Shown one piece after another: positions 1-64,000 of a stretch of 64,000 bases of DNA. The notes under the pieces were generated by a model. That model was not told the origin of the DNA and made no database searches. It saw nothing but the letters and a program-made list of their open reading frames with translations. The DNA lies in NCBI RefSeq assembly GCF_000701365.1, contig NZ_JNIK01000013.1, positions 186,001 through 250,000 of the forward strand, written 5' to 3'. This DNA comes from Blastococcus sp. URHD0036. GTDB lineage: Bacteria; Actinomycetota; Actinomycetes; Mycobacteriales; Geodermatophilaceae. The translations under genes and the position numbers were made by a program. Position 1 is the first letter of the stretch, and every line of letters begins with the position of its first letter.

Positions 1-734
1 ACGGTCTGCCCGACGACCGCTGGGTCTACCTCTCCGACGTGCTGCCGACCGCCTGGCAGGCGGTGCAGTACGCCGCGGTCCCGCCGGGCGGCACGCTGCT
101 GGTCCTCGGGCTCGGGCCGATCGGCGACATGTGCACCCGCATCGCCTCCCACCTCGGCATCGAGAAGGTGTGGGCGTCCGACGTCGTCCCGGAGCGGATC
201 GCCCGGGCCACCGCGCGCGGCACCCAGGTCATCCGCTCCACCACGCAGGCCGACGTCGTCCAGGAGATCCGCGACGCCACCGACGGCCGCGGCCCGGACG
301 CCGTCATCGACGCGGTCGGCATGGAGGCGCACGGCTCGCCGCTGGCCTCGCTGGCTCAGAAGGCCACCGCGATCGTCCCGGACGCGATCATGGAGAAGGT
401 CATGCAGGTCGCCGGCGTCGACCGGCTGGCCGCGCTCAACACCGCGATCGAGGCGGTCCGCCGCGGCGGCACCATCTCGCTGTCCGGCGTCTACGGCGGG
501 GCCACCGACCCGCTGCCGCTCATGCGGATGTTCGACAAGCAGATCCAGCTGCGCATGGGTCAGGCCAACGTGTGGCGCTGGGTGCCCGACATCCTGCCGA
601 TCCTCGCCGAGGGCGACCCGCTGGGCGTCGACGACTTCGCGACCCACCACGTGCCGCTCGAGCAGGCTCCCGAGGCCTACGCGAACTTCCGGGAGAAGAA
701 GGACGGCGCGGTGAAGGTGCTGCTCACCCCCTGA
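1..734 (+). CDS. Zinc-dependent alcohol dehydrogenase, C-terminal part
   Basis: The reading frame is open from base 3, so the gene starts off the left edge; only the last 243 residues are present. Seen: a Rossmann nucleotide-binding turn GLGPIG at visible residues 36-41, preceded by a SDVLPTAW segment typical of class III/formaldehyde-dehydrogenase-like medium-chain dehydrogenases, and a C-terminal KDGAVKVLL ending. The family oxidises alcohols or S-hydroxymethyl adducts with NAD(P); the catalytic zinc ligands would lie in the missing N-terminal half, so zinc dependence is inferred. A strong hairpin terminator follows directly, so this is the last gene of its transcript. Substrate cannot be told. 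Confidence 0.85.
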   Translation, partial: GLPDDRWVYLSDVLPTAWQAVQYAAVPPGGTLLVLGLGPIGDMCTRIASHLGIEKVWASDVVPERIARATARGTQVIRSTTQADVVQEIRDATDGRGPDAVIDAVGMEAHGSPLASLAQKATAIVPDAIMEKVMQVAGVDRLAALNTAIEAVRRGGTISLSGVYGGATDPLPLMRMFDKQIQLRMGQANVWRWVPDILPILAEGDPLGVDDFATHHVPLEQAPEAYANFREKKDGAVKVLLTP

Positions 735-741
735 GCCGGCC

Positions 742-784
742 GCGCGTGGGCGGGGTGCCGGCCAGCGGCGCCCCGCCCACGCGC
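742..784 (+). terminator. Hairpin terminator after alcohol dehydrogenase
   Basis: A perfect 14-bp stem (742-755 with 771-784) around a 15-nt loop, starting 7 bases after the stop codon. There is no T-run, as is usual for actinobacterial hairpin terminators. Confidence 0.7.
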
Positions 785-815
785 ATACCGGCGGCCGGGC
801 GGGTAGGAGTCGGAC

Positions 816-1703
816 ATGACGATCGACGCGACGCGTTCCGGCCAGTTCCCCCTCGGCGACCGGCCGGTGTACCGCCTGGGCTACGGCGCCATGCAGCTGG
901 CCGGCCCGCACGTGATGGGCCCGCCGGCCGACCGGGCGGCCGCGGTCGCCGTCCTCCGCCGGGCGGTCGAGCTGGGCGTCGACCACATCGACACCAGCGA
1001 CTACTACGGCCCGCACGTGACCAACGAGATCCTCCGCGAGGCGCTGCACCCCTACGACGGGCTCACCGTCGTGACGAAGGTCGGGGCCCGCCGCACCCCC
1101 GAGGGTGACTGGCCCGAGGCGTTGACCCCCGACGAGCTGCGCTCGGCGGTGCACGACAACCTGCGCAACCTCGGCGTGGACGTCCTCGACGTGGTCAACC
1201 TCCGGATGCCCGGGTACGAGGCCCCGATCGAGCGGTCGCTCGCCGAGCCGTTCGAGACCCTGGCCGAGCTGCAGCAGCAGGGCCTGATCCGGCACCTGGG
1301 CGTCAGCAACGTGACCACCCAGATGTTCGCCGAGGCCCGGGCCATCGCCCCGGTCGTCCAGGTGCAGAACCACTACAACCTGGTGCACCGCGACGACGAC
1401 CCGCTGGTCGACGCCCTGGCCCACGAGGGCATCGCGTTCGTGCCGTTCTTCCCGCTCGGCGGCTTCACGCCCATCCAGTCCGCGGCGCTGGACACCGTGG
1501 CGCGGCGGCTGGAGACGACGCCGATGCAGGTCGCGCTCGCCTGGTTGCTGGCCCGCAGCCCGAACATCCTGCTGATCCCCGGGACGTCGTCCGTGGCGCA
1601 CCTGGAGGAGAACCTGCAGGCCGGCGCGCGGGTGCTCGGACCGCTGGAGCTGGAGGAGCTGGACCGCATCGGCGGCACCGGCGAGCCCGACGTCGACCTC
1701 TAG
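816..1703 (+). CDS. Aldo/keto reductase (YdbC-like)
   Basis: 295-residue TIM-barrel oxidoreductase, predicted to be cytosolic and NADPH-dependent, reducing aldehydes or ketones. Seen: the DTSDYYG block with catalytic Asp59 and Tyr64, and Lys88 in VVTKVG. The usual active-site His (in LYQIH) is replaced by Arg130 in the VVNLR segment, an arrangement I associate with YdbC-type members. The ATG start is supported by an AGGAG box 7 bases upstream. It stands alone after the upstream terminator. Its stop codon overlaps the stop of the convergent MFS gene in the four bases CTAG, leaving no room for a separate terminator. Substrate unknown. Confidence 0.88.
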   Translation: MTIDATRSGQFPLGDRPVYRLGYGAMQLAGPHVMGPPADRAAAVAVLRRAVELGVDHIDTSDYYGPHVTNEILREALHPYDGLTVVTKVGARRTPEGDWPEALTPDELRSAVHDNLRNLGVDVLDVVNLRMPGYEAPIERSLAEPFETLAELQQQGLIRHLGVSNVTTQMFAEARAIAPVVQVQNHYNLVHRDDDPLVDALAHEGIAFVPFFPLGGFTPIQSAALDTVARRLETTPMQVALAWLLARSPNILLIPGTSSVAHLEENLQAGARVLGPLELEELDRIGGTGEPDVDL

Positions 1704-2914
1704 CGCACCGAGCGGATCCTCGTCACGGACACGGCGCCGAGCACGGTGCACAGGCCGGCCAGGGTGAAGAGCGCGCCGTAGCCGGACAGCCCGATCACTG
1801 CGCCGGCCAGCAGCGGGGCCAGCGCCTGGGGGGCGACCAGGGCCACGTTCATCACGCCGAGGTCGCCGGCCAGCGTGCGCGCGTCGGGCAGCACCTGGGT
1901 CACCAGCGCCTGGTCGACCGAGGTGTAGGCGCCGTACCCGGCACCGAGCAGCACCCCGGCTCCCAGCGCCGCCGGCCAGCTGGGCGCCACGACGAGCAGG
2001 CCGCACGCCAGCGCCTGGAGGACGGCGGCCCAGCCGACGAACACCCGCCGCCGGCCGGTGCGGTCCGACAGCACCCCGCCGGCCCACGTCGCCGTGACCG
2101 TCGCTACGACGTACACGAGCGTCAGGACCAGCAGCGAGCCCTCGGGGTCGTCGACGCGCAGCCCGTCGTCGAGGAAGTAGAGGAGGTACGTCGTCCCGAG
2201 GGCGTTGCCGAGGCTGACCAGCAGGCGGCCGGCGAAGGCCCAGGCGTAGTCCGGCGACCGGGTCGGCGCCTCCCAGGTGGCGCGCACCGCCGCGGCGAGG
2301 GAGACCGGGCGGCCCCCGGGCCCGGGCTCGGGGTCCCGGGATCGGCGCAGCCACGGGACGGCGGAGGCCACGAGGAGCACCGTCAGCGCGAGGTAGCCCG
2401 GCGCCACTCCGCCGCCGAGCGCGGTGACCAGCCCCAGGCCGACGACGATGCCGATCGCCTGCGGGGCGTAGACGGCGGCCGACGCCGCGCCGCGCTGATC
2501 GGCCGGCACCTGGTCGACGATGGCGGCGGTCAGCCCCGCCATCGCCGCGTACATGCCCACCTGGGCGAGCAGCCAGGTGACCGCGACGAGCTGCCAGGTG
2601 CCGGCAAACCCGGTGAGGACCAGCCCGACGGCGTAGCCCGCGACCCCGCCGGCGATCCAGACGCGGCGCCGTCCCCACCGCGAGCGCGTGCGGTCGCAGA
2701 GCGCGCCGAAGACGGGAAGCGCGACCAGCGCCGCCAGCCCGGCCAGGCCGTTGACGAGCGCGAGATCGCGGACCTTGTGCGCCGGGTCGAGGTCGTCCAG
2801 CTGGACCGGCAGCAGCAGCTGCACCGGAGCCAGCTGGGCGGCCCACAGCCCGAGCCAGGCGAGCCCGAAGCGCAGGGTCCAGGCGCGGTCGATCCTGGGC
2901 GGCGCGGCGGTCAT
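1700..2914 (-). CDS. MFS transporter, sugar-type
   Basis: 404-residue inner-membrane carrier with about 12 hydrophobic segments. Seen: the loop 2-3 signature CDRTRSRWGRRR, which resembles SLC45/sugar-cation symporters, and a second GVLSDRTGRRR copy in the C-terminal half. Start: ATG at 2914 overlaps the TGA of the TetR gene (ATGA), so the two are translationally coupled. It is the third gene of a 3-gene operon: FAD sugar-lactone oxidase, TetR, MFS. The context suggests uptake or export of a sugar or sugar lactone handled by the oxidase, controlled by the TetR; that role is inference. A drug-efflux role is possible. Confidence 0.85.
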   Translation of the reverse strand: MTAAPPRIDRAWTLRFGLAWLGLWAAQLAPVQLLLPVQLDDLDPAHKVRDLALVNGLAGLAALVALPVFGALCDRTRSRWGRRRVWIAGGVAGYAVGLVLTGFAGTWQLVAVTWLLAQVGMYAAMAGLTAAIVDQVPADQRGAASAAVYAPQAIGIVVGLGLVTALGGGVAPGYLALTVLLVASAVPWLRRSRDPEPGPGGRPVSLAAAVRATWEAPTRSPDYAWAFAGRLLVSLGNALGTTYLLYFLDDGLRVDDPEGSLLVLTLVYVVATVTATWAGGVLSDRTGRRRVFVGWAAVLQALACGLLVVAPSWPAALGAGVLLGAGYGAYTSVDQALVTQVLPDARTLAGDLGVMNVALVAPQALAPLLAGAVIGLSGYGALFTLAGLCTVLGAVSVTRIRSVR

Positions 2915-3504
2915 GCGGTGTACCGGACGGCGAACAGCTCCACCGCGGCGTCGAGGGCGGCGCGGGTGGCGGCGGTGTCGCGGTCGACCAGCCAGGTGGT
3001 GGTCGCGCCGTCGACGAGGGTGACCAGCAACCGGGCGAGCTCGGGCACGGGGCGGCCCCACGTCGAGCCGGTGAGGGCGGCGGCCTGATCCAGCAGGGTC
3101 GCCGCCGCGTCGGTGTAGGCGCGGTACTGCTCGCGGGCCACCGCGTGCAGGGCGGGGTCGCGCACGGCGTGCAGGGTCAGCTCGAGCCTCAGCTGCTCGG
3201 CGCCGGGATCGTCCTCGAGGTGGGCGAGGTAGCCGCCGGCGGCCGCGCGCAGGCAGCCGGCGAGGCCGTCGGCCGGGTCCAGGACGGCGGTCGCGGCGGC
3301 GAGCTCGCGGCCGACCACCCGGCGCACCAGCTCGGCGAGCAGCTCGTCGCGGGAGGCGAAGGCGTAGTGGAAGCTCGCCAGCGACATCCCCGCCTCGGCG
3401 ACGACGGCGCGGGTGGTGCCTGCGGCGAGCCCGTCGCGGGCCATCACGCGGAGCGCGGCCTCGACGAGGGCCTCCCGCCGGTCGGTGACCGGCAGCCGGG
3501 GCAC
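2911..3504 (-). CDS. TetR family transcriptional regulator
   Basis: 197 residues. The N-terminal 50 residues form the TetR helix-turn-helix (AALRVMARDGLAAGT, then VVAEAGMSLASFHYAF), with a helical ligand-binding C-terminal domain. GTG start at 3504, one base after the stop of the sugar-lactone oxidase gene upstream; its own stop overlaps the MFS start. The whole unit is probably autoregulated, with the operator expected in the short divergent spacer 4808-4868 between the oxidase and the PLP gene. No clear palindrome was identified there by eye. Confidence 0.9.
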   Translation of the reverse strand: MPRLPVTDRREALVEAALRVMARDGLAAGTTRAVVAEAGMSLASFHYAFASRDELLAELVRRVVGRELAAATAVLDPADGLAGCLRAAAGGYLAHLEDDPGAEQLRLELTLHAVRDPALHAVAREQYRAYTDAAATLLDQAAALTGSTWGRPVPELARLLVTLVDGATTTWLVDRDTAATRAALDAAVELFAVRYTA

Positions 3505-3505
3505 G

Positions 3506-4807
3506 TCAGGCCCGCCCGAGGACGCGGTCGAGGTGCGCGTTGGCGAGCACGCCGGTGGGGTCGAGCCGGTCGCGCAGCGCGGTGAACTCGCCGAACCGGG
3601 GATAGCGCCCGGCCAGGGCGGCCGCGTCGAGGGAGTGCAGCTTGCCCCAGTGCGGGCGGCCGCCCACCGCGCCGGCGATCGCCTCGAAGGTGGCGAAGTA
3701 CTCCCCCGGCTCGCTCCGGGCGGGCACGTGGACGGCGACGTAGGCGGTGTCCCGGCCCGACGCCGTGGAGAGCGGGACGTCGTCGGCCGCGGCCACCCGC
3801 ACCTCGACCGGGAAGGGCACCCGCCAGTCGCTCGCGTCGACCGCCCGCCGGAGCTCGGCCAGGACCTCCGGGGCGGCCTCGCGGGGCACGGCGTACTCCA
3901 TCTCCCGGAAGCGCACCCGGCGCCGCGACACGAACACCCGGTGCGCGACGTCGGTGTACGTCCGGGCGCCCAGCGCTCCTGCGGAGAACCGGGCCAGCGG
4001 GGCGACCAGCGCCGGCACCCGGCGGCCGGTCGCGACGACCGCGGCCAGGCCGGCGTTCGCGAGCACCTCGTCGTCCCAGAACGCGCGCAGCCGCGGCAGC
4101 GGGGCGAGGTCGTCCAGAGCCACCCGGGTGTTGCGCTTGGTCAGGCACCGGTCGGTGTGCGGGAACCAGTAGAACTCCACGTGGTCGGCCGAGGTCGTGT
4201 AGCCGGTGAACCCGTCGAGCAGCTCGTCCAGCCCCGCCGACCCCTCCTCGGCGCGCAGGGCGAAGGCCGGCACCGCCTGCAGCGTCACCGTGTCGAGGAC
4301 GCCGAGGGCGCCCAGCGAGATGCGGGCGGCGGAGAACACCTCGGGGTGCTCGGCCGCCGAGCAGCGCAGCACCTCGCCACCGGCGGTGACCAGCGTGAGG
4401 GCGCGCAGCTGGGTGGCGAGGCCGCCGAAGGCCGCGCCGGTGCCGTGGGTGCCGGTCGACAGCGCCCCGGCGACGGTCTGCCGGTCGATGTCGCCGAGGT
4501 TGGTGAGCGCCCAGCCGCGGGCGGCCAGCTCGGCGTTCAGCCGGTGCAGCGGCATCCCGGCCTGCACGGTGACCAGGCCGGTCGGGCCGACGTCGACCAG
4601 CGCGGCGTGCCGGTCGAAGGCGAGGGCGACCTCGTCGGGGCGGCCGACGGCGGTGAACGAGTGGCCGCTGCCCAGCGGGCGCACCCGCCGGCCCGCGCCA
4701 GCCGCCGTCGTCAGCGCCCGCGCGAGGTCCTCGGTGCCGGCCGGGTGCAGCACCGTGACGCCGTCGGCCCGCTGGTTCCCCGCCCAGTTGCGCCAGCTCG
4801 TGGTCAC
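3506..4807 (-). CDS. D-arabinono-1,4-lactone oxidase family FAD enzyme
   Basis: 433 residues from GTG at 4807. Members oxidise aldonolactones or sugar alcohols using covalent or tightly bound FAD. Seen: PLGSGHSFTAV near residues 44-54 (FAD-binding PCMH region with the conserved SGHS), the GALSTGTHGTG block, and a C-terminal HWGK motif at the active site in this family. The start was chosen because the conserved N-terminus (W-x-N-W-A-G) begins right after it; upstream codons are low-complexity. First gene of the operon with TetR and a sugar-type MFS, and divergent from a PLP amino acid deaminase/aldolase-like gene, a neighbour pairing I recall from other actinobacteria. Confidence 0.88.
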   Translation of the reverse strand: MTTSWRNWAGNQRADGVTVLHPAGTEDLARALTTAAGAGRRVRPLGSGHSFTAVGRPDEVALAFDRHAALVDVGPTGLVTVQAGMPLHRLNAELAARGWALTNLGDIDRQTVAGALSTGTHGTGAAFGGLATQLRALTLVTAGGEVLRCSAAEHPEVFSAARISLGALGVLDTVTLQAVPAFALRAEEGSAGLDELLDGFTGYTTSADHVEFYWFPHTDRCLTKRNTRVALDDLAPLPRLRAFWDDEVLANAGLAAVVATGRRVPALVAPLARFSAGALGARTYTDVAHRVFVSRRRVRFREMEYAVPREAAPEVLAELRRAVDASDWRVPFPVEVRVAAADDVPLSTASGRDTAYVAVHVPARSEPGEYFATFEAIAGAVGGRPHWGKLHSLDAAALAGRYPRFGEFTALRDRLDPTGVLANAHLDRVLGRA

Positions 4808-4868
4808 AGCAGCGCACCCTAGTGGGACACTTGACCCACTTCGCTGCGGCGCACCATGCTCGTCCGTC

Positions 4869-6077
4869 GTGGACGACGACACGGCGCGGAGCCGGCTGGA
4901 CGCGGCGACGGCCGACCTGGACCCGCCCCTGGCGGTCCTCGACCTCGACGCCCTCGACGCCAACGCCGCCGACCTGGAGCGGCGGGCCGGCGGCCGGCCG
5001 ATCCGGGTGGCCAGCAAGTCGGTGCGCAGCCGCCCGGTGCTGCGCCGGGTGCTGGCCCGTCCCGGCTTCGCCGGGGTGCTCGCCTACACGCTGCCCGAGG
5101 CGCTGTGGCTGGCCGGCGGCGACGACCCGGTGTCCACCGACGTCGTCGTCGGCTACCCCACGGCCGACCGGACGGCGCTGCGGACGCTGGCCGCCGACCC
5201 GGAGCTCGCCGCCCGCGTGACGCTGATGGTCGACTCCCCCGAGCAGCTGGACCTGGTCGACGCCGTCACCGCCCCGGGCGCCCGCCCCGAGCTGCGGATC
5301 TGCCTGGACCTCGACGCGTCGCTGCGGGCCGCCGGCGGACGGGTGCACGTCGGGGTCCGGCGCTCACCGGTGCACACGCCCGAGCAGGCCGCGGCGCTGG
5401 CCCGGACCGTGAGCGGGCGGCCGGGGTTCCGGCTGGTCGGGCTGATGGCCTACGAGGCCCAGGTGGCCGGCGTGCAGAACTCGCCGCCGGGCCGGCCCCT
5501 GCGGGGTCTGGCGGTCCGCGGGATGCAGGCGGTGTCCGTGCGGGAGCTCACCGGACGCCGGGGCGCTGCCGTCACCGCGGTCCGCGAGGTGGCGGACCTC
5601 GAGTTCGTCAACGGCGGCGGCACCGGCAGCCTGGAGACGACGACGGCCGACGCCTCGGTCACCGAGCTCGCCGCCGGGTCCGGGCTCTACTCCCCCACGC
5701 TCTTCGACGGGTACCGGGCCTTCCGCGGCAGCCCCGCCGTCCTCTTCGCCCTGCCGGTGACCCGCCGCCCCGCGCCCGGCACCGTCACCGTGGCCGGCGG
5801 CGGGTGGATCGCCTCGGGGCCGGCCGGCGCCGACCGGCTGCCCACGCCGGTGCACCCGGCCGGGCTGACGATGGTCGGCACCGAGGGGGCCGGCGAGGTG
5901 CAGACACCCCTGCGCGGTGCGGCCGCCGACCGGCTGCGGGTGGGCGACCGGGTCTGGGTCCGGCACGCGAAGGCCGGCGAGGTCGCCGAGCACGTCGCGG
6001 TGCTCCACACGCTGGCCGGCGACCGGCTGACCGGCGCGTTCGACACCTACCGCGGCGAGGGGCGCTCGTTCGGCTGA
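4869..6077 (+). CDS. PLP-dependent amino acid deaminase/aldolase (D-threonine aldolase/DSD1-like)
   Basis: 402 residues, alanine-racemase-type TIM-barrel N-terminal domain plus a C-terminal beta domain. Seen: VASKSVRS with Lys50 as the PLP Schiff-base lysine, the glycine-rich phosphate-binding stretch NGGGTGS, and a C-terminal His/Cys-poor metal-site-like region (VRHAKAGEVAEHV). Family members cleave or deaminate D-hydroxy amino acids such as D-threonine or D-serine. GTG start at 4869, chosen because the conserved PPLAVLDLDAL helix begins 18 residues in. It is divergent from the sugar-lactone oxidase operon over a spacer of about 60 bases, so the two probably share promoter control. The exact substrate is not evident. 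Confidence 0.85.
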   Translation: MDDDTARSRLDAATADLDPPLAVLDLDALDANAADLERRAGGRPIRVASKSVRSRPVLRRVLARPGFAGVLAYTLPEALWLAGGDDPVSTDVVVGYPTADRTALRTLAADPELAARVTLMVDSPEQLDLVDAVTAPGARPELRICLDLDASLRAAGGRVHVGVRRSPVHTPEQAAALARTVSGRPGFRLVGLMAYEAQVAGVQNSPPGRPLRGLAVRGMQAVSVRELTGRRGAAVTAVREVADLEFVNGGGTGSLETTTADASVTELAAGSGLYSPTLFDGYRAFRGSPAVLFALPVTRRPAPGTVTVAGGGWIASGPAGADRLPTPVHPAGLTMVGTEGAGEVQTPLRGAAADRLRVGDRVWVRHAKAGEVAEHVAVLHTLAGDRLTGAFDTYRGEGRSFG

Positions 6078-6112
6078 CCGGCTCCCCGGACGGCGCGTGC
6101 CACGATGGGCTC

Positions 6113-6505
6113 GTGACCCAGCCGCGTCCCGCTCCGCGGCGCGACGCCATCCGGCTGCTCTTCGCCGACCTGGAGGGGTTCCACAGCGCGCAGGACGTGT
6201 ACGCCCTGCTGCGCTCCGCCGGCGCCCGGGTCGGCCTGTCCACGGTCTACCGCGCCGTGCAGTCGCTGGCCGACGACGGGGAGCTGGACTCGATCCGCAC
6301 CGACACCGGCGAGGCGCTCTACCGCCGCTGCAGCAGCCAGCACCACCACCACCTGGTCTGCCGCACCTGCGGCCGCACCGTCGAGGTCGCCGGCCCCGCG
6401 GTCGAGCGCTGGGCCGACGAGGTGGCCGGCGAGCACGGCTTCGCCGACGTCAGCCACACGCTGGAGATCTTCGGCACCTGCGCCGCCTGCCGCGCCGCCG
6501 CCTGA
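6113..6505 (+). CDS. Fur family metalloregulator (Zur/FurB type)
   Basis: 130 residues. Seen: winged-helix part with the FHSAQDVY and STVYRAVQSL recognition helix, the His-rich QHHHHLVC metal site, and two CxxC pairs (CRTCG and CAAC) that bind the structural zinc. The two CxxC motifs and short length fit zinc-uptake regulator Zur better than iron Fur, but peroxide or nickel sensors cannot be excluded. GTG start at 6113 lies just before the first helix. Eight bases separate it from the BenE transporter gene, so they are probably co-transcribed, although a link between metal sensing and BenE is not expected. Confidence 0.88.
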   Translation: MTQPRPAPRRDAIRLLFADLEGFHSAQDVYALLRSAGARVGLSTVYRAVQSLADDGELDSIRTDTGEALYRRCSSQHHHHLVCRTCGRTVEVAGPAVERWADEVAGEHGFADVSHTLEIFGTCAACRAAA

Positions 6506-6513
6506 GCCGGCCG

Positions 6514-7707
6514 ATGCCCCCCGGTCCGGCGTCGGACGGCGCCCTGTCCCGCCCGGTCACCGCCGGTGTGGTCTCGGCCCTCGTCGGCTTCACGAGCTCC
6601 TTCGTCATCGTCCTGACCGGGCTGGCCGGTGTGGGCGCCGACGCCGGCCAGGCCGCGAGCGGGCTGCTCACGGTCAGCGTCACGATGGGGCTGTCCTCCG
6701 CCCTGCTGGCGCTGTGGACCCGGATGCCGATCACCGTCGCCTGGTCCACGCCCGGCGCGGCGCTGCTCGCCTCGACCGGGACGGTCGACGGCGGCTGGCC
6801 GGCCGCGGTCGGCGCCTTCCTCGTCACCGGCGTCCTGTTCGCCGTCACCGGGCTGGTCCCGTGGCTCGGCGCGCTCGTCGCCCGCATCCCCCCGTCGGTC
6901 GCCCAGGCGATGCTCGCCGGCGTCCTCCTCCAGCTCTGCCTCGGACCGGTCACCGGGCTCGCGGACAACCCGCTGGCGGTCGCGCCGGTGGTCGCGGTCT
7001 GGCTCCTCGCGATGCGGTTCCTCCCGCGCTGGGCCGCCCCGCTGGCGTTCCTCACCGCCGCGGTCGTCATCGGCGTCGATCTCGCCGTCTCCGGGACGTC
7101 GATCGACCCGGCGGACCTGGTCCCCCACCTGGAGCTGACCACGCCGGCGTTCACCCTCGGCGGGATCGTCGGCATCGCGGTGCCGCTCTACCTGGTGACG
7201 ATGGCCTCGCAGAACGTCGCCGGCGCCGCCGTCATGAAGAGCCTCGGGTACGAGGTGCCCTGGCGGCGCTCGATGGTGGTGACCGGCATCGGCACGGTCG
7301 TCGGCGCGCCGACCGGAGGCCACGCGATCAACCTGGCCGCGATCAGCGCGGCGCTGGCCGCCGGCCCGGAGGCGGGCGAGGACCGCTCCCGGCGCTGGAT
7401 CGCGAGCGTGACCTCGGGCGGCGTCCTCGTGCTGCTCGGCATCGCCTCCGCGGCGTTCGGCGCGCTCGTGCTGCTGGCCCCCGCCGGCGTCATCCCCGCC
7501 GTGGCAGGGCTCGCGCTGCTCACCGTGCTGGCCTCCTCCCTCCAGGCCGCCCTCGCCGACGCCGACGAGCGGATCCCCGCCGTCGTCACCTTCGCGACGG
7601 CCGCCTCGGGCATCGCGATCGCCGGGGTGAACGCGGCCTTCTGGGCGCTGGTGGCCGGGCTGGTCGTCCGCGCCGTCCTCCGGCACGGGCGCCCGCCCGC
7701 CGGCTGA
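6514..7707 (+). CDS. benE: Benzoate/H+ symporter family transporter (BenE)
   Basis: 397-residue polytopic membrane protein with 10-12 hydrophobic segments spread over its length. The N-terminal SRPVTAGVVSALVGFTSSF stretch, the AWSTPGAALL re-entrant-like segment and the TGGHAINLAAI segment are characteristic of BenE carriers of the nucleobase-transporter fold. The family is named for proton-driven benzoate uptake; many actinobacterial members lie away from aromatic catabolism genes, as here, so benzoate as substrate is uncertain. ATG at 6514 follows the Fur gene by 8 bases. Only 6 bases separate its stop from the convergent ABC-F gene. Confidence 0.85.
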   Translation: MPPGPASDGALSRPVTAGVVSALVGFTSSFVIVLTGLAGVGADAGQAASGLLTVSVTMGLSSALLALWTRMPITVAWSTPGAALLASTGTVDGGWPAAVGAFLVTGVLFAVTGLVPWLGALVARIPPSVAQAMLAGVLLQLCLGPVTGLADNPLAVAPVVAVWLLAMRFLPRWAAPLAFLTAAVVIGVDLAVSGTSIDPADLVPHLELTTPAFTLGGIVGIAVPLYLVTMASQNVAGAAVMKSLGYEVPWRRSMVVTGIGTVVGAPTGGHAINLAAISAALAAGPEAGEDRSRRWIASVTSGGVLVLLGIASAAFGALVLLAPAGVIPAVAGLALLTVLASSLQAALADADERIPAVVTFATAASGIAIAGVNAAFWALVAGLVVRAVLRHGRPPAG

Positions 7708-7713
7708 CCGGCG

Positions 7714-9333
7714 TCAGCGGGGGCGGACCACCCGGGTCTCGTCGAAGACCGGCTCGGCCGACTCGTACACCCGGCCGTCGGCGCCGAAGACGAGGAACCG
7801 GTCGAAGGACCGGGCGAACCACCGGTCGTGGGTCACCGTGAGCACGGTGCCGTCGAAGGCGGCCAGCGCCTCCTCCAGCGACTCGGCCGACAGCACGTCG
7901 AGGTTGTCGGTCGGCTCGTCGAGCAGCAGCAGCGTGGCCCCGGAGAGCTCCAGCATGAGCACCTGGAACCGCGCCTGCTGACCGCCGGACAGGTGACGGA
8001 ACAGCTGGTCGCCGGACTCGGCGAGCCCGTACCGGCGCAGCGCCGCCATCGCCCGGCCGCGGTCGACGCCCGGCCGGCCGGGCTCGCCGTGCCACAGCAG
8101 GTCCACCGGCGTCCGTTCCAGCCACTCGGGATGGGCGTGGGTCTGCGCGAACAGCCCGGGGACGACGCGCGCGCCCAGCCGCCACGAGCCGGTGTGCGCC
8201 ACCTGCTGGCCGGCCAGCATCCGGAGGAAGTGCGACTTGCCGGCGCCGTTGGCCCCGAGCACCGCGACCCGGTCGCCGTAGAAGACCTCGAGGTCGAACG
8301 GCTTCATGAGGCCGGTCAGCTCCAGCTGCTCGACCGTCACCGCGCGGACCCCGGTCCGACCGCCGCGCAGCCGCATCGTCACCTGCTGGTCGGCCGGCGG
8401 CTCCGGCGGCGGACCGGCGGCCTCGTACTTCGCCAGCCGGGTCTGCATCGCGTGGTACGTCGACGTCATGGCCGGCGAGTTCTTGGCCTGCTGCTGCAGC
8501 GTGCGGACCAGCTCGACCAGCCGCTCGTGCTCCTCGTCCCACCGGCGGCGCAGTTCGGCCTGCCGCTCGTGCCGGCTCGACCGGGCCTCGTGGTAGCTGA
8601 CGAAGCCCCCGCCGTGCACCCACGCCGTCCCGCCCTCGACGGTGACGACCCGGTCGGCGACCCGGTTGAGCAGCTCACGGTCGTGGCTGACGAAGAGCAC
8701 GGTCTTGCGGGTGTCGAGCAGCCGCTCCTCGAGCCACCGCTTGCCGGGGACGTCGAGGTAGTTGTCCGGCTCGTCGAGCAGCAGCACCTCGTCGGGTCCC
8801 CGCAGCAGCGCCTCCAGCGCCAGCCGCTTCTGCTCGCCGCCGCTGAGGGTCGACAGCTCCCGGTACTTGCAGCCGTCGTAGGGGACGCCGAGCGCCGAGA
8901 CCGTCACGGTGTCCCAGGTGACCTCGGCGTCGTAGCCGCCGACGTCGCCCCAGTGCCCGAGAGCGGTGGCGTAGGCCATCTGCCGCGGCTCGTCGTCGGC
9001 CTCCATGAGCGCGAGCTCCGCGGCCTGGACGGCGTCCCACGCCGCCCGGACGGCGGGCGGCGAGAGGTCGACGAGGAACCGCTGCACCGTCGTGTCGTCG
9101 CGCACCGAGCCGATGAACTGGCGCATCACGCCGAGCCCGCCGGTGCGGGCCACCGCGCCGGCCTCGGGCACGAGGTCGCCGCTGATGATCCGCAGCAGCG
9201 TCGTCTTGCCGGCACCGTTCTCCCCGACGAGGGCGGCCCGGGCGCCCTCACCGATGCGGAAGGACACGTCGTCCAGCAGCACCCGGCCGTCCGGCAGCGT
9301 GTGCCGGATCCCGCTCACGTCGACGTAACCCAC
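7714..9333 (-). CDS. ABC-F family ATPase (Uup/ribosome-associated type)
   Basis: 539 residues: two ABC ATPase domains in one chain and no membrane segments. Domain 1: Walker A GENGAGKTT near residue 37, signature LSGGEQKRL. The linker (about residues 240-310) is charged and helical (RRRWDEEHERL), the P-site tRNA-interaction linker of ABC-F proteins. Domain 2: Walker A GANGAGKS, signature LSGGQQARF. Such proteins bind the ribosomal E site and either rescue stalled ribosomes or protect against antibiotics; the sequence alone does not say which. GTG start at 9333. Single gene, convergent with benE. Confidence 0.92.
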   Translation of the reverse strand: MGYVDVSGIRHTLPDGRVLLDDVSFRIGEGARAALVGENGAGKTTLLRIISGDLVPEAGAVARTGGLGVMRQFIGSVRDDTTVQRFLVDLSPPAVRAAWDAVQAAELALMEADDEPRQMAYATALGHWGDVGGYDAEVTWDTVTVSALGVPYDGCKYRELSTLSGGEQKRLALEALLRGPDEVLLLDEPDNYLDVPGKRWLEERLLDTRKTVLFVSHDRELLNRVADRVVTVEGGTAWVHGGGFVSYHEARSSRHERQAELRRRWDEEHERLVELVRTLQQQAKNSPAMTSTYHAMQTRLAKYEAAGPPPEPPADQQVTMRLRGGRTGVRAVTVEQLELTGLMKPFDLEVFYGDRVAVLGANGAGKSHFLRMLAGQQVAHTGSWRLGARVVPGLFAQTHAHPEWLERTPVDLLWHGEPGRPGVDRGRAMAALRRYGLAESGDQLFRHLSGGQQARFQVLMLELSGATLLLLDEPTDNLDVLSAESLEEALAAFDGTVLTVTHDRWFARSFDRFLVFGADGRVYESAEPVFDETRVVRPR

Positions 9334-9366
9334 CCCGACAGTCTCCGGGCGGGGACAACCGCGTTC

Positions 9367-10350
9367 TCAGGCGGTGCGCAGGACCACCTTGCCCAGCACC
9401 CGGCGCTGCTCCAGGTCGGCGTGCGCACGGGCCGCCTCGGCGAGCGGGTAGGGCGTGACCAGCGGCCGCCAGGCACCCGACGCCACGCGGTCCAGCGCCC
9501 GGCGGGCGAGGCCCGGGATGCCGCCGGGCAGGGCGGTCATCCGCGGCCCGAGCGACCACCCCGCGGTGATCCCGAGCCGGACCACGTCGCCGGTGTCGAA
9601 CTGGGTCGGCCGCCCGCCCGAGTAGCCGAACATGACGAGCCGGCCACCCGGTCGCAGCAGCTCCAGCGCGCACCGGCCGACCGCGCCGCCGACGCCGTCG
9701 TACACGAGCGACACCCCACCGGTCGCCGCCCGGACCCGCTCGTCCCAGCCCGGAGCCCGGTAGTCGACGACCAGGTCGGCGCCGAGCTCGGCCAGCCGGG
9801 ACACCTTCTCCGCGCCGCCCGCGGCGGCCACCACCGTGGCACCGGACTCCCGTGCGGCCTGCACGAGCAGCCAGCCCATCCCACCGGCGGCCGACGGCAC
9901 CAGGACGACGTCGTCGGCCGACGGCGGCTCGAGCTCCAGCACACCCTGCGCGGTGCGGCCCGTGCCGACGGCGGCGACCGCATCCGCCCAGCCGACCTGT
10001 TCCGGGAGGACGAACAGCTGCCCGTCGACGGCCGTGACCGCCTGCTCGGCGTACCCGCCCGGGACCGCCCCGAGATGGGCGGCGACCCGCCGGCCGAGCC
10101 AGGCCGGGTCCACCCCGGCCCCCAGCTGGTCGACGACTCCGGCGATCTCGCGCCCCGGGATCGTCGGGAGCTCCGGCCGCGGGAGCGACACCGGGCCGGG
10201 GTCGCCGCGCCGGAGCGTGGTGTCGACCAGGTGGACCCCGGCGGCCTCGACCGCGATGCGGACCTCCCCGGGCGCCGGCGTCAGGTCGGGCAGCTCGTCG
10301 AGGACCAGGCGGTCGGGGGCACCGAACTCGTGCAGTCGGATGGCTCGCAT
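9367..10350 (-). CDS. Quinone oxidoreductase-like zinc-binding dehydrogenase (MDR superfamily)
   Basis: 327 residues, medium-chain dehydrogenase fold. Seen: GroES-like N-terminal domain (IPGREIAGVVDQLG), then a Rossmann domain with SAAGGMGWLLVQ, the AxxGxxG-like turn of the quinone oxidoreductase branch. The catalytic zinc cysteines are absent, so despite the family name it is probably zinc-independent and NADPH-using, reducing quinones or enones. ATG start at 10350, beginning MRAIRLHEFG as in most members. Single gene. Confidence 0.88.
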   Translation of the reverse strand: MRAIRLHEFGAPDRLVLDELPDLTPAPGEVRIAVEAAGVHLVDTTLRRGDPGPVSLPRPELPTIPGREIAGVVDQLGAGVDPAWLGRRVAAHLGAVPGGYAEQAVTAVDGQLFVLPEQVGWADAVAAVGTGRTAQGVLELEPPSADDVVLVPSAAGGMGWLLVQAARESGATVVAAAGGAEKVSRLAELGADLVVDYRAPGWDERVRAATGGVSLVYDGVGGAVGRCALELLRPGGRLVMFGYSGGRPTQFDTGDVVRLGITAGWSLGPRMTALPGGIPGLARRALDRVASGAWRPLVTPYPLAEAARAHADLEQRRVLGKVVLRTA

Positions 10351-10384
10351 GCAGCGGAGGCAACCGCCTCACGTGCACTCGAGG

Positions 10385-10606
10385 TCAAGCGGGGCGCTCC
10401 TCGGACTGCAGCCGGGCGCGGGCCAGCCGCTCGACGAGTTCGGGGAGCGCGGTCGCCGGCACCCCGCTGAGATCGCGGCGGCAGCTGCGGACGACGGTGC
10501 CGATCACCTGCGGACGGAGCGTGGTGCGGAACTCGGCGGTGAGCCGCACGACCGCCTGGTCGATCGCGGCGTCGTCATCGGTCGTCCGGGCCAGCGCTTG
10601 CGTCAT
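10385..10606 (-). CDS. Small three-helix-bundle dimerisation domain-like protein
   Basis: 73 residues, all predicted helix with no membrane segment. The pattern (AIDQAVVRLTAEF, then PQVIGTVVRSCRRDL, then ALPELVERLARARL) resembles the actinobacterial small family named for a three-helix bundle dimerisation domain, whose molecular role I do not know. ATG at 10606. The upstream spacer holds a GC-rich near-dyad (GGGACCAAGGGCCCC at 10694-10708) that vaguely resembles DosR/DevR-type hypoxia boxes; this is weak. Confidence 0.6.
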   Translation of the reverse strand: MTQALARTTDDDAAIDQAVVRLTAEFRTTLRPQVIGTVVRSCRRDLSGVPATALPELVERLARARLQSEERPA

Positions 10607-10716
10607 CCGTCGTCCCTCCCCCACCGGCTGCGCCGCTTCCGATCCCCCCGACCGGCGCCCGCATACGGTGACCCGGCGACGGCCCGCAGACCAGGGACCA
10701 AGGGCCCCGCCGCAGG

Positions 10717-11142
10717 TCAGGTCGCGAAGTAGGCGTTGCCGCCCTCGCGGGTGACCGCCGCGGCGTCGCGCAGCAGCGCGGACAGCTCGCCGGCGTCGAC
10801 CCGGTCCAGCGAGGGGAAGCGGATGCAGCTCTTGCCGCAGGACACCCTCCCCAGCCGATCGGCACGGGCCTCGGGCAGGTACTCGCCGTCGACGACGGCG
10901 CACACGTAGAGCGACAGGTGCCGCTTCTGCGCGGCGAGAGCGATCAGCGGCCAGGTCGTGGCGACCTTCGCCGAGCGCGGCTCGTAGGGCATGAACCCGT
11001 ACCCGAGCATCTGCCCGCTGCCGGCGGACACCAGTCGCCGGTCGAGGCCCGGGGCGGCAGCGGTGACCAGCGCGTCGACGCGCCGCAACTCCGCCTCCCG
11101 GTCGCCCGCGGCGGAGAACCAGGCCTCGACGTCGTCGTCCAC
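10717..11142 (-). CDS. DUF1801 domain protein
   Basis: 141 residues, cytosolic. Seen: MPYEPRSAKVATTWPLIALAAQKRHLSLYV, matching the DUF1801/YdhG-like fold (related to frataxin-like and SRPBCC-type small folds), with a single conserved CGKSCIRF near the C-terminus. Function unknown for the family. GTG start at 11142. It lies downstream of a tiny membrane protein gene and a methyltransferase in the same orientation, with short spacers, so a loose operon 11861 to 10385 is possible. Confidence 0.75.
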   Translation of the reverse strand: MDDDVEAWFSAAGDREAELRRVDALVTAAAPGLDRRLVSAGSGQMLGYGFMPYEPRSAKVATTWPLIALAAQKRHLSLYVCAVVDGEYLPEARADRLGRVSCGKSCIRFPSLDRVDAGELSALLRDAAAVTREGGNAYFAT

Positions 11143-11152
11143 CGGGGCTCCC

Positions 11153-11272
11153 TCAGACGATCAGGGAGAGCGCGGTGGCGACGGCGGCCAGCAGCATGGC
11201 CACCACGATGACGGCGGCGACGAGCCGCCGGCGTCGCTCGGCGTCCGGTCCACCCGCGCCGCCCATCCCCAT
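11153..11272 (-). CDS. Small single-pass membrane protein
   Basis: 39 residues: a short Gly-rich N-terminus, four arginines (AERRRRL), then one hydrophobic segment of about 20 residues running to the C-terminus. The positive cluster would place the N-terminus inside. ATG at 11272 (GTG at 11275 in the same frame also possible). It fits between the methyltransferase (14 bases upstream) and the DUF1801 gene (10 bases downstream) in the same direction. Many high-GC open frames of this size are false; the tight spacing and clean membrane topology are the only support. Confidence 0.45.
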   Translation of the reverse strand: MGMGGAGGPDAERRRRLVAAVIVVAMLLAAVATALSLIV

Positions 11273-11285
11273 CACGACCGGGACG

Positions 11286-11861
11286 CTACCGCCGGCGGCC
11301 GGACAGCACCGTGTCCAGCGCGGTGCCGGCCGGCGTCTCGCGCGGGACCTGGGCGAGCCGGTCGACGTCCAGCAGGGCCGCGACCGGCCCGAACCGCGCG
11401 ACGCTGTGCAGGATCGCCGGCTCCTGCGGACCGCCCACCCCGCGCTCGACGTTGTCCACGTCGTGGCCGAGCACGAGCAGCCGCCCGCCGGGACGCAGCC
11501 AGCCCACCGCGCGCAGCAGCAGATCCTCGAGGTCCGGCGGCGGCAGGTGGAGGTAGGCGACGAGCACGAGGTCGACGGGCTCATCCGGACCGGCCCAGGT
11601 GAGGACGTCGGCGGTCACCCACGAGACCCGGCCGGCCTCGGGCCGCTCGCGGCCACGCGCCAGTCCGGTGGCGGAGAAGTCGACCGCGGTGACCCGCCAG
11701 CCGAGGCCGGCCAGCCACAGCGCGTGCCGGCCCTCCCCCGCCGCGAGGTCGACCGCCGACCCCGGCGGGGAGCCGGCGAGCAGCTCGGCGACCAGCGCGT
11801 TCGGCTCTCCCGACCACTGCTGGCGCTCGGCGTACCGGGCGTCCCATGCCTGCGCGTCCAC
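11286..11861 (-). CDS. Class I SAM-dependent methyltransferase
   Basis: 191 residues. Seen: motif I VDLAAGEGRHALW at residues 37-49 (SAM binding), the acidic motif VTAVDFSATGL, and post-motif LVLVAYLHLPPPDL with GGRLLVLGHD. The N-terminal WDARYAERQQWSGEPN is shared with TehB/thiopurine-type methyltransferases acting on small molecules. ATG at 11861. It is divergent from the winged-helix gene at 11915 with about 50 bases between them. Substrate unknown. Confidence 0.85.
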   Translation of the reverse strand: MDAQAWDARYAERQQWSGEPNALVAELLAGSPPGSAVDLAAGEGRHALWLAGLGWRVTAVDFSATGLARGRERPEAGRVSWVTADVLTWAGPDEPVDLVLVAYLHLPPPDLEDLLLRAVGWLRPGGRLLVLGHDVDNVERGVGGPQEPAILHSVARFGPVAALLDVDRLAQVPRETPAGTALDTVLSGRRR

Positions 11862-11914
11862 GCCCCGATCCTGGCAGCTCCCGGATCGTCGGTGCCGCCT
11901 GCCAGGCTGCCGGC

Positions 11915-12991
11915 ATGACGACGACGCCGACGGTGGCGCCCCGGGAGCTGGCGCTGCTCCGCCTGGTCGCCCAGCGGCTCGCCGGCCCCCCGGCCGCGGA
12001 CGCGGCCGCCGCCGTCGGGGGGCTCCTCTGCGTGCAGGGGCAGGACTACCCGGGGGCGCTCACCTCGGTCGCGCTGCGCACCCGCGACCGCTCCCTGTCC
12101 GGGGTACGCGCGGCGCTGGACGGCGGCACGGTGGTCCGCTCCTGGCCGATGCGCGGCACGCTGCACCTCCTGCCGGCCGGCGACCTGCACTGGCTGCTGG
12201 AGCTGTGCAGCCCTCGGGTGCTCGCCGGAGCGGTCCGGCGGCGGGCGCAGGTGGGCCTCACCGAGGCCGACCTCGAGCGCCGGCGGGAGCTCGCCTGCGG
12301 CGCGCTCGGTGGCGGCCGGCGGCTGACCCGCGCGGCGCTGCTGGAGGCCCTCGGCGCGGGCGTCGACGTCGGCGGGCAGCGCGGCTACCACGTGCTCTGG
12401 TACCTGTCGCAGACCGGAACGCTGGTCATGGGCCCGACCGACGACGGGGAGCAGGCGTTCGTGCTGCTCGACGAGTGGGTGCCCTCGCCCCGGCGGCTCT
12501 CCCGGGAGGAGTCGCTGGGAGAGCTGGCCCGCCGGTACCTCGCCGGCCACGGCCCGGCGTCCGAGGCCGACCTCGCCCGCTGGGCGGGGCTCGGCCTGCG
12601 CGACGTCCGCGCCGGGATCGGCGCGGTCCGGGACGAGTTCGCCTCCCTCGAGGTCGACGGCCGGGAGCTGCTCATGCCGCCCGACCTGCCCGACCGGCTG
12701 GCCGCCTGCCGCGCGGAGGTCGAGGACGCCGTCCTGCTGCTGCCGGGCTTCGACGAGTTCGTGCTCGGCTACGCCGACCGCACCTGCGCGGTACCGGCAG
12801 AGTTCGCGCAGCAGATCGTGCCCGGCAACAACGGCATGTTCCGGTCGACCGTCGTGCACCGCGGCCAGGTCGTCGGCGTGTGGCGGTGGAAGGGCAGCGG
12901 TGCCAGGCGCGTCCCGGCGCCCGAGCCGTTCACCGAGTTCCCCGACGACGTGGCCGCCGCCATCCCGGAGCTCGCGGCCGCGCTCCCCTGA
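11915..12991 (+). CDS. Winged-helix DNA-binding domain protein (AlkZ/YcaQ-like)
   Basis: 358 residues, cytosolic. Belongs to the HTH_42 winged-helix family, which includes AlkZ and YcaQ, DNA glycosylases that unhook interstrand crosslinks and alkylated bases. Seen: LRLVAQRLAGPP at the N-terminus, GGLLCVQGQDYPGALTSVALR, and LLPGFDEFVLGYADR near residue 275, features of the family; the QxQ-type catalytic segment appears as CVQGQDYP. ATG at 11915 follows a weak ribosome site. Family membership is solid; glycosylase activity is inference. Confidence 0.8.
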   Translation: MTTTPTVAPRELALLRLVAQRLAGPPAADAAAAVGGLLCVQGQDYPGALTSVALRTRDRSLSGVRAALDGGTVVRSWPMRGTLHLLPAGDLHWLLELCSPRVLAGAVRRRAQVGLTEADLERRRELACGALGGGRRLTRAALLEALGAGVDVGGQRGYHVLWYLSQTGTLVMGPTDDGEQAFVLLDEWVPSPRRLSREESLGELARRYLAGHGPASEADLARWAGLGLRDVRAGIGAVRDEFASLEVDGRELLMPPDLPDRLAACRAEVEDAVLLLPGFDEFVLGYADRTCAVPAEFAQQIVPGNNGMFRSTVVHRGQVVGVWRWKGSGARRVPAPEPFTEFPDDVAAAIPELAAALP

Positions 12992-13041
12992 CGTGCAGGG
13001 GCGTCGTCGGCGGACGAGGCTGAGGCCATGGACACGACGAC

Positions 13042-14013
13042 ATGAAGTACGTCCGGCTGGGCAGCACCGGTCTCGAGGTCTCGCGGATCTGCCTGGGGAT
13101 GATGAGCTTCGGCGACCCGGAGCGCGGCCCGCACCCGTGGAGCCTCCCCGAGGAGGACAGCCGCCGGCTGATCGAGAAGGCGCTCGCCTCCGGCATCACC
13201 TTCCTCGACACCGCGAACGTCTACTCGGCCGGCTCGAGCGAGGAGATCACCGGCCGGGCCGTCCGCGACTTCGCCGACCGCGAGGACGTCGTCCTCGCGA
13301 CCAAGGTGCACGGCCGGATGCGGCCGGGCCCCAACGGCGCCGGGCTCTCCCGCAAGGCGATCCTCGCCGAGCTCGAGGCCTCGCTGCGGCGGCTGGGCAC
13401 CGACTACGTCGACCTGTACCAGATCCACCGGTGGGACCCCGTCACGCCGATCGAGGAGACCCTGGAGGCACTGGACTCGGCGGTCCGCTCGGGGAAGGTG
13501 CGCTACCTCGGCGCCTCGTCGATGTGGGCGTGGCAGTTCAGCAAGGCGCTGTACCTGGCCGGCGAGCACGGTTGGCACCGCTTCGTGTCGATGCAGGACC
13601 ACTACAACCTGCTCAACCGCGAGGAGGAGCGGGAGATGCACCCGCTCTGCGCCGACCAGGGCATCGGCGTCATCCCCTGGAGCCCGCTGGCCCGTGGCCG
13701 GCTCACCCGCGACTGGGACGACGCGACCGCCCGGTCGGAGACCGACGAGTTCGGCAAGAAGCTCTACGACGAGGCCTCGGACCGCGTGATCGTCGAGCGG
13801 GTGGCCGAGGTGGCGGCCGAGCGGGGTGTGCCGCGCGCCCAGGTGGCGCTGGCGTGGGTTCTCAGCAAGCCCGTGGTCTCGGCACCCATCGTCGGCGTCA
13901 CGAAGGACGCCCACCTGGACGACGCCGTCGCCGCGGTCGACCTGGAGCTGACCGACGAGGAGATCGCCCGCCTCGAGGAGCCCTACCGCCCGCACGAGGT
14001 GGTCGGCTTCTGA
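13042..14013 (+). CDS. Aldo/keto reductase
   Basis: 323 residues with a complete AKR catalytic tetrad: Asp56 and Tyr61 in FLDTANVYS, Lys88 in ATKVHG, His129 in DLYQIHRWD. NADPH-dependent reductase of aldehydes or ketones, closest in pattern to the YajO/GSP69-like group. ATG at 13042. A five-codon minigene (ATG 13028, MDTTT, stop) sits just before it and its stop overlaps this start as ATGA; the GAGG-like ribosome site is better placed for the minigene, so reinitiation is possible. A perfect 36-nt palindrome follows the stop. Confidence 0.88.
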   Translation: MKYVRLGSTGLEVSRICLGMMSFGDPERGPHPWSLPEEDSRRLIEKALASGITFLDTANVYSAGSSEEITGRAVRDFADREDVVLATKVHGRMRPGPNGAGLSRKAILAELEASLRRLGTDYVDLYQIHRWDPVTPIEETLEALDSAVRSGKVRYLGASSMWAWQFSKALYLAGEHGWHRFVSMQDHYNLLNREEEREMHPLCADQGIGVIPWSPLARGRLTRDWDDATARSETDEFGKKLYDEASDRVIVERVAEVAAERGVPRAQVALAWVLSKPVVSAPIVGVTKDAHLDDAVAAVDLELTDEEIARLEEPYRPHEVVGF

Positions 14014-14047
14014 TCCCGGGAGCCCGAGGGGACGACCTCCCCGGACG

Positions 14048-14083
14048 CTCGGGCTCTGCCCAGCATGCTGGGCAGAGCCCGAG
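14048..14083. terminator. Perfect 36-nt palindrome, bidirectional terminator-like, repeat-family member
   Basis: Two 18-base arms with no loop, perfectly complementary (centre AGCATGCT), placed between two convergent genes, so it can end transcription from both sides. The arm core GCTCTGCCCA is shared with the hairpin at 26389-26426, suggesting a dispersed palindromic repeat family. Confidence 0.7.
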
Positions 14084-14124
14084 CAGCGGCAGGACCACCT
14101 GCCCGCCGGCGCCCGCGCGCCTCC

Positions 14125-14610
14125 TCAGCGGGAGAAGAGGCGGGCGAAGAAGCCCTTCTTCTCGGGCTCCCAGCCGGCGGAGGCGAGCAGGCCGAACAGC
14201 GGCTCCTTGATCCGGGACGTCTCGAACGAGTAGCTCCAGGTGTGCCCGGTCTCGCCGTGCGAGGTCGCCCGCAAAGCCGCGCCGCCGCCCCACTGCTTGC
14301 CGATGCTCTTGCCCCTGAACGACGACTTCTGGCTGGAGAAGCCGATGGTGCCGTCCGACCGCAGGCCGCCCTCGGACTCGCTCTCGGTCTTCCGCTCGAC
14401 GAAGTCATACGTCCCCGACGCCTCGTCCAGGGTGACGGTGATCGCGTAGTCCTCGTCGATGGTGCCGCCGGCGACCAAGTTCGTGTAGCTGACGTCGGCG
14501 ATGTCCCACGTCCCGACCACCCGGTTGCCGTCGCACGTGTAGCGGAACGGCTGGCCAGGCGGGTTCAGCTCGGCGGCGATGCGGGCGCAGGTCTGGGCGA
14601 TGCTCGGCAC
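14125..14610 (-). CDS. Hypothetical protein
   Basis: 161 residues from GTG 14610, with AGGTGA as ribosome site. No signal peptide or membrane segment. Composition is strand-like (alternating polar/hydrophobic: YTCDGNRVVGTWDIADVSYT, then YAITVTLDEASGTYDFVER), suggesting a beta-rich domain, with a basic, aromatic C-terminal tail (EKKGFFARLFSR). I do not recognise the family. It is the last gene before the shared palindromic terminator, with about 90 bases separating it from the upstream nitroreductase gene. Confidence 0.7.
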   Translation of the reverse strand: MPSIAQTCARIAAELNPPGQPFRYTCDGNRVVGTWDIADVSYTNLVAGGTIDEDYAITVTLDEASGTYDFVERKTESESEGGLRSDGTIGFSSQKSSFRGKSIGKQWGGGAALRATSHGETGHTWSYSFETSRIKEPLFGLLASAGWEPEKKGFFARLFSR

Positions 14611-14703
14611 GGGGTCACCTCAACGGGTCGGGGGTGGGACGGCGCCGGAGTGTGGCCGACGCCGCCCCGCCGCACCAGGCACCCGCGCGCGCTGCTCGGA
14701 CGG

Positions 14704-15165
14704 TCAGGCGGGGTTGGCCGGCTCGGCCCGCTCGACGACGAACACGGGGATCTGCCGATCGGTCTTCGTCTGGTAGTCGGCGTAGTCGGGGAACGCGGCG
14801 ACGGCCCGCTCCCACCACTGCGCCCGCTCCTCGCCGGTGACCTCTCGGGCGACGCCGTCCCACGGTTCCGGGCCGTCCTGGACCGTCACCTGGTCCGGGT
14901 ACGTGCGCAGGTTCGCCACCCAGGCCGGGTCGGTGGGGGCGCCGCCCTGCGAGCCGACCATGGCGTAGGCGCCCTCGTGCTCCACCCGCATGAGCGGCTG
15001 CTTGCGCACCTTGCCGCTCTTGGCGCCCCTCGTGGTGAAGATGACGACGGGGAGCCCGCGGTCGAGGAGGGTGTTCCCCTCCCGTCCGCCGGTGCGCTCG
15101 TAGAGCTCCACCTGGTCGCGGACCCACTTCTGCGGACTTGGTTCGTACTCACCCGTCAGCGGCAT
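14704..15165 (-). CDS. Deazaflavin (F420)-dependent nitroreductase family protein
   Basis: 153 residues, split-barrel flavin/deazaflavin fold. Seen: the N-terminal [14 protein letters not shown], then [25 protein letters not shown], the F420-phosphate-binding block of the DDN/FDOR-A group (the best known member activates the drug pretomanid in M. tuberculosis), and [20 protein letters not shown]. Predicted to use reduced F420 to reduce quinones or similar substrates. ATG 15165. It follows the ATP-grasp gene by 9 bases and may be co-transcribed. Confidence 0.9.
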
Positions 15166-15174
15166 GACCCGAAC

Positions 15175-16437
15175 CTAGGCCGGACCGCGCCGCCCTGCTC
15201 GCGGGGCGGACGGCGTCCGGTGGTCGATCGTGTGCGGGACGAAGAAGCTGAGGTTGTCGGTGATCAGCCCGTCGCTCTCCCGGATGCCCAGGCCGGCCGG
15301 TTCGCCGTCCACCACCCAGGCGCCGAGCACCGGGTGGTGCGGGCCGTCGACGCCGGCGAAGTCCGGCAGCGGCGCGAACTCCTGCACCACGAAGCCCTCG
15401 GTCCCGTAGCTGCCGGGCAGCTCCACGGCCACCTGCCCGTCCCGCACGATGGCGACGTTCGCCCCCTCCCGCCCCCACAGCGGCTTGCGCACGTAGGTCC
15501 GCCACGACGAGGGCATCTCGTCGGCGAAGTAGGCCGGCAGCAGCAACTGGGAGAGCACCGGGTCGCTGCCGAACATCTGCCACAGCACCGGCAGCAGCGC
15601 CTTGGTGCTCCACAGCATCTTGTAGGCCGGCTCCACCCAGGTGGTCCCGCCCGGCCGGGCGGCGTCGGCGAGGACGGCCGGGCCGAACTCGTCCTCGATC
15701 AGCCACTCCCACGGATAGAGCTTGAAGACGACGTCGAGGTGGCGGCCCTGGGCGTCGTAGAACCGGCCGTCGCCGTCGTCGAGCACGATGTCCTCGACGA
15801 TCAGCTCGACCGCCTCGTAGCCGGCCTGCACGACGGTGTCCATCAGGTAGGCGACGGTCATCCGGTCCTCGCCGGACTTCTCCTCGCTGGTCCACGCGAG
15901 GTGCACCCGCGGCCGGATGCCGGTCCGCCGCTCCCAGCGCAGCAGGTTGCGCTGCCAGGCGGCGACGAGCTTCTCGTGCAGGGCGTTCCACTGGTCGGCG
16001 CCCTGACCGGTGAACAGGTGCCAGTTCCACTGCGTGACGGCGGCCTCGACCAGGCCCGTGGGGGTGTCGGCGTTGAACTCCAGCAGCTTCGGCGGGCCCT
16101 CGCCGTCATAGCGCAGGTCGAACCGGCCGTAGATGCTCGGCGGCTCGGCCTCCCACGTCCGGCGGATCTCCGGCCGGGCGATCGGGGGGATCCCCATCCG
16201 GTCGAGCAGGTCCCGTTCGAGCACGTGGTCGCCGGCGGCCTCGCACATCGAGAACAGCTGCGCGACCCAGCCCTCCAGCCGCTCGACCTCGGCCATCGTG
16301 AAGTCGTAGAAGGGGCCCTCGCGCCAGTAGCTGCGCATCTCACCGCCGGGCAGGCCCGTCCGGTTGTAGACCAGCCCCTGGGCCTCGATCTCGGCTTCCC
16401 ACCCCGGCCGGACGACGCCGGTCTCGAGTCTCCTCAA
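15175..16437 (-). CDS. Glutathionylspermidine synthase-like ATP-grasp protein (YgiC/YjfC type)
   Basis: 420 residues. The start is TTG at 16437, overlapping the TGA of the upstream lipoprotein gene as TTGA; the residues after it (MRRLETGVVRPGW) align with the N-terminus of the E. coli family, supporting this rare start. Seen: FDLRYDGEGPPKLLEFNADTP (ATP-grasp substrate/ATP region), RKPLWGREGANVAIV near residue 320, and C-terminal GLGIRESDGLITDNLSFFVPH. The enzyme ligates an amine to a peptide-like acceptor using ATP; since actinobacteria generally lack glutathione, the true substrate must differ. It sits immediately after a small acidic lipoprotein gene, as YgiC sits after YgiB in E. coli. Confidence 0.85.
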   Translation of the reverse strand: MRRLETGVVRPGWEAEIEAQGLVYNRTGLPGGEMRSYWREGPFYDFTMAEVERLEGWVAQLFSMCEAAGDHVLERDLLDRMGIPPIARPEIRRTWEAEPPSIYGRFDLRYDGEGPPKLLEFNADTPTGLVEAAVTQWNWHLFTGQGADQWNALHEKLVAAWQRNLLRWERRTGIRPRVHLAWTSEEKSGEDRMTVAYLMDTVVQAGYEAVELIVEDIVLDDGDGRFYDAQGRHLDVVFKLYPWEWLIEDEFGPAVLADAARPGGTTWVEPAYKMLWSTKALLPVLWQMFGSDPVLSQLLLPAYFADEMPSSWRTYVRKPLWGREGANVAIVRDGQVAVELPGSYGTEGFVVQEFAPLPDFAGVDGPHHPVLGAWVVDGEPAGLGIRESDGLITDNLSFFVPHTIDHRTPSAPRAGRRGPA

Positions 16438-16823
16438 CTCCCGGCGCCCACGCGCCCGCCGGTGCCCGACCCGATGCCGCCGCTGACCCGCGTGCCCCCG
16501 GTGACCTTCCCGGTCGCCGGGAGGCCGGCGTTGCGGCGGGCGGTGGTGTCGCGGGGGTCGATGCGGGTGCCGCCGCTGGGCAGCACCGTGCCGACGGGCA
16601 GACCCCGTCCGAAGCCGCCGAGGTAGAGGAAGAAGAGCCCGCCGCCACCGCGGTAGCCGTCGTCGCAGTAGCTGTCGTCGACGATCTCGCCGTCCTCGTC
16701 GGTGCAGTAGGCGACCTGCTCGTCGTCGTCGTCCTCGAGGCCGCAGCCGGCCAGGAACCCGGTCGCCGCAGTCGCCAGCACCGTCGTCGTCAGGGCGCTC
16801 TTGACGCGGTTGGAGACCGCCAC
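16434..16823 (-). CDS. Small acidic lipoprotein (YgiB-like partner)
   Basis: 129 residues from GTG 16823. Signal peptide with lipobox LAGC (Cys27), followed by a strongly acidic stretch (EDDDDEQ) and repeated Asp/Glu-Tyr-Cys motifs (YCTDEDGEIVDDSYC), then Gly-rich GGGGLFFLYLGG and a low-complexity tail. Predicted to be anchored on the outer face of the membrane. E. coli YgiB is also a Tyr/Gly-rich lipoprotein encoded just before YgiC, so this is probably its functional counterpart; the sequence match is in architecture, not strict identity. Confidence 0.78.
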   Translation of the reverse strand: MAVSNRVKSALTTTVLATAATGFLAGCGLEDDDDEQVAYCTDEDGEIVDDSYCDDGYRGGGGLFFLYLGGFGRGLPVGTVLPSGGTRIDPRDTTARRNAGLPATGKVTGGTRVSGGIGSGTGGRVGAGS

Positions 16824-16883
16824 GGACCCTCCCCCGCTCGGCCGAGACGTCCTCGACCCCGGAACTGACGTTACCGTCGCCCG

Positions 16884-18482
16884 GTGGTCGAGCCGAGCGA
16901 GCCCGAGCAGGACCCCGCCGACCGGATCGCCGCCGGGTACGCCGCGACGGGACCGGCGGTCGAACTGGGCGCGGTCGTCCTCGACGGCCGGCCGCATCCC
17001 GGTGCGCAGGTCCGCGTCCCCCTGGCGATGCTCAACCGGCACGGCCTCATCGCCGGCGCGACCGGCACGGGCAAGACCAAGACCCTCCAGCTGATGGCCG
17101 AGCAGCTGTCGGCGGCCGGGGTCCCGGTGGTGCTGGCCGACCTGAAGGGCGACCTGGCCGGCCTGGCCCGCCCCGGGGCCGAGAGCGACCGGGTCCGGGA
17201 GCGCGCCACCGCCACCGGCGACCCCTGGACGCCGACCGGGTTCCCGGTCGAGTACCTCGCGCTCGGCGGGCTGGGCACCGGCGTGCCGGTGCGCGCGACC
17301 GTCACCGACTTCGGCCCGGTGCTGCTGTCGCGGGTGCTGGACCTCAACGCCACCCAGGAGAGCTCGCTGGGGCTGGTCTTCCACCACGCCGACGCCGCCG
17401 GTCTGCCGCTGCTCGACCTGGCCGACCTGCGCGCCGTCCTCACCTGGCTGACGAGCAAGGAGGGGAAGGCCGACCTCGAGGGGCTGGGCGGGCTGTCGAA
17501 GGCGACCGCCGGGGTGATCCTGCGCGAGCTCATCGGGCTGGCCGACCTCGGCGGCGACGTCTTCTTCGGCGAGCCCGCCTTCGACCCGGCCGACCTGATC
17601 CGCACCGCCGCCGACGGCCGCGGCGTCGTCAGCGCCGTCGAGCTGCCGGCCATCCAGGACCGGCCGGCGCTGTTCTCGACGTTCCTGATGTGGCTGCTCG
17701 CCGAGCTCTTCGAGGACCTGCCCGAGGTGGGCGACGTCGACCGGCCGAAGCTGGTCTTCTTCCTCGACGAGGCGCACCTGCTGTTCACCGGCGCCAGCAA
17801 GGCCTTCCTCGAGGCCGTCACCCAGACCGTGCGGCTGATCCGGTCCAAGGGCGTCGGGGTCTTCTTCGTGACCCAGAACCCCACCGACGTGCCGCGGCCG
17901 GTGCTCGCCCAGCTGGGCAACCGCGTGCAGCACGCGCTGCGCACCTTCACGCCGGAGGACGCCGACGCGCTGGCGAAGACCGTGAAGACGTTCCCCCGCA
18001 GCGAGGACTACGACATCGCGACCCTGCTGACCTCGCTGGGCACGGGCGAGGCCGCGGTCACGGTGCTCTCCGAGCGCGGCGCCCCGACCCCCGTGGCCTG
18101 GACGATGCTGCGGGCCCCGCGCTCGCACATGGGCACGGTCGAGGCGGCCGACCTGGCCGCGGCCGTGGCCGCCTCACCGCTGCAGGCCCGGTACGGCACC
18201 GCGGTCGACCGGCAGTCCGCGCGCGAGATGCTCGCCGCCCGGCTGTCCCCGCCGGCCGCGCCGGCCCCGACGCCCGCGCCCGCGCCCGCGCCCGCGCCGG
18301 AGACCCTGCCCAGCCCGTGGCCGGAGATGGAGCAGCAGGAGCCGCCGCCGCGGCGGCGCCGGGAGGAGAAGGGCGGCGACCTGCTCGACGGGGCGCTGGG
18401 CTCCTTCGCCCGCTCCGTGGGGTCGGCCCTGGGCCGGGAGATCACCCGCGGGCTGTTCGGCACCCGCCGCCGCCGGCGCTGA
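16884..18482 (+). CDS. HerA-like helicase/ATPase (DUF853)
   Basis: 532 residues. Seen: Walker A GATGTGKTKT at residues 58-67, ADLKGDLAGLA, Walker B KLVFFLDEAHLLF, and the arginine-containing VRLIRSKGVGVFFVTQNPTDVP sensor region. This is the single-chain YjgR-type branch of HerA/FtsK ATPases, hexameric DNA pumps in related proteins; its cellular role is unclear. The C-terminus has a Pro-Ala repeat linker (about residues 455-480) and a basic RRRRR end. GTG start at 16884. Divergent from the lipoprotein gene. Confidence 0.88.
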   Translation: MVEPSEPEQDPADRIAAGYAATGPAVELGAVVLDGRPHPGAQVRVPLAMLNRHGLIAGATGTGKTKTLQLMAEQLSAAGVPVVLADLKGDLAGLARPGAESDRVRERATATGDPWTPTGFPVEYLALGGLGTGVPVRATVTDFGPVLLSRVLDLNATQESSLGLVFHHADAAGLPLLDLADLRAVLTWLTSKEGKADLEGLGGLSKATAGVILRELIGLADLGGDVFFGEPAFDPADLIRTAADGRGVVSAVELPAIQDRPALFSTFLMWLLAELFEDLPEVGDVDRPKLVFFLDEAHLLFTGASKAFLEAVTQTVRLIRSKGVGVFFVTQNPTDVPRPVLAQLGNRVQHALRTFTPEDADALAKTVKTFPRSEDYDIATLLTSLGTGEAAVTVLSERGAPTPVAWTMLRAPRSHMGTVEAADLAAAVAASPLQARYGTAVDRQSAREMLAARLSPPAAPAPTPAPAPAPAPETLPSPWPEMEQQEPPPRRRREEKGGDLLDGALGSFARSVGSALGREITRGLFGTRRRRR

Positions 18483-18560
18483 ACGGCTCTGCTCGGCGGG
18501 CGGGAGCGGGCGTGCGGCCGCAGCATGGACCGGCAGCCACCCGCCGCTCCGGAGGTCCGC

Positions 18561-19409
18561 ATGACCGACAAGCAGCCCGCCGAGATCGCCCAGGTCGCCG
18601 CGGAGACCGGGGCGAAGAAGGTGCACCGGTCGTGGGACCGCGTGCTGGTGAGCTCCTTCCTCGCCGGCGCCTACATCTCCTTCGGCGCGCTGGTCGCGAT
18701 CACCGTCTCCTCCGGGCTGGACCCCGCGACGTGGGGCACGCTGCCCACGCTCTTCATGGGCGCCGCGTTCACCCTGGGGCTCGTGCTGGTGCTCGTCGCC
18801 GGCTCCGACCTGGCCACGGGCAACATGCTGCTGGTCCCGCTGGGGGCCATGCAGGGCCGGCTGTCGCTGCGCGACGTCGCCAAGAACCTCACGCTCGTGC
18901 TGATCGGCAACCTGATCGGTGCGCTGCTCGTCGCGTTCTTCCTCGCGATCCAGAGCGGGGTGATCGGGCACGCCGGCGCGAGCGGCAGCGCCGGGCTGAC
19001 CTTCGAGCGGCTGGCCGGCATCGCCCAGGCCAAGGCCGAGAACGAGTCGCACTGGCAGGTGTTCCTGCGCGGCATCGGCTGCAACTGGCTGGTCTGCCTG
19101 GCGGTCTGGATGTCGCTGGCGACCACCAGCATCTCCGGCAAGATCCTGGCGATCTTCTTCCCGATCATGGCCTTCGTCGCGATGGGGTTCGACCACGTCG
19201 TCGCCAACATGTTCTTCCTGCCGGCCGCGATCTTCGCCGACGTCGACGGCGTGACGTGGGGCAACACGGTGCTGAACTGGCTGTTCGCCGGGGTGGGCAA
19301 CCTGATCGGCGCGGTGGTCTTCGTGGGGACGTCGTACTGGTACCTGTTCCTCAAGGACCAGCCGGCGCGGGAGCCCGCGCACGGAGGCGAGGCGCCCGAG
19401 CGCGCATGA
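18561..19409 (+). CDS. Formate/nitrite transporter family channel
   Basis: 282 residues, six hydrophobic segments, pentameric aquaporin-like FNT fold. Seen: SFLAGAYISFGALVAI (TM1), GSDLATGNMLLVPLGAMQG (the first conserved half-helix), WLVCLAVWMSLATTSISGKI and GFDHVVANMFFLPAAI (the second). ATG 18561 was preferred over the in-frame ATG at 18525 because GGAGG lies 7 bases upstream of it. It would move formate, nitrite or a related monovalent anion; no nitrite or formate enzyme is nearby, so substrate is open. Confidence 0.88.
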   Translation: MTDKQPAEIAQVAAETGAKKVHRSWDRVLVSSFLAGAYISFGALVAITVSSGLDPATWGTLPTLFMGAAFTLGLVLVLVAGSDLATGNMLLVPLGAMQGRLSLRDVAKNLTLVLIGNLIGALLVAFFLAIQSGVIGHAGASGSAGLTFERLAGIAQAKAENESHWQVFLRGIGCNWLVCLAVWMSLATTSISGKILAIFFPIMAFVAMGFDHVVANMFFLPAAIFADVDGVTWGNTVLNWLFAGVGNLIGAVVFVGTSYWYLFLKDQPAREPAHGGEAPERA

Positions 19410-19485
19410 CCGGCTCCCGGCCGGGGCAGTGCCTCCGTCGGCGCCGCCTCCGGCGGCGCCTCGTCGACCGGGAGGACCACCAGCC

Positions 19486-20406
19486 ATGAGGTACCGCGAG
19501 TCGGGACGGCTGGACACCTCCGGCGTGCAGGACCGCCGCGGCGGCGGCGGCGGGGGGCGCGGCCTGGCCGTGGGCGGTGGCGGCCTCGGCCTGGTCGGCG
19601 TCCTGGTGCTGGTGCTGTTCCAGGTGCTCGGCGGCGGAGGGGGTGGCGGTGACGCCGCGAGCGCCCTCGGCGGGCAGCTCGGGTCGCTCGGCCAGGGGCA
19701 GACCGCCGACAACACCCAGCTCGACCAGCAGTGCCAGACCGGCGAGGACGCCAACGAGTCCGTCGACTGCGCCGTCGTCGCCGACATCGAGTCGATCCAG
19801 GACTACTGGGCCGGCGTGCTCGGCGACCGGTACGTGCCCACCGACACCGTGTTCTTCTCCGGCTCGGTGCAGACGAGCTGCGGCGGGGCGACCAGCGGCT
19901 CGGGCCCCTTCTACTGCCCGGCCGACCAGCTGGTGTACATCGACCTCACCTTCTTCGAGACGCTGCAGGAGCAGTTCGGCGCCGAGGGCGGCCTGTTCGT
20001 CAACGCGTACGTGCTGGCCCACGAGTACGGCCACCACGTGCAGAACCTGCTGGGCATCAACCAGCAGGTCACCCCGGGCGAGACCGGGCCGGAGAGCGGG
20101 ACGGTCCGCCTGGAGCTGCAGGCCGACTGCTTCGCCGGCACCTGGGCCGACCACGCCGAGACGGTGCCGGACGAGTCGGGCGAGCCGCTGATCAGCGAGA
20201 TCAACGACGACGACATCGACCGGGCACTGGACGCCGCGGGCCGCATCGGCGACGACTTCATCCAGCGCGAGCTCGGCGGCGGCACCGTCGACCAGGACAC
20301 CTTCACGCACGGTTCCTCGGAGCAGCGGCGGCAGTGGTTCAGCACCGGGTACCGGACCGGCGACCTCCAGCAGTGCGACACCTTCGCCACCGACGACCTC
20401 GGCTAG
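19486..20406 (+). CDS. Neutral zinc metallopeptidase (YpfJ family)
   Basis: 306 residues from ATG 19486 (GGAGG 10 bases upstream). One membrane-spanning segment (about 28-48) flanked by Gly-runs, then an extracytoplasmic domain with the zinc motif HEYGHH at residues 179-184 (His179, Glu180 and His183 visible) and downstream ELQADCFAG, where Glu and Asp complete the site. N-terminal RYRESGRLDTSGVQDRRG is diagnostic of the family. Substrate unknown. A strong hairpin follows. Confidence 0.9.
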   Translation: MRYRESGRLDTSGVQDRRGGGGGGRGLAVGGGGLGLVGVLVLVLFQVLGGGGGGGDAASALGGQLGSLGQGQTADNTQLDQQCQTGEDANESVDCAVVADIESIQDYWAGVLGDRYVPTDTVFFSGSVQTSCGGATSGSGPFYCPADQLVYIDLTFFETLQEQFGAEGGLFVNAYVLAHEYGHHVQNLLGINQQVTPGETGPESGTVRLELQADCFAGTWADHAETVPDESGEPLISEINDDDIDRALDAAGRIGDDFIQRELGGGTVDQDTFTHGSSEQRRQWFSTGYRTGDLQQCDTFATDDLG

Positions 20407-20433
20407 CTCCCGCTCGCCGCTCGCCCTCACCCG

Positions 20434-20473
20434 GCAGCGCTGCTGTCACGGTGCGGCGCCACAGCAGCGCTGC
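20434..20473 (+). terminator. Hairpin terminator
   Basis: A 13-bp perfect stem (20434-20446 with 20461-20473) and a 14-nt loop, 28 bases after the metallopeptidase stop. Confidence 0.65.
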
Positions 20474-20532
20474 ACGGTGACGGTGGGCGGGCCCCTGCGA
20501 GCGGGCGGTCGGCCTGCCGTGAGGATGTCGGC

Positions 20533-21321
20533 ATGGCAGAGCACCTCACGCTGACCCCCGACGGCCTGGGCCCCGGCGTCGCCGTCCTCACCATCGACCG
20601 GCCGGCCAAGCGCAACGCGCTCACCGCCGGGATGTGGCGGGACCTGCCGGAGGTGCTCGCCGGGCCCGCCGCCGACGCGGGAGTCCGCGTGCTCGTGGTG
20701 ACCGGCGCCGGGAGCAGCTTCTGCGCCGGCGCCGACATCGCCGACCTCCTCGGCGGCCCCGACGCCACGGACCCCATGGCCGCACTGCGCCGGGACAACC
20801 TCGCCGCGCAGGCGGCCCTGCGCGAGTTCCCCAAGCCGACCGTCGCGATGGTCCGCGGCCACTGCATCGGCGGCGGGGTCGAGCTCGCGACCTGCTGCGA
20901 CCTGCGCTTCAGCGACGACACCGGGGTCTTCGGCGTCACCCCGGCGAAGGTCGGCATCGTCTACACCCCGGAGTCGACGAAGACGCTGGTCGACCTGGTC
21001 GGACCGGGACTCACCCGCTACCTGCTGTTCAGCGGCGAGCTGGTGGACGCGCCGACCGCGCTGCGCGCCGGCCTGGTCGACCGGCTGCTGCCACCGGAGG
21101 AGCTCGAGGACGAGGTGCGGCGCTTCGCCGGCGTCCTGGCGTCGCGCTCGGCGCTGACCCAGCGGTCGACCAAGGAGGTCGTGGCCGCGGTGCTCGCCGG
21201 CGGCGACGGCCGACCCGAGGCCGCGCGGTGGTACCGCGAGACCATCGCGGCCGGCGAGCTGGCCGAGGGCGTCGCCGCGTTCGGCGAGCGCCGCTCCCCC
21301 GACTTCCCCTGGCGCGGGTAG
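20533..21321 (+). CDS. Enoyl-CoA hydratase/isomerase family protein
   Basis: 262 residues, crotonase fold. Seen: N-terminal IDRPAKRNALT, oxyanion-hole segments GSSFCAGADIADL and VRGHCIGGGVELATCCDLRF, and SDDTGVFGVTPAKVGI. It acts on acyl-CoA thioesters in fatty-acid or branched-chain degradation; the catalytic Glu positions of bona fide hydratases (E in the GGG-E and P-E-x-x-G regions) are partly changed (TPAKVGI), so isomerase or another crotonase reaction is possible. Single gene; its TAG stop abuts the TAG of the convergent siderophore gene. Confidence 0.87.
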   Translation: MAEHLTLTPDGLGPGVAVLTIDRPAKRNALTAGMWRDLPEVLAGPAADAGVRVLVVTGAGSSFCAGADIADLLGGPDATDPMAALRRDNLAAQAALREFPKPTVAMVRGHCIGGGVELATCCDLRFSDDTGVFGVTPAKVGIVYTPESTKTLVDLVGPGLTRYLLFSGELVDAPTALRAGLVDRLLPPEELEDEVRRFAGVLASRSALTQRSTKEVVAAVLAGGDGRPEAARWYRETIAAGELAEGVAAFGERRSPDFPWRG

Positions 21322-22164
21322 CTAGACGGCGAGGGTCTGCTCGTCGGCCTCGACGGCCGCGTTCCACTCCGGCTTCTCGGCCTGCCAGCGGTCCTCCGTG
21401 CGGCCGATCCGCCAGTAGCCCGACACCGACAGCAGCTCCCGCGGGACGGCGAGGGTGCCGCGCAGCCAACGCCGCAGGTCACGGACCGCGCCGGCCTCGC
21501 CGTGCACGAACGCCTGCACCGTGCCCTCCGGGAGCGCGGCGCTGAGGACCGCCGCGACCAGGGCCGTGCCGGGGGCGTGGTCGCCGCGGTGCACCCACGT
21601 CAGGGTGACCCCCTCGGGCAGCACGAGGTCCTGCTGCTCCGTGGCGTCGGCGACCTCGACGAAGGCCAGCGCCCGCGCGCCGGCCGGCAGCCGCTCGATC
21701 GAGGCGGCGATCGCCGGCAGCGTCGTCTCGTCGCCGACCAGGAGGTGCCAGTCGGCGTCGGTGCCGGGCGTGTACGCGCCGCCGGGACCGAAGAGCATGA
21801 CGGTGTCCCCCGGCTGCGCGGCCGACGCCCAGGGCCCGGCCAGCCCCTCGTCCCCGTGCGTGACGACGTCGAGGGTCAGTTCGCCGGCGGCCTCGTCCCA
21901 CCGCCGCACCGTGTAGGTGCGGGTGCTCGGCCAGAACTCGCGGGGGTGCTCGGCCTGGACGGCGTCGGGGTCGAAGGGAGCCGCGTAGGGCGCCCCCCGG
22001 GGCGGCAGCACGAGCTTGACGTAGGAGTCGGAGTGCACGGGCGAGAACCCGGCGAGCCCGGGGCCGCCGAGCACGATGCGCACCACGTGCGGGGTCACCC
22101 GGCTGCTGCGGATCACGGTGGCCTGGCGGGCGATGCGCCGGCGGCGCGCGGTGGGTTCGGCCAT
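21322..22164 (-). CDS. Siderophore-interacting protein (ferric-siderophore reductase, ViuB/SIP type)
   Basis: 280 residues. Seen: FAD-binding segment HSDSYVKLVLPP, the flavin motif RTYTVRRWD (R-x-Y-T/S), DVVTHGDEGLAGPWAS and the C-terminal NAD(P)H-like SIP domain with GEAGAVRDLRRWL and SGYWRIGRTED. Cytosolic enzymes of this family reduce iron from imported ferric siderophores. The ATG at 22164 was chosen over more upstream starts because the conserved RRRIARQATVIR begins there and an iron-box-like operator sits 25 bases upstream; longer starts would run through the operator. No transport genes are adjacent. Confidence 0.9.
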   Translation of the reverse strand: MAEPTARRRRIARQATVIRSSRVTPHVVRIVLGGPGLAGFSPVHSDSYVKLVLPPRGAPYAAPFDPDAVQAEHPREFWPSTRTYTVRRWDEAAGELTLDVVTHGDEGLAGPWASAAQPGDTVMLFGPGGAYTPGTDADWHLLVGDETTLPAIAASIERLPAGARALAFVEVADATEQQDLVLPEGVTLTWVHRGDHAPGTALVAAVLSAALPEGTVQAFVHGEAGAVRDLRRWLRGTLAVPRELLSVSGYWRIGRTEDRWQAEKPEWNAAVEADEQTLAV

Positions 22165-22188
22165 GAGGGCGCTCCAGACCTGAGGCGG

Positions 22189-22207
22189 ATAGGGAAGCCT
22201 CACCTTA
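22189..22207 (-). promoter_or_regulatory. Putative IdeR/DtxR iron box
   Basis: Nineteen bases matching the consensus TTAGGTTAGCCTAACCTAA at 14 positions, including the AGCCT core and the ACCT right half, 25 bases upstream of the siderophore-interacting protein start. Iron-dependent repression of that gene is the expected outcome. Confidence 0.55.
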
Positions 22208-22239
22208 CTCCGCGACGGATCAGGTGGATCGACGCCGTC

Positions 22240-22264
22240 GTTTCGGCCGTGATCGTCCGGGTAC
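22240..22264 (+). promoter_or_regulatory. SigB-like stress promoter
   Basis: GTTT, a 15-base spacer and GGGTAC match the actinobacterial SigB/SigF general-stress consensus (GTTT, 14-17 bases, GGGTAY). It points toward the 22489 operon, about 225 bases away, in the divergent spacer 22208-22488, where I see no other feature. Confidence 0.45.
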
Positions 22265-22488
22265 CCCAGAACTGCAGGCCGGTGGCCCACTCAGACACGG
22301 TGGGACGACTCGGCCGGCGCCCACCGCGGGGTCGCCGGCCTTCCCCTCCCACAACGTTCCCGAGGTCGCTCCGGCGGCCGGTGGAGCCGTGTCCTGGGCC
22401 CGCACGGACGCGGCCCGGTCGCGCCCCGAGCAGGGGCCCCACACCGAGCGCACATGCCCCGACCACGTCAGACGCCTGAGGAGGACCG

Positions 22489-23313
22489 ATGACCCACTCC
22501 ATCGACACCCCGTTCCCGCCGCCCCCCGCCACCACGGCGGGCGCCACCAGCCCCTCGACCAGCGACACGTCGAAGGCCGACGTCGCGAAGGACGAGGCCC
22601 GCGCCGTCGGCCAGACCGCCGCGCAGGGCGCGAGCCAGGTCGCCTCGACCGCCGCCGACCAGGCGAGCCAGGTCGTGCAGGAGACCAAGGCCCAGGCCCA
22701 GGACGTCCTGGCCCAGGGTCGTGACCAGCTGCGCCAGCAGGTCGTCACCCAGCAGCAGAAGGCCGGGCAGGGCCTCGCCGGCCTGGCCGACGCGCTGCGC
22801 GGGATGGCCGAGGGCAACGCCCCGGCCCCCGGCCCGGCCGCGGACCTGGTCAGGCAGGGCGCTGGCAAGGTCGAGGAGTTCGCGCACCTCCTGCAGAACC
22901 GCGAGCCCGCGGCCCTCCTCGAGGACATCCGCTCCTTCGCCCGCCGCAACCCCGGCACCTTCCTGCTCGGTGCAGCCCTCGCCGGCGTCGTCGCCGGCCG
23001 GCTGACCAGTGGCGTCAAGGCCGCCCACTCCGACTCGGGCACCAGCTCGACCGGCACCAGCGGCACCTACCGCACCCCGACGAACTACGTCGACCCGGCG
23101 CCGGCCTACGGCGGCTACGAGACGACCGGCACCTACTCCGAGGCCACCACCGGCTACGGCACCGAGACCTACGCCACCGAGACCTACGGGACGACCGGCG
23201 CCCCGGTCCCGCCGCCGCCGTACGGCACCGTGCCGCCCGCCGGCAGCGTCGTCCCGCCGACCGCTCCGGCGGGCTGGGATGACCCGACCCGTCGTCCCGG
23301 CGGGGTGGCCTGA
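22489..23313 (+). CDS. Ala/Gln-rich coiled-coil protein with hydrophobic segment
   Basis: 274 residues from ATG 22489 with GAGGAG 5 bases upstream. Residues 25-120 are helical and rich in Ala, Gln and Asp with heptad-like spacing (late-embryogenesis-like AADQASQVVQETKAQAQDVL); one hydrophobic segment follows (about 160-178, FLLGAALAGVVAGRL); the C-terminal 90 residues are disordered, with repeated Tyr-Gly-Thr-Glu-Thr motifs and polyproline. I do not recognise a named family. First of three co-directional genes with holin-X and DUF3618 proteins, probably a stress-induced envelope operon. Confidence 0.8.
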   Translation: MTHSIDTPFPPPPATTAGATSPSTSDTSKADVAKDEARAVGQTAAQGASQVASTAADQASQVVQETKAQAQDVLAQGRDQLRQQVVTQQQKAGQGLAGLADALRGMAEGNAPAPGPAADLVRQGAGKVEEFAHLLQNREPAALLEDIRSFARRNPGTFLLGAALAGVVAGRLTSGVKAAHSDSGTSSTGTSGTYRTPTNYVDPAPAYGGYETTGTYSEATTGYGTETYATETYGTTGAPVPPPPYGTVPPAGSVVPPTAPAGWDDPTRRPGGVA

Positions 23314-23316
23314 CCG

Positions 23317-23850
23317 ATGAGCACTCCCTACTCGGGCGCCACGCCCGTCGGTAACGCCCCGGGTTACGGCGAACCCCAGGCGAACTACGTGGCGCCGGAC
23401 CCCTACGGCGCACACTCCGGTCCGCCGGTCTCCGGGGACATCGGCACGCCGACCACCGCCGAGGGCCGCCCCGCGGTCGAGGGCACCTCGGTCGGCCAGC
23501 TCATGGGCGAGGTCGCCAAGGACCTCTCCACCCTGATGCGCCAGGAGCTCGAGCTCGCCAAGGTCGAGGTCAAGGTCGAGGCGAAGAAGGCCGGCGCCGG
23601 CGCCGGGCTCTTCGGAGCCGCGGGCTTCGCCGGCTACATGGTGGCGCTGTTCCTGTCCATCGCCCTGTGGTGGGCGCTGGAGAACCTGATGGACGCCGGT
23701 CTGGCCGCGCTGATCGTCGCGATCCTCTGGGGGATCGTCGGCGCCGTCGCCTTCGTGCTGGGCAAGAAGAAGTTCCAGCAGGTCAACCCGAAGCCCGAGC
23801 GCACCGTGGACACCCTCTCGCAGGTGCCCGGCGCCCTGAAGCCCCACTGA
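23317..23850 (+). CDS. Phage holin family protein (Actinobacteria holin-X, DUF1469)
   Basis: 177 residues. Disordered Pro/Gly/Tyr-rich first 60 residues, then VGQLMGEVAKDLSTLMRQELELAKVEVK (amphipathic helix typical of the family) and two closely spaced membrane segments (GAAGFAGYMVALFLSIALWW and ALIVAILWGIVGAVAFVLG) with a basic tail. The holin name is a fold label; these chromosomal actinobacterial proteins are not prophage lysis genes. It follows the previous stop by 3 bases and precedes the DUF3618 gene by 40. Confidence 0.87.
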   Translation: MSTPYSGATPVGNAPGYGEPQANYVAPDPYGAHSGPPVSGDIGTPTTAEGRPAVEGTSVGQLMGEVAKDLSTLMRQELELAKVEVKVEAKKAGAGAGLFGAAGFAGYMVALFLSIALWWALENLMDAGLAALIVAILWGIVGAVAFVLGKKKFQQVNPKPERTVDTLSQVPGALKPH

Positions 23851-23890
23851 CCCGCGGCCACCGGCCCCCACCCACCTGGAGACACCAGAG

Positions 23891-24556
23891 ATGACCACTC
23901 CCACCAGCAACGACCCGGACGTCATCCGCCGGCAGATCGACGAGACGCGGCGCGAGCTGAGCTACGACGTCGACGCCCTCAACGAGAAGGTCAACCCCGC
24001 GCGCGTCATGGACCGGCGGGTTACCGCGGCCAAGGGCCGCATCACGCGAGCCAAGGAGAAGGTGATGGGTTCCGCACACGACACCACCTCGACCGCCCAG
24101 TACCACGCCCAGAACGCCGCGGGCTCGGTGCACGGCGCAGCTTCCAGCGCCGCGGACTCGGTCCAGGGTGCGGCGTCCTCGGCGGCCCACGCCGTGCAGC
24201 AGGCGCCGGACCAGATCGTGCGCCAGACGCAGGGCAACCCCATGGCCGCCGGGTTGATCGCCTTCGGCGTCGGCTGGCTGGTCTCCAGCCTGCTGCCCGC
24301 CACGCAGAAGGAGCAGCAGCTGGCCCAGCAGGCCGAGACCGCCCTCCGGGAGAACAAGGACACCCTGCTGGCCCCGGCCAAGCAGGCCGCCCAGGAGATG
24401 GGCGAGGAGCTCAAGCCGGTCGCCCAGCACGCCGTCGAGGAGGTCCGGGCCACCGCGACCGACGCCGCCCAGACGGTCAAGCACGAGGGCCAGTCGGCCG
24501 CCCAGGACGTGCAGGGTCAGGCCCAGCAGTCCAAGGAGACCGTGCAGAGCCAGTAG
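23891..24556 (+). CDS. DUF3618 domain protein
   Basis: 221 residues. The N-terminal 45 residues carry the DUF3618 pattern DPDVIRRQIDETRREL followed by a VNPARVMDRR segment. A helical Ala/Gln-rich stretch with repeats (AASSAADSVQGAASSAAHAVQ) follows, then one hydrophobic segment (MAAGLIAFGVGWLVSSLLP) and a second long helical region to the end. DUF3618 genes regularly sit beside holin-X genes in actinobacteria, as here. Likely membrane-attached; function unknown. It ends the operon at a very strong hairpin terminator. Confidence 0.87.
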   Translation: MTTPTSNDPDVIRRQIDETRRELSYDVDALNEKVNPARVMDRRVTAAKGRITRAKEKVMGSAHDTTSTAQYHAQNAAGSVHGAASSAADSVQGAASSAAHAVQQAPDQIVRQTQGNPMAAGLIAFGVGWLVSSLLPATQKEQQLAQQAETALRENKDTLLAPAKQAAQEMGEELKPVAQHAVEEVRATATDAAQTVKHEGQSAAQDVQGQAQQSKETVQSQ

Positions 24557-24569
24557 AGCTGCCCGTCCG

Positions 24570-24609
24570 CACAGCGCGCCCCGCCGGTCCTCCGGCGGGG
24601 CGCGCTGTG
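24570..24609 (+). terminator. Strong hairpin terminator
   Basis: An 18-bp perfect GC-rich stem (24570-24587 with 24592-24609) around a 4-base TCCT loop, 13 bases after the DUF3618 stop. Confidence 0.85.
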
Positions 24610-24619
24610 TCGTGCGGGG

Positions 24620-24637
24620 GTCACCTGTTGGGGTGAC
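24620..24637 (+). promoter_or_regulatory. 6-6-6 dyad upstream of two-component genes
   Basis: GTCACC, six bases, GGTGAC: perfect inverted repeat 80 bases before the response-regulator start. A near-identical dyad (31818-31835) precedes the OmpR-type regulator gene, so a common regulator is possible. Confidence 0.35.
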
Positions 24638-24717
24638 GCCGCCCGGGCCCGGCTGCAGAGGGGCACCACGGACGCCGACCTCGACGGAGAGGACAGCCGA
24701 CCGACGGGAGCACCACC

Positions 24718-25107
24718 GTGGAGCCGCACGCACCGCGCGTGCTCGTCGCCGACGACGAGGACGACATCCGCGCCCTGGTGTGCCTGGCGGTCCGCCGGGC
24801 CGGATGCCGGGTCGTCACCGAGGCGGCCGACGGTCCGGCGGCCCTCGACGGCGCCCGGAACACCCTCCCCGACCTCGCGGTCCTCGACGTCTCCATGCCT
24901 GGTGCCACCGGTCTGGAGGTCTGCTCCGCGCTCCGCGCCGATCCGTCGACCGCCGGCGTGCGGGTGCTCCTCCTGTCGGCCGGCGCCTCCCCCGAGGACG
25001 TCGCCCGGGGCCTCGCCTCCGGCGCCGACAGCTACCTGGCCAAGCCGTTCACCGTCGCGGGCCTCGTCGCCCGCGTGCGCGAGCTGGCCGGCGGGGTGCC
25101 GGCATGA
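24718..25107 (+). CDS. Stand-alone response regulator receiver
   Basis: 129 residues, a single CheY-like receiver with no output domain. Seen: acidic pocket Asp12-Asp13, phosphoacceptor Asp57 in VLDVSMPG, Lys109 in YLAKPF. GTG start at 24718. It overlaps the histidine kinase gene by ATGA, so they are a coupled pair. Without an output domain it must act by protein contact or as a phosphate relay; the receiver/Hpt-like protein at 28129 and the OmpR regulator at 31063 are possible partners by proximity. Confidence 0.9.
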   Translation: MEPHAPRVLVADDEDDIRALVCLAVRRAGCRVVTEAADGPAALDGARNTLPDLAVLDVSMPGATGLEVCSALRADPSTAGVRVLLLSAGASPEDVARGLASGADSYLAKPFTVAGLVARVRELAGGVPA

Positions 25108-26366
25108 CCGCCGTCGAGCAGACCCCGGCCACGACGACCGCCGAGATCGACCTGCTGCGGGCCGAGGTGGCCCGCCTCGCCGCCGAGCGCGACGCCCTGC
25201 GCGCGGACATGGAACGCCGCGACGGTGAGCTGGAGACGGCCGGCCGGATGCTCGCCGCCCGCGCCCAGACCATGACCAGCGTCATCGACGCGGTCACCGA
25301 GCAGTCGATCATCGGCACCGACCTCGACGGTGTCGTCCGCGTGTGGAACCCGGGAGCCGAGAAGCTGCTCGGCCTGCCGCGCGCCGACGTCGTCCGCCGC
25401 CGCCTCGTCACCGACTTCCACCTGGCCGACGAGCTGGCCGCCGACGGCGGCGGGCTCGCCGCGCTGGTCCGCGTGGCACAGGCGGAGGGCCGGGACGTCC
25501 GCGACTGGACCTACGTCACCGCTCGCGGCGAGGAGCGCACCGTCTCGGTCGCGGTCACCCCCCGGTCCGACGACTCCGGCGAGCACGCCGGCTGGAACTT
25601 CGTCGCCACCGACATGACGGAGGTGCGGGCGAGCGAGCGGCTCAAGGACCAGTTCGTCAGCCTCATCAGCCACGAGCTGCGCACCCCGCTGAGCTCGATC
25701 CTCGGCTACCTCGAGCTGGTGCTCGACGACCCCGACCAGCCGCTGACCGACGAGCAGCGCTCCCACCTCGGCACGGTCGAGCGCAACGCCCAGCGCCTGC
25801 TCCGCCTGGTCGGCGACCTGCTGTTCACCGCGCAGGTGGAGGCCGGCCGGTTCACCCTCCAGCCCGAGGACGTCGACCTGGCCGCCGTCCTCCGGGGCGC
25901 CGAGGAGACCGCTCGCGTCGCGGCCACCGCGGGCGGCGTCCGGCTGGACCTCGAGCTGCCCGAAGGCGGCCTCGTCGTCCCCGGGGACCCCGTCCGGCTC
26001 GGTCAGGCTTGCGACAACCTCGTCTCCAACGCCGTGAAGTTCACCCCCGCCGGCGGCTGCGTCACGCTCGCCCTGCGGGCCGGCTGGCAGGCGCCCGACG
26101 GGACGACGACCGACGACGAGCGCCCCGGCAGCGCACCGGTCGCCCGGATCTCGGTCACCGACACGGGGTACGGGATCCCGGCCGCCGAGCTCGACCAGCT
26201 CTTCACCCGCTTCTTCCGGGCCTCGACCGCCAAGCGCAACGCCGTGAAGGGCGTCGGTCTCGGGCTGTCGATCACGAAGGCCATCACCACCGCGCACGGC
26301 GGGACCCTGGACGTGACCAGCACCGAGGGCCACGGCACCACGTTCACCCTCACGCTCCCCCGCTGA
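25104..26366 (+). CDS. Soluble PAS-domain sensor histidine kinase
   Basis: 420 residues, no membrane segments. N-terminal coiled coil (about 14-45), PAS domain (about 55-170, TDLDGVVRVWNPGAEKLLG), dimerisation H-box LISHELRTPL with phosphoacceptor His190, then a GHKL ATPase with N-box DNLVSNAVKF, G1 DTGYGIP and G2 GVGLGLSI. It would sense a cytosolic cue through PAS and phosphorylate the adjacent receiver. ATG 25104 overlaps the regulator's TGA. Its stop is the first base set of a nested palindrome (26366-26438). Confidence 0.92.
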   Translation: MTAVEQTPATTTAEIDLLRAEVARLAAERDALRADMERRDGELETAGRMLAARAQTMTSVIDAVTEQSIIGTDLDGVVRVWNPGAEKLLGLPRADVVRRRLVTDFHLADELAADGGGLAALVRVAQAEGRDVRDWTYVTARGEERTVSVAVTPRSDDSGEHAGWNFVATDMTEVRASERLKDQFVSLISHELRTPLSSILGYLELVLDDPDQPLTDEQRSHLGTVERNAQRLLRLVGDLLFTAQVEAGRFTLQPEDVDLAAVLRGAEETARVAATAGGVRLDLELPEGGLVVPGDPVRLGQACDNLVSNAVKFTPAGGCVTLALRAGWQAPDGTTTDDERPGSAPVARISVTDTGYGIPAAELDQLFTRFFRASTAKRNAVKGVGLGLSITKAITTAHGGTLDVTSTEGHGTTFTLTLPR

Positions 26367-26388
26367 CCTCTCCGCCAGGCTCGGGCGC

Positions 26389-26426
26389 GCTCGTGCTCTG
26401 CCCACGATGGTGGGCAGAGCACGAGC
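26389..26426 (+). repeat. Palindromic hairpin, same family as 14048-14083; terminator-like
   Basis: A 17-bp perfect stem around GATG, nested within a second 9-bp inverted pair (26366-26374 with 26430-26438). The arm sequence (CTCGTGCTCTGCCCA) differs at few positions from the arm at 14048. It follows the histidine kinase and probably terminates its transcript. Confidence 0.65.
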
Positions 26427-26494
26427 ATCCGGAGAGGTACCCCGTCGTCCCTGTGCCCTGAGTCCCCGGGCGCCTCAGAGCACGGGGCCGTCAT

Positions 26495-26534
26495 CTTGCG
26501 GAAGCCTTGCGGTGAGCGGGCGGGTGGGCTGCGG
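26495..26534 (+). promoter_or_regulatory. Four 11-bp direct repeats, cassette 1
   Basis: Units start at 26495, 26506, 26517 and 26528. The first two are exact CTTGCGG, the others match 5 of 7. The array covers -107 to -68 relative to the ATG at 26602. One-helical-turn spacing is typical of tandem binding by OmpR-family regulators. The remainder of the 235-base intergenic region holds the palindrome above and the leader. Confidence 0.6.
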
Positions 26535-26601
26535 TTGAGATCCCAGAGTCGTTCCTGTCAGCCGGGACACCCCGCCCCGGCCCGCCCCGCAGGAGAACGA
26601 C

Positions 26602-27216
26602 ATGTCCGCTCGCACCCGCAAGGCCACCACCCGCAAGGTCATCGGCTCGCTCGGCGTCCTCGGCGCCGCTGCCGCCGTCGCCGGCCTCGGCACCTTCGGC
26701 ACGTTCACCGACTCGACCACGCCGATCTCCACCGACGTCGCCTCCGGCACCGTGAAGATCAACCTCGCCTCGACCGGCGCGGCCATCCCCGCCACCACGG
26801 CGAACTTCGTGCCCGGCGACTCCATGACCCGCGCGGTCACCCTGAGCAACTCGGGCACCTCGGCGCTGTCCTCGGTCACCCTCGGCACCACGGCGACCGT
26901 CTCCAGCGTCCTCAACACCGACACGACCAACGGCCTGCAGCTCAACGTCAAGTCCTGCACGGTGCCGTGGACCCAGGGCGGTACCGCCACTGCCCCGACC
27001 TACACCTGCACCGGCGGCACGGTCACCGACCTCGGCAGCACCGCCGTCGTCTCCAACCGCACCCTGGCCGGCCTCAACAGCCTGAACCCCGGCGGCGTGG
27101 ACAACCTGGTCTTCTCGATCAGCCTGCCGACGGCCGCCGACAACGGCTTCCAGGGCAAGACCTCCACGTTCAGCCTCGTCTTCACCGGTACGCAGCGCGC
27201 CGGCTCCGCCCGCTGA
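26602..27216 (+). CDS. TasA/camelysin-like secreted protein, copy 1 (SipW-dependent)
   Basis: 204 residues. N-terminus: basic SARTRKATTRKV, hydrophobic core GSLGVLGAAAAVAGLGTFG, then TFTDSTTPIS, the A/G-x-F-x-D type junction of SipW-dependent signal peptides. The mature part is strand-rich, Thr/Ser-rich, with PGDSMTRAVTLSNSGTSALSSVTL (typical of TasA-like beta proteins) and a Cys pair (SCTVPW and YTCTGG). TasA relatives polymerise into extracellular fibres of biofilm matrix. The gene is followed by a SipW-type signal peptidase, its expected processing enzyme. Fibre formation here is inference. Copy 2 lies at 28979. Confidence 0.83.
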   Translation: MSARTRKATTRKVIGSLGVLGAAAAVAGLGTFGTFTDSTTPISTDVASGTVKINLASTGAAIPATTANFVPGDSMTRAVTLSNSGTSALSSVTLGTTATVSSVLNTDTTNGLQLNVKSCTVPWTQGGTATAPTYTCTGGTVTDLGSTAVVSNRTLAGLNSLNPGGVDNLVFSISLPTAADNGFQGKTSTFSLVFTGTQRAGSAR

Positions 27217-27308
27217 CCCGGCGCCCGCCCAGCGGGCGCCCGCACCCAGGTGAACGGCCGGCAGTCCCGGCCGGAACGACGAGATCGACGAGATCGACGG
27301 AGAAGACC

Positions 27309-27950
27309 ATGACCGCAGTACTCCCCGCCCCGCGGACGGCACAGGCGCCCTCCGCGGGCGGGCCGGCCACAGGCCGCCCGGCCCGCCGCCGGCGCCGCCC
27401 GGTGCGCGCGATCCTCCGGTTCACCGGCCGCTGGAGCCTCCGCATGCTGGTGTGCACCGCAGTGCTCTCGTTCCTCGGACTGGCCGTCGGGCCGCACGTC
27501 CTGGACTACCGCACCATGACGATGCTCACCGGCAGCATGGCCCCGAGCATCGAGCCCGGCGACGTCGTCGTCTCCACGCCGCTGAGCGTCTCCGACGTCG
27601 AGGTCGGCATGGTCATCACCTACCACATCCCGATCGACGACCACCGCGTCGTCACCCACCGCGTCATCGAGGTCGACCGCACCGCCGACGGCACCGTGTC
27701 CGTCCGGACCCAGGGCGACGCCAACGACGCACCCGACCCCTGGACCGCCGTCCTCACCGGCGACACCGCCTACCAGGTGCAGGCCGTCGTCCCGGAGATC
27801 GGCAACGTCATCACCGCGCTCCGCAACGACACCCTGAGCACCCTGTTCGTGCAGCTGCTGCCGGTCGCCCTCGGCGTCTGCATGCTGGTCTCCATCTGGC
27901 GGCCGGGCCGGGAAGACGACGACACCACCACCGCCGGAGGAGCCCGATGA
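27309..27950 (+). CDS. SipW-type (ER-type) signal peptidase I, copy 1
   Basis: 213 residues from ATG 27309. Basic N-terminus, first membrane segment (about 46-64), catalytic Ser76 in LTGSMAPSIEPGD, and His117 in VVTHRVIEV in place of the Lys used by ordinary bacterial enzymes: the Ser/His dyad of SipW and eukaryotic Sec11. A second membrane segment (about 180-197) ends the protein. It would process the neighbouring TasA-like proteins. Its stop overlaps the next start (ATGA). Bases around 27485-27770 are nearly identical to copy 2 (29810-30095). Confidence 0.9.
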   Translation: MTAVLPAPRTAQAPSAGGPATGRPARRRRRPVRAILRFTGRWSLRMLVCTAVLSFLGLAVGPHVLDYRTMTMLTGSMAPSIEPGDVVVSTPLSVSDVEVGMVITYHIPIDDHRVVTHRVIEVDRTADGTVSVRTQGDANDAPDPWTAVLTGDTAYQVQAVVPEIGNVITALRNDTLSTLFVQLLPVALGVCMLVSIWRPGREDDDTTTAGGAR

Positions 27951-28135
27951 CCGCCCACACGGACCAGCCGCGGTCGCGGGCACTGCCCCTCGCCGGCCTG
28001 CTCGTCGCCCTGGTGCTCACCAGCGCACTGCCCGCCTGGGCCGGTGCCGTCTCCGCCCGCCCCGACCAGCCGGCCTCCGCCTGCGCGCAGGACACGGCCG
28101 GTTCCGGCGACACGACGGAGTCGGGCCGGTGCTGA
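27947..28135 (+). CDS. Small secreted protein
   Basis: 62 residues. ATG 27947 overlaps the sipW stop and its TGA overlaps the GTG of the next gene, so both junctions argue for real, coupled translation. Signal peptide with hydrophobic core ALPLAGLLVALVLTSALPAWA and an AWA cleavage site, leaving about 27 residues rich in Ser, Asp and Thr with two cysteines (SACAQD and C-terminal C62). I do not recognise it. Absent from cassette 2. Confidence 0.7.
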   Translation: MTAHTDQPRSRALPLAGLLVALVLTSALPAWAGAVSARPDQPASACAQDTAGSGDTTESGRC

Positions 28136-28794
28136 CCGCCCTGGTCGTCGGGGCCGACGGCGCCGACCGCCTGCAGACCGCCGCTCTCCTCGCGGCCGCC
28201 GGCTGGCGGGTCCGGGAGGCCGACGGACTCCGCGCGGCCCTCGCCGTCGCCCGCTCCACCGAGCTGGACCTCGTGGTGGCCGACCTGGACCTGCCCGACG
28301 GCGACGGCCCGGCGCTGCTGCGCCGGTTGCGGCTCACCGGGTGCCGGGCCCACCTCCTGGGCACCGCCGGGGAACTCACCGCCGAGGTGCGGTCCGCCGG
28401 CAGCGCCGCGGGGGCGCTCGCCGTCCTCCCGGCACCAGTCGACCCCGGTGTGCTGCTGCGGTTCCTGCTCGGCCGGGTCTCCGGGCCGGCCGGCGTGGCC
28501 GACGAGGACCTGACGGACGACATGACGGACGACGGGGTGGACGACGACCTGGCCGGCCGCCTGCAGGAGCTCTACGCCGGCGCACTGCCGGGTCGCCTGG
28601 AGGCGATCGACGCCGGTGCCCGCTCCGGGGACGCGACCGCCCTCGCGTCGGCCTCGGGCACCCTCGCCGGGACCAGCGCCCAGCTGGGGCACCCCGAGGT
28701 GGCGGAGCTGTGCCGCGCGATCGCGGCCGACGCCCGCCGGGGGGTCCTCGCGCACGAGCTGGTGGACCGGCTGCTCGACCTCGCGACCGCCTGA
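28129..28794 (+). CDS. Degenerate receiver plus Hpt-like protein
   Basis: 221 residues from GTG 28129. Residues 1-115 look like a response-regulator receiver: LDLVVADLDLPDGDG keeps an acceptor-like Asp52, but the acidic pocket is GADGAD and the conserved Lys-Pro is replaced by PAPVDP. Residues 140-221 form a four-helix Hpt-like domain in which the phospho-accepting His of H-x-L-K-G is replaced by Gly (SGTLAGTSAQLGH). Phosphotransfer through it is therefore doubtful; it may act as a binding or scaffold protein in control of the fibre cassettes. Last gene of cassette 1. Confidence 0.75.
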   Translation: MLTALVVGADGADRLQTAALLAAAGWRVREADGLRAALAVARSTELDLVVADLDLPDGDGPALLRRLRLTGCRAHLLGTAGELTAEVRSAGSAAGALAVLPAPVDPGVLLRFLLGRVSGPAGVADEDLTDDMTDDGVDDDLAGRLQELYAGALPGRLEAIDAGARSGDATALASASGTLAGTSAQLGHPEVAELCRAIAADARRGVLAHELVDRLLDLATA

Positions 28795-28801
28795 GGTCGT
28801 C

Positions 28802-28847
28802 ACCGTGCAGAACCGCCATTCCGCACCGTGCAGAACCGCCATTCCGC
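28802..28847. repeat. 23-bp perfect tandem repeat with internal dyad
   Basis: Two identical 23-base units, each containing GTGCAGAA, six bases, TTCCGCAC (arms complementary at 7 of 8 positions). They sit between cassette 1 and the promoter array of cassette 2 and could form alternative hairpins, serve as protein sites, or be remnants of a dispersed repeat. Confidence 0.7.
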
Positions 28848-28871
28848 ACAGGTGGGTACGGGGTCCGTCTT

Positions 28872-28911
28872 CTTGAGGTGATCTTGCGGATCAGTGGCGG
28901 GACCCCTGCGG
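28872..28911 (+). promoter_or_regulatory. Four 11-bp direct repeats, cassette 2
   Basis: Units at 28872 (CTTGAGG), 28883 (CTTGCGG), 28894 (GTGGCGG) and 28905 (CCTGCGG), exactly 11 apart. The array spans -107 to -68 from the ATG at 28979, the same position as in cassette 1, and the following 58-base leader is nearly the same in both. Confidence 0.6.
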
Positions 28912-28978
28912 TTGGGCTCGCAGAGTCGTTCCTGTCAGCCGGGACACCCCGCCCCGGCCCGCCCCGCAGGAGAACGAC

Positions 28979-29608
28979 ATGTCCGCTCGCACCCGCAAGG
29001 CCACCAGCCGCAAGGTCATCGGCTCGCTCGGCGTCCTCGGCGCCGCTGCCGCCGTCGCCGGCCTCGGCACCTTCGGCACGTTCACCGACTCCACGACGCC
29101 GATCTCGACCGCGGTCGCCTCCGGCACGGTGAACATCGACCTCAGCACCCCCGGCGCCGCGATCCCGGCCACCACCGGCAACTTCGTGCCCGGCGACTCG
29201 ATGACCCGCGCGGTCACGCTGGTCAACAGCGGCACGTCGGCCCTGTCCTCGGTCACCCTGGGCACCACGGCCACCGTCTCCAGCGTCCTGAACACCGACG
29301 CCAACGGCCTGCAGCTGAACGTCAAGTCCTGCACGGTGCCGTGGACCCAGGGCGGCACGGCCACCGCGCCGACCTACACCTGCGGCGGCACGGTCACCGA
29401 CTTCGGCACCACCGCAGCCGTCTCCAACCGGACCCTCGCGGGCCTCAAGAGCCTGAACCCGGTCGACGCGGCCGTCCCCGGCTCGGGCACCGACTACCTG
29501 ACCTTCACGATCTCGCTGCCCACCACGGCCGGCGACAACCTCCAGGGCAAGTCCTCGACGCTCAGCCTCGTCTTCACCGGTACCCAGCGCGCCGCCAGCG
29601 CCCGCTGA
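28979..29608 (+). CDS. TasA/camelysin-like secreted protein, copy 2 (SipW-dependent)
   Basis: 209 residues, paralogue of the protein at 26602, with near-identical signal region, the same TFTDSTTPIS junction, the PGDSMTRAVTLVNSG segment and the same Cys pair (KSCTVPW, YTCGG). Differences cluster in the C-terminal third, where copy 2 has an insertion (NPVDAAVPGSGTDYLTF). Two subunits of one fibre, or a main and a minor subunit, would explain the pair. Followed after 34 bases by its own SipW-type peptidase. Confidence 0.83.
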   Translation: MSARTRKATSRKVIGSLGVLGAAAAVAGLGTFGTFTDSTTPISTAVASGTVNIDLSTPGAAIPATTGNFVPGDSMTRAVTLVNSGTSALSSVTLGTTATVSSVLNTDANGLQLNVKSCTVPWTQGGTATAPTYTCGGTVTDFGTTAAVSNRTLAGLKSLNPVDAAVPGSGTDYLTFTISLPTTAGDNLQGKSSTLSLVFTGTQRAASAR

Positions 29609-29642
29609 CCTCGATCGCCGACGAGACCGGAGACCCCCCGCC

Positions 29643-30275
29643 ATGACCGCCGTCCTCCCCGCCCGCGCCCCGGGGGCAGCCGCCCCGCTGCCCCCGGCCG
29701 CGGAGGCCGCTCGCACCGGCCTGCTCCGCGCGTGCGCCCGCTTCGCCGGCCGCTGGAGCCTCCGCGCCCTCGTCGCCGCGGCGGTCCTGGCCTTCGTCGG
29801 CCTGGCCCTCGGCCCGCACGTCCTGGACTACCGCACCATGACGATGCTCACCGGCAGCATGGCCCCGAACATCGAGCCCGGCGACGTCGTCGTCTCCACG
29901 CCGCTGGACGTCTCCGACGTCGAGGTCGGCATGGTGATCACCTACCACATCCCGATCGACGACCACCGCGTCGTCACCCACCGCGTCATCGAGGTCGACC
30001 ACACCGCCGACGGCACCGTCTCCGTCCGCACCCAGGGCGACGCCAACGACGCACCCGACCCCTGGACCGCCGTCCTCACCGGCGACACCGCCTGGCAGAT
30101 GCGGGCCGTCGTCCCGGAGATCGGCAACGCCATCACCGCGCTGCGCGACCCGGTCGTCAACAAGGCCCTCGTCTACGGCGCCCCCGCCCTGCTGGCCGGC
30201 TGGATGCTGCTGAGCATCTGGCAGCCGGTCCGGGACGAGGACGACGAGGACGACGCCGAGGCCGACCGGGCCTGA
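29643..30275 (+). CDS. SipW-type (ER-type) signal peptidase I, copy 2
   Basis: 210 residues. Catalytic Ser72 in LTGSMAPNIEPGD and His113 in VVTHRVIEV; N-terminal membrane segment about 42-58 and a C-terminal one (ALVYGAPALLAGWMLLSIW). The first 40 residues differ from copy 1, while the catalytic core is almost identical in DNA as well as protein, which points to recent duplication or gene conversion. The acidic tail (DEDDEDDAEAD) replaces the tail of copy 1. Confidence 0.9.
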   Translation: MTAVLPARAPGAAAPLPPAAEAARTGLLRACARFAGRWSLRALVAAAVLAFVGLALGPHVLDYRTMTMLTGSMAPNIEPGDVVVSTPLDVSDVEVGMVITYHIPIDDHRVVTHRVIEVDHTADGTVSVRTQGDANDAPDPWTAVLTGDTAWQMRAVVPEIGNAITALRDPVVNKALVYGAPALLAGWMLLSIWQPVRDEDDEDDAEADRA

Positions 30276-30287
30276 CCCGCCCCGGGT

Positions 30288-30327
30288 CTTGCGGATCTCT
30301 TGCGGAAGGCGCGAGGGAACCGCGAGG
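30288..30327 (+). promoter_or_regulatory. Four 11-bp direct repeats, third promoter
   Basis: Units at 30288 and 30299 (both CTTGCGG) and at 30310 and 30321 (both CGCGAGG), 11 apart, covering -113 to -74 from the ATG at 30401. Same layout as the two cassette promoters although the leader after it is different. Confidence 0.55.
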
Positions 30328-30400
30328 TCCACCCCGCACAGTCAGAGATGTTCCAGCAACCCCCGCCGGGACCACCCCGCACCAGAGAGGAGACCGAGCC

Positions 30401-30997
30401 ATGACCCGCACCCGCCGTTGCGTGCTCCTGCTCGTCCTCACCGTCGCCGTCGTCGTCGGGGCCTCGCTGCCCGCGAACGCGCTGTTCTCCGACACCGCGG
30501 CGCCGGTCACCAGGCCCTCGATCACCACCGCGGTCGTCACCGGGCCGTCCAACGTCAAGGTCGACACCTCGTGCGTCACGACGACGACGGTGATCAGGCG
30601 CGTCTACACGATGTACTCGGACGTGCTGCTGAACAGCAGCACCACCACCACCAGCGCCGTCAGCACCAGCAACGTCGAGAGCAACACCACCGTCCGCACA
30701 GACGGCAGCCCGGCGGCGGGCCAGTACACGGTGACCCAGACGATCGCGGACACGACGCTGTATGCGACTGCCACCTGGAAGGCCAGCCAGACACCCGGCA
30801 TCACGGGCTACCAGATGACCGCCTTCCTCTCCAACGGCACGGCCTACGCGATGGGGAACGCCGCGACCAACGCCACGAAGTTCACCGGCACCTACGACGC
30901 CTCGGTGGTCAACTACCGCCCGGTGCTGTCCATGGTCACGCTGACCAGCTACGGCTGGACGGCGCCCGGGACCATGAGCAACGTCGTCACCTGCTGA
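30401..30997 (+). CDS. Secreted Thr/Ser-rich protein, third candidate SipW substrate
   Basis: 198 residues from ATG 30401 with GAGAGGAG upstream. Signal peptide RRCVLLLVLTVAVVVGASLPANA followed by LFSDTAAPV, an F-S-D junction typical of SipW-dependent precursors. The mature part is rich in Thr, Ser and Asn (SSTTTTSAVSTSNVESNTT), strand-like, with two cysteines (DTSCVTT and the C-terminal Cys). No named family recognised. It shares the 11-bp repeat promoter with the two TasA-like cassettes, so it is probably made and exported with them. Ends at a perfect palindromic terminator. Confidence 0.75.
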   Translation: MTRTRRCVLLLVLTVAVVVGASLPANALFSDTAAPVTRPSITTAVVTGPSNVKVDTSCVTTTTVIRRVYTMYSDVLLNSSTTTTSAVSTSNVESNTTVRTDGSPAAGQYTVTQTIADTTLYATATWKASQTPGITGYQMTAFLSNGTAYAMGNAATNATKFTGTYDASVVNYRPVLSMVTLTSYGWTAPGTMSNVVTC

Positions 30998-31014
30998 CGT
31001 AGCCGCCGAACGCG

Positions 31015-31048
31015 GAGGGGCCCGGACCTGATCAGGTCCGGGCCCCTC
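31015..31048. terminator. Bidirectional terminator, perfect 34-nt palindrome
   Basis: Two 17-base arms centred on TGATCA with no mismatch, between the convergent genes ending at 30997 and 31063. Confidence 0.85.
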
Positions 31049-31062
31049 GCGCGTGCGCTGGT

Positions 31063-31770
31063 CTAGGCAGCGACGAGCCGGTACCCGACGCCGCGGACGG
31101 TCTTGATCTCCGGGGAGCTGAGCCCGGCGGCCTGCAGCTTGCGGCGCAGGTTGGACATGTGCGCCTCGACGAGGCGGACGCTGCCCTCCCAGTCGGTCTG
31201 CCACACCTCGCGCAGCAGCGTCTCGCGCTGCAGGACCCGGCCGGGCCGGGACGCCAGGGCGGCGAGCAGGTCGAACTCGGTGCGGGTCAGGTCGACGACG
31301 GTGCCGTCGACGCGGACCTCGCGGCTGTCCTCGTCCACCTCGAGCTCGGCGAGCCGGCGGACGTGCTCCTCGACGGTCGTGGCGGGCTCGGGGGCGGCGG
31401 GGACGCGCGGGCGGCGCAGCATCACCTGCACCCGGGCGACCAGCTCGCGCGGGGAGAACGGCTTGGCCATGTACCCGTCGGCGCCGACGGCCAGCCCGAT
31501 GAGCAGGTCGACCTCCTCGGCGCGCGCGGTCAGCATGAGCACGTAGCACTCGGACTCGGCGCGGATCTGGCGGCACACCTCGGTGCCGTCGGCGTCGGGC
31601 AGCCCGAGGTCCAGGACGACGACGTCGGGAGCCGACCGTCGGACCTCCTCGAGCGCCTCGGCACCCGTGCCCACGGCGCGCACGTCCATCCCCGCGCGGG
31701 TGAGCACGGTGACGACGAGCTCGCGGATCTCGTCGGTGTCCTCGACGACCAGCACGGACTGCTCGGCCAC
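31063..31770 (-). CDS. OmpR/PhoB-family response regulator
   Basis: 235 residues. Receiver: Asp11 and Glu10 in the acidic pocket, phosphoacceptor Asp54 in VLDLGLPDADG, Lys103 in YMAKPF. C-terminal winged helix (about 140-235): TRTEFDLLAALASRPGRVLQRETLLREVW, then VRLVEAHMSNLRRKL and VRGVGYRLV. ATG 31770. No kinase adjoins; the nearest is the PAS kinase at 25104. Its position at the end of the TasA-like locus, and the 11-bp direct repeats at the three promoters there, make it the best candidate to control them. Confidence 0.92.
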   Translation of the reverse strand: MAEQSVLVVEDTDEIRELVVTVLTRAGMDVRAVGTGAEALEEVRRSAPDVVVLDLGLPDADGTEVCRQIRAESECYVLMLTARAEEVDLLIGLAVGADGYMAKPFSPRELVARVQVMLRRPRVPAAPEPATTVEEHVRRLAELEVDEDSREVRVDGTVVDLTRTEFDLLAALASRPGRVLQRETLLREVWQTDWEGSVRLVEAHMSNLRRKLQAAGLSSPEIKTVRGVGYRLVAA

Positions 31771-31817
31771 GACCTGTTCCTCCCGTCCTGGGGACGTACG
31801 GCGGTGGCGCGGAGTGC

Positions 31818-31835
31818 GTCACCTGACCGGGTGAT
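31818..31835 (-). promoter_or_regulatory. 6-6-6 dyad upstream of OmpR-type regulator
   Basis: GTCACC, six bases, GGTGAT, 48 bases before the regulator start; 11 of 12 arm bases equal those of the dyad at 24620-24637. Confidence 0.35.
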
Positions 31836-31875
31836 CGGTCGTGCCCGGGGGCCGCTTGACCCGCCCTGCCGGCGC

Positions 31876-32226
31876 CTACCCCGTCGGGGTGAGGGCCCGG
31901 CGCAGCTCGACGGCCGCCGACGGGATGGGCGCCGTCGCGCCCCGGTGCACCGCCGTGACCCGCAGCCCCCGGGCGCCGGCCGCGCGTCCGACCTCGGCGG
32001 CGACGTCATCGTCGGCACCGGGACGCATCACCGAGAACCCGACCACCACCCGCCCGGCGGGCGCCGGCACGCGGGCGACGACGTCCCACTCCTGCGCCGG
32101 CGGGGTCCAGAACGCCCGGACGTCGACGGCGACCACCGCGTCGAGCGTGCCGTCGAGGGCCGCCGTGGTCAGCGGCGCCGTTTGCCATCCAGGCCAGCCG
32201 GGGCGAGGCGAGGCGACGGTCGTCAC
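31876..32226 (-). pseudogene. Methyltransferase-like C-terminal remnant
   Basis: 116 residues from GTG 32226. The segment LDAVVAVDVRAFWTPPAQEWDVVARV followed by PAPAGRVVVGFSVM resembles the back half of a class I SAM-dependent methyltransferase (motifs post-I to IV), but no glycine-rich SAM motif I precedes it in any frame that I can see. It may be a truncated gene or an unrelated small protein. Codon pattern is normal for the region. Confidence 0.45.
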
Positions 32227-32408
32227 CCGAGGGTGCGGAGAGCGGTCCGGTACCGGCGCACATCGGCACCGTAGCCATGTGATCGTCACCCCGACGAGCG
32301 GGAACCGGCGGTCTCGGCTCAAGGCTGTGCGCGCAGACGTCGATCCCTTCCCTGCCCACGGAAGGGCGCCGCCGGGGTCCGAAGCCCCGCAACAGCAGGA
32401 GGACCGTC

Positions 32409-32699
32409 ATGATCGGTCTCACGTGTCGCAGCGGGGAGTCGTGCCGCATCGACCCCACCGCCATCCAGCGGGTCGAGTCGACGCCGGACACCGTGGTGTT
32501 CCTCGTGGACGGGACGCACGTCAGCGTCGCGGAGACCGTGGAGCAGGTGGCGCTGCGGGTCCGGGACGCCCGGGCCGGCGACATCGTGTCCTGCTACGAG
32601 CTCGACCGCGGCGTGACCGCCGACCCGCGCGCCCTGCACGACATGCTGTCGGAGATCGCCGAGACCCGTGGCTGCCCGGCGACCGCCCTCGGGCGCTGA
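32409..32699 (+). CDS. FlbD-like family protein
   Basis: 96 residues from ATG 32409 with AGGAGG upstream. The first 60 residues follow the FlbD family pattern closely: MIGLTCRSG, an INPD-like IDPTAIQRVE, TPDTVVFLVDGTHVSVAETVEQV. FlbD proteins are small flagellar-cluster proteins in Firmicutes and spirochaetes. No flagellar gene lies in this window, so either a flagellar locus is elsewhere or the fold has another use. The last 35 residues extend beyond the family. Confidence 0.7.
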   Translation: MIGLTCRSGESCRIDPTAIQRVESTPDTVVFLVDGTHVSVAETVEQVALRVRDARAGDIVSCYELDRGVTADPRALHDMLSEIAETRGCPATALGR

Positions 32700-32716
32700 T
32701 CCCTCCCGTTTGACAC

Positions 32717-32736
32717 GTGACATCGTCCGGTGTCAC
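32717..32736. promoter_or_regulatory. MerR-type operator within promoter
   Basis: GTGACA, eight bases, TGTCAC (perfect dyad), lying just after a consensus -35 TTGACA at 32710-32715, the arrangement MerR activators use. The same dyad pattern recurs at 33773-33792 beside the MerR gene. Confidence 0.5.
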
Positions 32737-32750
32737 ATGAAGGTGTGGAC

Positions 32751-32930
32751 GTGACCCCCGACGCCGTCCTCGCGACCGACGGGCTGAGCCTCATCGCGAC
32801 GGCCGGGTTCTTCGTGCCGGCCGCCCTCCTGGTCGCGGTCGTGGTGGGCGCCGTCGTGCGCGACCGCCGGCTCACCGCCCGGGAGAACGCCCGGCTCGAC
32901 GGCTCGCACGAGCGCGTCGACCCCGAGTAG
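32751..32930 (+). CDS. Small single-pass membrane protein
   Basis: 59 residues from GTG 32751 (GAAGG 7 bases upstream; GTG 32745 is also possible). One membrane segment (about 14-36, LIATAGFFVPAALLVAVVVGAVV), then a charged cytosolic tail DRRLTARENARLDGSHERVDPE. Its promoter carries the MerR-type dyad, so it is probably part of the regulon of the next gene. If transcription starts at the normal distance from the -35 box the mRNA would be nearly leaderless. No family recognised. Confidence 0.6.
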   Translation: MTPDAVLATDGLSLIATAGFFVPAALLVAVVVGAVVRDRRLTARENARLDGSHERVDPE

Positions 32931-32940
32931 CCCCGCCCGG

Positions 32941-33753
32941 TCAGCTCGCGTCGAGGCCCTCGAGCCCCTCGAGCACCTGGGTCAGCGCGCCCTGCACCCG
33001 GGTGGCCATCTCGGTCCGGAAGCTGGCCAGCAGCGCCTGAGCGGCGGCCGGCTGCAACCGGTCCACCATGTCGCGGACGCCGGCCAGCTGCTGCCCGGGC
33101 GTGCCCTCCCCCGCCCGCTCCAGCAGCGAGCGCCACCCGCTCTCGAGGAACATCGAGACGTAGACGTCGGCGATCGCCCGCACGTGCTCCACGACACGGG
33201 TCTGTGCGGCGATCAGGGCCGCCGGTGGCACGCCGAGCTCGACGACCTGCAGCCCCGCCGTGAGCAGCGAGGGGTCGAGCACGCGCAGCGCTCCGTCGTC
33301 GAGCCGCTCCACCAGGCCCATCGTGACGAGCTGGTCGACCAGTTCGGCGTCCGGGGACATGCCGGCCCGGGCGGCGAGGGCCTCGGCGGTGGTCGTCTCC
33401 GCCTCGGGCGGCAGCCACGGCGCCAGCAGGGCCCGGTGCAGCGCCAGGGTGGCCGAGCTGGCCGCCTCGGGGGCGTGCGCCAGCGTGCGCTCGATCATCG
33501 TCAGCGGGTAGCCCTCGGCGAGCATCTCGCGGACCAGTACCAGCCGGGCCACGTGCTGACGGCCGTAGTAGCCGGTGCGGCCGACCAGCCGCGGCGGCGG
33601 CAGCAGCCCCCGGGCGGCGTAGGCGCGGACGTTGCGCACGGTCATCCCGACCCGGGCCGCCAGCGCGTCGACCGTGAGCTCACGGTCCAGTTCGTCCTCG
33701 GGCTCGCCCGGCGCACTGACGGACAGCGCTCCCACCTCCTCGATCGGCTCCAC
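32941..33753 (-). CDS. MerR family transcriptional regulator
   Basis: 270 residues from GTG 33753, with AAGGAG upstream. N-terminal winged helix near residues 28-95: LTVDALAARVGMTVRNVRAYAARGLLPPPRLVGRTGYYGRQHVARL. The C-terminal 170 residues are helical, with no Cys pair or His cluster, so a metal sensor of the MerR/CueR kind is unlikely; an effector domain for a small molecule is more probable. Divergent from the membrane/cupredoxin operon; matching dyads lie on both sides of the gene. Confidence 0.88.
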   Translation of the reverse strand: MEPIEEVGALSVSAPGEPEDELDRELTVDALAARVGMTVRNVRAYAARGLLPPPRLVGRTGYYGRQHVARLVLVREMLAEGYPLTMIERTLAHAPEAASSATLALHRALLAPWLPPEAETTTAEALAARAGMSPDAELVDQLVTMGLVERLDDGALRVLDPSLLTAGLQVVELGVPPAALIAAQTRVVEHVRAIADVYVSMFLESGWRSLLERAGEGTPGQQLAGVRDMVDRLQPAAAQALLASFRTEMATRVQGALTQVLEGLEGLDAS

Positions 33754-33772
33754 GGTAGCGCCAGCTCCTTAT

Positions 33773-33792
33773 GTAGCACTTGCCGATGTCAC
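33773..33792. promoter_or_regulatory. MerR-type operator, second copy
   Basis: GTAGCA, eight bases, TGTCAC: the right half is identical to the dyad at 32717 and the left half matches at 4 of 6. It lies in the 73-base divergent spacer between merR and the membrane operon. Confidence 0.45.
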
Positions 33793-33826
33793 ATGACGGG
33801 TGTTCCATACCAACGTGTCGACGACG

Positions 33827-35659
33827 ATGTCCGCCGTTCTCGCCGCTGACAGCCGGCCCGCCGGGGGTGCCGCCCTCGGGGAGGTCGCCCTGGCCACCGG
33901 CATCGGCTTCGCGCTCACCGCCGTGCTCGTCGGGTCGGTGTACCTGCACCGCACCCGCCGCACGACCGTCCTCAGCCGGGTGGGCGGCCGCCTCGGCCGG
34001 GCCACCGGCGTCCCGGGCTGGGTGGCGCTGCCCACCGTCCTGACGACGCTGTCCCTGCTGGTCGCCCTCCTGGGCATGCTCTGGGACATCTCGCTGCACA
34101 TCGGGGTGGGCCGCGACGAGGGGCCGCTGGCCAACCCGGCGCACTACCTGATCCTCTTCGGCCTGTTCGGCGTCTTCGCCGCGGGCGTGCTCGCCTGCTC
34201 CATGCCCCTGGACGAGGAGCCGGGGCCCGCGTCCGTGCACTTCATCCGCGGCTGGGACGTCCCGGTCGGCGGCATCATCCTCGGCGGCGCCGGCTTCTAC
34301 GCGCTGCTGGGCTTCCCGCTCGACGACGTCTGGCACCGGCTGTTCGGCCAGGACGTCACGCTCTGGGGCCCCACCCACCTGATGCTCATCACCGGCGCCG
34401 GGCTGTCGATCGTCGGCCTGCTGATCCTGGAGATGGAGGGCCACGGCGGCGCCTCCACCGACGACGGCGACCGCAAGGTCGGAAACGTCGGCCGGTTCCT
34501 GCGGCAGGGCTCGGCGATGGGTGGCCTCCTCCTGGGGCTGTCGGTCTTCCAGGGCGAGTACGACTTCGACGTCCCGCAGTTCCGGCTGGTGCTCGAGCCG
34601 TTCATGATCGCCGGCGCGGCCGGGCTCGCCCTGGTCGCCGCGCGGCTCTGGATGGGTCGCGGCGGCGCACTGATGGCGACGGCGTTCTTCCTCGTCGTCC
34701 GCGGGCTCATCGCGCTCGTCGTCGGTCCGGTCCTCGGCGAGATCACCCCCCAGTTCCCGCTGTACCTCGGGTCGGCGATCGTCGTCGAGCTGCTGGCCCT
34801 GTCACTGCCGCTGGTGCGCCGGCCGCTGGTGTTCGGCGCCGTCGCCGGCGTGCTGATCGGCACCGTGGGCACCGCGACCGAGTGGGGCTGGACGCACCTC
34901 ACCCAGACGCTGTCGTGGAACCGCGACGTCCTCGTCGAGGGCACGCTCATGGCGGTGCTCGCCGGGGTCGCGGGGGGCCTGCTCGGTGCGCTGCTGGCGC
35001 TCGGCCTGCGCCGGCGGCTCCCCCGCCCCGCCGTGGCCCGCACCGTGCTGGTCGCCTCCCTGGTGGCCATCGCCGCCGGCGTCACCAACGGCCTGATCGC
35101 GACCGTCCCCGACGACGTGGAGGCGACCTTCACGATCAGCGACGTCACCTCGGACCCGCGGACGGCCGACATCACCGTGCAGCTGAGCCCGGCCGACGCC
35201 GTGGACGACCCGGCGTGGGTGCAGATCACCGCCTGGCAGGGCCAGGGACTCGTGGTCGACGACCTGGAGCGGATCGGGCCCGGCGAGTACCGCACGACCG
35301 AGCCGGTCCCGCTGCACGACGACTGGAAGACCCTGCTGCGCGTGCACGACGGCCGGCAGCTGTACGCGGTGCCGATCTACCTGCCCGCCGACGAGGCCAT
35401 CCCGGCGGACGAGATCGCCGCGGAGGACGGCGTGACCCGGAGCGCGATCCCGGAGATCGACGTCCTGCAGCGGGAGCTCAAGGAGTCCGGCGGCGGGCTG
35501 TGGGCGCTGGCGAACCTCGTGGTGCTGGGCTGCACGCTCGCCCTCATCGCCGGCATCTCGTGGGGCGTGGGCCGCTACTCCCGCCGGGGCAGCGCCGGGG
35601 AGCGCTTCCCCGACGCCCCCGTCGACAGCCCGGTGCCCACCGGCGTGGGCGCCCCGTGA
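33827..35659 (+). CDS. Polytopic membrane protein with His motifs, unknown family
   Basis: 610 residues, about 11 membrane segments in the first 430, an extracytoplasmic beta-type domain (about 430-560, ATFTISDVTSDPRTADITVQL) and a final membrane segment (about 570-590). Histidines and aromatic residues recur inside membrane segments: WDISLHI, NPAHYLIL, DDVWHRLFGQDVTLWGPTHLML, suggesting metal or haem ligands. ATG 33827 chosen; GTG 33815 in frame is possible. Coupled by GTGA overlap to a cupredoxin-like lipoprotein gene. I cannot name the family; a redox or metal-handling role is inference. Confidence 0.8.
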   Translation: MSAVLAADSRPAGGAALGEVALATGIGFALTAVLVGSVYLHRTRRTTVLSRVGGRLGRATGVPGWVALPTVLTTLSLLVALLGMLWDISLHIGVGRDEGPLANPAHYLILFGLFGVFAAGVLACSMPLDEEPGPASVHFIRGWDVPVGGIILGGAGFYALLGFPLDDVWHRLFGQDVTLWGPTHLMLITGAGLSIVGLLILEMEGHGGASTDDGDRKVGNVGRFLRQGSAMGGLLLGLSVFQGEYDFDVPQFRLVLEPFMIAGAAGLALVAARLWMGRGGALMATAFFLVVRGLIALVVGPVLGEITPQFPLYLGSAIVVELLALSLPLVRRPLVFGAVAGVLIGTVGTATEWGWTHLTQTLSWNRDVLVEGTLMAVLAGVAGGLLGALLALGLRRRLPRPAVARTVLVASLVAIAAGVTNGLIATVPDDVEATFTISDVTSDPRTADITVQLSPADAVDDPAWVQITAWQGQGLVVDDLERIGPGEYRTTEPVPLHDDWKTLLRVHDGRQLYAVPIYLPADEAIPADEIAAEDGVTRSAIPEIDVLQRELKESGGGLWALANLVVLGCTLALIAGISWGVGRYSRRGSAGERFPDAPVDSPVPTGVGAP

Positions 35660-36072
35660 CGGCGCGGGCACGGGCCGCCGTCGTCCTCACCGCCGCCCTG
35701 CTCCTGGCCGGCTGCGCCGGCACCGACCCCGACGACGAGGCGAGCAGCCCGGCCGGGTCGTCGGCCGGGACGACGGCGCAGCCCACGGACGCCGCCCCGC
35801 GCAGCGCCTCCGGCCGGCAGCTCACGGTCGACGTCACCGGCGGGCAGGCGTCCGGCGACACGGGCCGGGTCCCCGTCGACCTGGGCGAGCAGGTCATGCT
35901 CACGGTCACCAGCGACACCGCCGACGCGTTCCACCTGCACGGCTACGACCTCGAGGCGGAGCTGGTCCCCGGCGAGCCGGCCACGCTGACCTTTCCCGCC
36001 GACATCCCCGGCGTCTTCGAGGGCGAGCTGCACGAGGCCGGGACGGTGCTGCTGAGCCTGCAGGTCGGCTGA
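35656..36072 (+). CDS. Cupredoxin-like lipoprotein
   Basis: 138 residues from GTG 35656, which overlaps the previous stop (GTGA). Signal peptide with lipobox LAGC (Cys20), disordered Ser/Thr/Asp linker to about residue 50, then a compact beta domain: GEQVMLTVTSDTADAFHLHGYDLEAEL, with FPADIPGVFEGELHEAGTVLLSLQV. The H-x-H and the late His are placed like ligands of EfeO/cupredoxin-1 domains, but the Cys of type 1 copper sites is absent. Predicted to sit outside the membrane and partner the two flanking membrane proteins. Confidence 0.8.
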   Translation: MTARARAAVVLTAALLLAGCAGTDPDDEASSPAGSSAGTTAQPTDAAPRSASGRQLTVDVTGGQASGDTGRVPVDLGEQVMLTVTSDTADAFHLHGYDLEAELVPGEPATLTFPADIPGVFEGELHEAGTVLLSLQVG

Positions 36073-36076
36073 CCGC

Positions 36077-37399
36077 GTGGACGGCACCGCCGTGGAGGTG
36101 GTCGCGCACGGGGTCGGGTCGCGCACCGACCTGCCGCTGCCGCTCGGGCTGGCGCTGTACGGGGCGGGCGCGGCGATCCTCGTCAGCTTCGTCGTGCTGC
36201 TGCTCTTCTGGCGCACGCCGAAGCTCGGCGACGAGCGCTCCGGCCGCCCGCTGCCCACATGGATGCAGCGGGCGGCGGACTCGGCCGGACTGCGCCGGAC
36301 CCTGCAGGGGGTCGTGCTCGCCGTCGCCGTCCTGGTGCTCGCCGTGGCGCTGGCCGGACCGGAGGACACCACACGCAACCTCGCGCCCTGGGTCCTCTAC
36401 GTCACCTTCTGGGTGGGACTGGTGCCGGCGAGCCTGCTCCTCGGGCCGGTGTGGCGGGTCGTCAACCCGCTGCGCCTGGTCGCGCGGCTGCTGCGCCCCC
36501 TGGTCGGCCCCCCGCGGGCTCCCGGCCGTCTGCTCCCCCGCCTCGGGCTCTGGCCGGGCGCGGTCTCCCTGCTGGCGTTCGTGTGGCTGGAGCTGGTGCC
36601 GGCCGGGCGGTCGGACCCGGACGTCGTCGCGGGCTGGCTGATCGGCTACGCGCTCGTCCAGGTCGGCGCCTCGTTGTGGTTCGGCGAGGAGTGGTTCGCC
36701 GCCGGTGATGGCTTCGAGGTGTACTCGACGCTGCTCGCCCGGCTGTCGCTGGTCGGCCGGCGCGACGACCGCCGGGTCGTCCTGCGCTCGCCGCTGACCA
36801 ACGCCATGACGACGCCGGCCCGGGCCGGGCTGGCCGCGGTCGTCATGGTCCTGCTCGGCTCCACCGCGTTCGACGGGCTGACCCGGACGGTGTGGTGGCA
36901 GAACGGACCGGGAGCGGCCGACGACGTCATCTCCGGGGCCCTCGGCCTGGCCGTCATGGTGGCGCTCGTCTCGCTGCTGTACCTGGCCGGGACCCGGCTG
37001 TCCGGCCGGCTCAGCCGGCTGCCGCTGGGCCCGCAGCCGCGGCTGTTCGCCGCCACCGTGCTGCCCATCGCGCTCGGCTACACCGTCGCGCACTACTTCA
37101 GCCTGTTCGCCCTCGACGGTCAGACGACGTGGATCCTCGCCAGCAACCCCTTCGGCACAGCGGGCGTGGACCTGTTCGGCACCTACGGCAACGTCGTCGA
37201 CCTGCGTGCGGTCTCGGCCGACCTCATCGCCTACGTCCAGGTGGGCGCGGTCGTCACCGGGCACGTCCTCGGCGTCACGCTCGCCCACGAGCAGGCACTC
37301 CGGGTGGCCCCGCGGGCGCCGGCGTCGGACCAGCTGCCGTTGGTCGTGGTCATGGTGCTGTTCACCGTGGGCGGCCTCGGGCTGCTCTTCGGGTTCTGA
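36077..37399 (+). CDS. Polytopic membrane protein, unknown family
   Basis: 440 residues from GTG 36077, 4 bases after the cupredoxin gene. About 10-11 membrane segments. Notable stretches: WVLYVTFWVGLVPASLLLGPVWRVVNPLRLVARLL, EEWFAAGDGFEVYSTLLARLS and GYTVAHYFSLFALDGQTTWIL, with a conserved-looking His-Tyr in a membrane helix. Third gene of a MerR-controlled operon whose other members are a His-rich membrane protein and a cupredoxin-like lipoprotein. No match to a transporter family I know. Ends at an 11-bp hairpin terminator. Confidence 0.8.
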   Translation: MDGTAVEVVAHGVGSRTDLPLPLGLALYGAGAAILVSFVVLLLFWRTPKLGDERSGRPLPTWMQRAADSAGLRRTLQGVVLAVAVLVLAVALAGPEDTTRNLAPWVLYVTFWVGLVPASLLLGPVWRVVNPLRLVARLLRPLVGPPRAPGRLLPRLGLWPGAVSLLAFVWLELVPAGRSDPDVVAGWLIGYALVQVGASLWFGEEWFAAGDGFEVYSTLLARLSLVGRRDDRRVVLRSPLTNAMTTPARAGLAAVVMVLLGSTAFDGLTRTVWWQNGPGAADDVISGALGLAVMVALVSLLYLAGTRLSGRLSRLPLGPQPRLFAATVLPIALGYTVAHYFSLFALDGQTTWILASNPFGTAGVDLFGTYGNVVDLRAVSADLIAYVQVGAVVTGHVLGVTLAHEQALRVAPRAPASDQLPLVVVMVLFTVGGLGLLFGF

Positions 37400-37425
37400 G
37401 CCGGCCGGGGGGTGCCCCGGCCGGC
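37400..37425. terminator. Bidirectional hairpin terminator
   Basis: An 11-bp perfect GC stem (37400-37410 with 37415-37425) with a 4-base loop, between convergent genes. Confidence 0.7.
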
Positions 37426-37433
37426 CCAGCGGC

Positions 37434-38735
37434 TCAGCCCCGGCCGTCGGCGGACGCGCGCGCCCGCTGCATCGCCTGCATCTGCTTGAGGATCTCCGGG
37501 TGGTCGCCGTGCAGCGCCTTGGGGGTCACGTCGACGTCGGTGGCCAGCGCCCGCAGCGCACCGACCGTCGCCTGCTCCCGCGGCACGTGCGCGAAGGGGT
37601 CGAACCGGTAGAACCGGCAGGCGTTCTCCCAGGTCATCGCATTGATCTCGTCGTCCGGGATCGCGACCTCCTCGAGGGACTTCATGAGGATCTCCGGCGA
37701 CTGCGGCCAGGTGGCGTCCGAGTGCGGGTAGTCGCACTCCCACGCGATGTTCTCGACACCGATGTGGTGCCGCATCTCCAGGCCGACGGTGTCCTCGATG
37801 AAGCACGTCAGCACCCGCTCCCGGAACACCTGGCTGGGCAGCTTGTCGCCGAAGTCCTGCCCGGTCCACTGGTGGTGCTTCTGGTAGGTGATGTCGGCCC
37901 GCTCCAGCCAGTAGGGCACCCAGCCGATCCCGGCCTCGGCGAGGGAGAACCGCAGGGTCGGGAACTTGCGCAGGATCGGCGACCACAGCAGCTCGCTGGC
38001 GAAGATGCCGGTGGCGAACGGCATCGTGTGGATCATGACGTCGAACGGCGAGCGCGGCATGAAGTTCGGTGCGGCGCCGAAGTGGAACACCATCGCGGTG
38101 TCGGACTCCTCGCACGCCCGGTAGGCCTCGTCCCACTCGTCGCCGTGGATGTCGGGCATGCCGTTGAACCGGTGTGGTTCGGGGTGGAACGAGACGGCGT
38201 GGCAGCCCTTGTCGGCCACCCGGCGGATCTCCTCGGCCATGAACTCCGGCCCCACGGCGAACCCGGACAGCGCCAGCGGGATGAACCGGCCGGGGTGCGA
38301 GCCGCACCACTCGTCGATGTGCCAGTCGTTGTAGGCGCGCAGGATCGCGGCGGAGAACTCCTTGTCGTCGTTCGTGACGAAGAACTGCCCGCCCAGGCCC
38401 GGCCAGGAGGAGAAGTTCAGGCTGGCGAGGATGCCGTTGGCGTTCATGTCGCGCACCCGCTCGTGCACGTCGTACGCGCCCGGCCGGACCTCCTCGAAGG
38501 TGTCCGGGTCGCGGCCCCAGTCCTCCTTGGGCCGGCCGGCCACGGCGTTGAGGCCGAAGGTGCGGATCTCCTGGCCCTCGATCAGCCAGGCGTCGGTGCC
38601 GTCGGGACGGCGGATCACCCGCGGCGCCCGCTCCTTGAACCTCGCCGGGACGTGGTCGCGGATGTAGTCGGTCATGGACGGCGGCTCGACGATGTGGTCG
38701 TCGACGCTCACCAGGACGAGATCGTCGAGGCGCAC
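37434..38735 (-). CDS. Amidohydrolase family protein (metal-dependent TIM barrel)
   Basis: 433 residues from GTG 38735 (AGGAG 5 bases upstream). Seen: VSVDDHIVEPPSM at the N-terminus, where the metal-binding D-x-H of amidohydrolase-2 proteins lies, DVHERVRDMNANGILASLNF, the barrel segment CHAVSFHPEPH, VFHFGAAP and the late ENIAWECDYPHSDATWP with metal-ligand-like Asp and His. Members decarboxylate or hydrolyse aromatic acids. Single gene; the substrate cannot be inferred, although an adjoining molybdenum hydroxylase suggests aromatic or heterocyclic breakdown. Confidence 0.88.
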   Translation of the reverse strand: MRLDDLVLVSVDDHIVEPPSMTDYIRDHVPARFKERAPRVIRRPDGTDAWLIEGQEIRTFGLNAVAGRPKEDWGRDPDTFEEVRPGAYDVHERVRDMNANGILASLNFSSWPGLGGQFFVTNDDKEFSAAILRAYNDWHIDEWCGSHPGRFIPLALSGFAVGPEFMAEEIRRVADKGCHAVSFHPEPHRFNGMPDIHGDEWDEAYRACEESDTAMVFHFGAAPNFMPRSPFDVMIHTMPFATGIFASELLWSPILRKFPTLRFSLAEAGIGWVPYWLERADITYQKHHQWTGQDFGDKLPSQVFRERVLTCFIEDTVGLEMRHHIGVENIAWECDYPHSDATWPQSPEILMKSLEEVAIPDDEINAMTWENACRFYRFDPFAHVPREQATVGALRALATDVDVTPKALHGDHPEILKQMQAMQRARASADGRG

Positions 38736-38817
38736 GACTGCTCCTGTTCGGCTGGGGTCCGGCCTGCCGCCGCAGTGTGGCACCGGTCACAGCACCGGGA
38801 CAACGTCCGACCCCCGG

Positions 38818-39384
38818 TCAGATGCCGACGCCGAGCTCCTCCTGCAGCACCTGCCGCCGCGCGAGGTCCGCGGCACGCCGGCGCGCCAGGTCGACGAGGT
38901 CGGCCGACAGCCGTGCGGACTGCTCCGCGGCCTCCACCCGCAGGGCCGTGAGGTGCTGCTCGACGGCGTCCACCGCCCGGCCGGCCCAGATACGCACGGT
39001 GCCGGCATCGACGTCGGGGGCGAAGTTCTCCGGCAGCCGCAGCACCGGACCGCCGTCGGCCCGGCGGCCCCAGTCCCCCACCGGCGGATCGGCGTCGGGT
39101 GCGCGGCCGGGGCGGCTGGCGAAGAACCGCCCGTCGCCGTCGAACGGCACGCGGACGGTCACGGTCAGCCGTGCGGCGGTGCCGGTCCCGAAGGTCGCCT
39201 CCGCGCGCCGCAGCCGCGGGAGGTCGGGCTCCGACGCGCGCAGCAGGTCGTCGACGCACCGGATCGGATCGGACAGCTCGGCGTCGAGGGCCCACTGCAG
39301 CACCTGCGCGGTCAGCGCCGTCCGGCGGCGGGAGGTCTCATCGGCGAACCGGCCCACGGTGAACAACTGCGGCATGGCGGACAT
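38818..39384 (-). CDS. Hypothetical protein
   Basis: 188 residues from ATG 39384, soluble. Seen: an N-terminal helical part (SRRRTALTAQVLQWALDAEL), a Asp/Pro/Gly-rich middle with FDGDGRFFASRPG and NFAPDVDAGTVRIWAGRAVD, and a long C-terminal helix (VEQHLTALRVEAAEQSARLSADLVDLARRRAADLARRQ) with heptad spacing that predicts a coiled coil. No family recognised. It lies between a molybdenum hydroxylase operon and the amidohydrolase, same strand, with spacers of about 50 and 80 bases. Confidence 0.65.
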   Translation of the reverse strand: MSAMPQLFTVGRFADETSRRRTALTAQVLQWALDAELSDPIRCVDDLLRASEPDLPRLRRAEATFGTGTAARLTVTVRVPFDGDGRFFASRPGRAPDADPPVGDWGRRADGGPVLRLPENFAPDVDAGTVRIWAGRAVDAVEQHLTALRVEAAEQSARLSADLVDLARRRAADLARRQVLQEELGVGI

Positions 39385-39408
39385 CTTCCCGCCGCGGAGC
39401 CCCGATCT

Positions 39409-39433
39409 CCCCGGGCCGGGCGTCCGGCCGGGG
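39409..39433 (-). terminator. Hairpin after molybdenum hydroxylase operon
   Basis: A 10-bp GC stem with one bulged G directly after the stop of the iron-sulfur subunit gene. Confidence 0.5.
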
Positions 39434-39919
39434 TCAGCCGGCGTCGCGGGAGGCGGCCAGCGCCACGCCGTCCACGATGCTCTGGTAGCCCGTGCACCGG
39501 CAGACGTTGCCGCTGAGGCACTCGCGGATCCGCTCCCGGCTGGGCGTGGGCTCCTCCGCCAGCAGCGCGACGGTGGTCATCACGAAGCCCGGCGTGCAGA
39601 AGCCGCACTGGAACGCGTGGCTGTCGTGGAACGCCTGCTGGACCGGGTGCAGCCGGTCGCCCTCGGCGAGCCCCTCGACGGTCGTGACCTCCGCGCCCCG
39701 CGCCTGCACGGCGAGCAGCAGGCACGACCGCACCGCCGCGCCGTCCAGCAGCACCGTGCACGCGCCGCACACGCCGTGCTCGCACCCCAGGTGCGTCCCG
39801 GTCAGCCCGAGGCCCTCCCGGAGGAAGTCGGCGAGCGTGGTGCGGACGTCGGCCGTCGCCGAGCGCTCCTCGCCGTTGACCCGCAGGGAGATATCGGTAC
39901 TCGTGAGGGGACTGGTCAC
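39434..39919 (-). CDS. Molybdenum hydroxylase small subunit, [2Fe-2S] (CoxS/XdhA-type)
   Basis: 161 residues from GTG 39919, overlapping the previous stop (GTGA). Plant-type ferredoxin domain: HLGCEHGVCGACTVLLDG plus a later Cys for cluster one; C-terminal four-helix domain with CGFCTPG and CRCTGY for cluster two. It passes electrons from the molybdenum centre to FAD. Last gene of the large-medium-small operon, read in the order molybdenum, FAD, iron-sulfur. Confidence 0.93.
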   Translation of the reverse strand: MTSPLTSTDISLRVNGEERSATADVRTTLADFLREGLGLTGTHLGCEHGVCGACTVLLDGAAVRSCLLLAVQARGAEVTTVEGLAEGDRLHPVQQAFHDSHAFQCGFCTPGFVMTTVALLAEEPTPSRERIRECLSGNVCRCTGYQSIVDGVALAASRDAG

Positions 39920-40794
39920 GCGGGGGCTCCTGCCCGGTCGGCGGCGGTGGTGAGGGCACGGCGGACGGTCACCTCGGCGAGGTGGCGGCGGAAGTCGCCG
40001 CTGCCGTGGACGTCGGAGGCGAGTTCCAGGCCGGCGACGGCGTCGGTGGCCGCGGCCGCGACGGTGTCCGCCGAGACGGGCTGACCGGCGAGCGACGCCT
40101 CGACCGCGGGCAGGCGCAGCGGCACGTCGGCGACGCCCATGAGGCACAGCCGGGCGGCCTCGACGGAGCCCGCGTCGTCGAGCACGACCATCGCGGCGAC
40201 CCCCACCAGCGCGAAGTCGCCGTGCCGCCGCGCGACCTCGGTGAACGCCCAGCCGGCGCCGGGCGGCGAGCCCGGTATGCGCACCTCGGTGAGCAGCTCG
40301 TCGTCGGCCAGCGCGGTCGTGTAGTGCCCCTGGAAGAACTCGGCCGCCGACAGCACGCGCTCGCCGCCCGCGCGGGAGCGGAGCACCAGCTGGGCGTCGG
40401 TCACGGCGGCCACCGCGGGCAGCTCCGCCGAGGCGTCGGCATGGGCGATGCTGCCGCCGATGGTGCCGCGGTTGCGGATGGCCTCGTGCCCGATCAGCGG
40501 CAGCGCCTCGGCCAGGACCGGGAGCCGGTCGCCGACGAGCGCCGACCGCTCCGCGGCCCGTTCCCGGGTGGTCGCGCCGAAGGCCACGCCACCGTCGAAC
40601 TCCGTGATGCCGGCGAGGCCGGCCACGCCGTTGAGGTCGATCAGGACGCTGGGCCGGGCCAGCCGCATGGAGAGCATCGGCAGCAGGCTCTGGCCGCCGG
40701 CGATGACCTTGCCCTCGTCGCCGTGCTCGGCGAGCAGGTCGAGGACCTCGTCCTCGGTCGTGGGGGCGGCGTAGGCGAACGGTGCGGGTTTCAT
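39916..40794 (-). CDS. Molybdenum hydroxylase medium subunit, FAD-binding (CoxM type)
   Basis: 292 residues. Seen: PAPFAYAAPTTEDEVLDLL, the FAD pyrophosphate segment VIAGGQSLLPMLSMR, then GGSIAHADASAELPAV, the second FAD motif (TIGG/AHADP region). C-terminal CO-dehydrogenase-type domain DVHGSGDFRRHLAEV. ATG 40794 overlaps the large-subunit stop (ATGA), so translation of the three subunits is coupled. Confidence 0.93.
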   Translation of the reverse strand: MKPAPFAYAAPTTEDEVLDLLAEHGDEGKVIAGGQSLLPMLSMRLARPSVLIDLNGVAGLAGITEFDGGVAFGATTRERAAERSALVGDRLPVLAEALPLIGHEAIRNRGTIGGSIAHADASAELPAVAAVTDAQLVLRSRAGGERVLSAAEFFQGHYTTALADDELLTEVRIPGSPPGAGWAFTEVARRHGDFALVGVAAMVVLDDAGSVEAARLCLMGVADVPLRLPAVEASLAGQPVSADTVAAAATDAVAGLELASDVHGSGDFRRHLAEVTVRRALTTAADRAGAPA

Positions 40795-43160
40795 CGGACC
40801 GGCACCGTCCCGACCAGCTCGAGGATCCGCGAGGGTGGCAGGTGCTGTTCGCGCACCTGCGCGCCGAAGGGCGCGAGTGCGTCCTCGATCGCGGAGGTGA
40901 TCGCCGCGGGGGCCACGATCATGCCGCCCTCCCCCACGCCCCGGAAGTTGACGTCGGGGTCGTTGAGCACGGTCTGCACGTGGTGCACCTCAATGTCGGG
41001 CACCAGGGTGCTGGTGGGCATCAGGTAGTCCAGGAACGAGGCGGCGACGAACTGGCCGTCCTCGTCGTAGGCGGCGTGTTCCAGCAGCACCGCGCCGACG
41101 GCCTGGGCCACCCCGCCGCGGATCTGCCCCTCGACGATGGCCGGGTTGACCGGCAGGCCGCAGTCCTCGACGACGACGTAGCGCTCGAAGGCCACCAGCC
41201 CGGTCTCGACGTCGACCTCCACGACGCAGGCGTGCACGCCGCCGGACCAGCCGCCCTCCCCTCCGTCGAACACCTCCGTGATCCGCAGGTCGGCGTCCAC
41301 GCCGTCGGGCAGCCGCTCCGGCTCGGTCGCGACGATCCGTGCCAGCTCGGCCAGGGGGAGCGCGATGCCCGGGGTCCCGCGGACCGAGACGGTGCTGTCG
41401 GCCAGCTCCAGGTCGCCGGCGTCGGCCTCCAGCAGTTCGGCGGCCAGGGCCAGCACCTTGGCCTTCAGCGCCCGGGAACCGTGCAGCACGCTGCCGTTGG
41501 CCATCGTCGCCGCCCGGCTGCCGCCGGTGCCGATGAGCGCGACCGGCGTGATGTCGGTGTCGCCCCACAGGACGTCGATGTCGGTGAAGCGCACGCCGAG
41601 CTCGTCCGCGGCGACCTGCGCGAGTGTGGTCTGGTGGCCCTGGCCGTGCGGCTGCTGCCGGGTGGTGATGACCACCCGGCCACGCTCGTCGACGGCCAGG
41701 TAGGTCGTCTCGTCGCCGACGATGTCGGCCTGCCGCTCGCCGTTGGTCTTCGGCGGCGGCGCACCCTCGAGGTAGGCGGCCAGGCCCAGGCCGAGGTATC
41801 TGCCCTCGGCCCGCGCGGCCTCCTGCCGTTCCCGGAAGGCCGGGACGTCGAGCAGGCGGACGGCCTCCTCCAGGCACTCCCGGGTGGTGACGCCGAGGTA
41901 GGGCGTGCCGGTCAGCATGGCCAGCGGGGACTCGTCGCGGACGACGTAGTTGCGGCGCCGCACCTCGACGGGGTCCAGGCCCAGTTCGCGGGCCACGATG
42001 TCCAGCGACCGCTCGCGCAGGAAGTCGCCGGTCGCCCACGGGCCGCGGTAGCTGACGTAGGTGGCCTTGTTGCTGAAGACGCTGGTGGCCTTGGCCCCCA
42101 GTGCCTCGAGCTTCATCGGTCCCTGGAAGAACATGACGGCCGCCATCGCCATCGTGGAGCCGGGGAACGGGTCGGCGAGGTAGGCGCCGACGTTCAGCAC
42201 CAGGTCCAGGCGGGCGCCGATGATCCGTCCGTCGTCGGTCACCGCCAGTTCGACGTCGGCCTTCTCCTCACGGGCGTGGCCGCCGGTCGCGAGGTGCTCG
42301 AGCCGGTCCTCCACCCACTTGACCGGGCGACCCAGGTCCTTGGCCGCGGCCGCGACGGCGACGTCCTCCCGGAAGACGCTGTTCTTCAGGCCGAAGCCGC
42401 CGCCGACGTCGGCGGCCAGCACCCGGATCTGCTCCATCGGGACGCCGATCTGCGGGGGCAGCAGCAGCCGCAGCATGTGCGGGGACTGGGTACTGGCGTG
42501 CAGGGTCAGCTTCTGCGCCGCAGAGTCCCAGCTCGCCACGATCCCGCGGGTCTCCATCGGGTTCGGGTGGTGCCGGTGCACCGAGATGGTCGCGGTCAGC
42601 ACCCGGTCGGCGCGGGCGAAGGCCCCGTCGACGTCACCCAGGGGCAGCTCCATCTGGAAGGCGAGGTTCGAGCCGACCTCCTCGAACAGCGGCGGCTTGG
42701 CCGGGTCGAGCGCGTCGGCGTAGCTGACGACGGCCTCCAGCGGCTCGATGTCCACCTCGATGAGCTCGAGCGCGTCCTCGGCGAGGTACCGGCTCTCGGC
42801 GACCACCAGGGCGATCGGGTCGCCGACGTGCCGCACCTTGTCGACGGCGAGGCCGTAGGACGCCGGCAGCGCCATGCCGGGCATCTGGTCCATGCCCGCG
42901 ATCACCCCGGGCTTCCCCGGCTCGGTGAGGCGCTGCATGTCCGCGCCGGTGTAGACCGCCACCACCCCGGGGAGCTCCAGGGCCTCGGCGACGTCCACCG
43001 ACAGCAGCCGCCCGTGCGGCGCGTAGCTGCGGAGGAACGCCGCGTGCAGCATCCCGGGCAGCACGACGTCGTCGAGGTAGCGGCCCCGCCCGGTCAGGAT
43101 CCGCGGGTCCTCGACCCGCCGCACGCTGGCGCCGACGGCGCGAGCCCCCACCTCGGTCAC
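40791..43160 (-). CDS. Molybdenum hydroxylase large subunit (aldehyde/xanthine oxidase family, form II-like)
   Basis: 789 residues from GTG 43160, chosen because the conserved GASVRRVEDPRILTGRGRYLDD begins about 10 residues in. Seen: molybdopterin-binding ADVGGGFGLKN, the loop ATYVSYRGPWA, QGHQTTLAQV and the C-terminal GVGEGG carrying the base-catalysis Glu. CO dehydrogenase form I has AYRCSFR in this loop; here it is SYRGPWA, without the Cys that holds copper, so this is not a carbon-monoxide enzyme. Substrate class: aldehydes, purines or N-heterocycles. No chaperone or cofactor gene is adjacent. Confidence 0.92.
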   Translation of the reverse strand: MTEVGARAVGASVRRVEDPRILTGRGRYLDDVVLPGMLHAAFLRSYAPHGRLLSVDVAEALELPGVVAVYTGADMQRLTEPGKPGVIAGMDQMPGMALPASYGLAVDKVRHVGDPIALVVAESRYLAEDALELIEVDIEPLEAVVSYADALDPAKPPLFEEVGSNLAFQMELPLGDVDGAFARADRVLTATISVHRHHPNPMETRGIVASWDSAAQKLTLHASTQSPHMLRLLLPPQIGVPMEQIRVLAADVGGGFGLKNSVFREDVAVAAAAKDLGRPVKWVEDRLEHLATGGHAREEKADVELAVTDDGRIIGARLDLVLNVGAYLADPFPGSTMAMAAVMFFQGPMKLEALGAKATSVFSNKATYVSYRGPWATGDFLRERSLDIVARELGLDPVEVRRRNYVVRDESPLAMLTGTPYLGVTTRECLEEAVRLLDVPAFRERQEAARAEGRYLGLGLAAYLEGAPPPKTNGERQADIVGDETTYLAVDERGRVVITTRQQPHGQGHQTTLAQVAADELGVRFTDIDVLWGDTDITPVALIGTGGSRAATMANGSVLHGSRALKAKVLALAAELLEADAGDLELADSTVSVRGTPGIALPLAELARIVATEPERLPDGVDADLRITEVFDGGEGGWSGGVHACVVEVDVETGLVAFERYVVVEDCGLPVNPAIVEGQIRGGVAQAVGAVLLEHAAYDEDGQFVAASFLDYLMPTSTLVPDIEVHHVQTVLNDPDVNFRGVGEGGMIVAPAAITSAIEDALAPFGAQVREQHLPPSRILELVGTVPVR

Positions 43161-43278
43161 GAGACCCCTCTCCGCAGCGCCCGGCCGTTGTGCGGCGCTC
43201 GCGCGCCGTCCGGCCCACCGGATGCTGTCGGAGGGGCGCCGCTGTGGCAAGGATCACCCCAGCGGGAGCCGCCGTCGG

Positions 43279-43467
43279 CTACTCGCGGACGACCCAGACC
43301 TCGGCCGGTCCGCTCGGGGTGTCCCGGACCTGGACCGGCTGGAACCGCTCGTAGACGCCGAACCAGTGCGGGCCGTCGTAGACGAGCACCGACGACGCCA
43401 GCTGGTCGGGCGCCACGTCGTCCACCTCGCCGTGGCGGGGGCCGCCCCAGTGGAAGACCAGTGACAT
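43279..43467 (-). CDS. Small hypothetical protein
   Basis: 62 residues from ATG 43467. A compact protein with aromatic and acidic residues (SLVFHWGGPRHGEVDDVAP, VLVYDGPHWFGVYERFQPV), no membrane segment. It fits the composition of a folded beta protein rather than a random GC-rich frame, but no family is recognised. It lies between the molybdenum hydroxylase operon and the DyP peroxidase, same strand as both, with spacers over 65 bases. Confidence 0.55.
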   Translation of the reverse strand: MSLVFHWGGPRHGEVDDVAPDQLASSVLVYDGPHWFGVYERFQPVQVRDTPSGPAEVWVVRE

Positions 43468-43534
43468 GGCCGTCACGGTAGTCCGACGCCCTGACGGCGG
43501 GTGCGGCGCTCCGGCGGGCGGGGGCGCCGGCCGC

Positions 43535-44443
43535 TCAGTCGTCGTCCTCCGGCGCGAAACGGGCGAGGGACTCCACCGTCGGGACGGTGTAGTACGCGCC
43601 GGACAGCGGCGTGGTCCAGTGGGTCAGCGCGTCGCGGATCCCGTCGGTCGCGCCGGCCATGCGCCGCAGCATCTCGTGCATCCGCCAGCGGTCCTGCGCG
43701 AAACCCACGAACGCCGTCCCGTGGTCGGTGACCCCGCCGTAGGCGACGTTGCGGCGGAAGATCTTCCGTTCCTCGCCGTCCACCTCGATGTTCGTGCGGG
43801 CGATGTGCGCGCTGGCCGGCTTCTCCTCGTCGGAGAACTCGACGTCGTCGGCCTTGGTCCGGCCCATCGCCCGCTCCTGGCCGCGGACGCCGAGCGTCTC
43901 CCAGCCCCGCGTCTCGTGCCGCCAGACCTGGAACAGCAGGACCGAGGACCCGGCGCCGGGCCCCGACGGCACGGTCGCGACCCCCGGTGCCTCCAGCAGG
44001 GACGGGTTCTCGGTGCCGTCGACGAAGCCGGTGAGGTCGCGCGAGTGCGAGTACAGCCACCCGGTCACCTCACCGGCGACGTCCGCGACGTCGCGGACGG
44101 CGTCGATCACCTGGCGGGCGTTGTCGAAGACGGCGGAGCGGTTGCCGCCGGCCACCCAGACCCACGCGTCGTGCTGGGTCGCGGGCATGGTGAACCCGCC
44201 GGGTCCGGTGATCGGCTCGGCGAACCCGGCCGCGTCGGGCGGACCGTCCCCCGGCGCCACCTGCTCCCAGAGCTCCGGGCGGAACGCCACCACGAGGTTG
44301 ACCCCGCCGACGGTGGAGAGCGGGCCGCTCACCCCGACGACCGCGCGCACGAGCGCATCGGGCGCCGTCCCGGGCGCGAGGTCCAGCTCCAGGTAGCAGT
44401 GCTCGGGGGTGCCCAGCGCGAAGATCCCGGGTTGCGACGTCAC
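43535..44443 (-). CDS. DyP-type peroxidase
   Basis: 302 residues from ATG 44443, ferredoxin-like haem peroxidase. Seen: GFVDGTENP with the distal catalytic Asp of the GxxDG motif, the preceding AVVGVSGPLSTVGGVNLVVAF region, and DHGTAFVGFAQD with downstream haem-pocket His and Arg candidates (ARTNIEVDGEERKIFRRNVAYGG). No Tat or Sec signal peptide, and no encapsulin cargo tail is seen at the C-terminus. Decolourising or lignin-related oxidation is the usual in vitro activity. Single gene. Confidence 0.9.
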   Translation of the reverse strand: MTSQPGIFALGTPEHCYLELDLAPGTAPDALVRAVVGVSGPLSTVGGVNLVVAFRPELWEQVAPGDGPPDAAGFAEPITGPGGFTMPATQHDAWVWVAGGNRSAVFDNARQVIDAVRDVADVAGEVTGWLYSHSRDLTGFVDGTENPSLLEAPGVATVPSGPGAGSSVLLFQVWRHETRGWETLGVRGQERAMGRTKADDVEFSDEEKPASAHIARTNIEVDGEERKIFRRNVAYGGVTDHGTAFVGFAQDRWRMHEMLRRMAGATDGIRDALTHWTTPLSGAYYTVPTVESLARFAPEDDD

Positions 44444-44649
44444 GGCTGCACAGCGTGCCAGGCCCGCTCCGGCGACCCGCGCGGTCGCACCGGTCGCTCT
44501 CGGAACCGGGGAGGGTTAGCGTGCGGGTGGGCGCGTGCAGCTGCGCGCCCCGTGCGTCATGACGCGGCGCACCCCAGCACCGGCCCCGATCCCCGGGATG
44601 CCGGCGGCCGCGGGTGCGTACGCCCCGGTCACCACACCGAGGCGGCGCC

Positions 44650-45371
44650 ATGGACCCGAGGACCGAGGACCCACCCGCAGTGATCGTCCAGGCGCTGGAC
44701 GAGCTCGCCCGGGTCACCCTGCGCGACAGCTCCGTGTCGTCGCTGCTGCAGAAGGTCGCCGACGTCACCCGGCAGGTGATGCCGGGCCGCCCCGAGGCCT
44801 CGGTCTCCCTGCTCGTCGACGACCGGCCCAGCACGCTGGCCTACAGCGGACAGCTGGCCATAAACTGCGACGAGAGCCAGTACGGGCACGGGTACGGCCC
44901 GTGCCTGCACGCCGCCGCGACGGGCGAGCTGACCTGGGTGCCCGACACGCGCGTCGAGACGCGGTGGCCGGACTACATGCGCTCGGCCGCGGATTACGGC
45001 GCCCTGGCCTCGCTGTCGGTGCCCCTGCCGATCAACGAGGGGGTGCGGGGCGCGCTGAACATCTACGCGCGCGAAGCCGACGCGTTCGACGACATGAGCA
45101 CGGCGGTGGCCGCGCGGCTGGCGCCCTACGCCGGCGTCGCCGCCGCCAACATGCTCGACTACCAGAACGCCCGCGACATGGCGGAGAACCTGCAGTCGGC
45201 GCTGGAGTCACGGGCCACCATCGACCAGGCCAAGGGCATGCTCATGGAGCGCTTCACGCTCTCCCCGACCTGGCCTTCCAGGTGCTGGCCCGCGTCTCGA
45301 TGACCACGAACAAAAAGGTCCGCGAGGTGGCCGAGCGCCTCGTGCAGACCGGGCAGATCGACCTCGGCTGA
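44650..45371 (+). pseudogene. GAF-ANTAR regulator with single-base frameshift
   Basis: An intact frame from ATG 44650 gives a GAF domain (about 20-170: ASVSLLVDDRPSTL, YGHGYGPCLHAAATG) and the first half of an ANTAR domain (ATIDQAKGMLMERFTLSP), then derails and stops at 45303. The missing half, DLAFQVLARVSMTTNKKVREVAERL, is present one frame away and ends at 45371. One base is lost near 45263-45267, where CTCTCCCCGACC needs one more base to read on. If repaired, the product would be about 240 residues and would bind RNA as an antiterminator. Sequencing error is as likely as true decay. Confidence 0.8.
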
Positions 45372-45390
45372 CCACCCGGCAGCCGGCGGC

Positions 45391-46125
45391 CTACTGGGGC
45401 GTGTCGCTCTCCAGCGCCAGGCGCTCCAGCGGGAGCCGGCCCTCGACCACCTCGAGGGCCACGTCGTCGAGGTCCCCGCCCTCGGCGTAGGCGTACGCCC
45501 GGAGGACCGCCAGCGCGTCCTCGCTGTCCATCCGGAGCCCCGCGTTGAGGTAGCCCATGGCCTGCCAGACGATCGCCCGCCGTTCGGTGGCCGGGGCGTC
45601 GACCCATGCCGGGGCGTCCCCGGACCGCTGGGTCGCCCGGGACTGCGCCTCGAGAGTGGCCGCCACCTCGTCGGCGACCGCCAGCGCGTCCTGCAGGCCG
45701 AGGTCCCCGACACCCCGGGGCGGGACGATGTAGAGGTCCAGCGCGCCGATGCCCCCCAGTCCGCCGCCCAGGGGCAGCGAGATGGAGCCCCGGACGGGCG
45801 TGCGGGCGACCAGCGCGTCGTAGAAGGCCGGCCAGCGGGTCGCGATGGAGCCCTTGTCGGCCACGACCGGTCGCCCCTCGGCGTGCGCGGCCAGGCACGG
45901 CCCCTCGCCGATCGTGAACTGCAGCCGCTCGACCTCCCCGGCGACCGGATCACTGGCGCCCAGGGGCAGCCGCCGGTCGTGGGCGAAGAAGAGGCTGATG
46001 CCCGCGCCGTCGACGGGCAGCACCCGCGCGGCCGCGCGGGCCAGGCGGGTGGGGAGCAATTCGGGGGCGGACAGCTCGGCCGCCGACTCGGTCAGCGCGT
46101 CGCGCAACTGCTCGGCGAGGGTCAC
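45391..46125 (-). CDS. GAF-ANTAR domain antiterminator
   Basis: 244 residues from ATG 46125. N-terminal GAF (about 20-160: GISLFFAHDRRLPLGASDP, LQFTIGEGPCLAAHAEGRPVV) and C-terminal ANTAR (about 185-240: ERRAIVWQAMGYLNAGLRMDSEDALAVLRAYAY). It would sense a small molecule or redox state and bind paired hairpins in nascent RNA to suppress termination. Convergent with the frameshifted paralogue, 20 bases apart. The 225 bases before its start (46126-46350) show no gene. Confidence 0.9.
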   Translation of the reverse strand: MTLAEQLRDALTESAAELSAPELLPTRLARAAARVLPVDGAGISLFFAHDRRLPLGASDPVAGEVERLQFTIGEGPCLAAHAEGRPVVADKGSIATRWPAFYDALVARTPVRGSISLPLGGGLGGIGALDLYIVPPRGVGDLGLQDALAVADEVAATLEAQSRATQRSGDAPAWVDAPATERRAIVWQAMGYLNAGLRMDSEDALAVLRAYAYAEGGDLDDVALEVVEGRLPLERLALESDTPQ

Positions 46126-46350
46126 CGGACTCCAGACGTGCAGGCCACGGCGATGCGCGGCGGTGCAGCCGGGCTGCTCTCACCCGCAGGTCCACCTTCC
46201 CCGAGGCGACCACCGCGCGCCACCGGAGGGGACGCCGGAGTCGGCGAACGGGTGAGCCGATGACACGTTCGGAGCGGGCCGGCGGCATCGTCCGTAGCGT
46301 CGTCCTGAGCCGCTGGCGTTCACAACTGCAGCCTCCGCGGTCAGGCTCCG

Positions 46351-46650
46351 TCAGTCCAGCAAGCGGCTGGCGGGGCCGCCCCGCACGGCCTCGCGCGCCC
46401 GCTCGTCGCGCGCGTCGAGCGACTCGTAGAACCGGCTCCGGTTCACCGCGGTCGGCCAGCCGTGCGCACGGCCGTACTTCTGCACCGTGTTGGCGGAGAA
46501 CCCCAGCGCCGCCACCGAGCGCACCGATGCGCCGTTGAGCAGCGCCTCGGCCACCGCCTGCTCCAGCCGCTCCTGGGCGGCGCTGACGCCCGCCATCGCG
46601 GCGCGGATCCGTTCCACGTCGCCGTCGGTGACCGGCCGCTGATCGGGCAC
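46351..46650 (-). CDS. Small HTH protein
   Basis: 99 residues from GTG 46650. The middle (VAEALLNGASVRSVAALGFSANTVQKYGRAHGWP) forms a resolvase/homeodomain-like helix-turn-helix: a helix, a Gly-containing turn, and a recognition helix with Asn-Thr-Val-Gln. N-terminal helix and a basic C-terminal tail (RSRFYESLDARDERAREAVRG). It is not a recognised family. A perfect 11-bp inverted repeat 21 bases upstream of its start is the likely self-operator. Confidence 0.65.
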   Translation of the reverse strand: MPDQRPVTDGDVERIRAAMAGVSAAQERLEQAVAEALLNGASVRSVAALGFSANTVQKYGRAHGWPTAVNRSRFYESLDARDERAREAVRGGPASRLLD

Positions 46651-46670
46651 CGGTCGACGGTAGGTCGCTC

Positions 46671-46699
46671 CTGATCGTGTCGCAACCTGACACGATCAG
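46671..46699. promoter_or_regulatory. Perfect 11-7-11 operator-like dyad
   Basis: CTGATCGTGTC, seven bases, GACACGATCAG, immediately upstream of the small HTH gene. Strength and placement suit an autoregulatory operator; a hairpin role is less likely since no gene ends here. Confidence 0.5.
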
Positions 46700-46722
46700 C
46701 GATCGAGCGCCGCCGGGAACGA

Positions 46723-46755
46723 CTCAGGGCGCCCTCCGGAGGAGGACGCCCTGAG
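46723..46755 (-). terminator. Hairpin terminator of tRNA-Ala
   Basis: CTCAGGGCG and CGCCCTGAG (9-bp stem) with an inner GC hairpin, starting 10 bases after the tRNA 3' end on the minus strand. Confidence 0.7.
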
Positions 46756-46765
46756 TGCGAACGGG

Positions 46766-46838
46766 TGGAGCTGAGGGGACTCGAACCCCTGACCCCCACA
46801 CTGCCAGTGTGGTGCGCTACCAGCTGCGCCACAGCCCC
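46766..46838 (-). tRNA. tRNA-Ala (GGC anticodon)
   Basis: 73 nucleotides forming a full cloverleaf: acceptor stem GGGGCTG with CAGCTCC including the G3-U70 wobble pair that marks alanine tRNAs, D-loop AGCTGGTAG, anticodon stem CCACA/TGTGG with loop CTGGCAG (anticodon GGC, reading GCC), T-arm GGTTCGAGTCC and discriminator A. The terminal CCA is not encoded. Confidence 0.95.
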
Positions 46839-46929
46839 GTTCCGGCCCCGGTCGAGTGCCCCTGAGCCGTCCAGAACTGTACATCCCCCGCCGCGCGCCG
46901 ACGCGGAGGGGGTGGGGCGCGCCGGGCGG

Positions 46930-47343
46930 TCAGCCCTGCGTCATCTGGGCGATGCGCAGGTGGTTGCCGAACGGGTCGCGCAGGCCGAAGTCGATGCCGT
47001 ACGGCTGGTCGACCGGCTCCTCGGTGATCTCCACGCCCTTCTCCTTGAGCTCGGCGTGGGTCTTGTGCGCGTCCTCGCACTGGAAGAACAGGTGGCCGCC
47101 CGCCGCGCCCTTGCTCACCAGCTCGCGCACCTGGGCGGCGGTCTCGTCGCTCATGGACGGCGGACCGGGCTTCTCGAGCAGGATCTGCCGGTCGGGCTGG
47201 CCGGGCAGGGCGATGGTCAGCCACCGCATGGGGCCGAACGCCATGTCGTTGGTGACCTCGAAGCCGAGCTTGCCGACGTAGAAGTCGAGCGCGGCATCCT
47301 GGTCGGGGACGTAGATCTGGGTGATGGTCAGCGCCTTCAGCAT
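46930..47343 (-). CDS. VOC (glyoxalase/bleomycin-resistance) family protein
   Basis: 137 residues from ATG 47343. Two beta-alpha-beta-beta-beta modules: ITQIYVPDQDAALDFYVGKLGF and GHLFFQCEDAHKTHAELKEKG, ending GIDFGLRDPFGNHLRIAQ. Metal ligand positions look partial, so catalysis, resistance or simple binding are all possible. Second gene of a two-gene operon downstream of an AraC-family regulator, a common actinobacterial pairing. Confidence 0.87.
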   Translation of the reverse strand: MLKALTITQIYVPDQDAALDFYVGKLGFEVTNDMAFGPMRWLTIALPGQPDRQILLEKPGPPSMSDETAAQVRELVSKGAAGGHLFFQCEDAHKTHAELKEKGVEITEEPVDQPYGIDFGLRDPFGNHLRIAQMTQG

Positions 47344-47363
47344 GTCCAGGACGCTAGGGGCGC

Positions 47364-47777
47364 TCAGGCCTGCGGCGCTTCTCCGAAACTGCTCGGTCGC
47401 AGCCACGCCATCGCGAAGCAGGACGGCGCGAGGGGCAGCGGGCCGCGGCGGCGGTGCACGCTCGGCGGCTCGCCCACCACGTCGCGGAAGACCCGGCTGA
47501 AGGTGCCCAGGCTGCTGAACCCGACCGCCGTGCAGATGTCGGTCACGGAGCGGTCGGTGGAGCGCAGCAGGAACATCGCCCGCTCGACGCGGCGGCGCTG
47601 CAGGTACCGGTGCGGGGTCTCGCCGAAGACCGAGCGGAAGGTCCGGATGAAGTGCGCCTCGGAGACGTGCGCGATCCCGGCGAGGGTCGGGATGTCCAGC
47701 GGCTCGGCGTAGGCCCGGTCCATCGCGTCACGGGCGCGCAGCATCCACCGGTTGGTGTCCTCCGCGGCGCTGCCCAC
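47364..47777 (-). CDS. AraC family regulator (DNA-binding domain only)
   Basis: 137 residues from GTG 47777; consists essentially of the two HTH motifs of AraC: LDIPTLAGIAHVSEAHFIRTFRSVFGETPHRYLQRRRVERAMFLLRSTDRSVTDICTAVGFSSLGTFSRVFRDVVG. There is no ligand-binding N-terminal domain. Twenty bases separate it from the VOC gene it presumably controls. Confidence 0.88.
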   Translation of the reverse strand: MGSAAEDTNRWMLRARDAMDRAYAEPLDIPTLAGIAHVSEAHFIRTFRSVFGETPHRYLQRRRVERAMFLLRSTDRSVTDICTAVGFSSLGTFSRVFRDVVGEPPSVHRRRGPLPLAPSCFAMAWLRPSSFGEAPQA

Positions 47778-47799
47778 GGCGCCATCCCAGCAGAGCCGG

Positions 47800-48567
47800 T
47801 CAGCCGACCTCGACGCCGCGCGCCGCGAGCCACGGGACGGGGTCGATCCGGCGGCCGTCCATGCCGCCCTGGTGCACCTCGAAGTGCAGGTGCGGGCCGG
47901 TCGACTGCCCACGGTTGCCGAGCAGCGCGATCGTGTCGCCGGCGTCGACGTAGTCGCCCACCTCGACCAGGATCGAGTCCATGTGGCCGTAGACGGTGAC
48001 GTCGCCGTTCTCGTGGAGGATGTAGACGGCCAGGCCGAAGCCACTGGCCGCGCCGGCCCGCAGCACCACGCCGTCGGCGGCGGCGTACTCCGGCGTGCGC
48101 ATCGGCGCCGCCAGGTCGATGCCGTAGTGGAAGGTGCCCCAACGGGAGCAGAAGCAGCTGGTGTAGCGGGCGCCGGCGACCGGGAGGACGGCCTTCGGGC
48201 GGGCCGCCTCCGCGGCCGCCTCGGCGGCAGCGGCCTCGGCCTCGGCGCGGGCGGCCCGGGTGGCCGTGACCTCCTGCAGCCGCTGCTGGGCCTCAGCCTC
48301 GGTGATGGAGGCCATCGGCATGATCTCGGTCGCCTCGTCGGCGATGCCCAGCTCCTGCTGCGCCGCCAGGACGCTCGTCGGGTCCGCCGCCGCCTCCGGC
48401 GCGTTCTGCAGCCCCAGGAACGCCGCCGCCATCCCGCCCGCGATCAGCGCGGCCAGCAGCGCCGCCGGCCGCCGTCCCCGCACGCCACCGGGCGCGCCGA
48501 TGGCGCGATGCGACCCGGTGCTGGGGCCCTCCGCGATGTCGCGGGTGCCGTGGGTGCTGCGGCGCAT
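47800..48567 (-). CDS. M23 family metallopeptidase
   Basis: 255 residues from ATG 48567. N-terminal cytosolic Arg-rich part, one membrane segment (about 36-54, ALLAALIAGGMAAAFLGL), Ala/Glu-rich coiled coil (about 80-125), then the lysostaphin-type fold with HYGIDLAAP (first zinc His and Asp) and the C-terminal GPHLHFEVHQGG (H-x-H). It would cut peptidoglycan cross-links or act in daughter-cell separation. No LysM or SH3 domain is seen. Confidence 0.9.
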   Translation of the reverse strand: MRRSTHGTRDIAEGPSTGSHRAIGAPGGVRGRRPAALLAALIAGGMAAAFLGLQNAPEAAADPTSVLAAQQELGIADEATEIMPMASITEAEAQQRLQEVTATRAARAEAEAAAAEAAAEAARPKAVLPVAGARYTSCFCSRWGTFHYGIDLAAPMRTPEYAAADGVVLRAGAASGFGLAVYILHENGDVTVYGHMDSILVEVGDYVDAGDTIALLGNRGQSTGPHLHFEVHQGGMDGRRIDPVPWLAARGVEVG

Positions 48568-49036
48568 GTACCTGCCTGCTCCGTGGGGAAGAGCCCGGGG
48601 GCCCGGATCGCTGGCCCGCCGATACAAACACCGTGTGACCGGTTCGTGACCCCCCGCGCGGCGTGTCCGGGGGGACACGCGGAGGGTGATGTCCCACACG
48701 TCCCACGAGTCTCGGTCCGGTCACGTCGCGTGCCCAACGGAACTCCTCCGACCGCTCAGGAGTTTGACTTCCCGAGGGGATGGGCACGGACGCCTTCCCG
48801 GCGTGGAGCCAATCGCGCCGGTCCGACGCAGACGTCGGGCCGCCGATCCCGCCGGTGATCGAGGAGTCGCTCCTCGTCCCCGAGTGGACAGCAGCTCCGA
48901 CGGGAACCGATGATCAGCATCCCGCTGATCCGCCCTGCGCCTCCACGGCGTCGGGGCACCCGCCTGCGGGAACACCGAGTGGTGGACCCAACTGGAGGTC
49001 ATCGCACGACGAGAAGTGACAGAACGGGGACGCTGT
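48568..49036. other. Long intergenic region
   Basis: About 470 bases between divergent genes. I see no open frame with conserved features, and no convincing c-di-AMP riboswitch despite the adjacent peptidoglycan peptidase gene. It must hold the promoters of the M23 gene and of the mannitol dehydrogenase operon. A GTG at 49016 in frame could extend the latter gene by 7 codons. Confidence 0.5.
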
Positions 49037-50584
49037 ATGACGACGCCGGAGCTCTCTCCCGGTCCGCCGGCCCACGCCGGCACCGTGCCCCACCCGACCG
49101 CTCCGGCCGTCGCCCCCGTCCGACCCCTCTCCGACGCGACCCTGCTGCTCCACGGTGAGCGGCTGACCGTCCCGACCTACGACCGCGCCGAGCTCACCCC
49201 GGCCGTCGTCCACCTCAGCGTCGGCGGCTTCCACCGCTCCCACCAGCTCACCTACTTCGACGACCTGGCCCAGCTCGGCATCTCGACCGGCTGGGGCGTG
49301 GTCGGCGTCGGCCTGCGGCACCGTGGCATGCAGGAGGCGCTGGCCCCGCAGGACCACCTCTACACCGTCGTCGAGCGCAGCCCGGACGGCGAGCGCGCCC
49401 GCGTCGTCGGCGTGATGGTCGACTACCTCTTCGCCCCGGACGCCCCCGAGGCGGTGCTCGACCGGCTCGCCGACCCGCGCACCCGCATGGTGACCATGAC
49501 GATCACCGGTGCCGGCTACCCCCTCGACCCGCACAGCGGCGCCCTCGACCTGGCCTGCCCCGCCCTGCTGGGCGACCTGGCCGAGCCGCACCGGCCGTCG
49601 ACCGCCATCGGCTACGTCGTCGAGGCGCTGGACCGGCGCCGGCGCGCCGGTACGGCACCGTTCACGGTCGTCTCCTGCGACAACATGCACCGCAACGGCG
49701 ACGCGACGCGCGCCGCCGTGGTCGGCCTGGCCCGGCAGCGCGACGAGGTCCTCGCCCGGTGGATCACCGACCGGGTGAGCTTCCCCAGCAGCATGGTCGA
49801 CCGGATCACGCCGCAGACCACGGTGGAGGAGCGCGCGGCCGTGGCCGACCGCTACGGCGTCGACGACCGCTGGCCGGTGATCACCGAGCCGTTCTCCCAG
49901 TGGTTCATCGAGGACGACTTCTGCAACGGCCGGCCGCCGCTGGACGCCGTCGGCGTCCGGTTCGTCCCGGACGTCGCCCCGTACGAGCTGATGAAGACGC
50001 GACTGCTCAACGCCAGCCACTCCGCCCTCGGCTACCTGGGCACGCTGGCCGGCTACGAGCAGATCGACGAGCTCATGGGCGACGGCGTGTTCTCCGCCTA
50101 CGCCGCCCGCCTGATGGACGACGAGGTGACCCCGCTGCTGCCCCGGCCCGCGGGCGTCGACCTCGACGAGTACAAGGCCGTGCTCCTGCAGCGCTTCGCG
50201 AACCCGGCCATCGGCGACCGCCTGCCGCGGCTGTGCCGGCGCGGCTCGACGAAGATGGCCCACCACCTGCTGCCCTCCCTGCGCCAGTCGCTGACGGCCG
50301 GCCGGCGTGCTCCGCTCCTCACGCTCGCCGTGGCGGGCTGGATCCGGTACCTGCAGCTGCACGACGCCGTCGAGGACGACCGCGGCGCGGAACTGCAGTT
50401 CCTCGCCCGCGCGGGCGGCACCGACCCCCGGTCGGTGCTGGCCGTCCGCCCGGTCTTCGGGGACCTCGCCGACGAGCCCACCTTCGTGGCCGACCTGACG
50501 ACGGCGCTGAGCGACCTCGTCCGCGACGGCGTCCGGCCGACCGTGGCCGCTGCCGTCCGCCGGTCGCGGGTGCTCGCCCGATGA
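49037..50584 (+). CDS. Mannitol/fructuronate dehydrogenase family protein
   Basis: 515 residues, long-chain dehydrogenase (MtlD/UxaB/UxuB type). Seen: Rossmann start HLSVGGFHRSHQ, TMTITGAGYPLD, SCDNMHRNG, and the catalytic block ELMKTRLLNASHSALGYLG with the active-site Lys and the following Asn and His. The family reversibly oxidises polyols such as mannitol or mannonate to ketoses. First gene of a four-gene operon in which each of the first three joins is a stop/start overlap; with HAD phosphatase, TagF-like polymerase and nucleotidyltransferase downstream, a biosynthetic rather than catabolic role (making mannitol or its phosphate) is inferred. Confidence 0.9.
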   Translation: MTTPELSPGPPAHAGTVPHPTAPAVAPVRPLSDATLLLHGERLTVPTYDRAELTPAVVHLSVGGFHRSHQLTYFDDLAQLGISTGWGVVGVGLRHRGMQEALAPQDHLYTVVERSPDGERARVVGVMVDYLFAPDAPEAVLDRLADPRTRMVTMTITGAGYPLDPHSGALDLACPALLGDLAEPHRPSTAIGYVVEALDRRRRAGTAPFTVVSCDNMHRNGDATRAAVVGLARQRDEVLARWITDRVSFPSSMVDRITPQTTVEERAAVADRYGVDDRWPVITEPFSQWFIEDDFCNGRPPLDAVGVRFVPDVAPYELMKTRLLNASHSALGYLGTLAGYEQIDELMGDGVFSAYAARLMDDEVTPLLPRPAGVDLDEYKAVLLQRFANPAIGDRLPRLCRRGSTKMAHHLLPSLRQSLTAGRRAPLLTLAVAGWIRYLQLHDAVEDDRGAELQFLARAGGTDPRSVLAVRPVFGDLADEPTFVADLTTALSDLVRDGVRPTVAAAVRRSRVLAR

Positions 50585-51366
50585 CCGCGGCCTCCGCCAC
50601 CTCTCCTCTGCCGGCCGACGTCGTGGCCGGCCTGCGGGCGCTGCTCTGCGACGCCGACGGCAACCTGTTCCCCAGCGAGGAGCCCGCGTTCGTGGCCTCC
50701 GCGGAGGTCACGAACCGCTTCCTCGCCGAGCTCGGGTCACCGACGCGGTACGCCGCCGAGGAGCTGCGCCTGGCCACGACCGGGATGAACTTCCGGACCA
50801 CGTCCCGGCGGCTGGCCGCCGAGGCCGGCCGGCCCGACGCCGACATCGAGCCGTGGGTCGCCGAGGAGAAGCGCGCGGTCACCGCGTACCTGGGCGAGGT
50901 GCTGCGCCCGCACGCGGAGACGACCGCGGCGGTGACCGAGCTCGCCGGGTACCTGCGCCCGGCCGTGGTGAGCTCCAGCGCCCTCGCCCGGCTCGACGCC
51001 TGCTTCCGGGCGACCGGCCTGGACGGGGTGCTGCCGGCGGAGGTGCGCTTCAGCGCCGAGGACTCCCTCCCGGTGCCGACCAGCAAGCCCGACCCGGCCG
51101 TCTACCTGCACGCCTGCGCACAGCTGGGGATCGACCCGGCCGCGGGCCTGGCGGTCGAGGACTCGGTCGCCGGCACCCTCTCGGCCGTCCGGGCCGGCTG
51201 CCCCACGGTCGGCAACCTGCTCTTCGTCCAGCCGGCCGAGCGCGCGGAGCGGGCCGCCGCCCTGCGGGAGGCCGGGGCACTGACCGTCGTCGGGTCCTGG
51301 CGGGAACTGGCCGACCTGCTGCTCCCCGTCCTCGTCCGCCGCGCATCCACGGGAGGAACCCGGTGA
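50581..51366 (+). CDS. HAD family phosphatase (beta-phosphoglucomutase-like)
   Basis: 261 residues. ATG overlaps the previous stop (ATGA). Seen: LLCDADGNLFP, the D-x-D catalytic motif I, motif II VVSSSALARLD, and motifs III/IV TSKPDPAVYLHA and AVEDSVAGTLSAVRAGC. Such enzymes remove phosphate from sugar or polyol phosphates or shift it. In this operon it could release a polyol phosphate or process an intermediate of the polymer. Confidence 0.9.
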   Translation: MTAASATSPLPADVVAGLRALLCDADGNLFPSEEPAFVASAEVTNRFLAELGSPTRYAAEELRLATTGMNFRTTSRRLAAEAGRPDADIEPWVAEEKRAVTAYLGEVLRPHAETTAAVTELAGYLRPAVVSSSALARLDACFRATGLDGVLPAEVRFSAEDSLPVPTSKPDPAVYLHACAQLGIDPAAGLAVEDSVAGTLSAVRAGCPTVGNLLFVQPAERAERAAALREAGALTVVGSWRELADLLLPVLVRRASTGGTR

Positions 51367-52490
51367 ACATCGTCTACGTGGCCTTCCGCGGCCACTTCTC
51401 CGACAGCCCCCGCGCGCTGTACGAGGAACTGGTCCGCCGCGGGGTCGACGCCACCCACACCTGGCTGTCGGCCCCGCACACCCAGGCCTCGTTCCCCGCC
51501 GGCGTCGCGACGATCGAGTTCGGCAGTCCGGAGTCGATCGCGTCACTGGAACAGGCCGACCTGGTGGTCTCCAACGACCACATCCCCCTGGACTGGGAGA
51601 AGCGGCCGGGGACGACGTACCTGCAGACCTGGCACGGCACGCCGCTCAAGCGCATCCACAACGACGTCCTGTGGGCGCCCGAGGGGCGGCTGGCCTACCT
51701 GGAGCACGACATCGCGCGGTGGGACCACCTGGTGTCGCCGAACCCGGCCAGCACGCCCCGCTTCCGCAAGGCCTTCGGCTTCGAGGGGCCGGTGCACGAG
51801 ACCGGCTACCCGCGCAACGACGTGCTGAGCAGCCCCGGGCGCGACGAGGTGCGCGCCCGGGTGCGGGCCGAGCTCGGCCTGCGCGACGGGCAGACCGCCG
51901 TCCTCTACACGCCGACCTGGCGCGACGACCTGGTCTTCAACAAGACCGGGCCGCGCGACTTCGAGTTCGCCGTCGACCTCGAGGACTTCTCGGCCCGCCT
52001 CGGCGAGGACCACGTGCTGCTGCTGCGGCTGCACAACATGGTCATGGACCGGCTGGAGATCGCCGAGGGCTCGCCCGTCCGCGACGTCTGCGGGCACCCC
52101 GACATCAGCGAGCTCTACCTGGCCGCCGACGTCCTGGTCACCGACTACTCCTCGACGATGTTCGACTTCGCCGTCACCGGGAAGCCGATCCTCTTCCTGA
52201 CCTACGACCTGGAGTACTTCTCCGACGAGCTCCGCGGCTTCTACTTCGACCTCGCCGAGGTCGCGCCGACGCCGCTGCTGCGGACCAGCGCCGAGCTCGT
52301 CGAGGCGCTCGCCGACCTCGACGCCCTGACCGCGCGCACCGCGGACCGCTACGCGCGGTTCCGCGAGACCTTCTGCTCCCTCGAGGACGGCCACGCCACC
52401 GAGCGCGTCCTCGACGTCATCTTCCCGGCGGACACGGTGTCCCCCGGAACAGCGAACACCCGAGGAGGGGACGACAGTGCGCATTCTTGA
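51363..52490 (+). CDS. CDP-glycerol glycerophosphotransferase (TagF/TagB-like) family protein
   Basis: 375 residues from GTG 51363, overlapping the previous stop (GTGA). Seen: LQTWHGTPLKRI (the conserved H-G-T-P-x-K of TagF-type enzymes), PRNDVL, YTPTWRDD, and the late DVLVTDYSSTMFDFAVTGKPILFLTYDLE with the S-S motif. It has no membrane segment and would transfer polyol-phosphate units from a CDP carrier to build a wall polymer, peripheral to the membrane. Context suggests the unit is mannitol phosphate. Confidence 0.88.
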   Translation: MNIVYVAFRGHFSDSPRALYEELVRRGVDATHTWLSAPHTQASFPAGVATIEFGSPESIASLEQADLVVSNDHIPLDWEKRPGTTYLQTWHGTPLKRIHNDVLWAPEGRLAYLEHDIARWDHLVSPNPASTPRFRKAFGFEGPVHETGYPRNDVLSSPGRDEVRARVRAELGLRDGQTAVLYTPTWRDDLVFNKTGPRDFEFAVDLEDFSARLGEDHVLLLRLHNMVMDRLEIAEGSPVRDVCGHPDISELYLAADVLVTDYSSTMFDFAVTGKPILFLTYDLEYFSDELRGFYFDLAEVAPTPLLRTSAELVEALADLDALTARTADRYARFRETFCSLEDGHATERVLDVIFPADTVSPGTANTRGGDDSAHS

Positions 52491-53295
52491 CAGCGCTCTC
52501 GACGCCGGACCGGCCACCGGTCTGCTGGAACTCGCCCGCTCCACCGACTCACGCCGGACCGAACCCGCCCCTGTGCAGGTCGTGATCCTCGCCGCCGGCA
52601 TGGGCACCCGCCTGGGCCGCCCGCACCCCAAGCCGCTGACCCCGCTGCACGACGGCCGCAGCATCATGCAGCGCCAGCTCGACACCCTGCGGGAGGTCTT
52701 CGGGGAGGGCGTCGACGTCACCGTCGTCGTCGGCTTCAAGGCGAAGCGGATCATGCGGGCCGCCTCCGACGTCCGGTTCACCTACAACCCGGACTACGCG
52801 AGGACCAACACCTCGAAGAGCCTGCTGCGCGCGCTGCGCGCCACCCGGGACGGCGGCGTGCTGTGGCTCAACGGCGACGTCGTGTTCGACCGGGAGGTGC
52901 TCGAGGCCGCGCTCCCCCACCTGCGGGACGACGAGAGCTTCGTCTGCGTCGACACCTCCACCGTCGCCGACGAGGAGGTCAAGTACACCCTCGACGCCGA
53001 CGGGTGCATCGCCGAGCTGTCCAAGAAGGTGACCGGCGGCCTGGGCGAGGCGGTGGGGATCAACTACGTCTCGGCGGCCGACAAGGCGGTGCTGGTCGAG
53101 CACCTCGAGGCGTGCGACGCCCAGGACTACTTCGAGCGCGGCATCGAGACGGCGATCGTCACCGAGGGGCTGCGCTTCCAGCCGGTGGACATCAGCCGGT
53201 TCTCCGCCGTGGAGGTCGACTTCGAGGCCGACCTGGAGCGGGCCAACGAGCTGTTCTCCGCCCGCGCCCGGCTCCGGGTGGCCGAGACCGCCTAG
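52477..53295 (+). CDS. NTP transferase (phosphocholine/polyol-phosphate cytidylyltransferase-like)
   Basis: 272 residues from GTG 52477 (GGAGGGG 5 bases upstream; overlaps the polymerase gene by 14 bases). Nucleotidyltransferase fold: VVILAAGMGTRLGRPHPKPL carries the GMGTRL and PKPL substrate motifs. The N-terminal 30 residues are an extra segment. It would activate a polyol phosphate with CTP. In pneumococcal mannitol-phosphate capsules a comparable transferase/reductase pair makes CDP-mannitol, which is why I favour that product. Ends at a strong terminator. Confidence 0.85.
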   Translation: MRILDSALDAGPATGLLELARSTDSRRTEPAPVQVVILAAGMGTRLGRPHPKPLTPLHDGRSIMQRQLDTLREVFGEGVDVTVVVGFKAKRIMRAASDVRFTYNPDYARTNTSKSLLRALRATRDGGVLWLNGDVVFDREVLEAALPHLRDDESFVCVDTSTVADEEVKYTLDADGCIAELSKKVTGGLGEAVGINYVSAADKAVLVEHLEACDAQDYFERGIETAIVTEGLRFQPVDISRFSAVEVDFEADLERANELFSARARLRVAETA

Positions 53296-53308
53296 TTCCC
53301 GGCCCTGC

Positions 53309-53346
53309 GCAGCGGACCCTCAGCCGACCGGCTGGGGGTCCGCTGC
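53309..53346. terminator. Bidirectional hairpin terminator
   Basis: A 17-bp stem (one G-T pair) with loop GACC. It ends both the polymer operon and the convergent copper operon, whose last stop codon lies inside the stem. Confidence 0.8.
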
Positions 53347-54393
53347 CGTCCGGGGGCTGGGGTCGCGGAAGCGGCGCACGGCGGCGATGCCGCCGCCCAC
53401 CAGCCCGGCTCCCAGGCCGAGCAGGAGCCCCACCGCGACGCGGGCCAGGCCCTCGGGACCGGCGGCCAGGAGGTGCGCGCTCCACATCACGTCGACGTCG
53501 GGCAGGCCCTGCACCAGCAGCAGCCAGCCCAGGACGACCGCGAACAGCCCGGCCATCGCCCCCCGGCCACGCCAGGCGGCCCACGCGCCGAGCGCGGCGG
53601 CGAGGACCGCGGTGAGGGCCGGGAGCAGCGCCGAGGCGAGTGCGCCGCCGTAGGAGCCGACGGACGCCGGCGGCTCGGGGGTCGTGAGGGCGTGCAGCAG
53701 CGCCGCGGCACCCCCCAGCAGCATCGCCGCACCGAGCGGGCGGGCGTCGCGGGCGAGCAGGCCGGCGGCCAGGCCGAGGGCCACCACCGCCAGGTGCGCC
53801 GGCCAGACCACCCAGGGCGACGGCGGCGGGGCCCAGGTCAGCTCGCCGGCCACCTCCACGGTCGTGCCGCCGTGCGTCATCGGCACGACCCAGTCGGCCA
53901 CGAGGTGCTCGCGGTCCGGGTCGGCGGCCACCGCGGGAGGCAGCTGCCCCTCGCTCATCCAGTGGGTCCGGTGGTCGTGCCACACGTACCGCGGCTCGGT
54001 GGAGACCTGCACCCACTCCGGCTCGGCGTCGACGTCCACGGAGTCCGGGATGTCGGCGCGGCCGTACCGGTCCAGGTTCAGGTAGGTGGCGGGGCTCCGG
54101 CTGTTGCGCCAGACGCCGTCGGGGCCGATCCGCAGGTAGGGCTCGTCGCTGTAGCCGGGCACCGCGACCTCGGTGCCGGTGGTGTTCACGACCTCGAACT
54201 CGTCGCCGAACTGGAGGACGCGGACGGTGACGCCCGGCACCTCGGGGGTCACCGACGTGACGCGCCCGTCGAAGTCGCTGCCGGCGACGTCGCCGCCGAC
54301 GTGCGCTCCGGCGGGCCCGGCGAGCGCGAGCACCGCGACGATCCCCGCCAGGAGCACGAGCGAGCGGGCCGCTGCTCTGCGCACCGCGGTCAC
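53320..54393 (-). CDS. Membrane protein of copper operon, unknown family
   Basis: 357 residues from GTG 54393 (overlaps previous stop). Signal peptide ending GPAGA, then mature N-terminal AHVGG, a beta-rich extracytoplasmic domain of about 170 residues with WVQVSTEPRYVWHDHRTHWM, a His-rich patch that could bind copper, followed by about five membrane segments. No named family; the mature N-terminal His, as in CopC and YcnI, suggests copper contact. Last gene of the operon, after SCO1. Confidence 0.8.
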   Translation of the reverse strand: MTAVRRAAARSLVLLAGIVAVLALAGPAGAHVGGDVAGSDFDGRVTSVTPEVPGVTVRVLQFGDEFEVVNTTGTEVAVPGYSDEPYLRIGPDGVWRNSRSPATYLNLDRYGRADIPDSVDVDAEPEWVQVSTEPRYVWHDHRTHWMSEGQLPPAVAADPDREHLVADWVVPMTHGGTTVEVAGELTWAPPPSPWVVWPAHLAVVALGLAAGLLARDARPLGAAMLLGGAAALLHALTTPEPPASVGSYGGALASALLPALTAVLAAALGAWAAWRGRGAMAGLFAVVLGWLLLVQGLPDVDVMWSAHLLAAGPEGLARVAVGLLLGLGAGLVGGGIAAVRRFRDPSPRTAADPQPVG

Positions 54394-55061
54394 CCCACGA
54401 TGGCGGCGACGTCCGCGGCGATGTCCGCGGGCGTGTTCCCGCCGTCGAAGGCGACCTGCGCCTCGTCGTCGGCGCCGTACAGCAGCAGCAGCGTGGAGTG
54501 CAGCCGGCCCTGCTCCTCGGCCAGCGGGACGCCGGCGGCGAGCTGGGCCCGGTCGATCGCGCCCTGGTCGCCGGTGAGACCGACGAAGGGCACCGGCAGG
54601 TCGGCGTCGAAGCGGTCCAGGTACCCCCGGAGCACGTCGGGGGTGTCGGTCGCGGGGTCCGTCGTCACGAAGACCATCTGCACCTGCTCGGCCACCCCGG
54701 GGTCCAGCCGGCCCAGGGCGAGCCCGACGTCGAGCATGGTCGTCGGGCAGATGTCGGGGCAGCTCGTGTAGCCGAAGAACAGCAGCGTGGGCCGGCCCGC
54801 CGTCCGGTCGGCGAAGTCGTACTCCGCCCCGGAGGTGTCGGTGAGCGTGAACGAGGGGCGCTGGAAGGGGTCGGGCAGGTCGATCCCGGCGAACCGGTCG
54901 TCCGGGCCCTCGACCGTGACACCGCCGGAGTGGTCGTGCCCGCTCGAGGAGGGAGCGGCCGCGTCGGCGTCGGCGGAGGAGCAGGCGCCCAGCAGCAGGC
55001 CGGCGGCGAGCAGCGCGGCGGACAGCCTGCGGGCGGGCACGCTCCGGAGGGGGGCGGTCAC
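54390..55061 (-). CDS. SCO1/SenC family copper chaperone lipoprotein
   Basis: 223 residues from GTG 55061. Lipobox LGAC (Cys27), Ser/Asp linker with GHDHSGG, then a thioredoxin-like domain with copper-binding CPDIC in GYTSCPDICPTT and the third ligand His in GRLHSTLLLL. SCO proteins deliver copper to the CuA site of cytochrome oxidase or act in copper homeostasis. Coupled by GTGA overlaps on both sides. Confidence 0.92.
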   Translation of the reverse strand: MTAPLRSVPARRLSAALLAAGLLLGACSSADADAAAPSSSGHDHSGGVTVEGPDDRFAGIDLPDPFQRPSFTLTDTSGAEYDFADRTAGRPTLLFFGYTSCPDICPTTMLDVGLALGRLDPGVAEQVQMVFVTTDPATDTPDVLRGYLDRFDADLPVPFVGLTGDQGAIDRAQLAAGVPLAEEQGRLHSTLLLLYGADDEAQVAFDGGNTPADIAADVAAIVG

Positions 55062-55798
55062 GAGGCCACGGTACGTCGGCCGGCTCGGTAGCCGAGGACC
55101 ACACCGGCTCCCCCGGTGAAGAGGGCCAGGATCGCCACGAAGAGGGCCAGGCCGCTGGCGTCGCCGCTGTCGGACACGTCCCCGTGGGCGTGGCCGGCCT
55201 CGTCGTCGCCGGCCGTCGTCGTGGTGCCGGCGCCCCCCGCGGGAGACGTGAGCGTCAGCACCGGTGCCGGGCGTTCGGGCTCCTCCTGCCCCTCCACGGT
55301 GGGCTCGATCCACGCCGACTCGGTGCCGTCGTCGTAGGTCTGCACCGCGGGCAGCACCAACGCGTCGGTGTCCGGGAGCGGGCCGCCGGAGAACGAGAAC
55401 TCCTGGAACTGGCCCGGCGCGATGCCGCTCCCGGCGTCGGCCCGCCACTCGATCTGGGAGACGTACGTGGTGACCTGCTCGCCCTCCACCTCGACTGGCG
55501 CCGGCAGGTCCGACGACGTGGTCGTGACGGTCCACCCCGGGACCGGCAGCGTGCTGACGAACGACAGCGGCGTGTCCGCCGGCAGCTGCACCCGCAGCGA
55601 GACGGTGCTCGCCGTGTCGCTCTCGTCGGGCACCCGGAAGGTGATCTTGCCGGAGCCCCCCGGTGCGGCGTCCGCGGACGAGACGGACACGTGCGCCGAG
55701 GCGCTCCCGGCGACGGCGAGGGACGCCGCCAGTGCGACGAGGACCGCGGCCGCGACCGCGCCGAGGCGCAGGAGCGGACGGGGCAGGGAGAGGGACAC
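55058..55798 (-). CDS. YcnI family protein (DUF1775)
   Basis: 246 residues from GTG 55798 with AGGAG 5 bases upstream. Signal peptide ending SASA, mature protein starting HVSVSSADAAPGG: the N-terminal His and nearby residues bind copper in characterised YcnI. Domain of about 150 residues (KITFRVPDESDTASTVSLRVQLP, PGWTVTTTSS) then a Thr-rich linker and a C-terminal membrane segment (GLALFVAILALFTGGAGVVLGY). Acts outside the membrane with CopC/CopD. Confidence 0.9.
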   Translation of the reverse strand: MSLSLPRPLLRLGAVAAAVLVALAASLAVAGSASAHVSVSSADAAPGGSGKITFRVPDESDTASTVSLRVQLPADTPLSFVSTLPVPGWTVTTTSSDLPAPVEVEGEQVTTYVSQIEWRADAGSGIAPGQFQEFSFSGGPLPDTDALVLPAVQTYDDGTESAWIEPTVEGQEEPERPAPVLTLTSPAGGAGTTTTAGDDEAGHAHGDVSDSGDASGLALFVAILALFTGGAGVVLGYRAGRRTVAS

Positions 55799-55827
55799 AG
55801 TGCTCCTGTCGGGCCGGGGCGGGGGGC

Positions 55828-57624
55828 TCAGCGGACCGGGAAGTCGGTGCTGGCGGTGGTGGCGGTGAACTCGTCGAGCCGGACCGAGACGGCTAGGGTC
55901 CAGGTGCCGGCCGAGGGGATCGCCACGTCGTCGCCGACGTAGTGACCCGGGCCGGCCGGCTCCAGGTCGACGGCCAGCGGGCCGATCTCCTGGGCGGGCT
56001 CGGTGAGGGTGACCCGGATGTCCTCGGGCTGGATCAGCTGACCGGTCTCGTCGAAGAGGTAGACGTGCAGCAGGTTGGCACCGGTGCGGGCCGGATCGAG
56101 GGAGATCTGCACGGATCCGCTCTCCCCGGCCGAGGACTGCAGCGGCAGCGTCACGTCGACCGGCTCGGCCACCGTCGCGCGGGCCGGCGCCGTGCCGACG
56201 AGGACCGCCGACAGCGCCAGGACGACGACCCCGAGACCGGCCTCGACGAGGACCGACCGGCGCAGCACGCCCCGCTCGGCACCGGCCGCCTCGGCGAGGC
56301 CCTCCTCCCGGGCGGCCGCGGCACTGACCACCTCCGGCGGCGTGCCGGCGGGAGCGGCGAAGGCGTGGGCGGTCACCCGGCGGCGGGGGGCCCGCGGCCG
56401 GCGGACGCCGAGGCGCTGCTGCACCCACACCCGCGACACCCCGGCGGCGGACAGGAGCAGCAGCACCACGGCCAGCTTCGCCGTCAGCAGGCGCCCGTAG
56501 TCGGTGGAGAACAGCGCCGACGGCGAGCCCACCTCCCGGACCGCCTGGACGACGCCGGAGACCACCAGCACCGTCACCGAGATCGCGGCCAGCCGGGAGA
56601 AGCGCGGCAGGGCCGCGGCCATCTCCCGCGCCGGCACGCCGTCCCGCAGGACGCCGGCCAGAAGCGCGGTCAGGCCGCCCAGCCACAGCGTCATGGCGGC
56701 GACGTGCGCGGTGGCGGCGACCACCGCGATCGCCGGGTAGGGCCCGGCGACCGGGTGGCCGACCGCCGCGGTGGTGACGACCATCCCCGCCGCGAACACG
56801 CCGCCGAGCGCGAAGGCCTGGGGCACGGGCTCCTCGCCGTGGCGCAGCCACCGGAGCAGCAGGAGCGCCAGGCCGGCGGTCAGCGCCAGCCGGACCAGCA
56901 GGGCGACGCCCAGCTCGGACCGGGCGGTGTCGGCCAGCAGGGACGGGTCGACCAGCGAGCCCAGGCCGCTGCCGGCGGAGTAGGGACCCTGCGCGAGGTA
57001 GGTGAGGACGGCGCCGGCGGCGACGGCCGCCAGCCCCGCGGTGGTGAGCCGGCGCAGCAGGGCCGAGGCCCAGCCGGCCGGCCAGCACAGCGCCAGCATG
57101 GCGGGGACGCCGATGGCGAGGGCCAGACCGGCGAAGCCGATCCAGCGGGCGGTGGGCAGGAGGACCCGGATCCCGGGGTCACCGCTGTGCCCGGTGCCGG
57201 CCACGTCGGCGGCCACCAGATCGGCGTCGCCCACGGTGAAGGAGAAGGCACCGGCGATCGGGTGCGAGTCGGCGGAGATCACCCGGTAGGTCACGAGGTA
57301 TCCCGCGTCGTCGGGCAGGGGGCTGTCCGGGACGAGGGTGAGGGTGTCGCCGTCCGCCGAGAGCTCGGTCTGGTGGACGGTGCCGTCCGAGTGCAGGAGC
57401 CGGACGTAGCCCGCACCCACCGACACCGACTCGCTGAACTGGAGCGTGATCTCGTCCGGCGCCTCCTGGAGCCGGGCACCCTCGCCGGGGTCGGTGCCGA
57501 CCAGCTCCGCGTGTGCGGCGGCCGGGCCCGCGGTGACGACGCCGGCCAGCAGCCAGCCGGCCAGCAGCAGGAACAGGACCGCGAGCGGACGCCGCCGGGA
57601 GGCGGCCGTCGCGGCTCCGCTCAC
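55828..57624 (-). CDS. CopC-CopD fusion copper resistance/import protein
   Basis: 598 residues from GTG 57624. Signal peptide ending AAA, mature start HAELVGTDPGEGARL, then CopC domain to about residue 125 ending VISADSHPIAGAFSFTVG (second copper ligands). After a linker, eight CopD membrane segments (about 145-440), then an extracytoplasmic domain with FTATTASTDF at the end. CopC binds Cu2+ outside; CopD carries it across or transfers it. Starts four bases inside the anti-sigma stop (GTGA), tying copper genes to the sigma system. Confidence 0.92.
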   Translation of the reverse strand: MSGAATAASRRRPLAVLFLLLAGWLLAGVVTAGPAAAHAELVGTDPGEGARLQEAPDEITLQFSESVSVGAGYVRLLHSDGTVHQTELSADGDTLTLVPDSPLPDDAGYLVTYRVISADSHPIAGAFSFTVGDADLVAADVAGTGHSGDPGIRVLLPTARWIGFAGLALAIGVPAMLALCWPAGWASALLRRLTTAGLAAVAAGAVLTYLAQGPYSAGSGLGSLVDPSLLADTARSELGVALLVRLALTAGLALLLLRWLRHGEEPVPQAFALGGVFAAGMVVTTAAVGHPVAGPYPAIAVVAATAHVAAMTLWLGGLTALLAGVLRDGVPAREMAAALPRFSRLAAISVTVLVVSGVVQAVREVGSPSALFSTDYGRLLTAKLAVVLLLLSAAGVSRVWVQQRLGVRRPRAPRRRVTAHAFAAPAGTPPEVVSAAAAREEGLAEAAGAERGVLRRSVLVEAGLGVVVLALSAVLVGTAPARATVAEPVDVTLPLQSSAGESGSVQISLDPARTGANLLHVYLFDETGQLIQPEDIRVTLTEPAQEIGPLAVDLEPAGPGHYVGDDVAIPSAGTWTLAVSVRLDEFTATTASTDFPVR

Positions 57625-58262
57625 GCCGGCACCCGCTCGGCGGAGACCACCCGGGAGGTGCGCCGGCGCCCGCGCCACGCCGTCGCCCCGACGAGCGCGA
57701 CCCCGACGAGGAGGAGGAGGTGGGCCACCGCGCGGTCGGCGGGCACGTGCCCGGCGGCCAGGTCGCGCGCGGTGAGCAGCGTGAGCAGGACGACGAAGGT
57801 GCCGAGGAACGGCAGCGCACCCGCCGCCAGGCGCGGGGACACCGCCACGGCGACGAAGGCCGCGGCCGCCGCGAGGTTCCACGCCCCGGTCTCGTGGGCC
57901 ATGTGCACCGGCGCGCTCATGGCGGCGGTGCCGTCGACCAGCGCCGGCCAGGCGAGCAGCGCCTGAGCGGCGCCCACCGCCAGCAGCGCCAGCCGCAGCA
58001 CCGAGGTCGCCAGCCGGGCCCGGGCCGCCGCGGCTCCGCCGGGGAGCCGGGGCGGTAGGGCGCCCAGCACCGCGGCCGTGAGGTCGGGCACGGGCGGCGC
58101 GGGGGCCAGCCGGGCACGGCGGGTCACCGCGGTCGCGTCCGCCACCCAGGCGGCGCACGCGCGGCACGCGGCCAGGTGCGCGTCGAGCTCGGCCGCCGGC
58201 ATCGTCGGCGGCTCGCCGTCGAACCGCGCGGAGGCCGCCTCGCGGAATGCGGGACACTGCAT
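57621..58262 (-). CDS. Zf-HC2 anti-sigma-like membrane protein
   Basis: 213 residues from ATG 58262. N-terminal cytosolic part with LDAHLAACRACAAWV: H-x3-C-x2-C, the zinc-binding anti-sigma motif that holds ECF sigma factors; then about five membrane segments in the C-terminal 130 residues, unlike the usual single one. The matching sigma gene is divergent (58354), not co-directional as is common. First gene of the copper operon. Confidence 0.85.
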   Translation of the reverse strand: MQCPAFREAASARFDGEPPTMPAAELDAHLAACRACAAWVADATAVTRRARLAPAPPVPDLTAAVLGALPPRLPGGAAAARARLATSVLRLALLAVGAAQALLAWPALVDGTAAMSAPVHMAHETGAWNLAAAAAFVAVAVSPRLAAGALPFLGTFVVLLTLLTARDLAAGHVPADRAVAHLLLLVGVALVGATAWRGRRRTSRVVSAERVPA

Positions 58263-58353
58263 GAGGACATAGTCGTCCGCCGCCCGGAGGGGGTTCCCGG
58301 CCGGCGATGTGACCTGGCTGACAGCGGGGCCGGCCGACGAGCGGGAAGCGGGC

Positions 58354-58908
58354 ATGGACGAGCTGGAGCGGTACGCGACCGCGGCGGTCGAGGGCGACGC
58401 CCTCGCGGCGGCGGCGCTGGTGCGCGCCACCCAGTCCGACGTGTGGCGGCTGTGCGCGGCCCTGGTCGACCGCGCGAGCGCCGACGACCTCACCCAGGAG
58501 ACCTACCTGCGGGCGTTCGGGTCTCTGCACCGGTTCGAGGGCCGCTCCACGCTGCGCACCTGGCTGCTGGCGATCGCCCGCCGGGTCTGCGCCGACGCCC
58601 TGCGGTCGCGTCGCCGCCGGCGGCTCACCGTGGTCTCCGACGACGCGGTCCTGCGGGCCGTCGAGGGTCCGGACGCCGACACCGCGGACCGGGTCGGCGA
58701 GAGCGTCGTCGTCGCCGACCTGCTGTCCCGGCTGACCGCCGAGCGGCGGGAGGCCTTCGTCCTCACCCAGCTGCTCGGACTGCCCTACGCCGAGGCGGCC
58801 GAGGTGGCCGGCTGCCCGGTCGGCACGATCCGCTCCCGTGTCGCCCGCGCGCGTGACGACCTCGTCACAGCCCTCACCGCTCGGGAGGACGACGCGGCGC
58901 ACGGGTGA
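58354..58908 (+). CDS. ECF sigma-70 factor (SigC-like)
   Basis: 184 residues from ATG 58354. Region 2: SADDLTQETYLRAFGSLHRFEGRSTLRTWLLAIARRVCADALR. Region 4: SRLTAERREAFVLTQLLGLPYAEAAEVAGCPVGTIRSRVARARDDL. SigC-type factors in actinobacteria occur near copper genes. Divergent from the anti-sigma/copper operon by 91 bases, so both could be fired from one spacer. It probably directs transcription of the copper operon. Confidence 0.9.
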   Translation: MDELERYATAAVEGDALAAAALVRATQSDVWRLCAALVDRASADDLTQETYLRAFGSLHRFEGRSTLRTWLLAIARRVCADALRSRRRRRLTVVSDDAVLRAVEGPDADTADRVGESVVVADLLSRLTAERREAFVLTQLLGLPYAEAAEVAGCPVGTIRSRVARARDDLVTALTAREDDAAHG

Positions 58909-59017
58909 CGGTGTGGTGAACACCGGGAGAACTGGGCACCTATGCTGCGCGACGGCCCTGCGCCCGGTCCGCTCCCGGATCGGGCGTCCGGGAACCCACT
59001 GCCGACCGGAGCGACGC

Positions 59018-59635
59018 GTGCCCTTCAGCCTCACGCCCAAGGACTCGAGCTTCTACCCGCTGTTCACCGCCTCGGCGGAGAACCTGGTGGCCGCCACCGA
59101 CGTCCTGAGCGAGTTCATCCACGACCACGCCCGACGCGACGAGCTCGCCGCCAAGCTGCGCGAGCTCGAGCACGTCGGCGACCAGTCGACCCACGCGATC
59201 TTCCGCCAGCTCAACTCGAGCTTCGTGACGCCGTTCGACCGCGAGGACATCTACAACCTGGCCAGCGACCTGGACGACGTCATGGACTTCGTCGAGGCGG
59301 CCGCGGACCTGGTGGTCCTCACCGGCCTCGGCACGCTGCCGGCCGAGATGCACCAGCAGACGGCGCTGCTGCAGCGGGCCGCCCAGACGACCGCCGAGGC
59401 CATGCCCCGGCTGCGCACCCTGAAGGACCTCTCCGAGTACTGGATCGAGGTCAACCGGATCGAGAACGAGGCCGACAAGCTCTACCGGCGGCTGCTGTCG
59501 CGCCTCTACAGCGGCGAGTTCGACGCCCTGGAGATCCTCAAGCTCAAGGAGGTGGCCGACCAGCTCGAGGAGGCCGCCGACGCCTTCGAGCACGTCGCGA
59601 ACGTCGTCGAGACGATCAGCGTCAAGGAGTCGTAG
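59018..59635 (+). CDS. DUF47/PhoU-like phosphate transport accessory protein
   Basis: 205 residues, all helix. Seen: FYPLFTASAENLVAATDVLSEFI, ELEHVGDQSTHAIFRQLNSSFVTPFDREDIYNLASDLDDVMDFVEA and the C-terminal ADQLEEAADAFEHVANVVETI, matching the DUF47 family, a PhoU-type metal-binding helical bundle. GTG 59018. Paired with a Pit transporter 33 bases downstream, as usual; it modulates phosphate uptake. Confidence 0.9.
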   Translation: MPFSLTPKDSSFYPLFTASAENLVAATDVLSEFIHDHARRDELAAKLRELEHVGDQSTHAIFRQLNSSFVTPFDREDIYNLASDLDDVMDFVEAAADLVVLTGLGTLPAEMHQQTALLQRAAQTTAEAMPRLRTLKDLSEYWIEVNRIENEADKLYRRLLSRLYSGEFDALEILKLKEVADQLEEAADAFEHVANVVETISVKES

Positions 59636-59640
59636 GCCCG

Positions 59641-59670
59641 ATGGACACCCTGTGATGGACACCCTCTGAT
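59641..59670 (+). other. Two overlapping four-codon minigenes in the pit leader
   Basis: ATG 59641 (M-D-T-L, stop) and ATG 59655 (M-D-T-L, stop), each stop overlapping the next ATG as TGATG; the third ATG is that of the transporter at 59669. The unit GATGGACACCCTST is a 14-bp tandem repeat. The arrangement could couple pit translation by serial reinitiation, or simply be a duplication of the start region. Confidence 0.5.
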
Positions 59671-60670
59671 GGACGCGGCCTTCCTCGCGCTGATCGCGAT
59701 CGTGCTGGTCGCGCTGGCGTTCGACTACACCAACGGCTTCCACGACGCGGCGAACGCCATCGCCGTCGCCGTCTCGACCAAGGCACTCACCCCGCGGGTC
59801 GCGCTCGCGCTCGCCGCGGTGATGAACCTCGTCGGGGCGCTGATCTCCACCTCGGTGGCCAAGACCGTCGGCGAGGGGATCATCGACGCCCCCCAGGGGT
59901 CGGACGGGCTGCAACTGGTGTTCGCCGCGCTGATCGGGGCGATCACCTGGAACCTGATCACCTGGTACTTCGGCCTGCCGTCGTCCTCGTCGCACGCGCT
60001 CATCGGCGGCCTCGTCGGGGCGGCGCTGGCGGCGTCCCACTCCGTGCAGTGGCAGGGGATCCTCGACAAGGTCGTCATCCCCATGGTGCTCTCGCCGCTG
60101 GTCGGGTTCGGGCTGGGCTACCTCTTCATGCTCGCGATCCTCTGGACGTTCCGGAGCACCAACGTCTCCAAGGCCAACCGCGGCTTCCGCTACGCGCAGA
60201 TCGTCAGCTCCGGGACGATGGCCCTCGGCCACGGCATGCAGGACGCCCAGAAGACGATGGGCATCATCACCCTCGCGCTGTTCACCGCCGGTGAGATCGA
60301 CACCTTCGAGGTGCCGCTGTGGGTGGTCTTCGCGGCCGCGCTGGCGATCAGCGCCGGCACCTACGCGGGCGGGTTCCGCATCATGCGGACCCTCGGCCGG
60401 CGCATCATCCAGCTCACCCCGGCCGGGGGCTTCTCCGCCCAGACGGTCGCCTCCAGCGTCATGATCACCACGGCGACCGTCTTCGCCGTGCCGGTGTCGA
60501 CCACGCACATCACCACCACCTCGATCATGGGCGTGGGCGCGACCCGGCGGTTGTCGGCCGTGCGGTGGGGCGTGGCCGGCAACATCGTCATCGCCTGGGT
60601 CGTCACGCTGCCGGCAGCCGGTGCCGTCGCCGCCGTGGCGTACTTCCTCACCCACGCCGTCGTCGGCTGA
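59669..60670 (+). CDS. pit: Low-affinity inorganic phosphate transporter (Pit family)
   Basis: 333 residues, about 9-10 membrane segments. Signature of both halves: DYTNGFHDAANAIAVAVSTKALTP, with the G-F-H-D-x-A-N motif, and the later VPVSTTHITTTSIMGVGATRR. It moves metal-phosphate complexes with protons. Belongs to the operon with DUF47; DHA2 MFS gene starts 11 bases downstream and may be co-transcribed. Confidence 0.93.
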   Translation: MDAAFLALIAIVLVALAFDYTNGFHDAANAIAVAVSTKALTPRVALALAAVMNLVGALISTSVAKTVGEGIIDAPQGSDGLQLVFAALIGAITWNLITWYFGLPSSSSHALIGGLVGAALAASHSVQWQGILDKVVIPMVLSPLVGFGLGYLFMLAILWTFRSTNVSKANRGFRYAQIVSSGTMALGHGMQDAQKTMGIITLALFTAGEIDTFEVPLWVVFAAALAISAGTYAGGFRIMRTLGRRIIQLTPAGGFSAQTVASSVMITTATVFAVPVSTTHITTTSIMGVGATRRLSAVRWGVAGNIVIAWVVTLPAAGAVAAVAYFLTHAVVG

Positions 60671-60681
60671 GCGACCCGTCC

Positions 60682-62094
60682 GTGTCCGCGACGGAGGACG
60701 TCGCTCCCGTCGCGCTGGGCACTGCCCGCTCCCGGTGGCTGCTGGGGGCCACCGTGCTGGCCTCCGGGATGGCGTTCCTGGACACCAGCGCGGTCAACGT
60801 GGCCCTGCCGGCCATCGGGGCGGACCTCGGCTCCTCCCTGTCGGGACTGCAGTGGACCGTCACCGGCTACACGCTGGCGCTGGCCGCACTGGTGCTCCTC
60901 GGCGGAGCGCTCGGCGACCGCTACGGCCGGCGGCGGGTGTTCCTGATCGGCGTCGGCTGGTTCGCCACCGCCTCGCTGCTGTGCGGGCTCGCCCAGTCCC
61001 CCGGGCAGCTGGTCGCCGCCCGAGTGGTGCAGGGCATCGGCGGCGCGCTGCTGACCCCGGGCAGCCTGGCCCTCATCCAGTCCTCGTTCCGGCCCGCCGA
61101 CCGGGCCCGCGCGATCGGCCTCTGGTCGTCGCTGGCCGGCGTGGCCGGGCTCGCCGGGCCCTTCCTGGGCGGGCTGCTGGTCGACCTGGCCAGCTGGCGG
61201 CTGGTCTTCCTGCTCAACGTGCCGATCGCGGTGGCCGTGCTCGCCCTCGCCGGCCGGCACGTGCCCGAGAGCCGGGACGGCGGCCCGCACGGTCGGTTCG
61301 ACGTGGCCGGCGCGGCGCTGGGGGCGGTGGCGCTCGGCGGGGTCACCTACGCCCTGATCGGCGCCGCCGACCGGCCCGGGGGCGCCGACGTCCTGGCCGC
61401 GGCGGCCGTCGGCCTGCTGGCCGGCGTCGCGTTCGTGCGGCGCGAACGGTCCGTGGCCGAGCCGATGCTGCCGCCCCGGCTGTTCGGCGACCGGCAGTTC
61501 ACCGGGGCCAACCTCACGACGTTCGCCGTGTACGGCGGCCTCGGCGGGACGTGGCTGTTCCTCGTGCTCCAGCTGCAGACCGTGCTGGGGTACGACGCGA
61601 CCGCCGCAGGCGCGGCGATGCTGCCCTCGATCGCCGTCATCACCCTGCTCTCCTCGCGGGCGGGCGCGCTGGCGACGCGGATCGGCCCGCGGCTGCCCAT
61701 GACCGTGGGGCCGCTGGTGGTCGCCGCCGGGACGCTGTGGCTCGCCACGGTCGACGGCGGGCAGCCCTACGTCGTGGACGTGCTCCCCGGGTCGCTGCTG
61801 CAGGGCCTCGGGATGGCGCTCACCGTCGCGCCGCTGACCGCGACCGTGCTGGCCGCCGCACCGGACGAGCTGGCCGGCGTGGCCAGCGGGGTCAACAACG
61901 CCGTCGCCCGCGCCGCCCAGCTGCTCGCGGTCGCCGCGCTGCCCGTGGTCGTCGGGCTGTCCGGCGACGACTACGCCGACCCGGTGACCTTCGCCACGTC
62001 CTACCGGGTCGCGATGCTCGCCTGCGCCGGGCTGTTCGCCGTCGGCGGGCTGCTGGCCTGGGCGACCGTGCGCGACGACGTCCTCCGGCGGTGA
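60682..62094 (+). CDS. DHA2-type MFS efflux transporter (EmrB/QacA)
   Basis: 470 residues from GTG 60682 (11 bases after pit), 14 membrane segments by hydrophobicity. Seen: MAFLDTSAVNVALPAIG, GGALGDRYGRRRVFLIG (motif A) and GSLALIQSSF, GIGGALLTPGSL (motif C-like antiporter region). Exports drugs or cationic compounds using protons. It is separated by about 57 bases from the Cys-leader peptide that follows. Confidence 0.9.
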   Translation: MSATEDVAPVALGTARSRWLLGATVLASGMAFLDTSAVNVALPAIGADLGSSLSGLQWTVTGYTLALAALVLLGGALGDRYGRRRVFLIGVGWFATASLLCGLAQSPGQLVAARVVQGIGGALLTPGSLALIQSSFRPADRARAIGLWSSLAGVAGLAGPFLGGLLVDLASWRLVFLLNVPIAVAVLALAGRHVPESRDGGPHGRFDVAGAALGAVALGGVTYALIGAADRPGGADVLAAAAVGLLAGVAFVRRERSVAEPMLPPRLFGDRQFTGANLTTFAVYGGLGGTWLFLVLQLQTVLGYDATAAGAAMLPSIAVITLLSSRAGALATRIGPRLPMTVGPLVVAAGTLWLATVDGGQPYVVDVLPGSLLQGLGMALTVAPLTATVLAAAPDELAGVASGVNNAVARAAQLLAVAALPVVVGLSGDDYADPVTFATSYRVAMLACAGLFAVGGLLAWATVRDDVLRR

Positions 62095-62151
62095 TCCCAC
62101 TCCGCGGACGCCGGGCTGGCTATGTCGACCGATCTGATGGACATTGGTCCC

Positions 62152-62235
62152 ATGGCGGCGACGGCGGTGCTCCTGGTGGGGCGGATCCACGTCGACCTGC
62201 TGCGCGTGTGCGCCTCCCGCTGTCCGGGCTGCTGA
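62152..62235 (+). CDS. Cys-rich regulatory leader peptide
   Basis: 27 residues, too short for ordinary gene calling. The sequence has the H-V-D-L-L-R-V core of actinobacterial leader peptides found before sulfur and cysteine genes, followed by CASRCPGC with Cys20, Cys24 and Cys27 at the end. In related cases translation of these Cys codons senses cysteine supply and controls the downstream gene. Here the TauE/SafE exporter starts 84 bases later. A small GC hairpin (62268-62292) between them could be the attenuator. Confidence 0.75.
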   Translation: MAATAVLLVGRIHVDLLRVCASRCPGC

Positions 62236-62319
62236 TCCTCCTCTGATCTGCCCGCTCCTCCCGTGCTGCCGCGCGCTCCGTCGCGCGCCGCGGCCCCGTG
62301 ACACCGGAGTCCAGCCCTC

Positions 62320-63315
62320 GTGAAGACCCTGATCCTGCTCGCGCTCGCGGGCCTCGGCGCCCAGCTGGTCGACGGCAGCCTCGGCATGGCCTACGGCGTC
62401 ACGTCGACCACGCTGCTGCTGGCCATCGGCACCAACCCGGCCGCGGCATCGGCGACGATCCACCTCGCCGAGATCGGCACCACGCTGATCTCCGGCGTCG
62501 CGCACTGGAAGTTCGGCAACGTCGACTGGAAGGTCGTTGCCAGGATCGGCGTCCCCGGCGCCGTCGGGGCCTTCGCCGGCGCCACGGTGCTGTCCCACCT
62601 CTCCACCGCGGTCGCGGCCCCCGTGATGTCGCTGATCCTGCTGTCGCTGGGCGCCTACCTGCTGATCCGGTTCACGCTGCGGGGCATCGACCGGCGCAAC
62701 CTCGGCAAGCCGATGCGCAAGCGCTTCCTCGGGCCGCTCGGTCTGGTCGCCGGCTTCGTCGACGCCACGGGCGGCGGTGGCTGGGGTCCGGTCGGCACCC
62801 CGGCGATCCTGGCCAGCGGCCGCATGGAGCCGCGCAAGGTCATCGGCTCGATCGACACGTCCGAGTTCCTCGTCGCGGTCGCGGCGAGTCTGGGCTTCCT
62901 CGTCGCGCTCGGCTCGCAGGGGATCGACTTCGCCTGGGTGGCCGCACTCCTGATCGGCGGCATGATCGCGGCCCCGATCGCGGCCTGGCTGGTGCGCCAC
63001 GTGCCGCCGCGGCTGCTCGGCTCGCTGGTCGGCGGGATGATCATCCTCACCAACAGCCGCACGCTGCTGCGCAGCGACTGGCTGGACGCGTCCGACGGCG
63101 TCGCCGCCGCCGTGTACGCCGTCCTGGTCGTCATCTGGGCCGCCGCGGTCGCGTGGTCGTTCGTGCAGTACCGCAAGGACCGCGCGCTGGAGTCCGCCGA
63201 CGCCGTCGCCGCCGCGGCCACCGCCCTCGAGCGGGCCGAGCTCCTCGAGCCTCCGGTGGGGACCGAGGCCGACCGGCCCCTGACCGCCGGCCGGCCGAGC
63301 GCGCCGCAGGACTGA
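62320..63315 (+). CDS. TauE/SafE family sulfite/organosulfonate exporter
   Basis: 331 residues from GTG 62320, about 8 membrane segments. Seen: DGSLGMAYGVTSTTLLLAIG, AEIGTTLISGVAHWKFGN, GLVAGFVDATGGGGWGPVGTP, all features of the SafE/TauE family that moves sulfite, sulfoacetate or taurine-derived sulfur anions. Cytosolic C-terminal tail (about 275-331) is Ala/Glu-rich. The Cys-codon leader just upstream supports a sulfur role. Confidence 0.9.
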   Translation: MKTLILLALAGLGAQLVDGSLGMAYGVTSTTLLLAIGTNPAAASATIHLAEIGTTLISGVAHWKFGNVDWKVVARIGVPGAVGAFAGATVLSHLSTAVAAPVMSLILLSLGAYLLIRFTLRGIDRRNLGKPMRKRFLGPLGLVAGFVDATGGGGWGPVGTPAILASGRMEPRKVIGSIDTSEFLVAVAASLGFLVALGSQGIDFAWVAALLIGGMIAAPIAAWLVRHVPPRLLGSLVGGMIILTNSRTLLRSDWLDASDGVAAAVYAVLVVIWAAAVAWSFVQYRKDRALESADAVAAAATALERAELLEPPVGTEADRPLTAGRPSAPQD

Positions 63316-64000
63316 TCAGCCGCTCGCCGGATCGGGCACGCGGGACCAGCGCTCGGCGAGGGTCCCCACCGCGGCCAGCCGCTCCCGTGCGGTCGGCCAG
63401 TGCGCGGCGACGGCGTCGTGGGGCAGTGCGACGACCGGCCCGGAGTACCCGCGGACGAGCCGGAACCGGCCGAACCGCGGATCGCGCACGACATGGGTCA
63501 TGTCGTTCTCGACCAGGAGCGGTTGGGTGAGGAAGCCCGCGTGCGGGGTGACCGGGCAGGCCGGGACCCCCAGGCACCCCAGCTCCCGGAGCCAGTGCTC
63601 CACCGGCTCCGCGGCGAGGGTCTCCGCGAGCCGCTCCGTGCCACCCACCAGCGCCGCCGCGGCCTCCTCCTCGCCGGGCGTGCGGGCGGCGATCGTCAGC
63701 CAGCCGTCGGCGGCCCGGTGGTGGCGCCGGAACGGGGACGGACCGCGGAAGTCGCGGCCCCCCGTGGGCGGCTCCGGACGCCCGGCGTAGGTGGTCAGCT
63801 CGGCGGCCTGGAGGAACGACGCCGTCGCCGCCAGGGACACCGAGGCGGCGGCGCCCGCGCCCGTCCGCGTGCGCTCCACGAGCCCGGCCAGCACCCCGAG
63901 GGCGGCCAGGCACGAGGTGCCGATGTCGATCGTCGGCGCGGTGATGACCACCGGCTCGTCGTCCCCGCCCTGCGCCACGGCCAGCCCCGACCGCGACTGC
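63316..64000 (-). CDS. Class III CoA-transferase (CaiB/BaiF), C-terminal part
   Basis: Frame stays open to the right edge, so the N-terminus and catalytic Asp lie off the window. The visible 227 residues start QSRSGLAVAQGGDDEPV, the segment just after the catalytic Asp region in family III CoA-transferases, followed by TAPTIDIGTSCLAALGVLAGL, GPSPFRRHHRAADGWLTIAA and the CPVTPHAGFLTQPLLVENDM. It moves CoA between acyl groups without free acid exchange. Substrate unknown. Ends against the TauE gene with no gap. Confidence 0.88.
   Translation of the reverse strand, partial: QSRSGLAVAQGGDDEPVVITAPTIDIGTSCLAALGVLAGLVERTRTGAGAAASVSLAATASFLQAAELTTYAGRPEPPTGGRDFRGPSPFRRHHRAADGWLTIAARTPGEEEAAAALVGGTERLAETLAAEPVEHWLRELGCLGVPACPVTPHAGFLTQPLLVENDMTHVVRDPRFGRFRLVRGYSGPVVALPHDAVAAHWPTARERLAAVGTLAERWSRVPDPASG

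Follow-up and report, generated by a model that had tools for sequence, protein, structure and literature searches.

A TasA/SipW-type locus with two-component genes and a repeated promoter element in Blastococcus sp. URHD0036

Genes and features of the locus

The window analysed here, to which the coordinates of the locus refer, is a stretch of 64,000 nucleotides from Blastococcus sp. URHD0036, a soil and rock actinobacterium of the Geodermatophilaceae. The locus begins with a stand-alone receiver of 129 aa (24718..25107, plus strand; PF00072, 84.7 bits), conserved 5′ of the kinase in relatives, and a PAS histidine kinase of 420 aa (25104..26366, plus strand), whose HisKA, HATPase_c, and PAS domains score above cut-off and which is present in 49 of the 64 related loci outside the Micrococcaceae. 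Two cassettes follow on the same strand. The first consists of tasA1 (26602..27216, 204 aa) and sipW1 (27309..27950, 213 aa), and behind it lie genes for a small exported protein of 62 aa (27947..28135) and a receiver–Hpt protein of 221 aa (28129..28794); the second consists of tasA2 (28979..29608, 209 aa) and sipW2 (29643..30275, 210 aa). Next comes sec3 (30401..30997, plus strand, 198 aa), encoding an exported protein with an F-S-D junction, and, convergent with it, the gene of an OmpR-family response regulator, hereafter RR (31063..31770, minus strand, 235 aa), with receiver (PF00072, 99.1 bits) and Trans_reg_C (PF00486, 93.0 bits) domains above cut-off. All of the genes that the first-pass annotation listed as completing the locus exist, including the OmpR-type regulator, the third exported protein, and the 62-residue exported protein, but the receiver and the PAS kinase upstream belong to it too.

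A palindrome between the kinase and the tasA1 promoter (26394..26421) is a dispersed genomic repeat, found at 15 genomic places at ≤3 mismatches (control, 0), and is perhaps a terminator. A perfect 34-nt palindrome between sec3 and RR (31015..31048) is probably a two-way terminator for both genes.

The kinase, tasA, sipW, and RR occur together in 43 of the 64 related loci outside the Micrococcaceae, and loci of the family are usually arranged in this way. The synteny check proposed in the annotation found the module conserved, but with one cassette only in most relatives. None of the 15 TasA loci of the Micrococcaceae has such an RR nearby, and the best RR in six Micrococcaceae genomes stands at 45–52%. 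Accordingly, TasA and SipW do not need this control.

Exported proteins and signal peptidases

TasA1 and TasA2 score 46.0 and 38.5 bits against PF12389, both above the curated Pfam cut-off of 22.5, while SipW1 and SipW2 score 64.4 and 65.0 bits against NCBIfam TIGR02228 (cut-off 51.85), which bears out the original description of two cassettes, each with a TasA-like protein and a Ser/His peptidase of SipW type. The Bacillus equivalog cut-offs are missed, by TasA1 and TasA2 (22.3 and 20.1 bits against NF046066, cut-off 450) and by the peptidases (54 and 55 bits against NF046067, cut-off 190), and this sets the pairs apart from the B. subtilis system. The peptidases carry Ser-His instead of Ser-Lys; Ser72, His113, Asp133, and Asp139 are invariant in all 18 aligned peptidases, including one from a different SipW locus.

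The Pfam name of PF12389, “Camelysin metallo-endopeptidase”, would allow the TasA-like proteins to be read as secreted metallopeptidases of the camelysin type. Neither protein, however, has a single His, nor an HExxH motif, and with a His-dependent zinc site refuted we rejected this reading, to which we give virtually no credence.

The best fold match of the TasA2 model is TasA itself (5OF2; VIA-align Z 10.5, 129 residues at 3.0 Å), other folds reaching Z ≤7.8. Foldseek places the model against the TasA fold at E 1.8e-4, and the best single stretch of the profile match to 8AUR has an i-E of only 0.0013. Two Cys are invariant in the aligned TasA-like subunits. Phe35, which we take to be the counterpart of F29 of B. 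subtilis TasA, and Gln203 are invariant in all 32 aligned TasA-like proteins. Gln203 is aligned, in the profile alignment, with a Gln of the 8AUR sequence. In B. subtilis TasA, the donor strand spans residues 28–38 (PMC9674648), and the most conserved residues of its pocket include F29 and Q232 (PMC10151520).

It is tempting to see a donor strand here as well, since residues 6–46 of TasA2, a long conserved segment ahead of the domain that contains the invariant Phe35, are disordered in the monomer model and would fit that part. An alternative is that the SipW-processed surface proteins form a coat or adhesin instead of fibres, the TasA-like subunits being monomeric or lying flat on the wall. 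The predicted structure, for which single chains were modelled, is indeed a single compact β-domain, and, to our knowledge, not all members of PF12389 have been shown to polymerise. Given that the closest fold is that of a fibre-forming protein and that the N-terminal segment has the features described, we regard a coat or adhesin as unlikely and infer that the TasA-like proteins form fibres.

The cassettes share blocks of 300 nt at 88–89% identity, and the duplication noted earlier is real. On nucleotide comparison, they look like the products of a single tandem duplication, with gene conversion maintaining patches of similarity. The peptidase core could also be alike by selection and not by conversion. 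Could the cassettes differ in function, with one TasA serving as fibre subunit, the other as starter, and a separate SipW for each? The final two full 60-nt blocks of the mature TasA domain, at 51 and 75% between the copies, have diverged as this would lead one to expect, and for B. cereus, PMC10151520 suggests that the role of TapA falls to one of its two camelysins. On the other hand, the copies resemble each other in leader and peptidase core, the majority of relatives have a single cassette, and the two tasA genes of strain TF02A-26 are 99.8% identical (an assembly error is possible there). Because tandem copies are homogenised patchwise, separate roles are not required, and we consider a division of labour improbable. 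The annotation's “two subunits” was an undercount, as the genome encodes four TasA proteins of this clade, two of them from genes outside the locus.

Models for SipW-dependent exported proteins of actinobacteria exist at NCBI; therefore, actinobacterial TasA/SipW pairs are not new as such. The exported proteins of the locus have no match at E ≤0.1 to these models. Three related strains have a conserved counterpart of the 62-aa ORF (50, 65, and 79%). Sec3 belongs to no Pfam or NCBIfam family; its best sequence matches in a profile search are FN3 chains, and most of the top rows of a fold search are FN3 or Ig-like, but no row reaches E ≤0.001, with TapA not among the matches listed. We infer that the TasA precursors depend on SipW. 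This dependence is least sure for Sec3, because of its FN3-like domain and a junction that, read by eye, is A-x-A-like.

The receiver–Hpt protein scores 35.2 bits against PF00072, above cut-off, and its Hpt domain 23.7 bits, just below the cut-off of 24.6. It had been called degenerate, and rightly: in this genome it has lost its acid pocket, its receiver Lys, and its Hpt His. At the Hpt phospho-site this genome has Gly; of 36 motif matches in named loci, 18 have His, in a tally whose pattern requires conserved flanks and outside which the own-genus form falls. With no Hpt His in this genome or in half of the motif matches, a classic four-step His-Asp-His-Asp phosphorelay is not general.

The promoter element and its link to RR

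Each of tasA1, tasA2, and sec3 is preceded, on the plus strand, by an element of four heptamers (CTTGCGG) with an 11-bp period, followed by CAGAGT, a −10-like hexamer, at fixed spacing. The copies lie at 26495..26549 and 28872..28926, each 53 bp 5′ of its tasA gene, and at 30288..30342, 59 bp 5′ of sec3. The element also precedes the two TasA genes outside the locus; the genome's other SipW locus is without it. It stands ahead of 63 of the 64 related loci outside the Micrococcaceae, in-gene control minima being 6–10 mismatches. A matrix trained on 58 related loci, excluding five from strains of the same genus or near ones, has exactly three positive matches in the window, at 66.9, 62.1, and 32.4 bits (the last being the weakest copy, that of sec3); the next is at −29.3, and the best of 15 simulated windows at −15.5. 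The genome as a whole holds 8 element matches against 1 for the reversed pattern.

The first two heptamers alone show no enrichment, with 12 matches in the window at ≤3 mismatches against 15 expected, and 74 in the genome at ≤2 mismatches against 147 for the reversed pattern. The two-heptamer motif was discarded as a signal, and the full element alone stands out. An exact two-heptamer match at C11:411917 was set aside, as it has just the two heptamers and no CAGAGT. A further match, at C18:299841, is without heptamers 3 and 4. Rfam gave no match at E ≤1 in six element-bearing loci, and, among the matches listed in a literature search for CTTGCGG with “response regulator”, the paper with most occurrences of the heptamer has it in primers.

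Genomes with RR average 3.32 element matches and those without it 0.46, which is background, in counts that ignore relatedness. Within genus g4, the figures are 3.00 and 0.20; genus g3 shows little difference (1.00 and 0.60). Two of 84 RR genomes have no element match. The layout of direct repeats at 11 bp is that of WalR/VicR and PhoB sites, as given in excerpts of PMC4168254. With PhoB/WalR-type regulation in the OmpR family, the system would share this repeat and a wHTH regulator; here, however, there are four half-sites instead of two, and the heptamer is CTTGCGG. Control of the element by RR is, in our view, well supported but indirect.

The competing explanation is that another regulator reads the element and that RR merely travels with the module. 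The link consists, after all, of co-occurrence counts; RR's own promoter region in the window has no element, and Micrococcaceae, in which no close RR lies nearby, carry CTTGAGG arrays of related appearance. But 11 RR genomes that have no TasA still average 2.18 matches against 0.73 in the control, RR-less genomes are at background also within g4 and g6, and the 11-bp repeat would, by analogy, suit binding by an OmpR-family protein. Another reader of the element is thus quite improbable, and RR remains the favoured candidate.

A putative fibre regulon and its relation to known systems

The conserved module combines genes for TasA-family proteins, SipW-type peptidases, and an exported FN3-like protein with those of a kinase, receivers, and RR. 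We propose, at a probability of roughly two in three, that the locus is a regulon for extracellular fibres of TasA type, under dedicated two-component control by RR. The earlier reading as a dedicated fibre-export system agrees with the TasA-family fold, the adjoining SipW-type peptidases, and the dedicated regulator, but the unit is larger than claimed. In the proposed pathway, the kinase would phosphorylate RR, directly or via the receivers, and RR would bind the heptamers, probably as two dimers, and activate. The TasA precursors would be exported by Sec and cut by SipW just ahead of a conserved T-F-T-D segment, and the freed N-terminal strand of each subunit would fill the groove of the next to give a fibre, which the FN3 protein may start, cap, or anchor. 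The tandem cassettes would mainly provide extra dose, being kept alike in patches by gene conversion.

Like tapA-sipW-tasA of B. subtilis, the locus joins a TasA-family subunit and a SipW-type peptidase, with the TasA fold, an exported partner protein, and a donor-strand-like N-terminus. Unlike it, this one has its own kinase, receivers, OmpR-family RR, and four-heptamer element, as well as two invariant subunit Cys, an FN3-like partner, and several TasA genes in trans. The sipW-calY1-bc_1280-calY2 locus of B. cereus also has two camelysins near SipW, but, in the excerpts of PMC10151520, one SipW serves both, whereas here there is one peptidase per cassette together with signalling genes. With archaeal/ER-type signal peptidase I (TIGR02228, SEC11), the peptidases share predicted Ser-His catalysis and a score above the family cut-off; the gene beside its presumed substrate is the difference. 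A search of open-licence literature found no paper joining TasA and Geodermatophilaceae, an absence that weighs little; among the matches listed for TasA, SipW, or camelysin in actinobacteria, including Arthrobacter, no title concerns such a locus, and “tasa” occurs 0 times in the part of PMC9686282, on Geodermatophilaceae, that was covered.

A wider reading, possible if rather doubtful as a whole, is that, throughout the family, one dedicated RR acts in trans through the four-heptamer element on a regulon for exported fibres. It would comprise several TasA paralogues, an FN3-type starter in TapA's part though unrelated to TapA, exported microproteins, and hairpin RNAs, the last in this genus. 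The Hpt protein linked to it, its phospho-His repeatedly lost in conserved surroundings, would now be a partner-binding switch, on which small element-controlled “DLHDADLD” proteins, resembling the stretch that leads into its Hpt domain, would feed back.

Repeated loss of the Hpt His, while the rest of the module is conserved, offers a natural test of the role of such proteins without phosphotransfer. A recognisable promoter motif would allow the regulon to be traced in the family's other genomes. TasA fibres are well characterised in Bacillus; a close-knit TasA/SipW system present throughout an actinobacterial family, with signalling genes of its own, would add a second model of how fibres are controlled, wired independently of the first.

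The tasA–sipW locus and its products

The locus at 24718–31770 encodes, in order, a stand-alone receiver, a PAS kinase, tasA1, sipW1, a 62-aa exported protein, a receiver-Hpt protein (recHpt, 28129–28794, + strand), tasA2, sipW2, the FN3-like exported protein sec3, and a convergent OmpR-family response regulator (RR, 31063–31770, − strand). The source genome is 5.18 Mb, and the window corresponds to G000:C12:186001–250000. The first-pass annotation had proposed a TasA/SipW surface-fibre locus with duplicated cassettes at 26495–31770. All of its parts are found here; the kind of system was rightly recognized, its extent was drawn too small, and its control was not covered.

In a Pfam search the two TasA-like proteins score above the PF12389 cut-off, and in an NCBIfam search they fall far below the TasA equivalog cut-off. 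Since neither contains a histidine, the peptidase name of PF12389 does not apply, and a His-dependent zinc site is ruled out. A single-sequence search retrieved no TasA. A 32-homologue profile retrieved the TasA fibre chain 8AUR at E 5.2e-6, with the match split into two stretches and a best single-stretch i-E of only 0.0013. The AlphaFold model of TasA2, built from 32 homologues (mean pLDDT 78.0, pTM 0.70, with residues 6–46 below pLDDT 50), has B. subtilis TasA as its closest fold (Foldseek E 1.8e-4); VIA-align gives Z 10.5 over 129 residues at 3.0 Å, versus 7.8 for the top non-TasA fold. Both SipW-type peptidases pass TIGR02228, and all 18 aligned sequences have the catalytic Ser and His.

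For sec3, no family in Pfam or NCBIfam was matched at E up to 0.1. Its 13 aligned homologues share a hydrophobic N-terminus, an A-x-A-like junction preceding F-S-D, and invariant Cys58 and Cys198, and the profile matches fibronectin at positions 109–165 (E 1e-7). The fold search gave nothing at E 0.001 or better, and returned single FN3 domains at probability 1.00, with TM-scores (by target) reaching 0.67 across some 80 columns; the whole-model pTM is low, 0.55. TapA itself, according to PMC10151520, folds as a V-set Ig domain and contains a disulfide. Judging by shape and place, our guess is that sec3 might play TapA's role.

The two cassettes were compared in 60-nt blocks. sipW1 and sipW2 agree at 93–98% mid-gene and 58–71% at the ends, while orthologue pairs with TF02A-26 give 85–98% in the same mid-gene blocks. 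The first two blocks of tasA1 and tasA2 are 98 and 96% identical, versus 81–90% for orthologues, and identity within the tasA pair of one genome is 99.8% in TF02A-26 and 78.5% in CPCC 205250. We read this likeness, from the sequences, as patchy gene conversion, perhaps reinforced by selection on the peptidase core. The recHpt of the window has lost both phospho-sites, and the first copy in relatives such as locus L077 retains them in its sequence. Of 36 motif matches in named loci, 18 keep His as the Hpt acceptor; the other 18 have Y, F, N, Q, D or T there, between conserved flanks. A palindrome at 26394–26421, TGCTCTGCCCAC..GTGGGCAGAGCA, recurs at 15 genomic places when up to 3 mismatches are allowed, against none for the reversed control; it is a dispersed repeat and possibly a terminator.

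A promoter element that tracks the response regulator

Each of tasA1, tasA2, and sec3 is preceded by four heptamers (consensus CTTGCGG) at an 11-bp period, followed at fixed spacing by the hexamer CAGAGT, or CACAGT before sec3. A matrix scan of the window found only these three sites. When up to 3 mismatches are allowed, TTGCGG-N4-CTTGCGG-N31-CAGAGT occurs 8 times in the whole genome, and its reversal once. Four of the 8 sites belong to TasA genes, one to sec3, and two to hairpin loci; the last is probably a chance match. The two-heptamer pattern by itself is not enriched. The genome's other SipW locus (L071, G000:C13:10000–27000, 17 kb) has no element match at up to 5 mismatches; its ORFs read as other SipW-like exported proteins, a sortase-like ORF, a sensor kinase, and a LuxR/NarL-type regulator.

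The genome set has 40 TasA matches, 37 of them examinable upstream. Of these, 31 have the first two heptamers with no more than 1 mismatch; in 30 the pair lies between −102 and −128 relative to the inferred start, and in one it is shifted because that match begins late. The remaining six are divergent homologues (26–41% identity). Kinase, tasA, sipW, and RR occur jointly at 15 of 37 loci in a first set, which takes in lone-TasA and divergent loci. Synteny was also scored among 64 named loci outside Micrococcaceae, a set sharing genomes with the first and therefore not independent of it, and including L191, labelled Bacillus sp. by its depositor and marked unverified. All four genes lie within 4 kb at 43 of the 64, with recHpt in 42 and sec3 in 36 of these; the rest are 13 lone TasA genes and 8 partial loci, several of which sit at contig ends. 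In 46 named loci the RR is 69–100% identical, and 44 of these reach 83% or more. The full element, with up to 3 mismatches, is present at 63 of the 64 (the exception is L200; in-gene control minima, 6–10 mismatches), including 12 of the 13 lone TasA genes.

Among 112 family genomes, TasA was found in 77, an RR orthologue (E 1e-80 or better, a threshold of our own setting) in 84, and the element in 94. Genomes with the RR carry on average 3.32 element matches, versus 0.46 in those lacking it (the P-values ignore relatedness), and the reversed control gives 0.76 versus 0.89. At least one match occurs in 82 of 84 versus 12 of 28 genomes (reversed control, 51 of 84 versus 14 of 28). The 11 RR-bearing genomes without TasA average 2.18 matches, and the four with a TasA match and no RR average 0.50. 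Within genera, the means with and without the RR are 3.00 versus 0.20 (g4), 2.87 versus 0.62 (g6), and only 1.00 versus 0.60 (g3). The consensus sites of WalR/VicR and PhoB have the same 11-bp period, as stated in PMC4168254. One clear DNA element tracks one RR across these genomes, outlining a predicted regulon.

Other genes behind the element, and Micrococcaceae

Twenty element-bearing regions were chosen by hand. In eight (L147–L153, L164) the element lies upstream of a small 'DLHDADLD' ORF, in five (L154–L158) of a 46–49-aa ORF with a hydrophobic stretch, in four (L159–L161, L165) of larger exported-looking proteins, and in L162 of a 64-aa ORF; L163 has no short ORF behind it. The first group reads LRD(V/I)(D/E)DLHDADLD, a motif resembling the segment just ahead of the Hpt domain in the linked recHpt protein. 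The 46–49-aa protein, from five g12 genomes, carries GDTAP.GATP and lies 52 nt downstream of the element.

In the last of the twenty, L146 of the source genome, the element precedes each of two hairpin loci without an ORF (5882 and 4349, both − strand; G000:C12:436381 and 434848). Each is a non-coding stretch of roughly 110 nt, and the two lie in tandem; they contain GGGGGA repeats and a long, perfect hairpin. One has a fold z of −3.40; Rfam gave no match, and element-bearing relatives were found at one site in G002 and at two in G001, both genomes of the same genus. Perhaps they are an RR-controlled small RNA.

No RR or kinase match lies near any of 15 Micrococcaceae TasA loci, and the top RR in six such genomes is 45–52% identical. 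Inspection by eye of the regions upstream of six Arthrobacter/Paenarthrobacter tasA genes (L220, L231, L233, L234, L242, L243) shows repeats of the CTTGAGG type spaced by about 11 bp, together with CACAGT/CAAAGT/CAGAGT..TTCTTGTCAGCC, a stretch like one in the window. These repeats hint at an older common promoter design.

The locus is a candidate TasA-type fibre system, for which fibres, SipW processing, and RR binding are predicted from sequence. The advance over yet another TasA/SipW locus is the predicted regulon itself.
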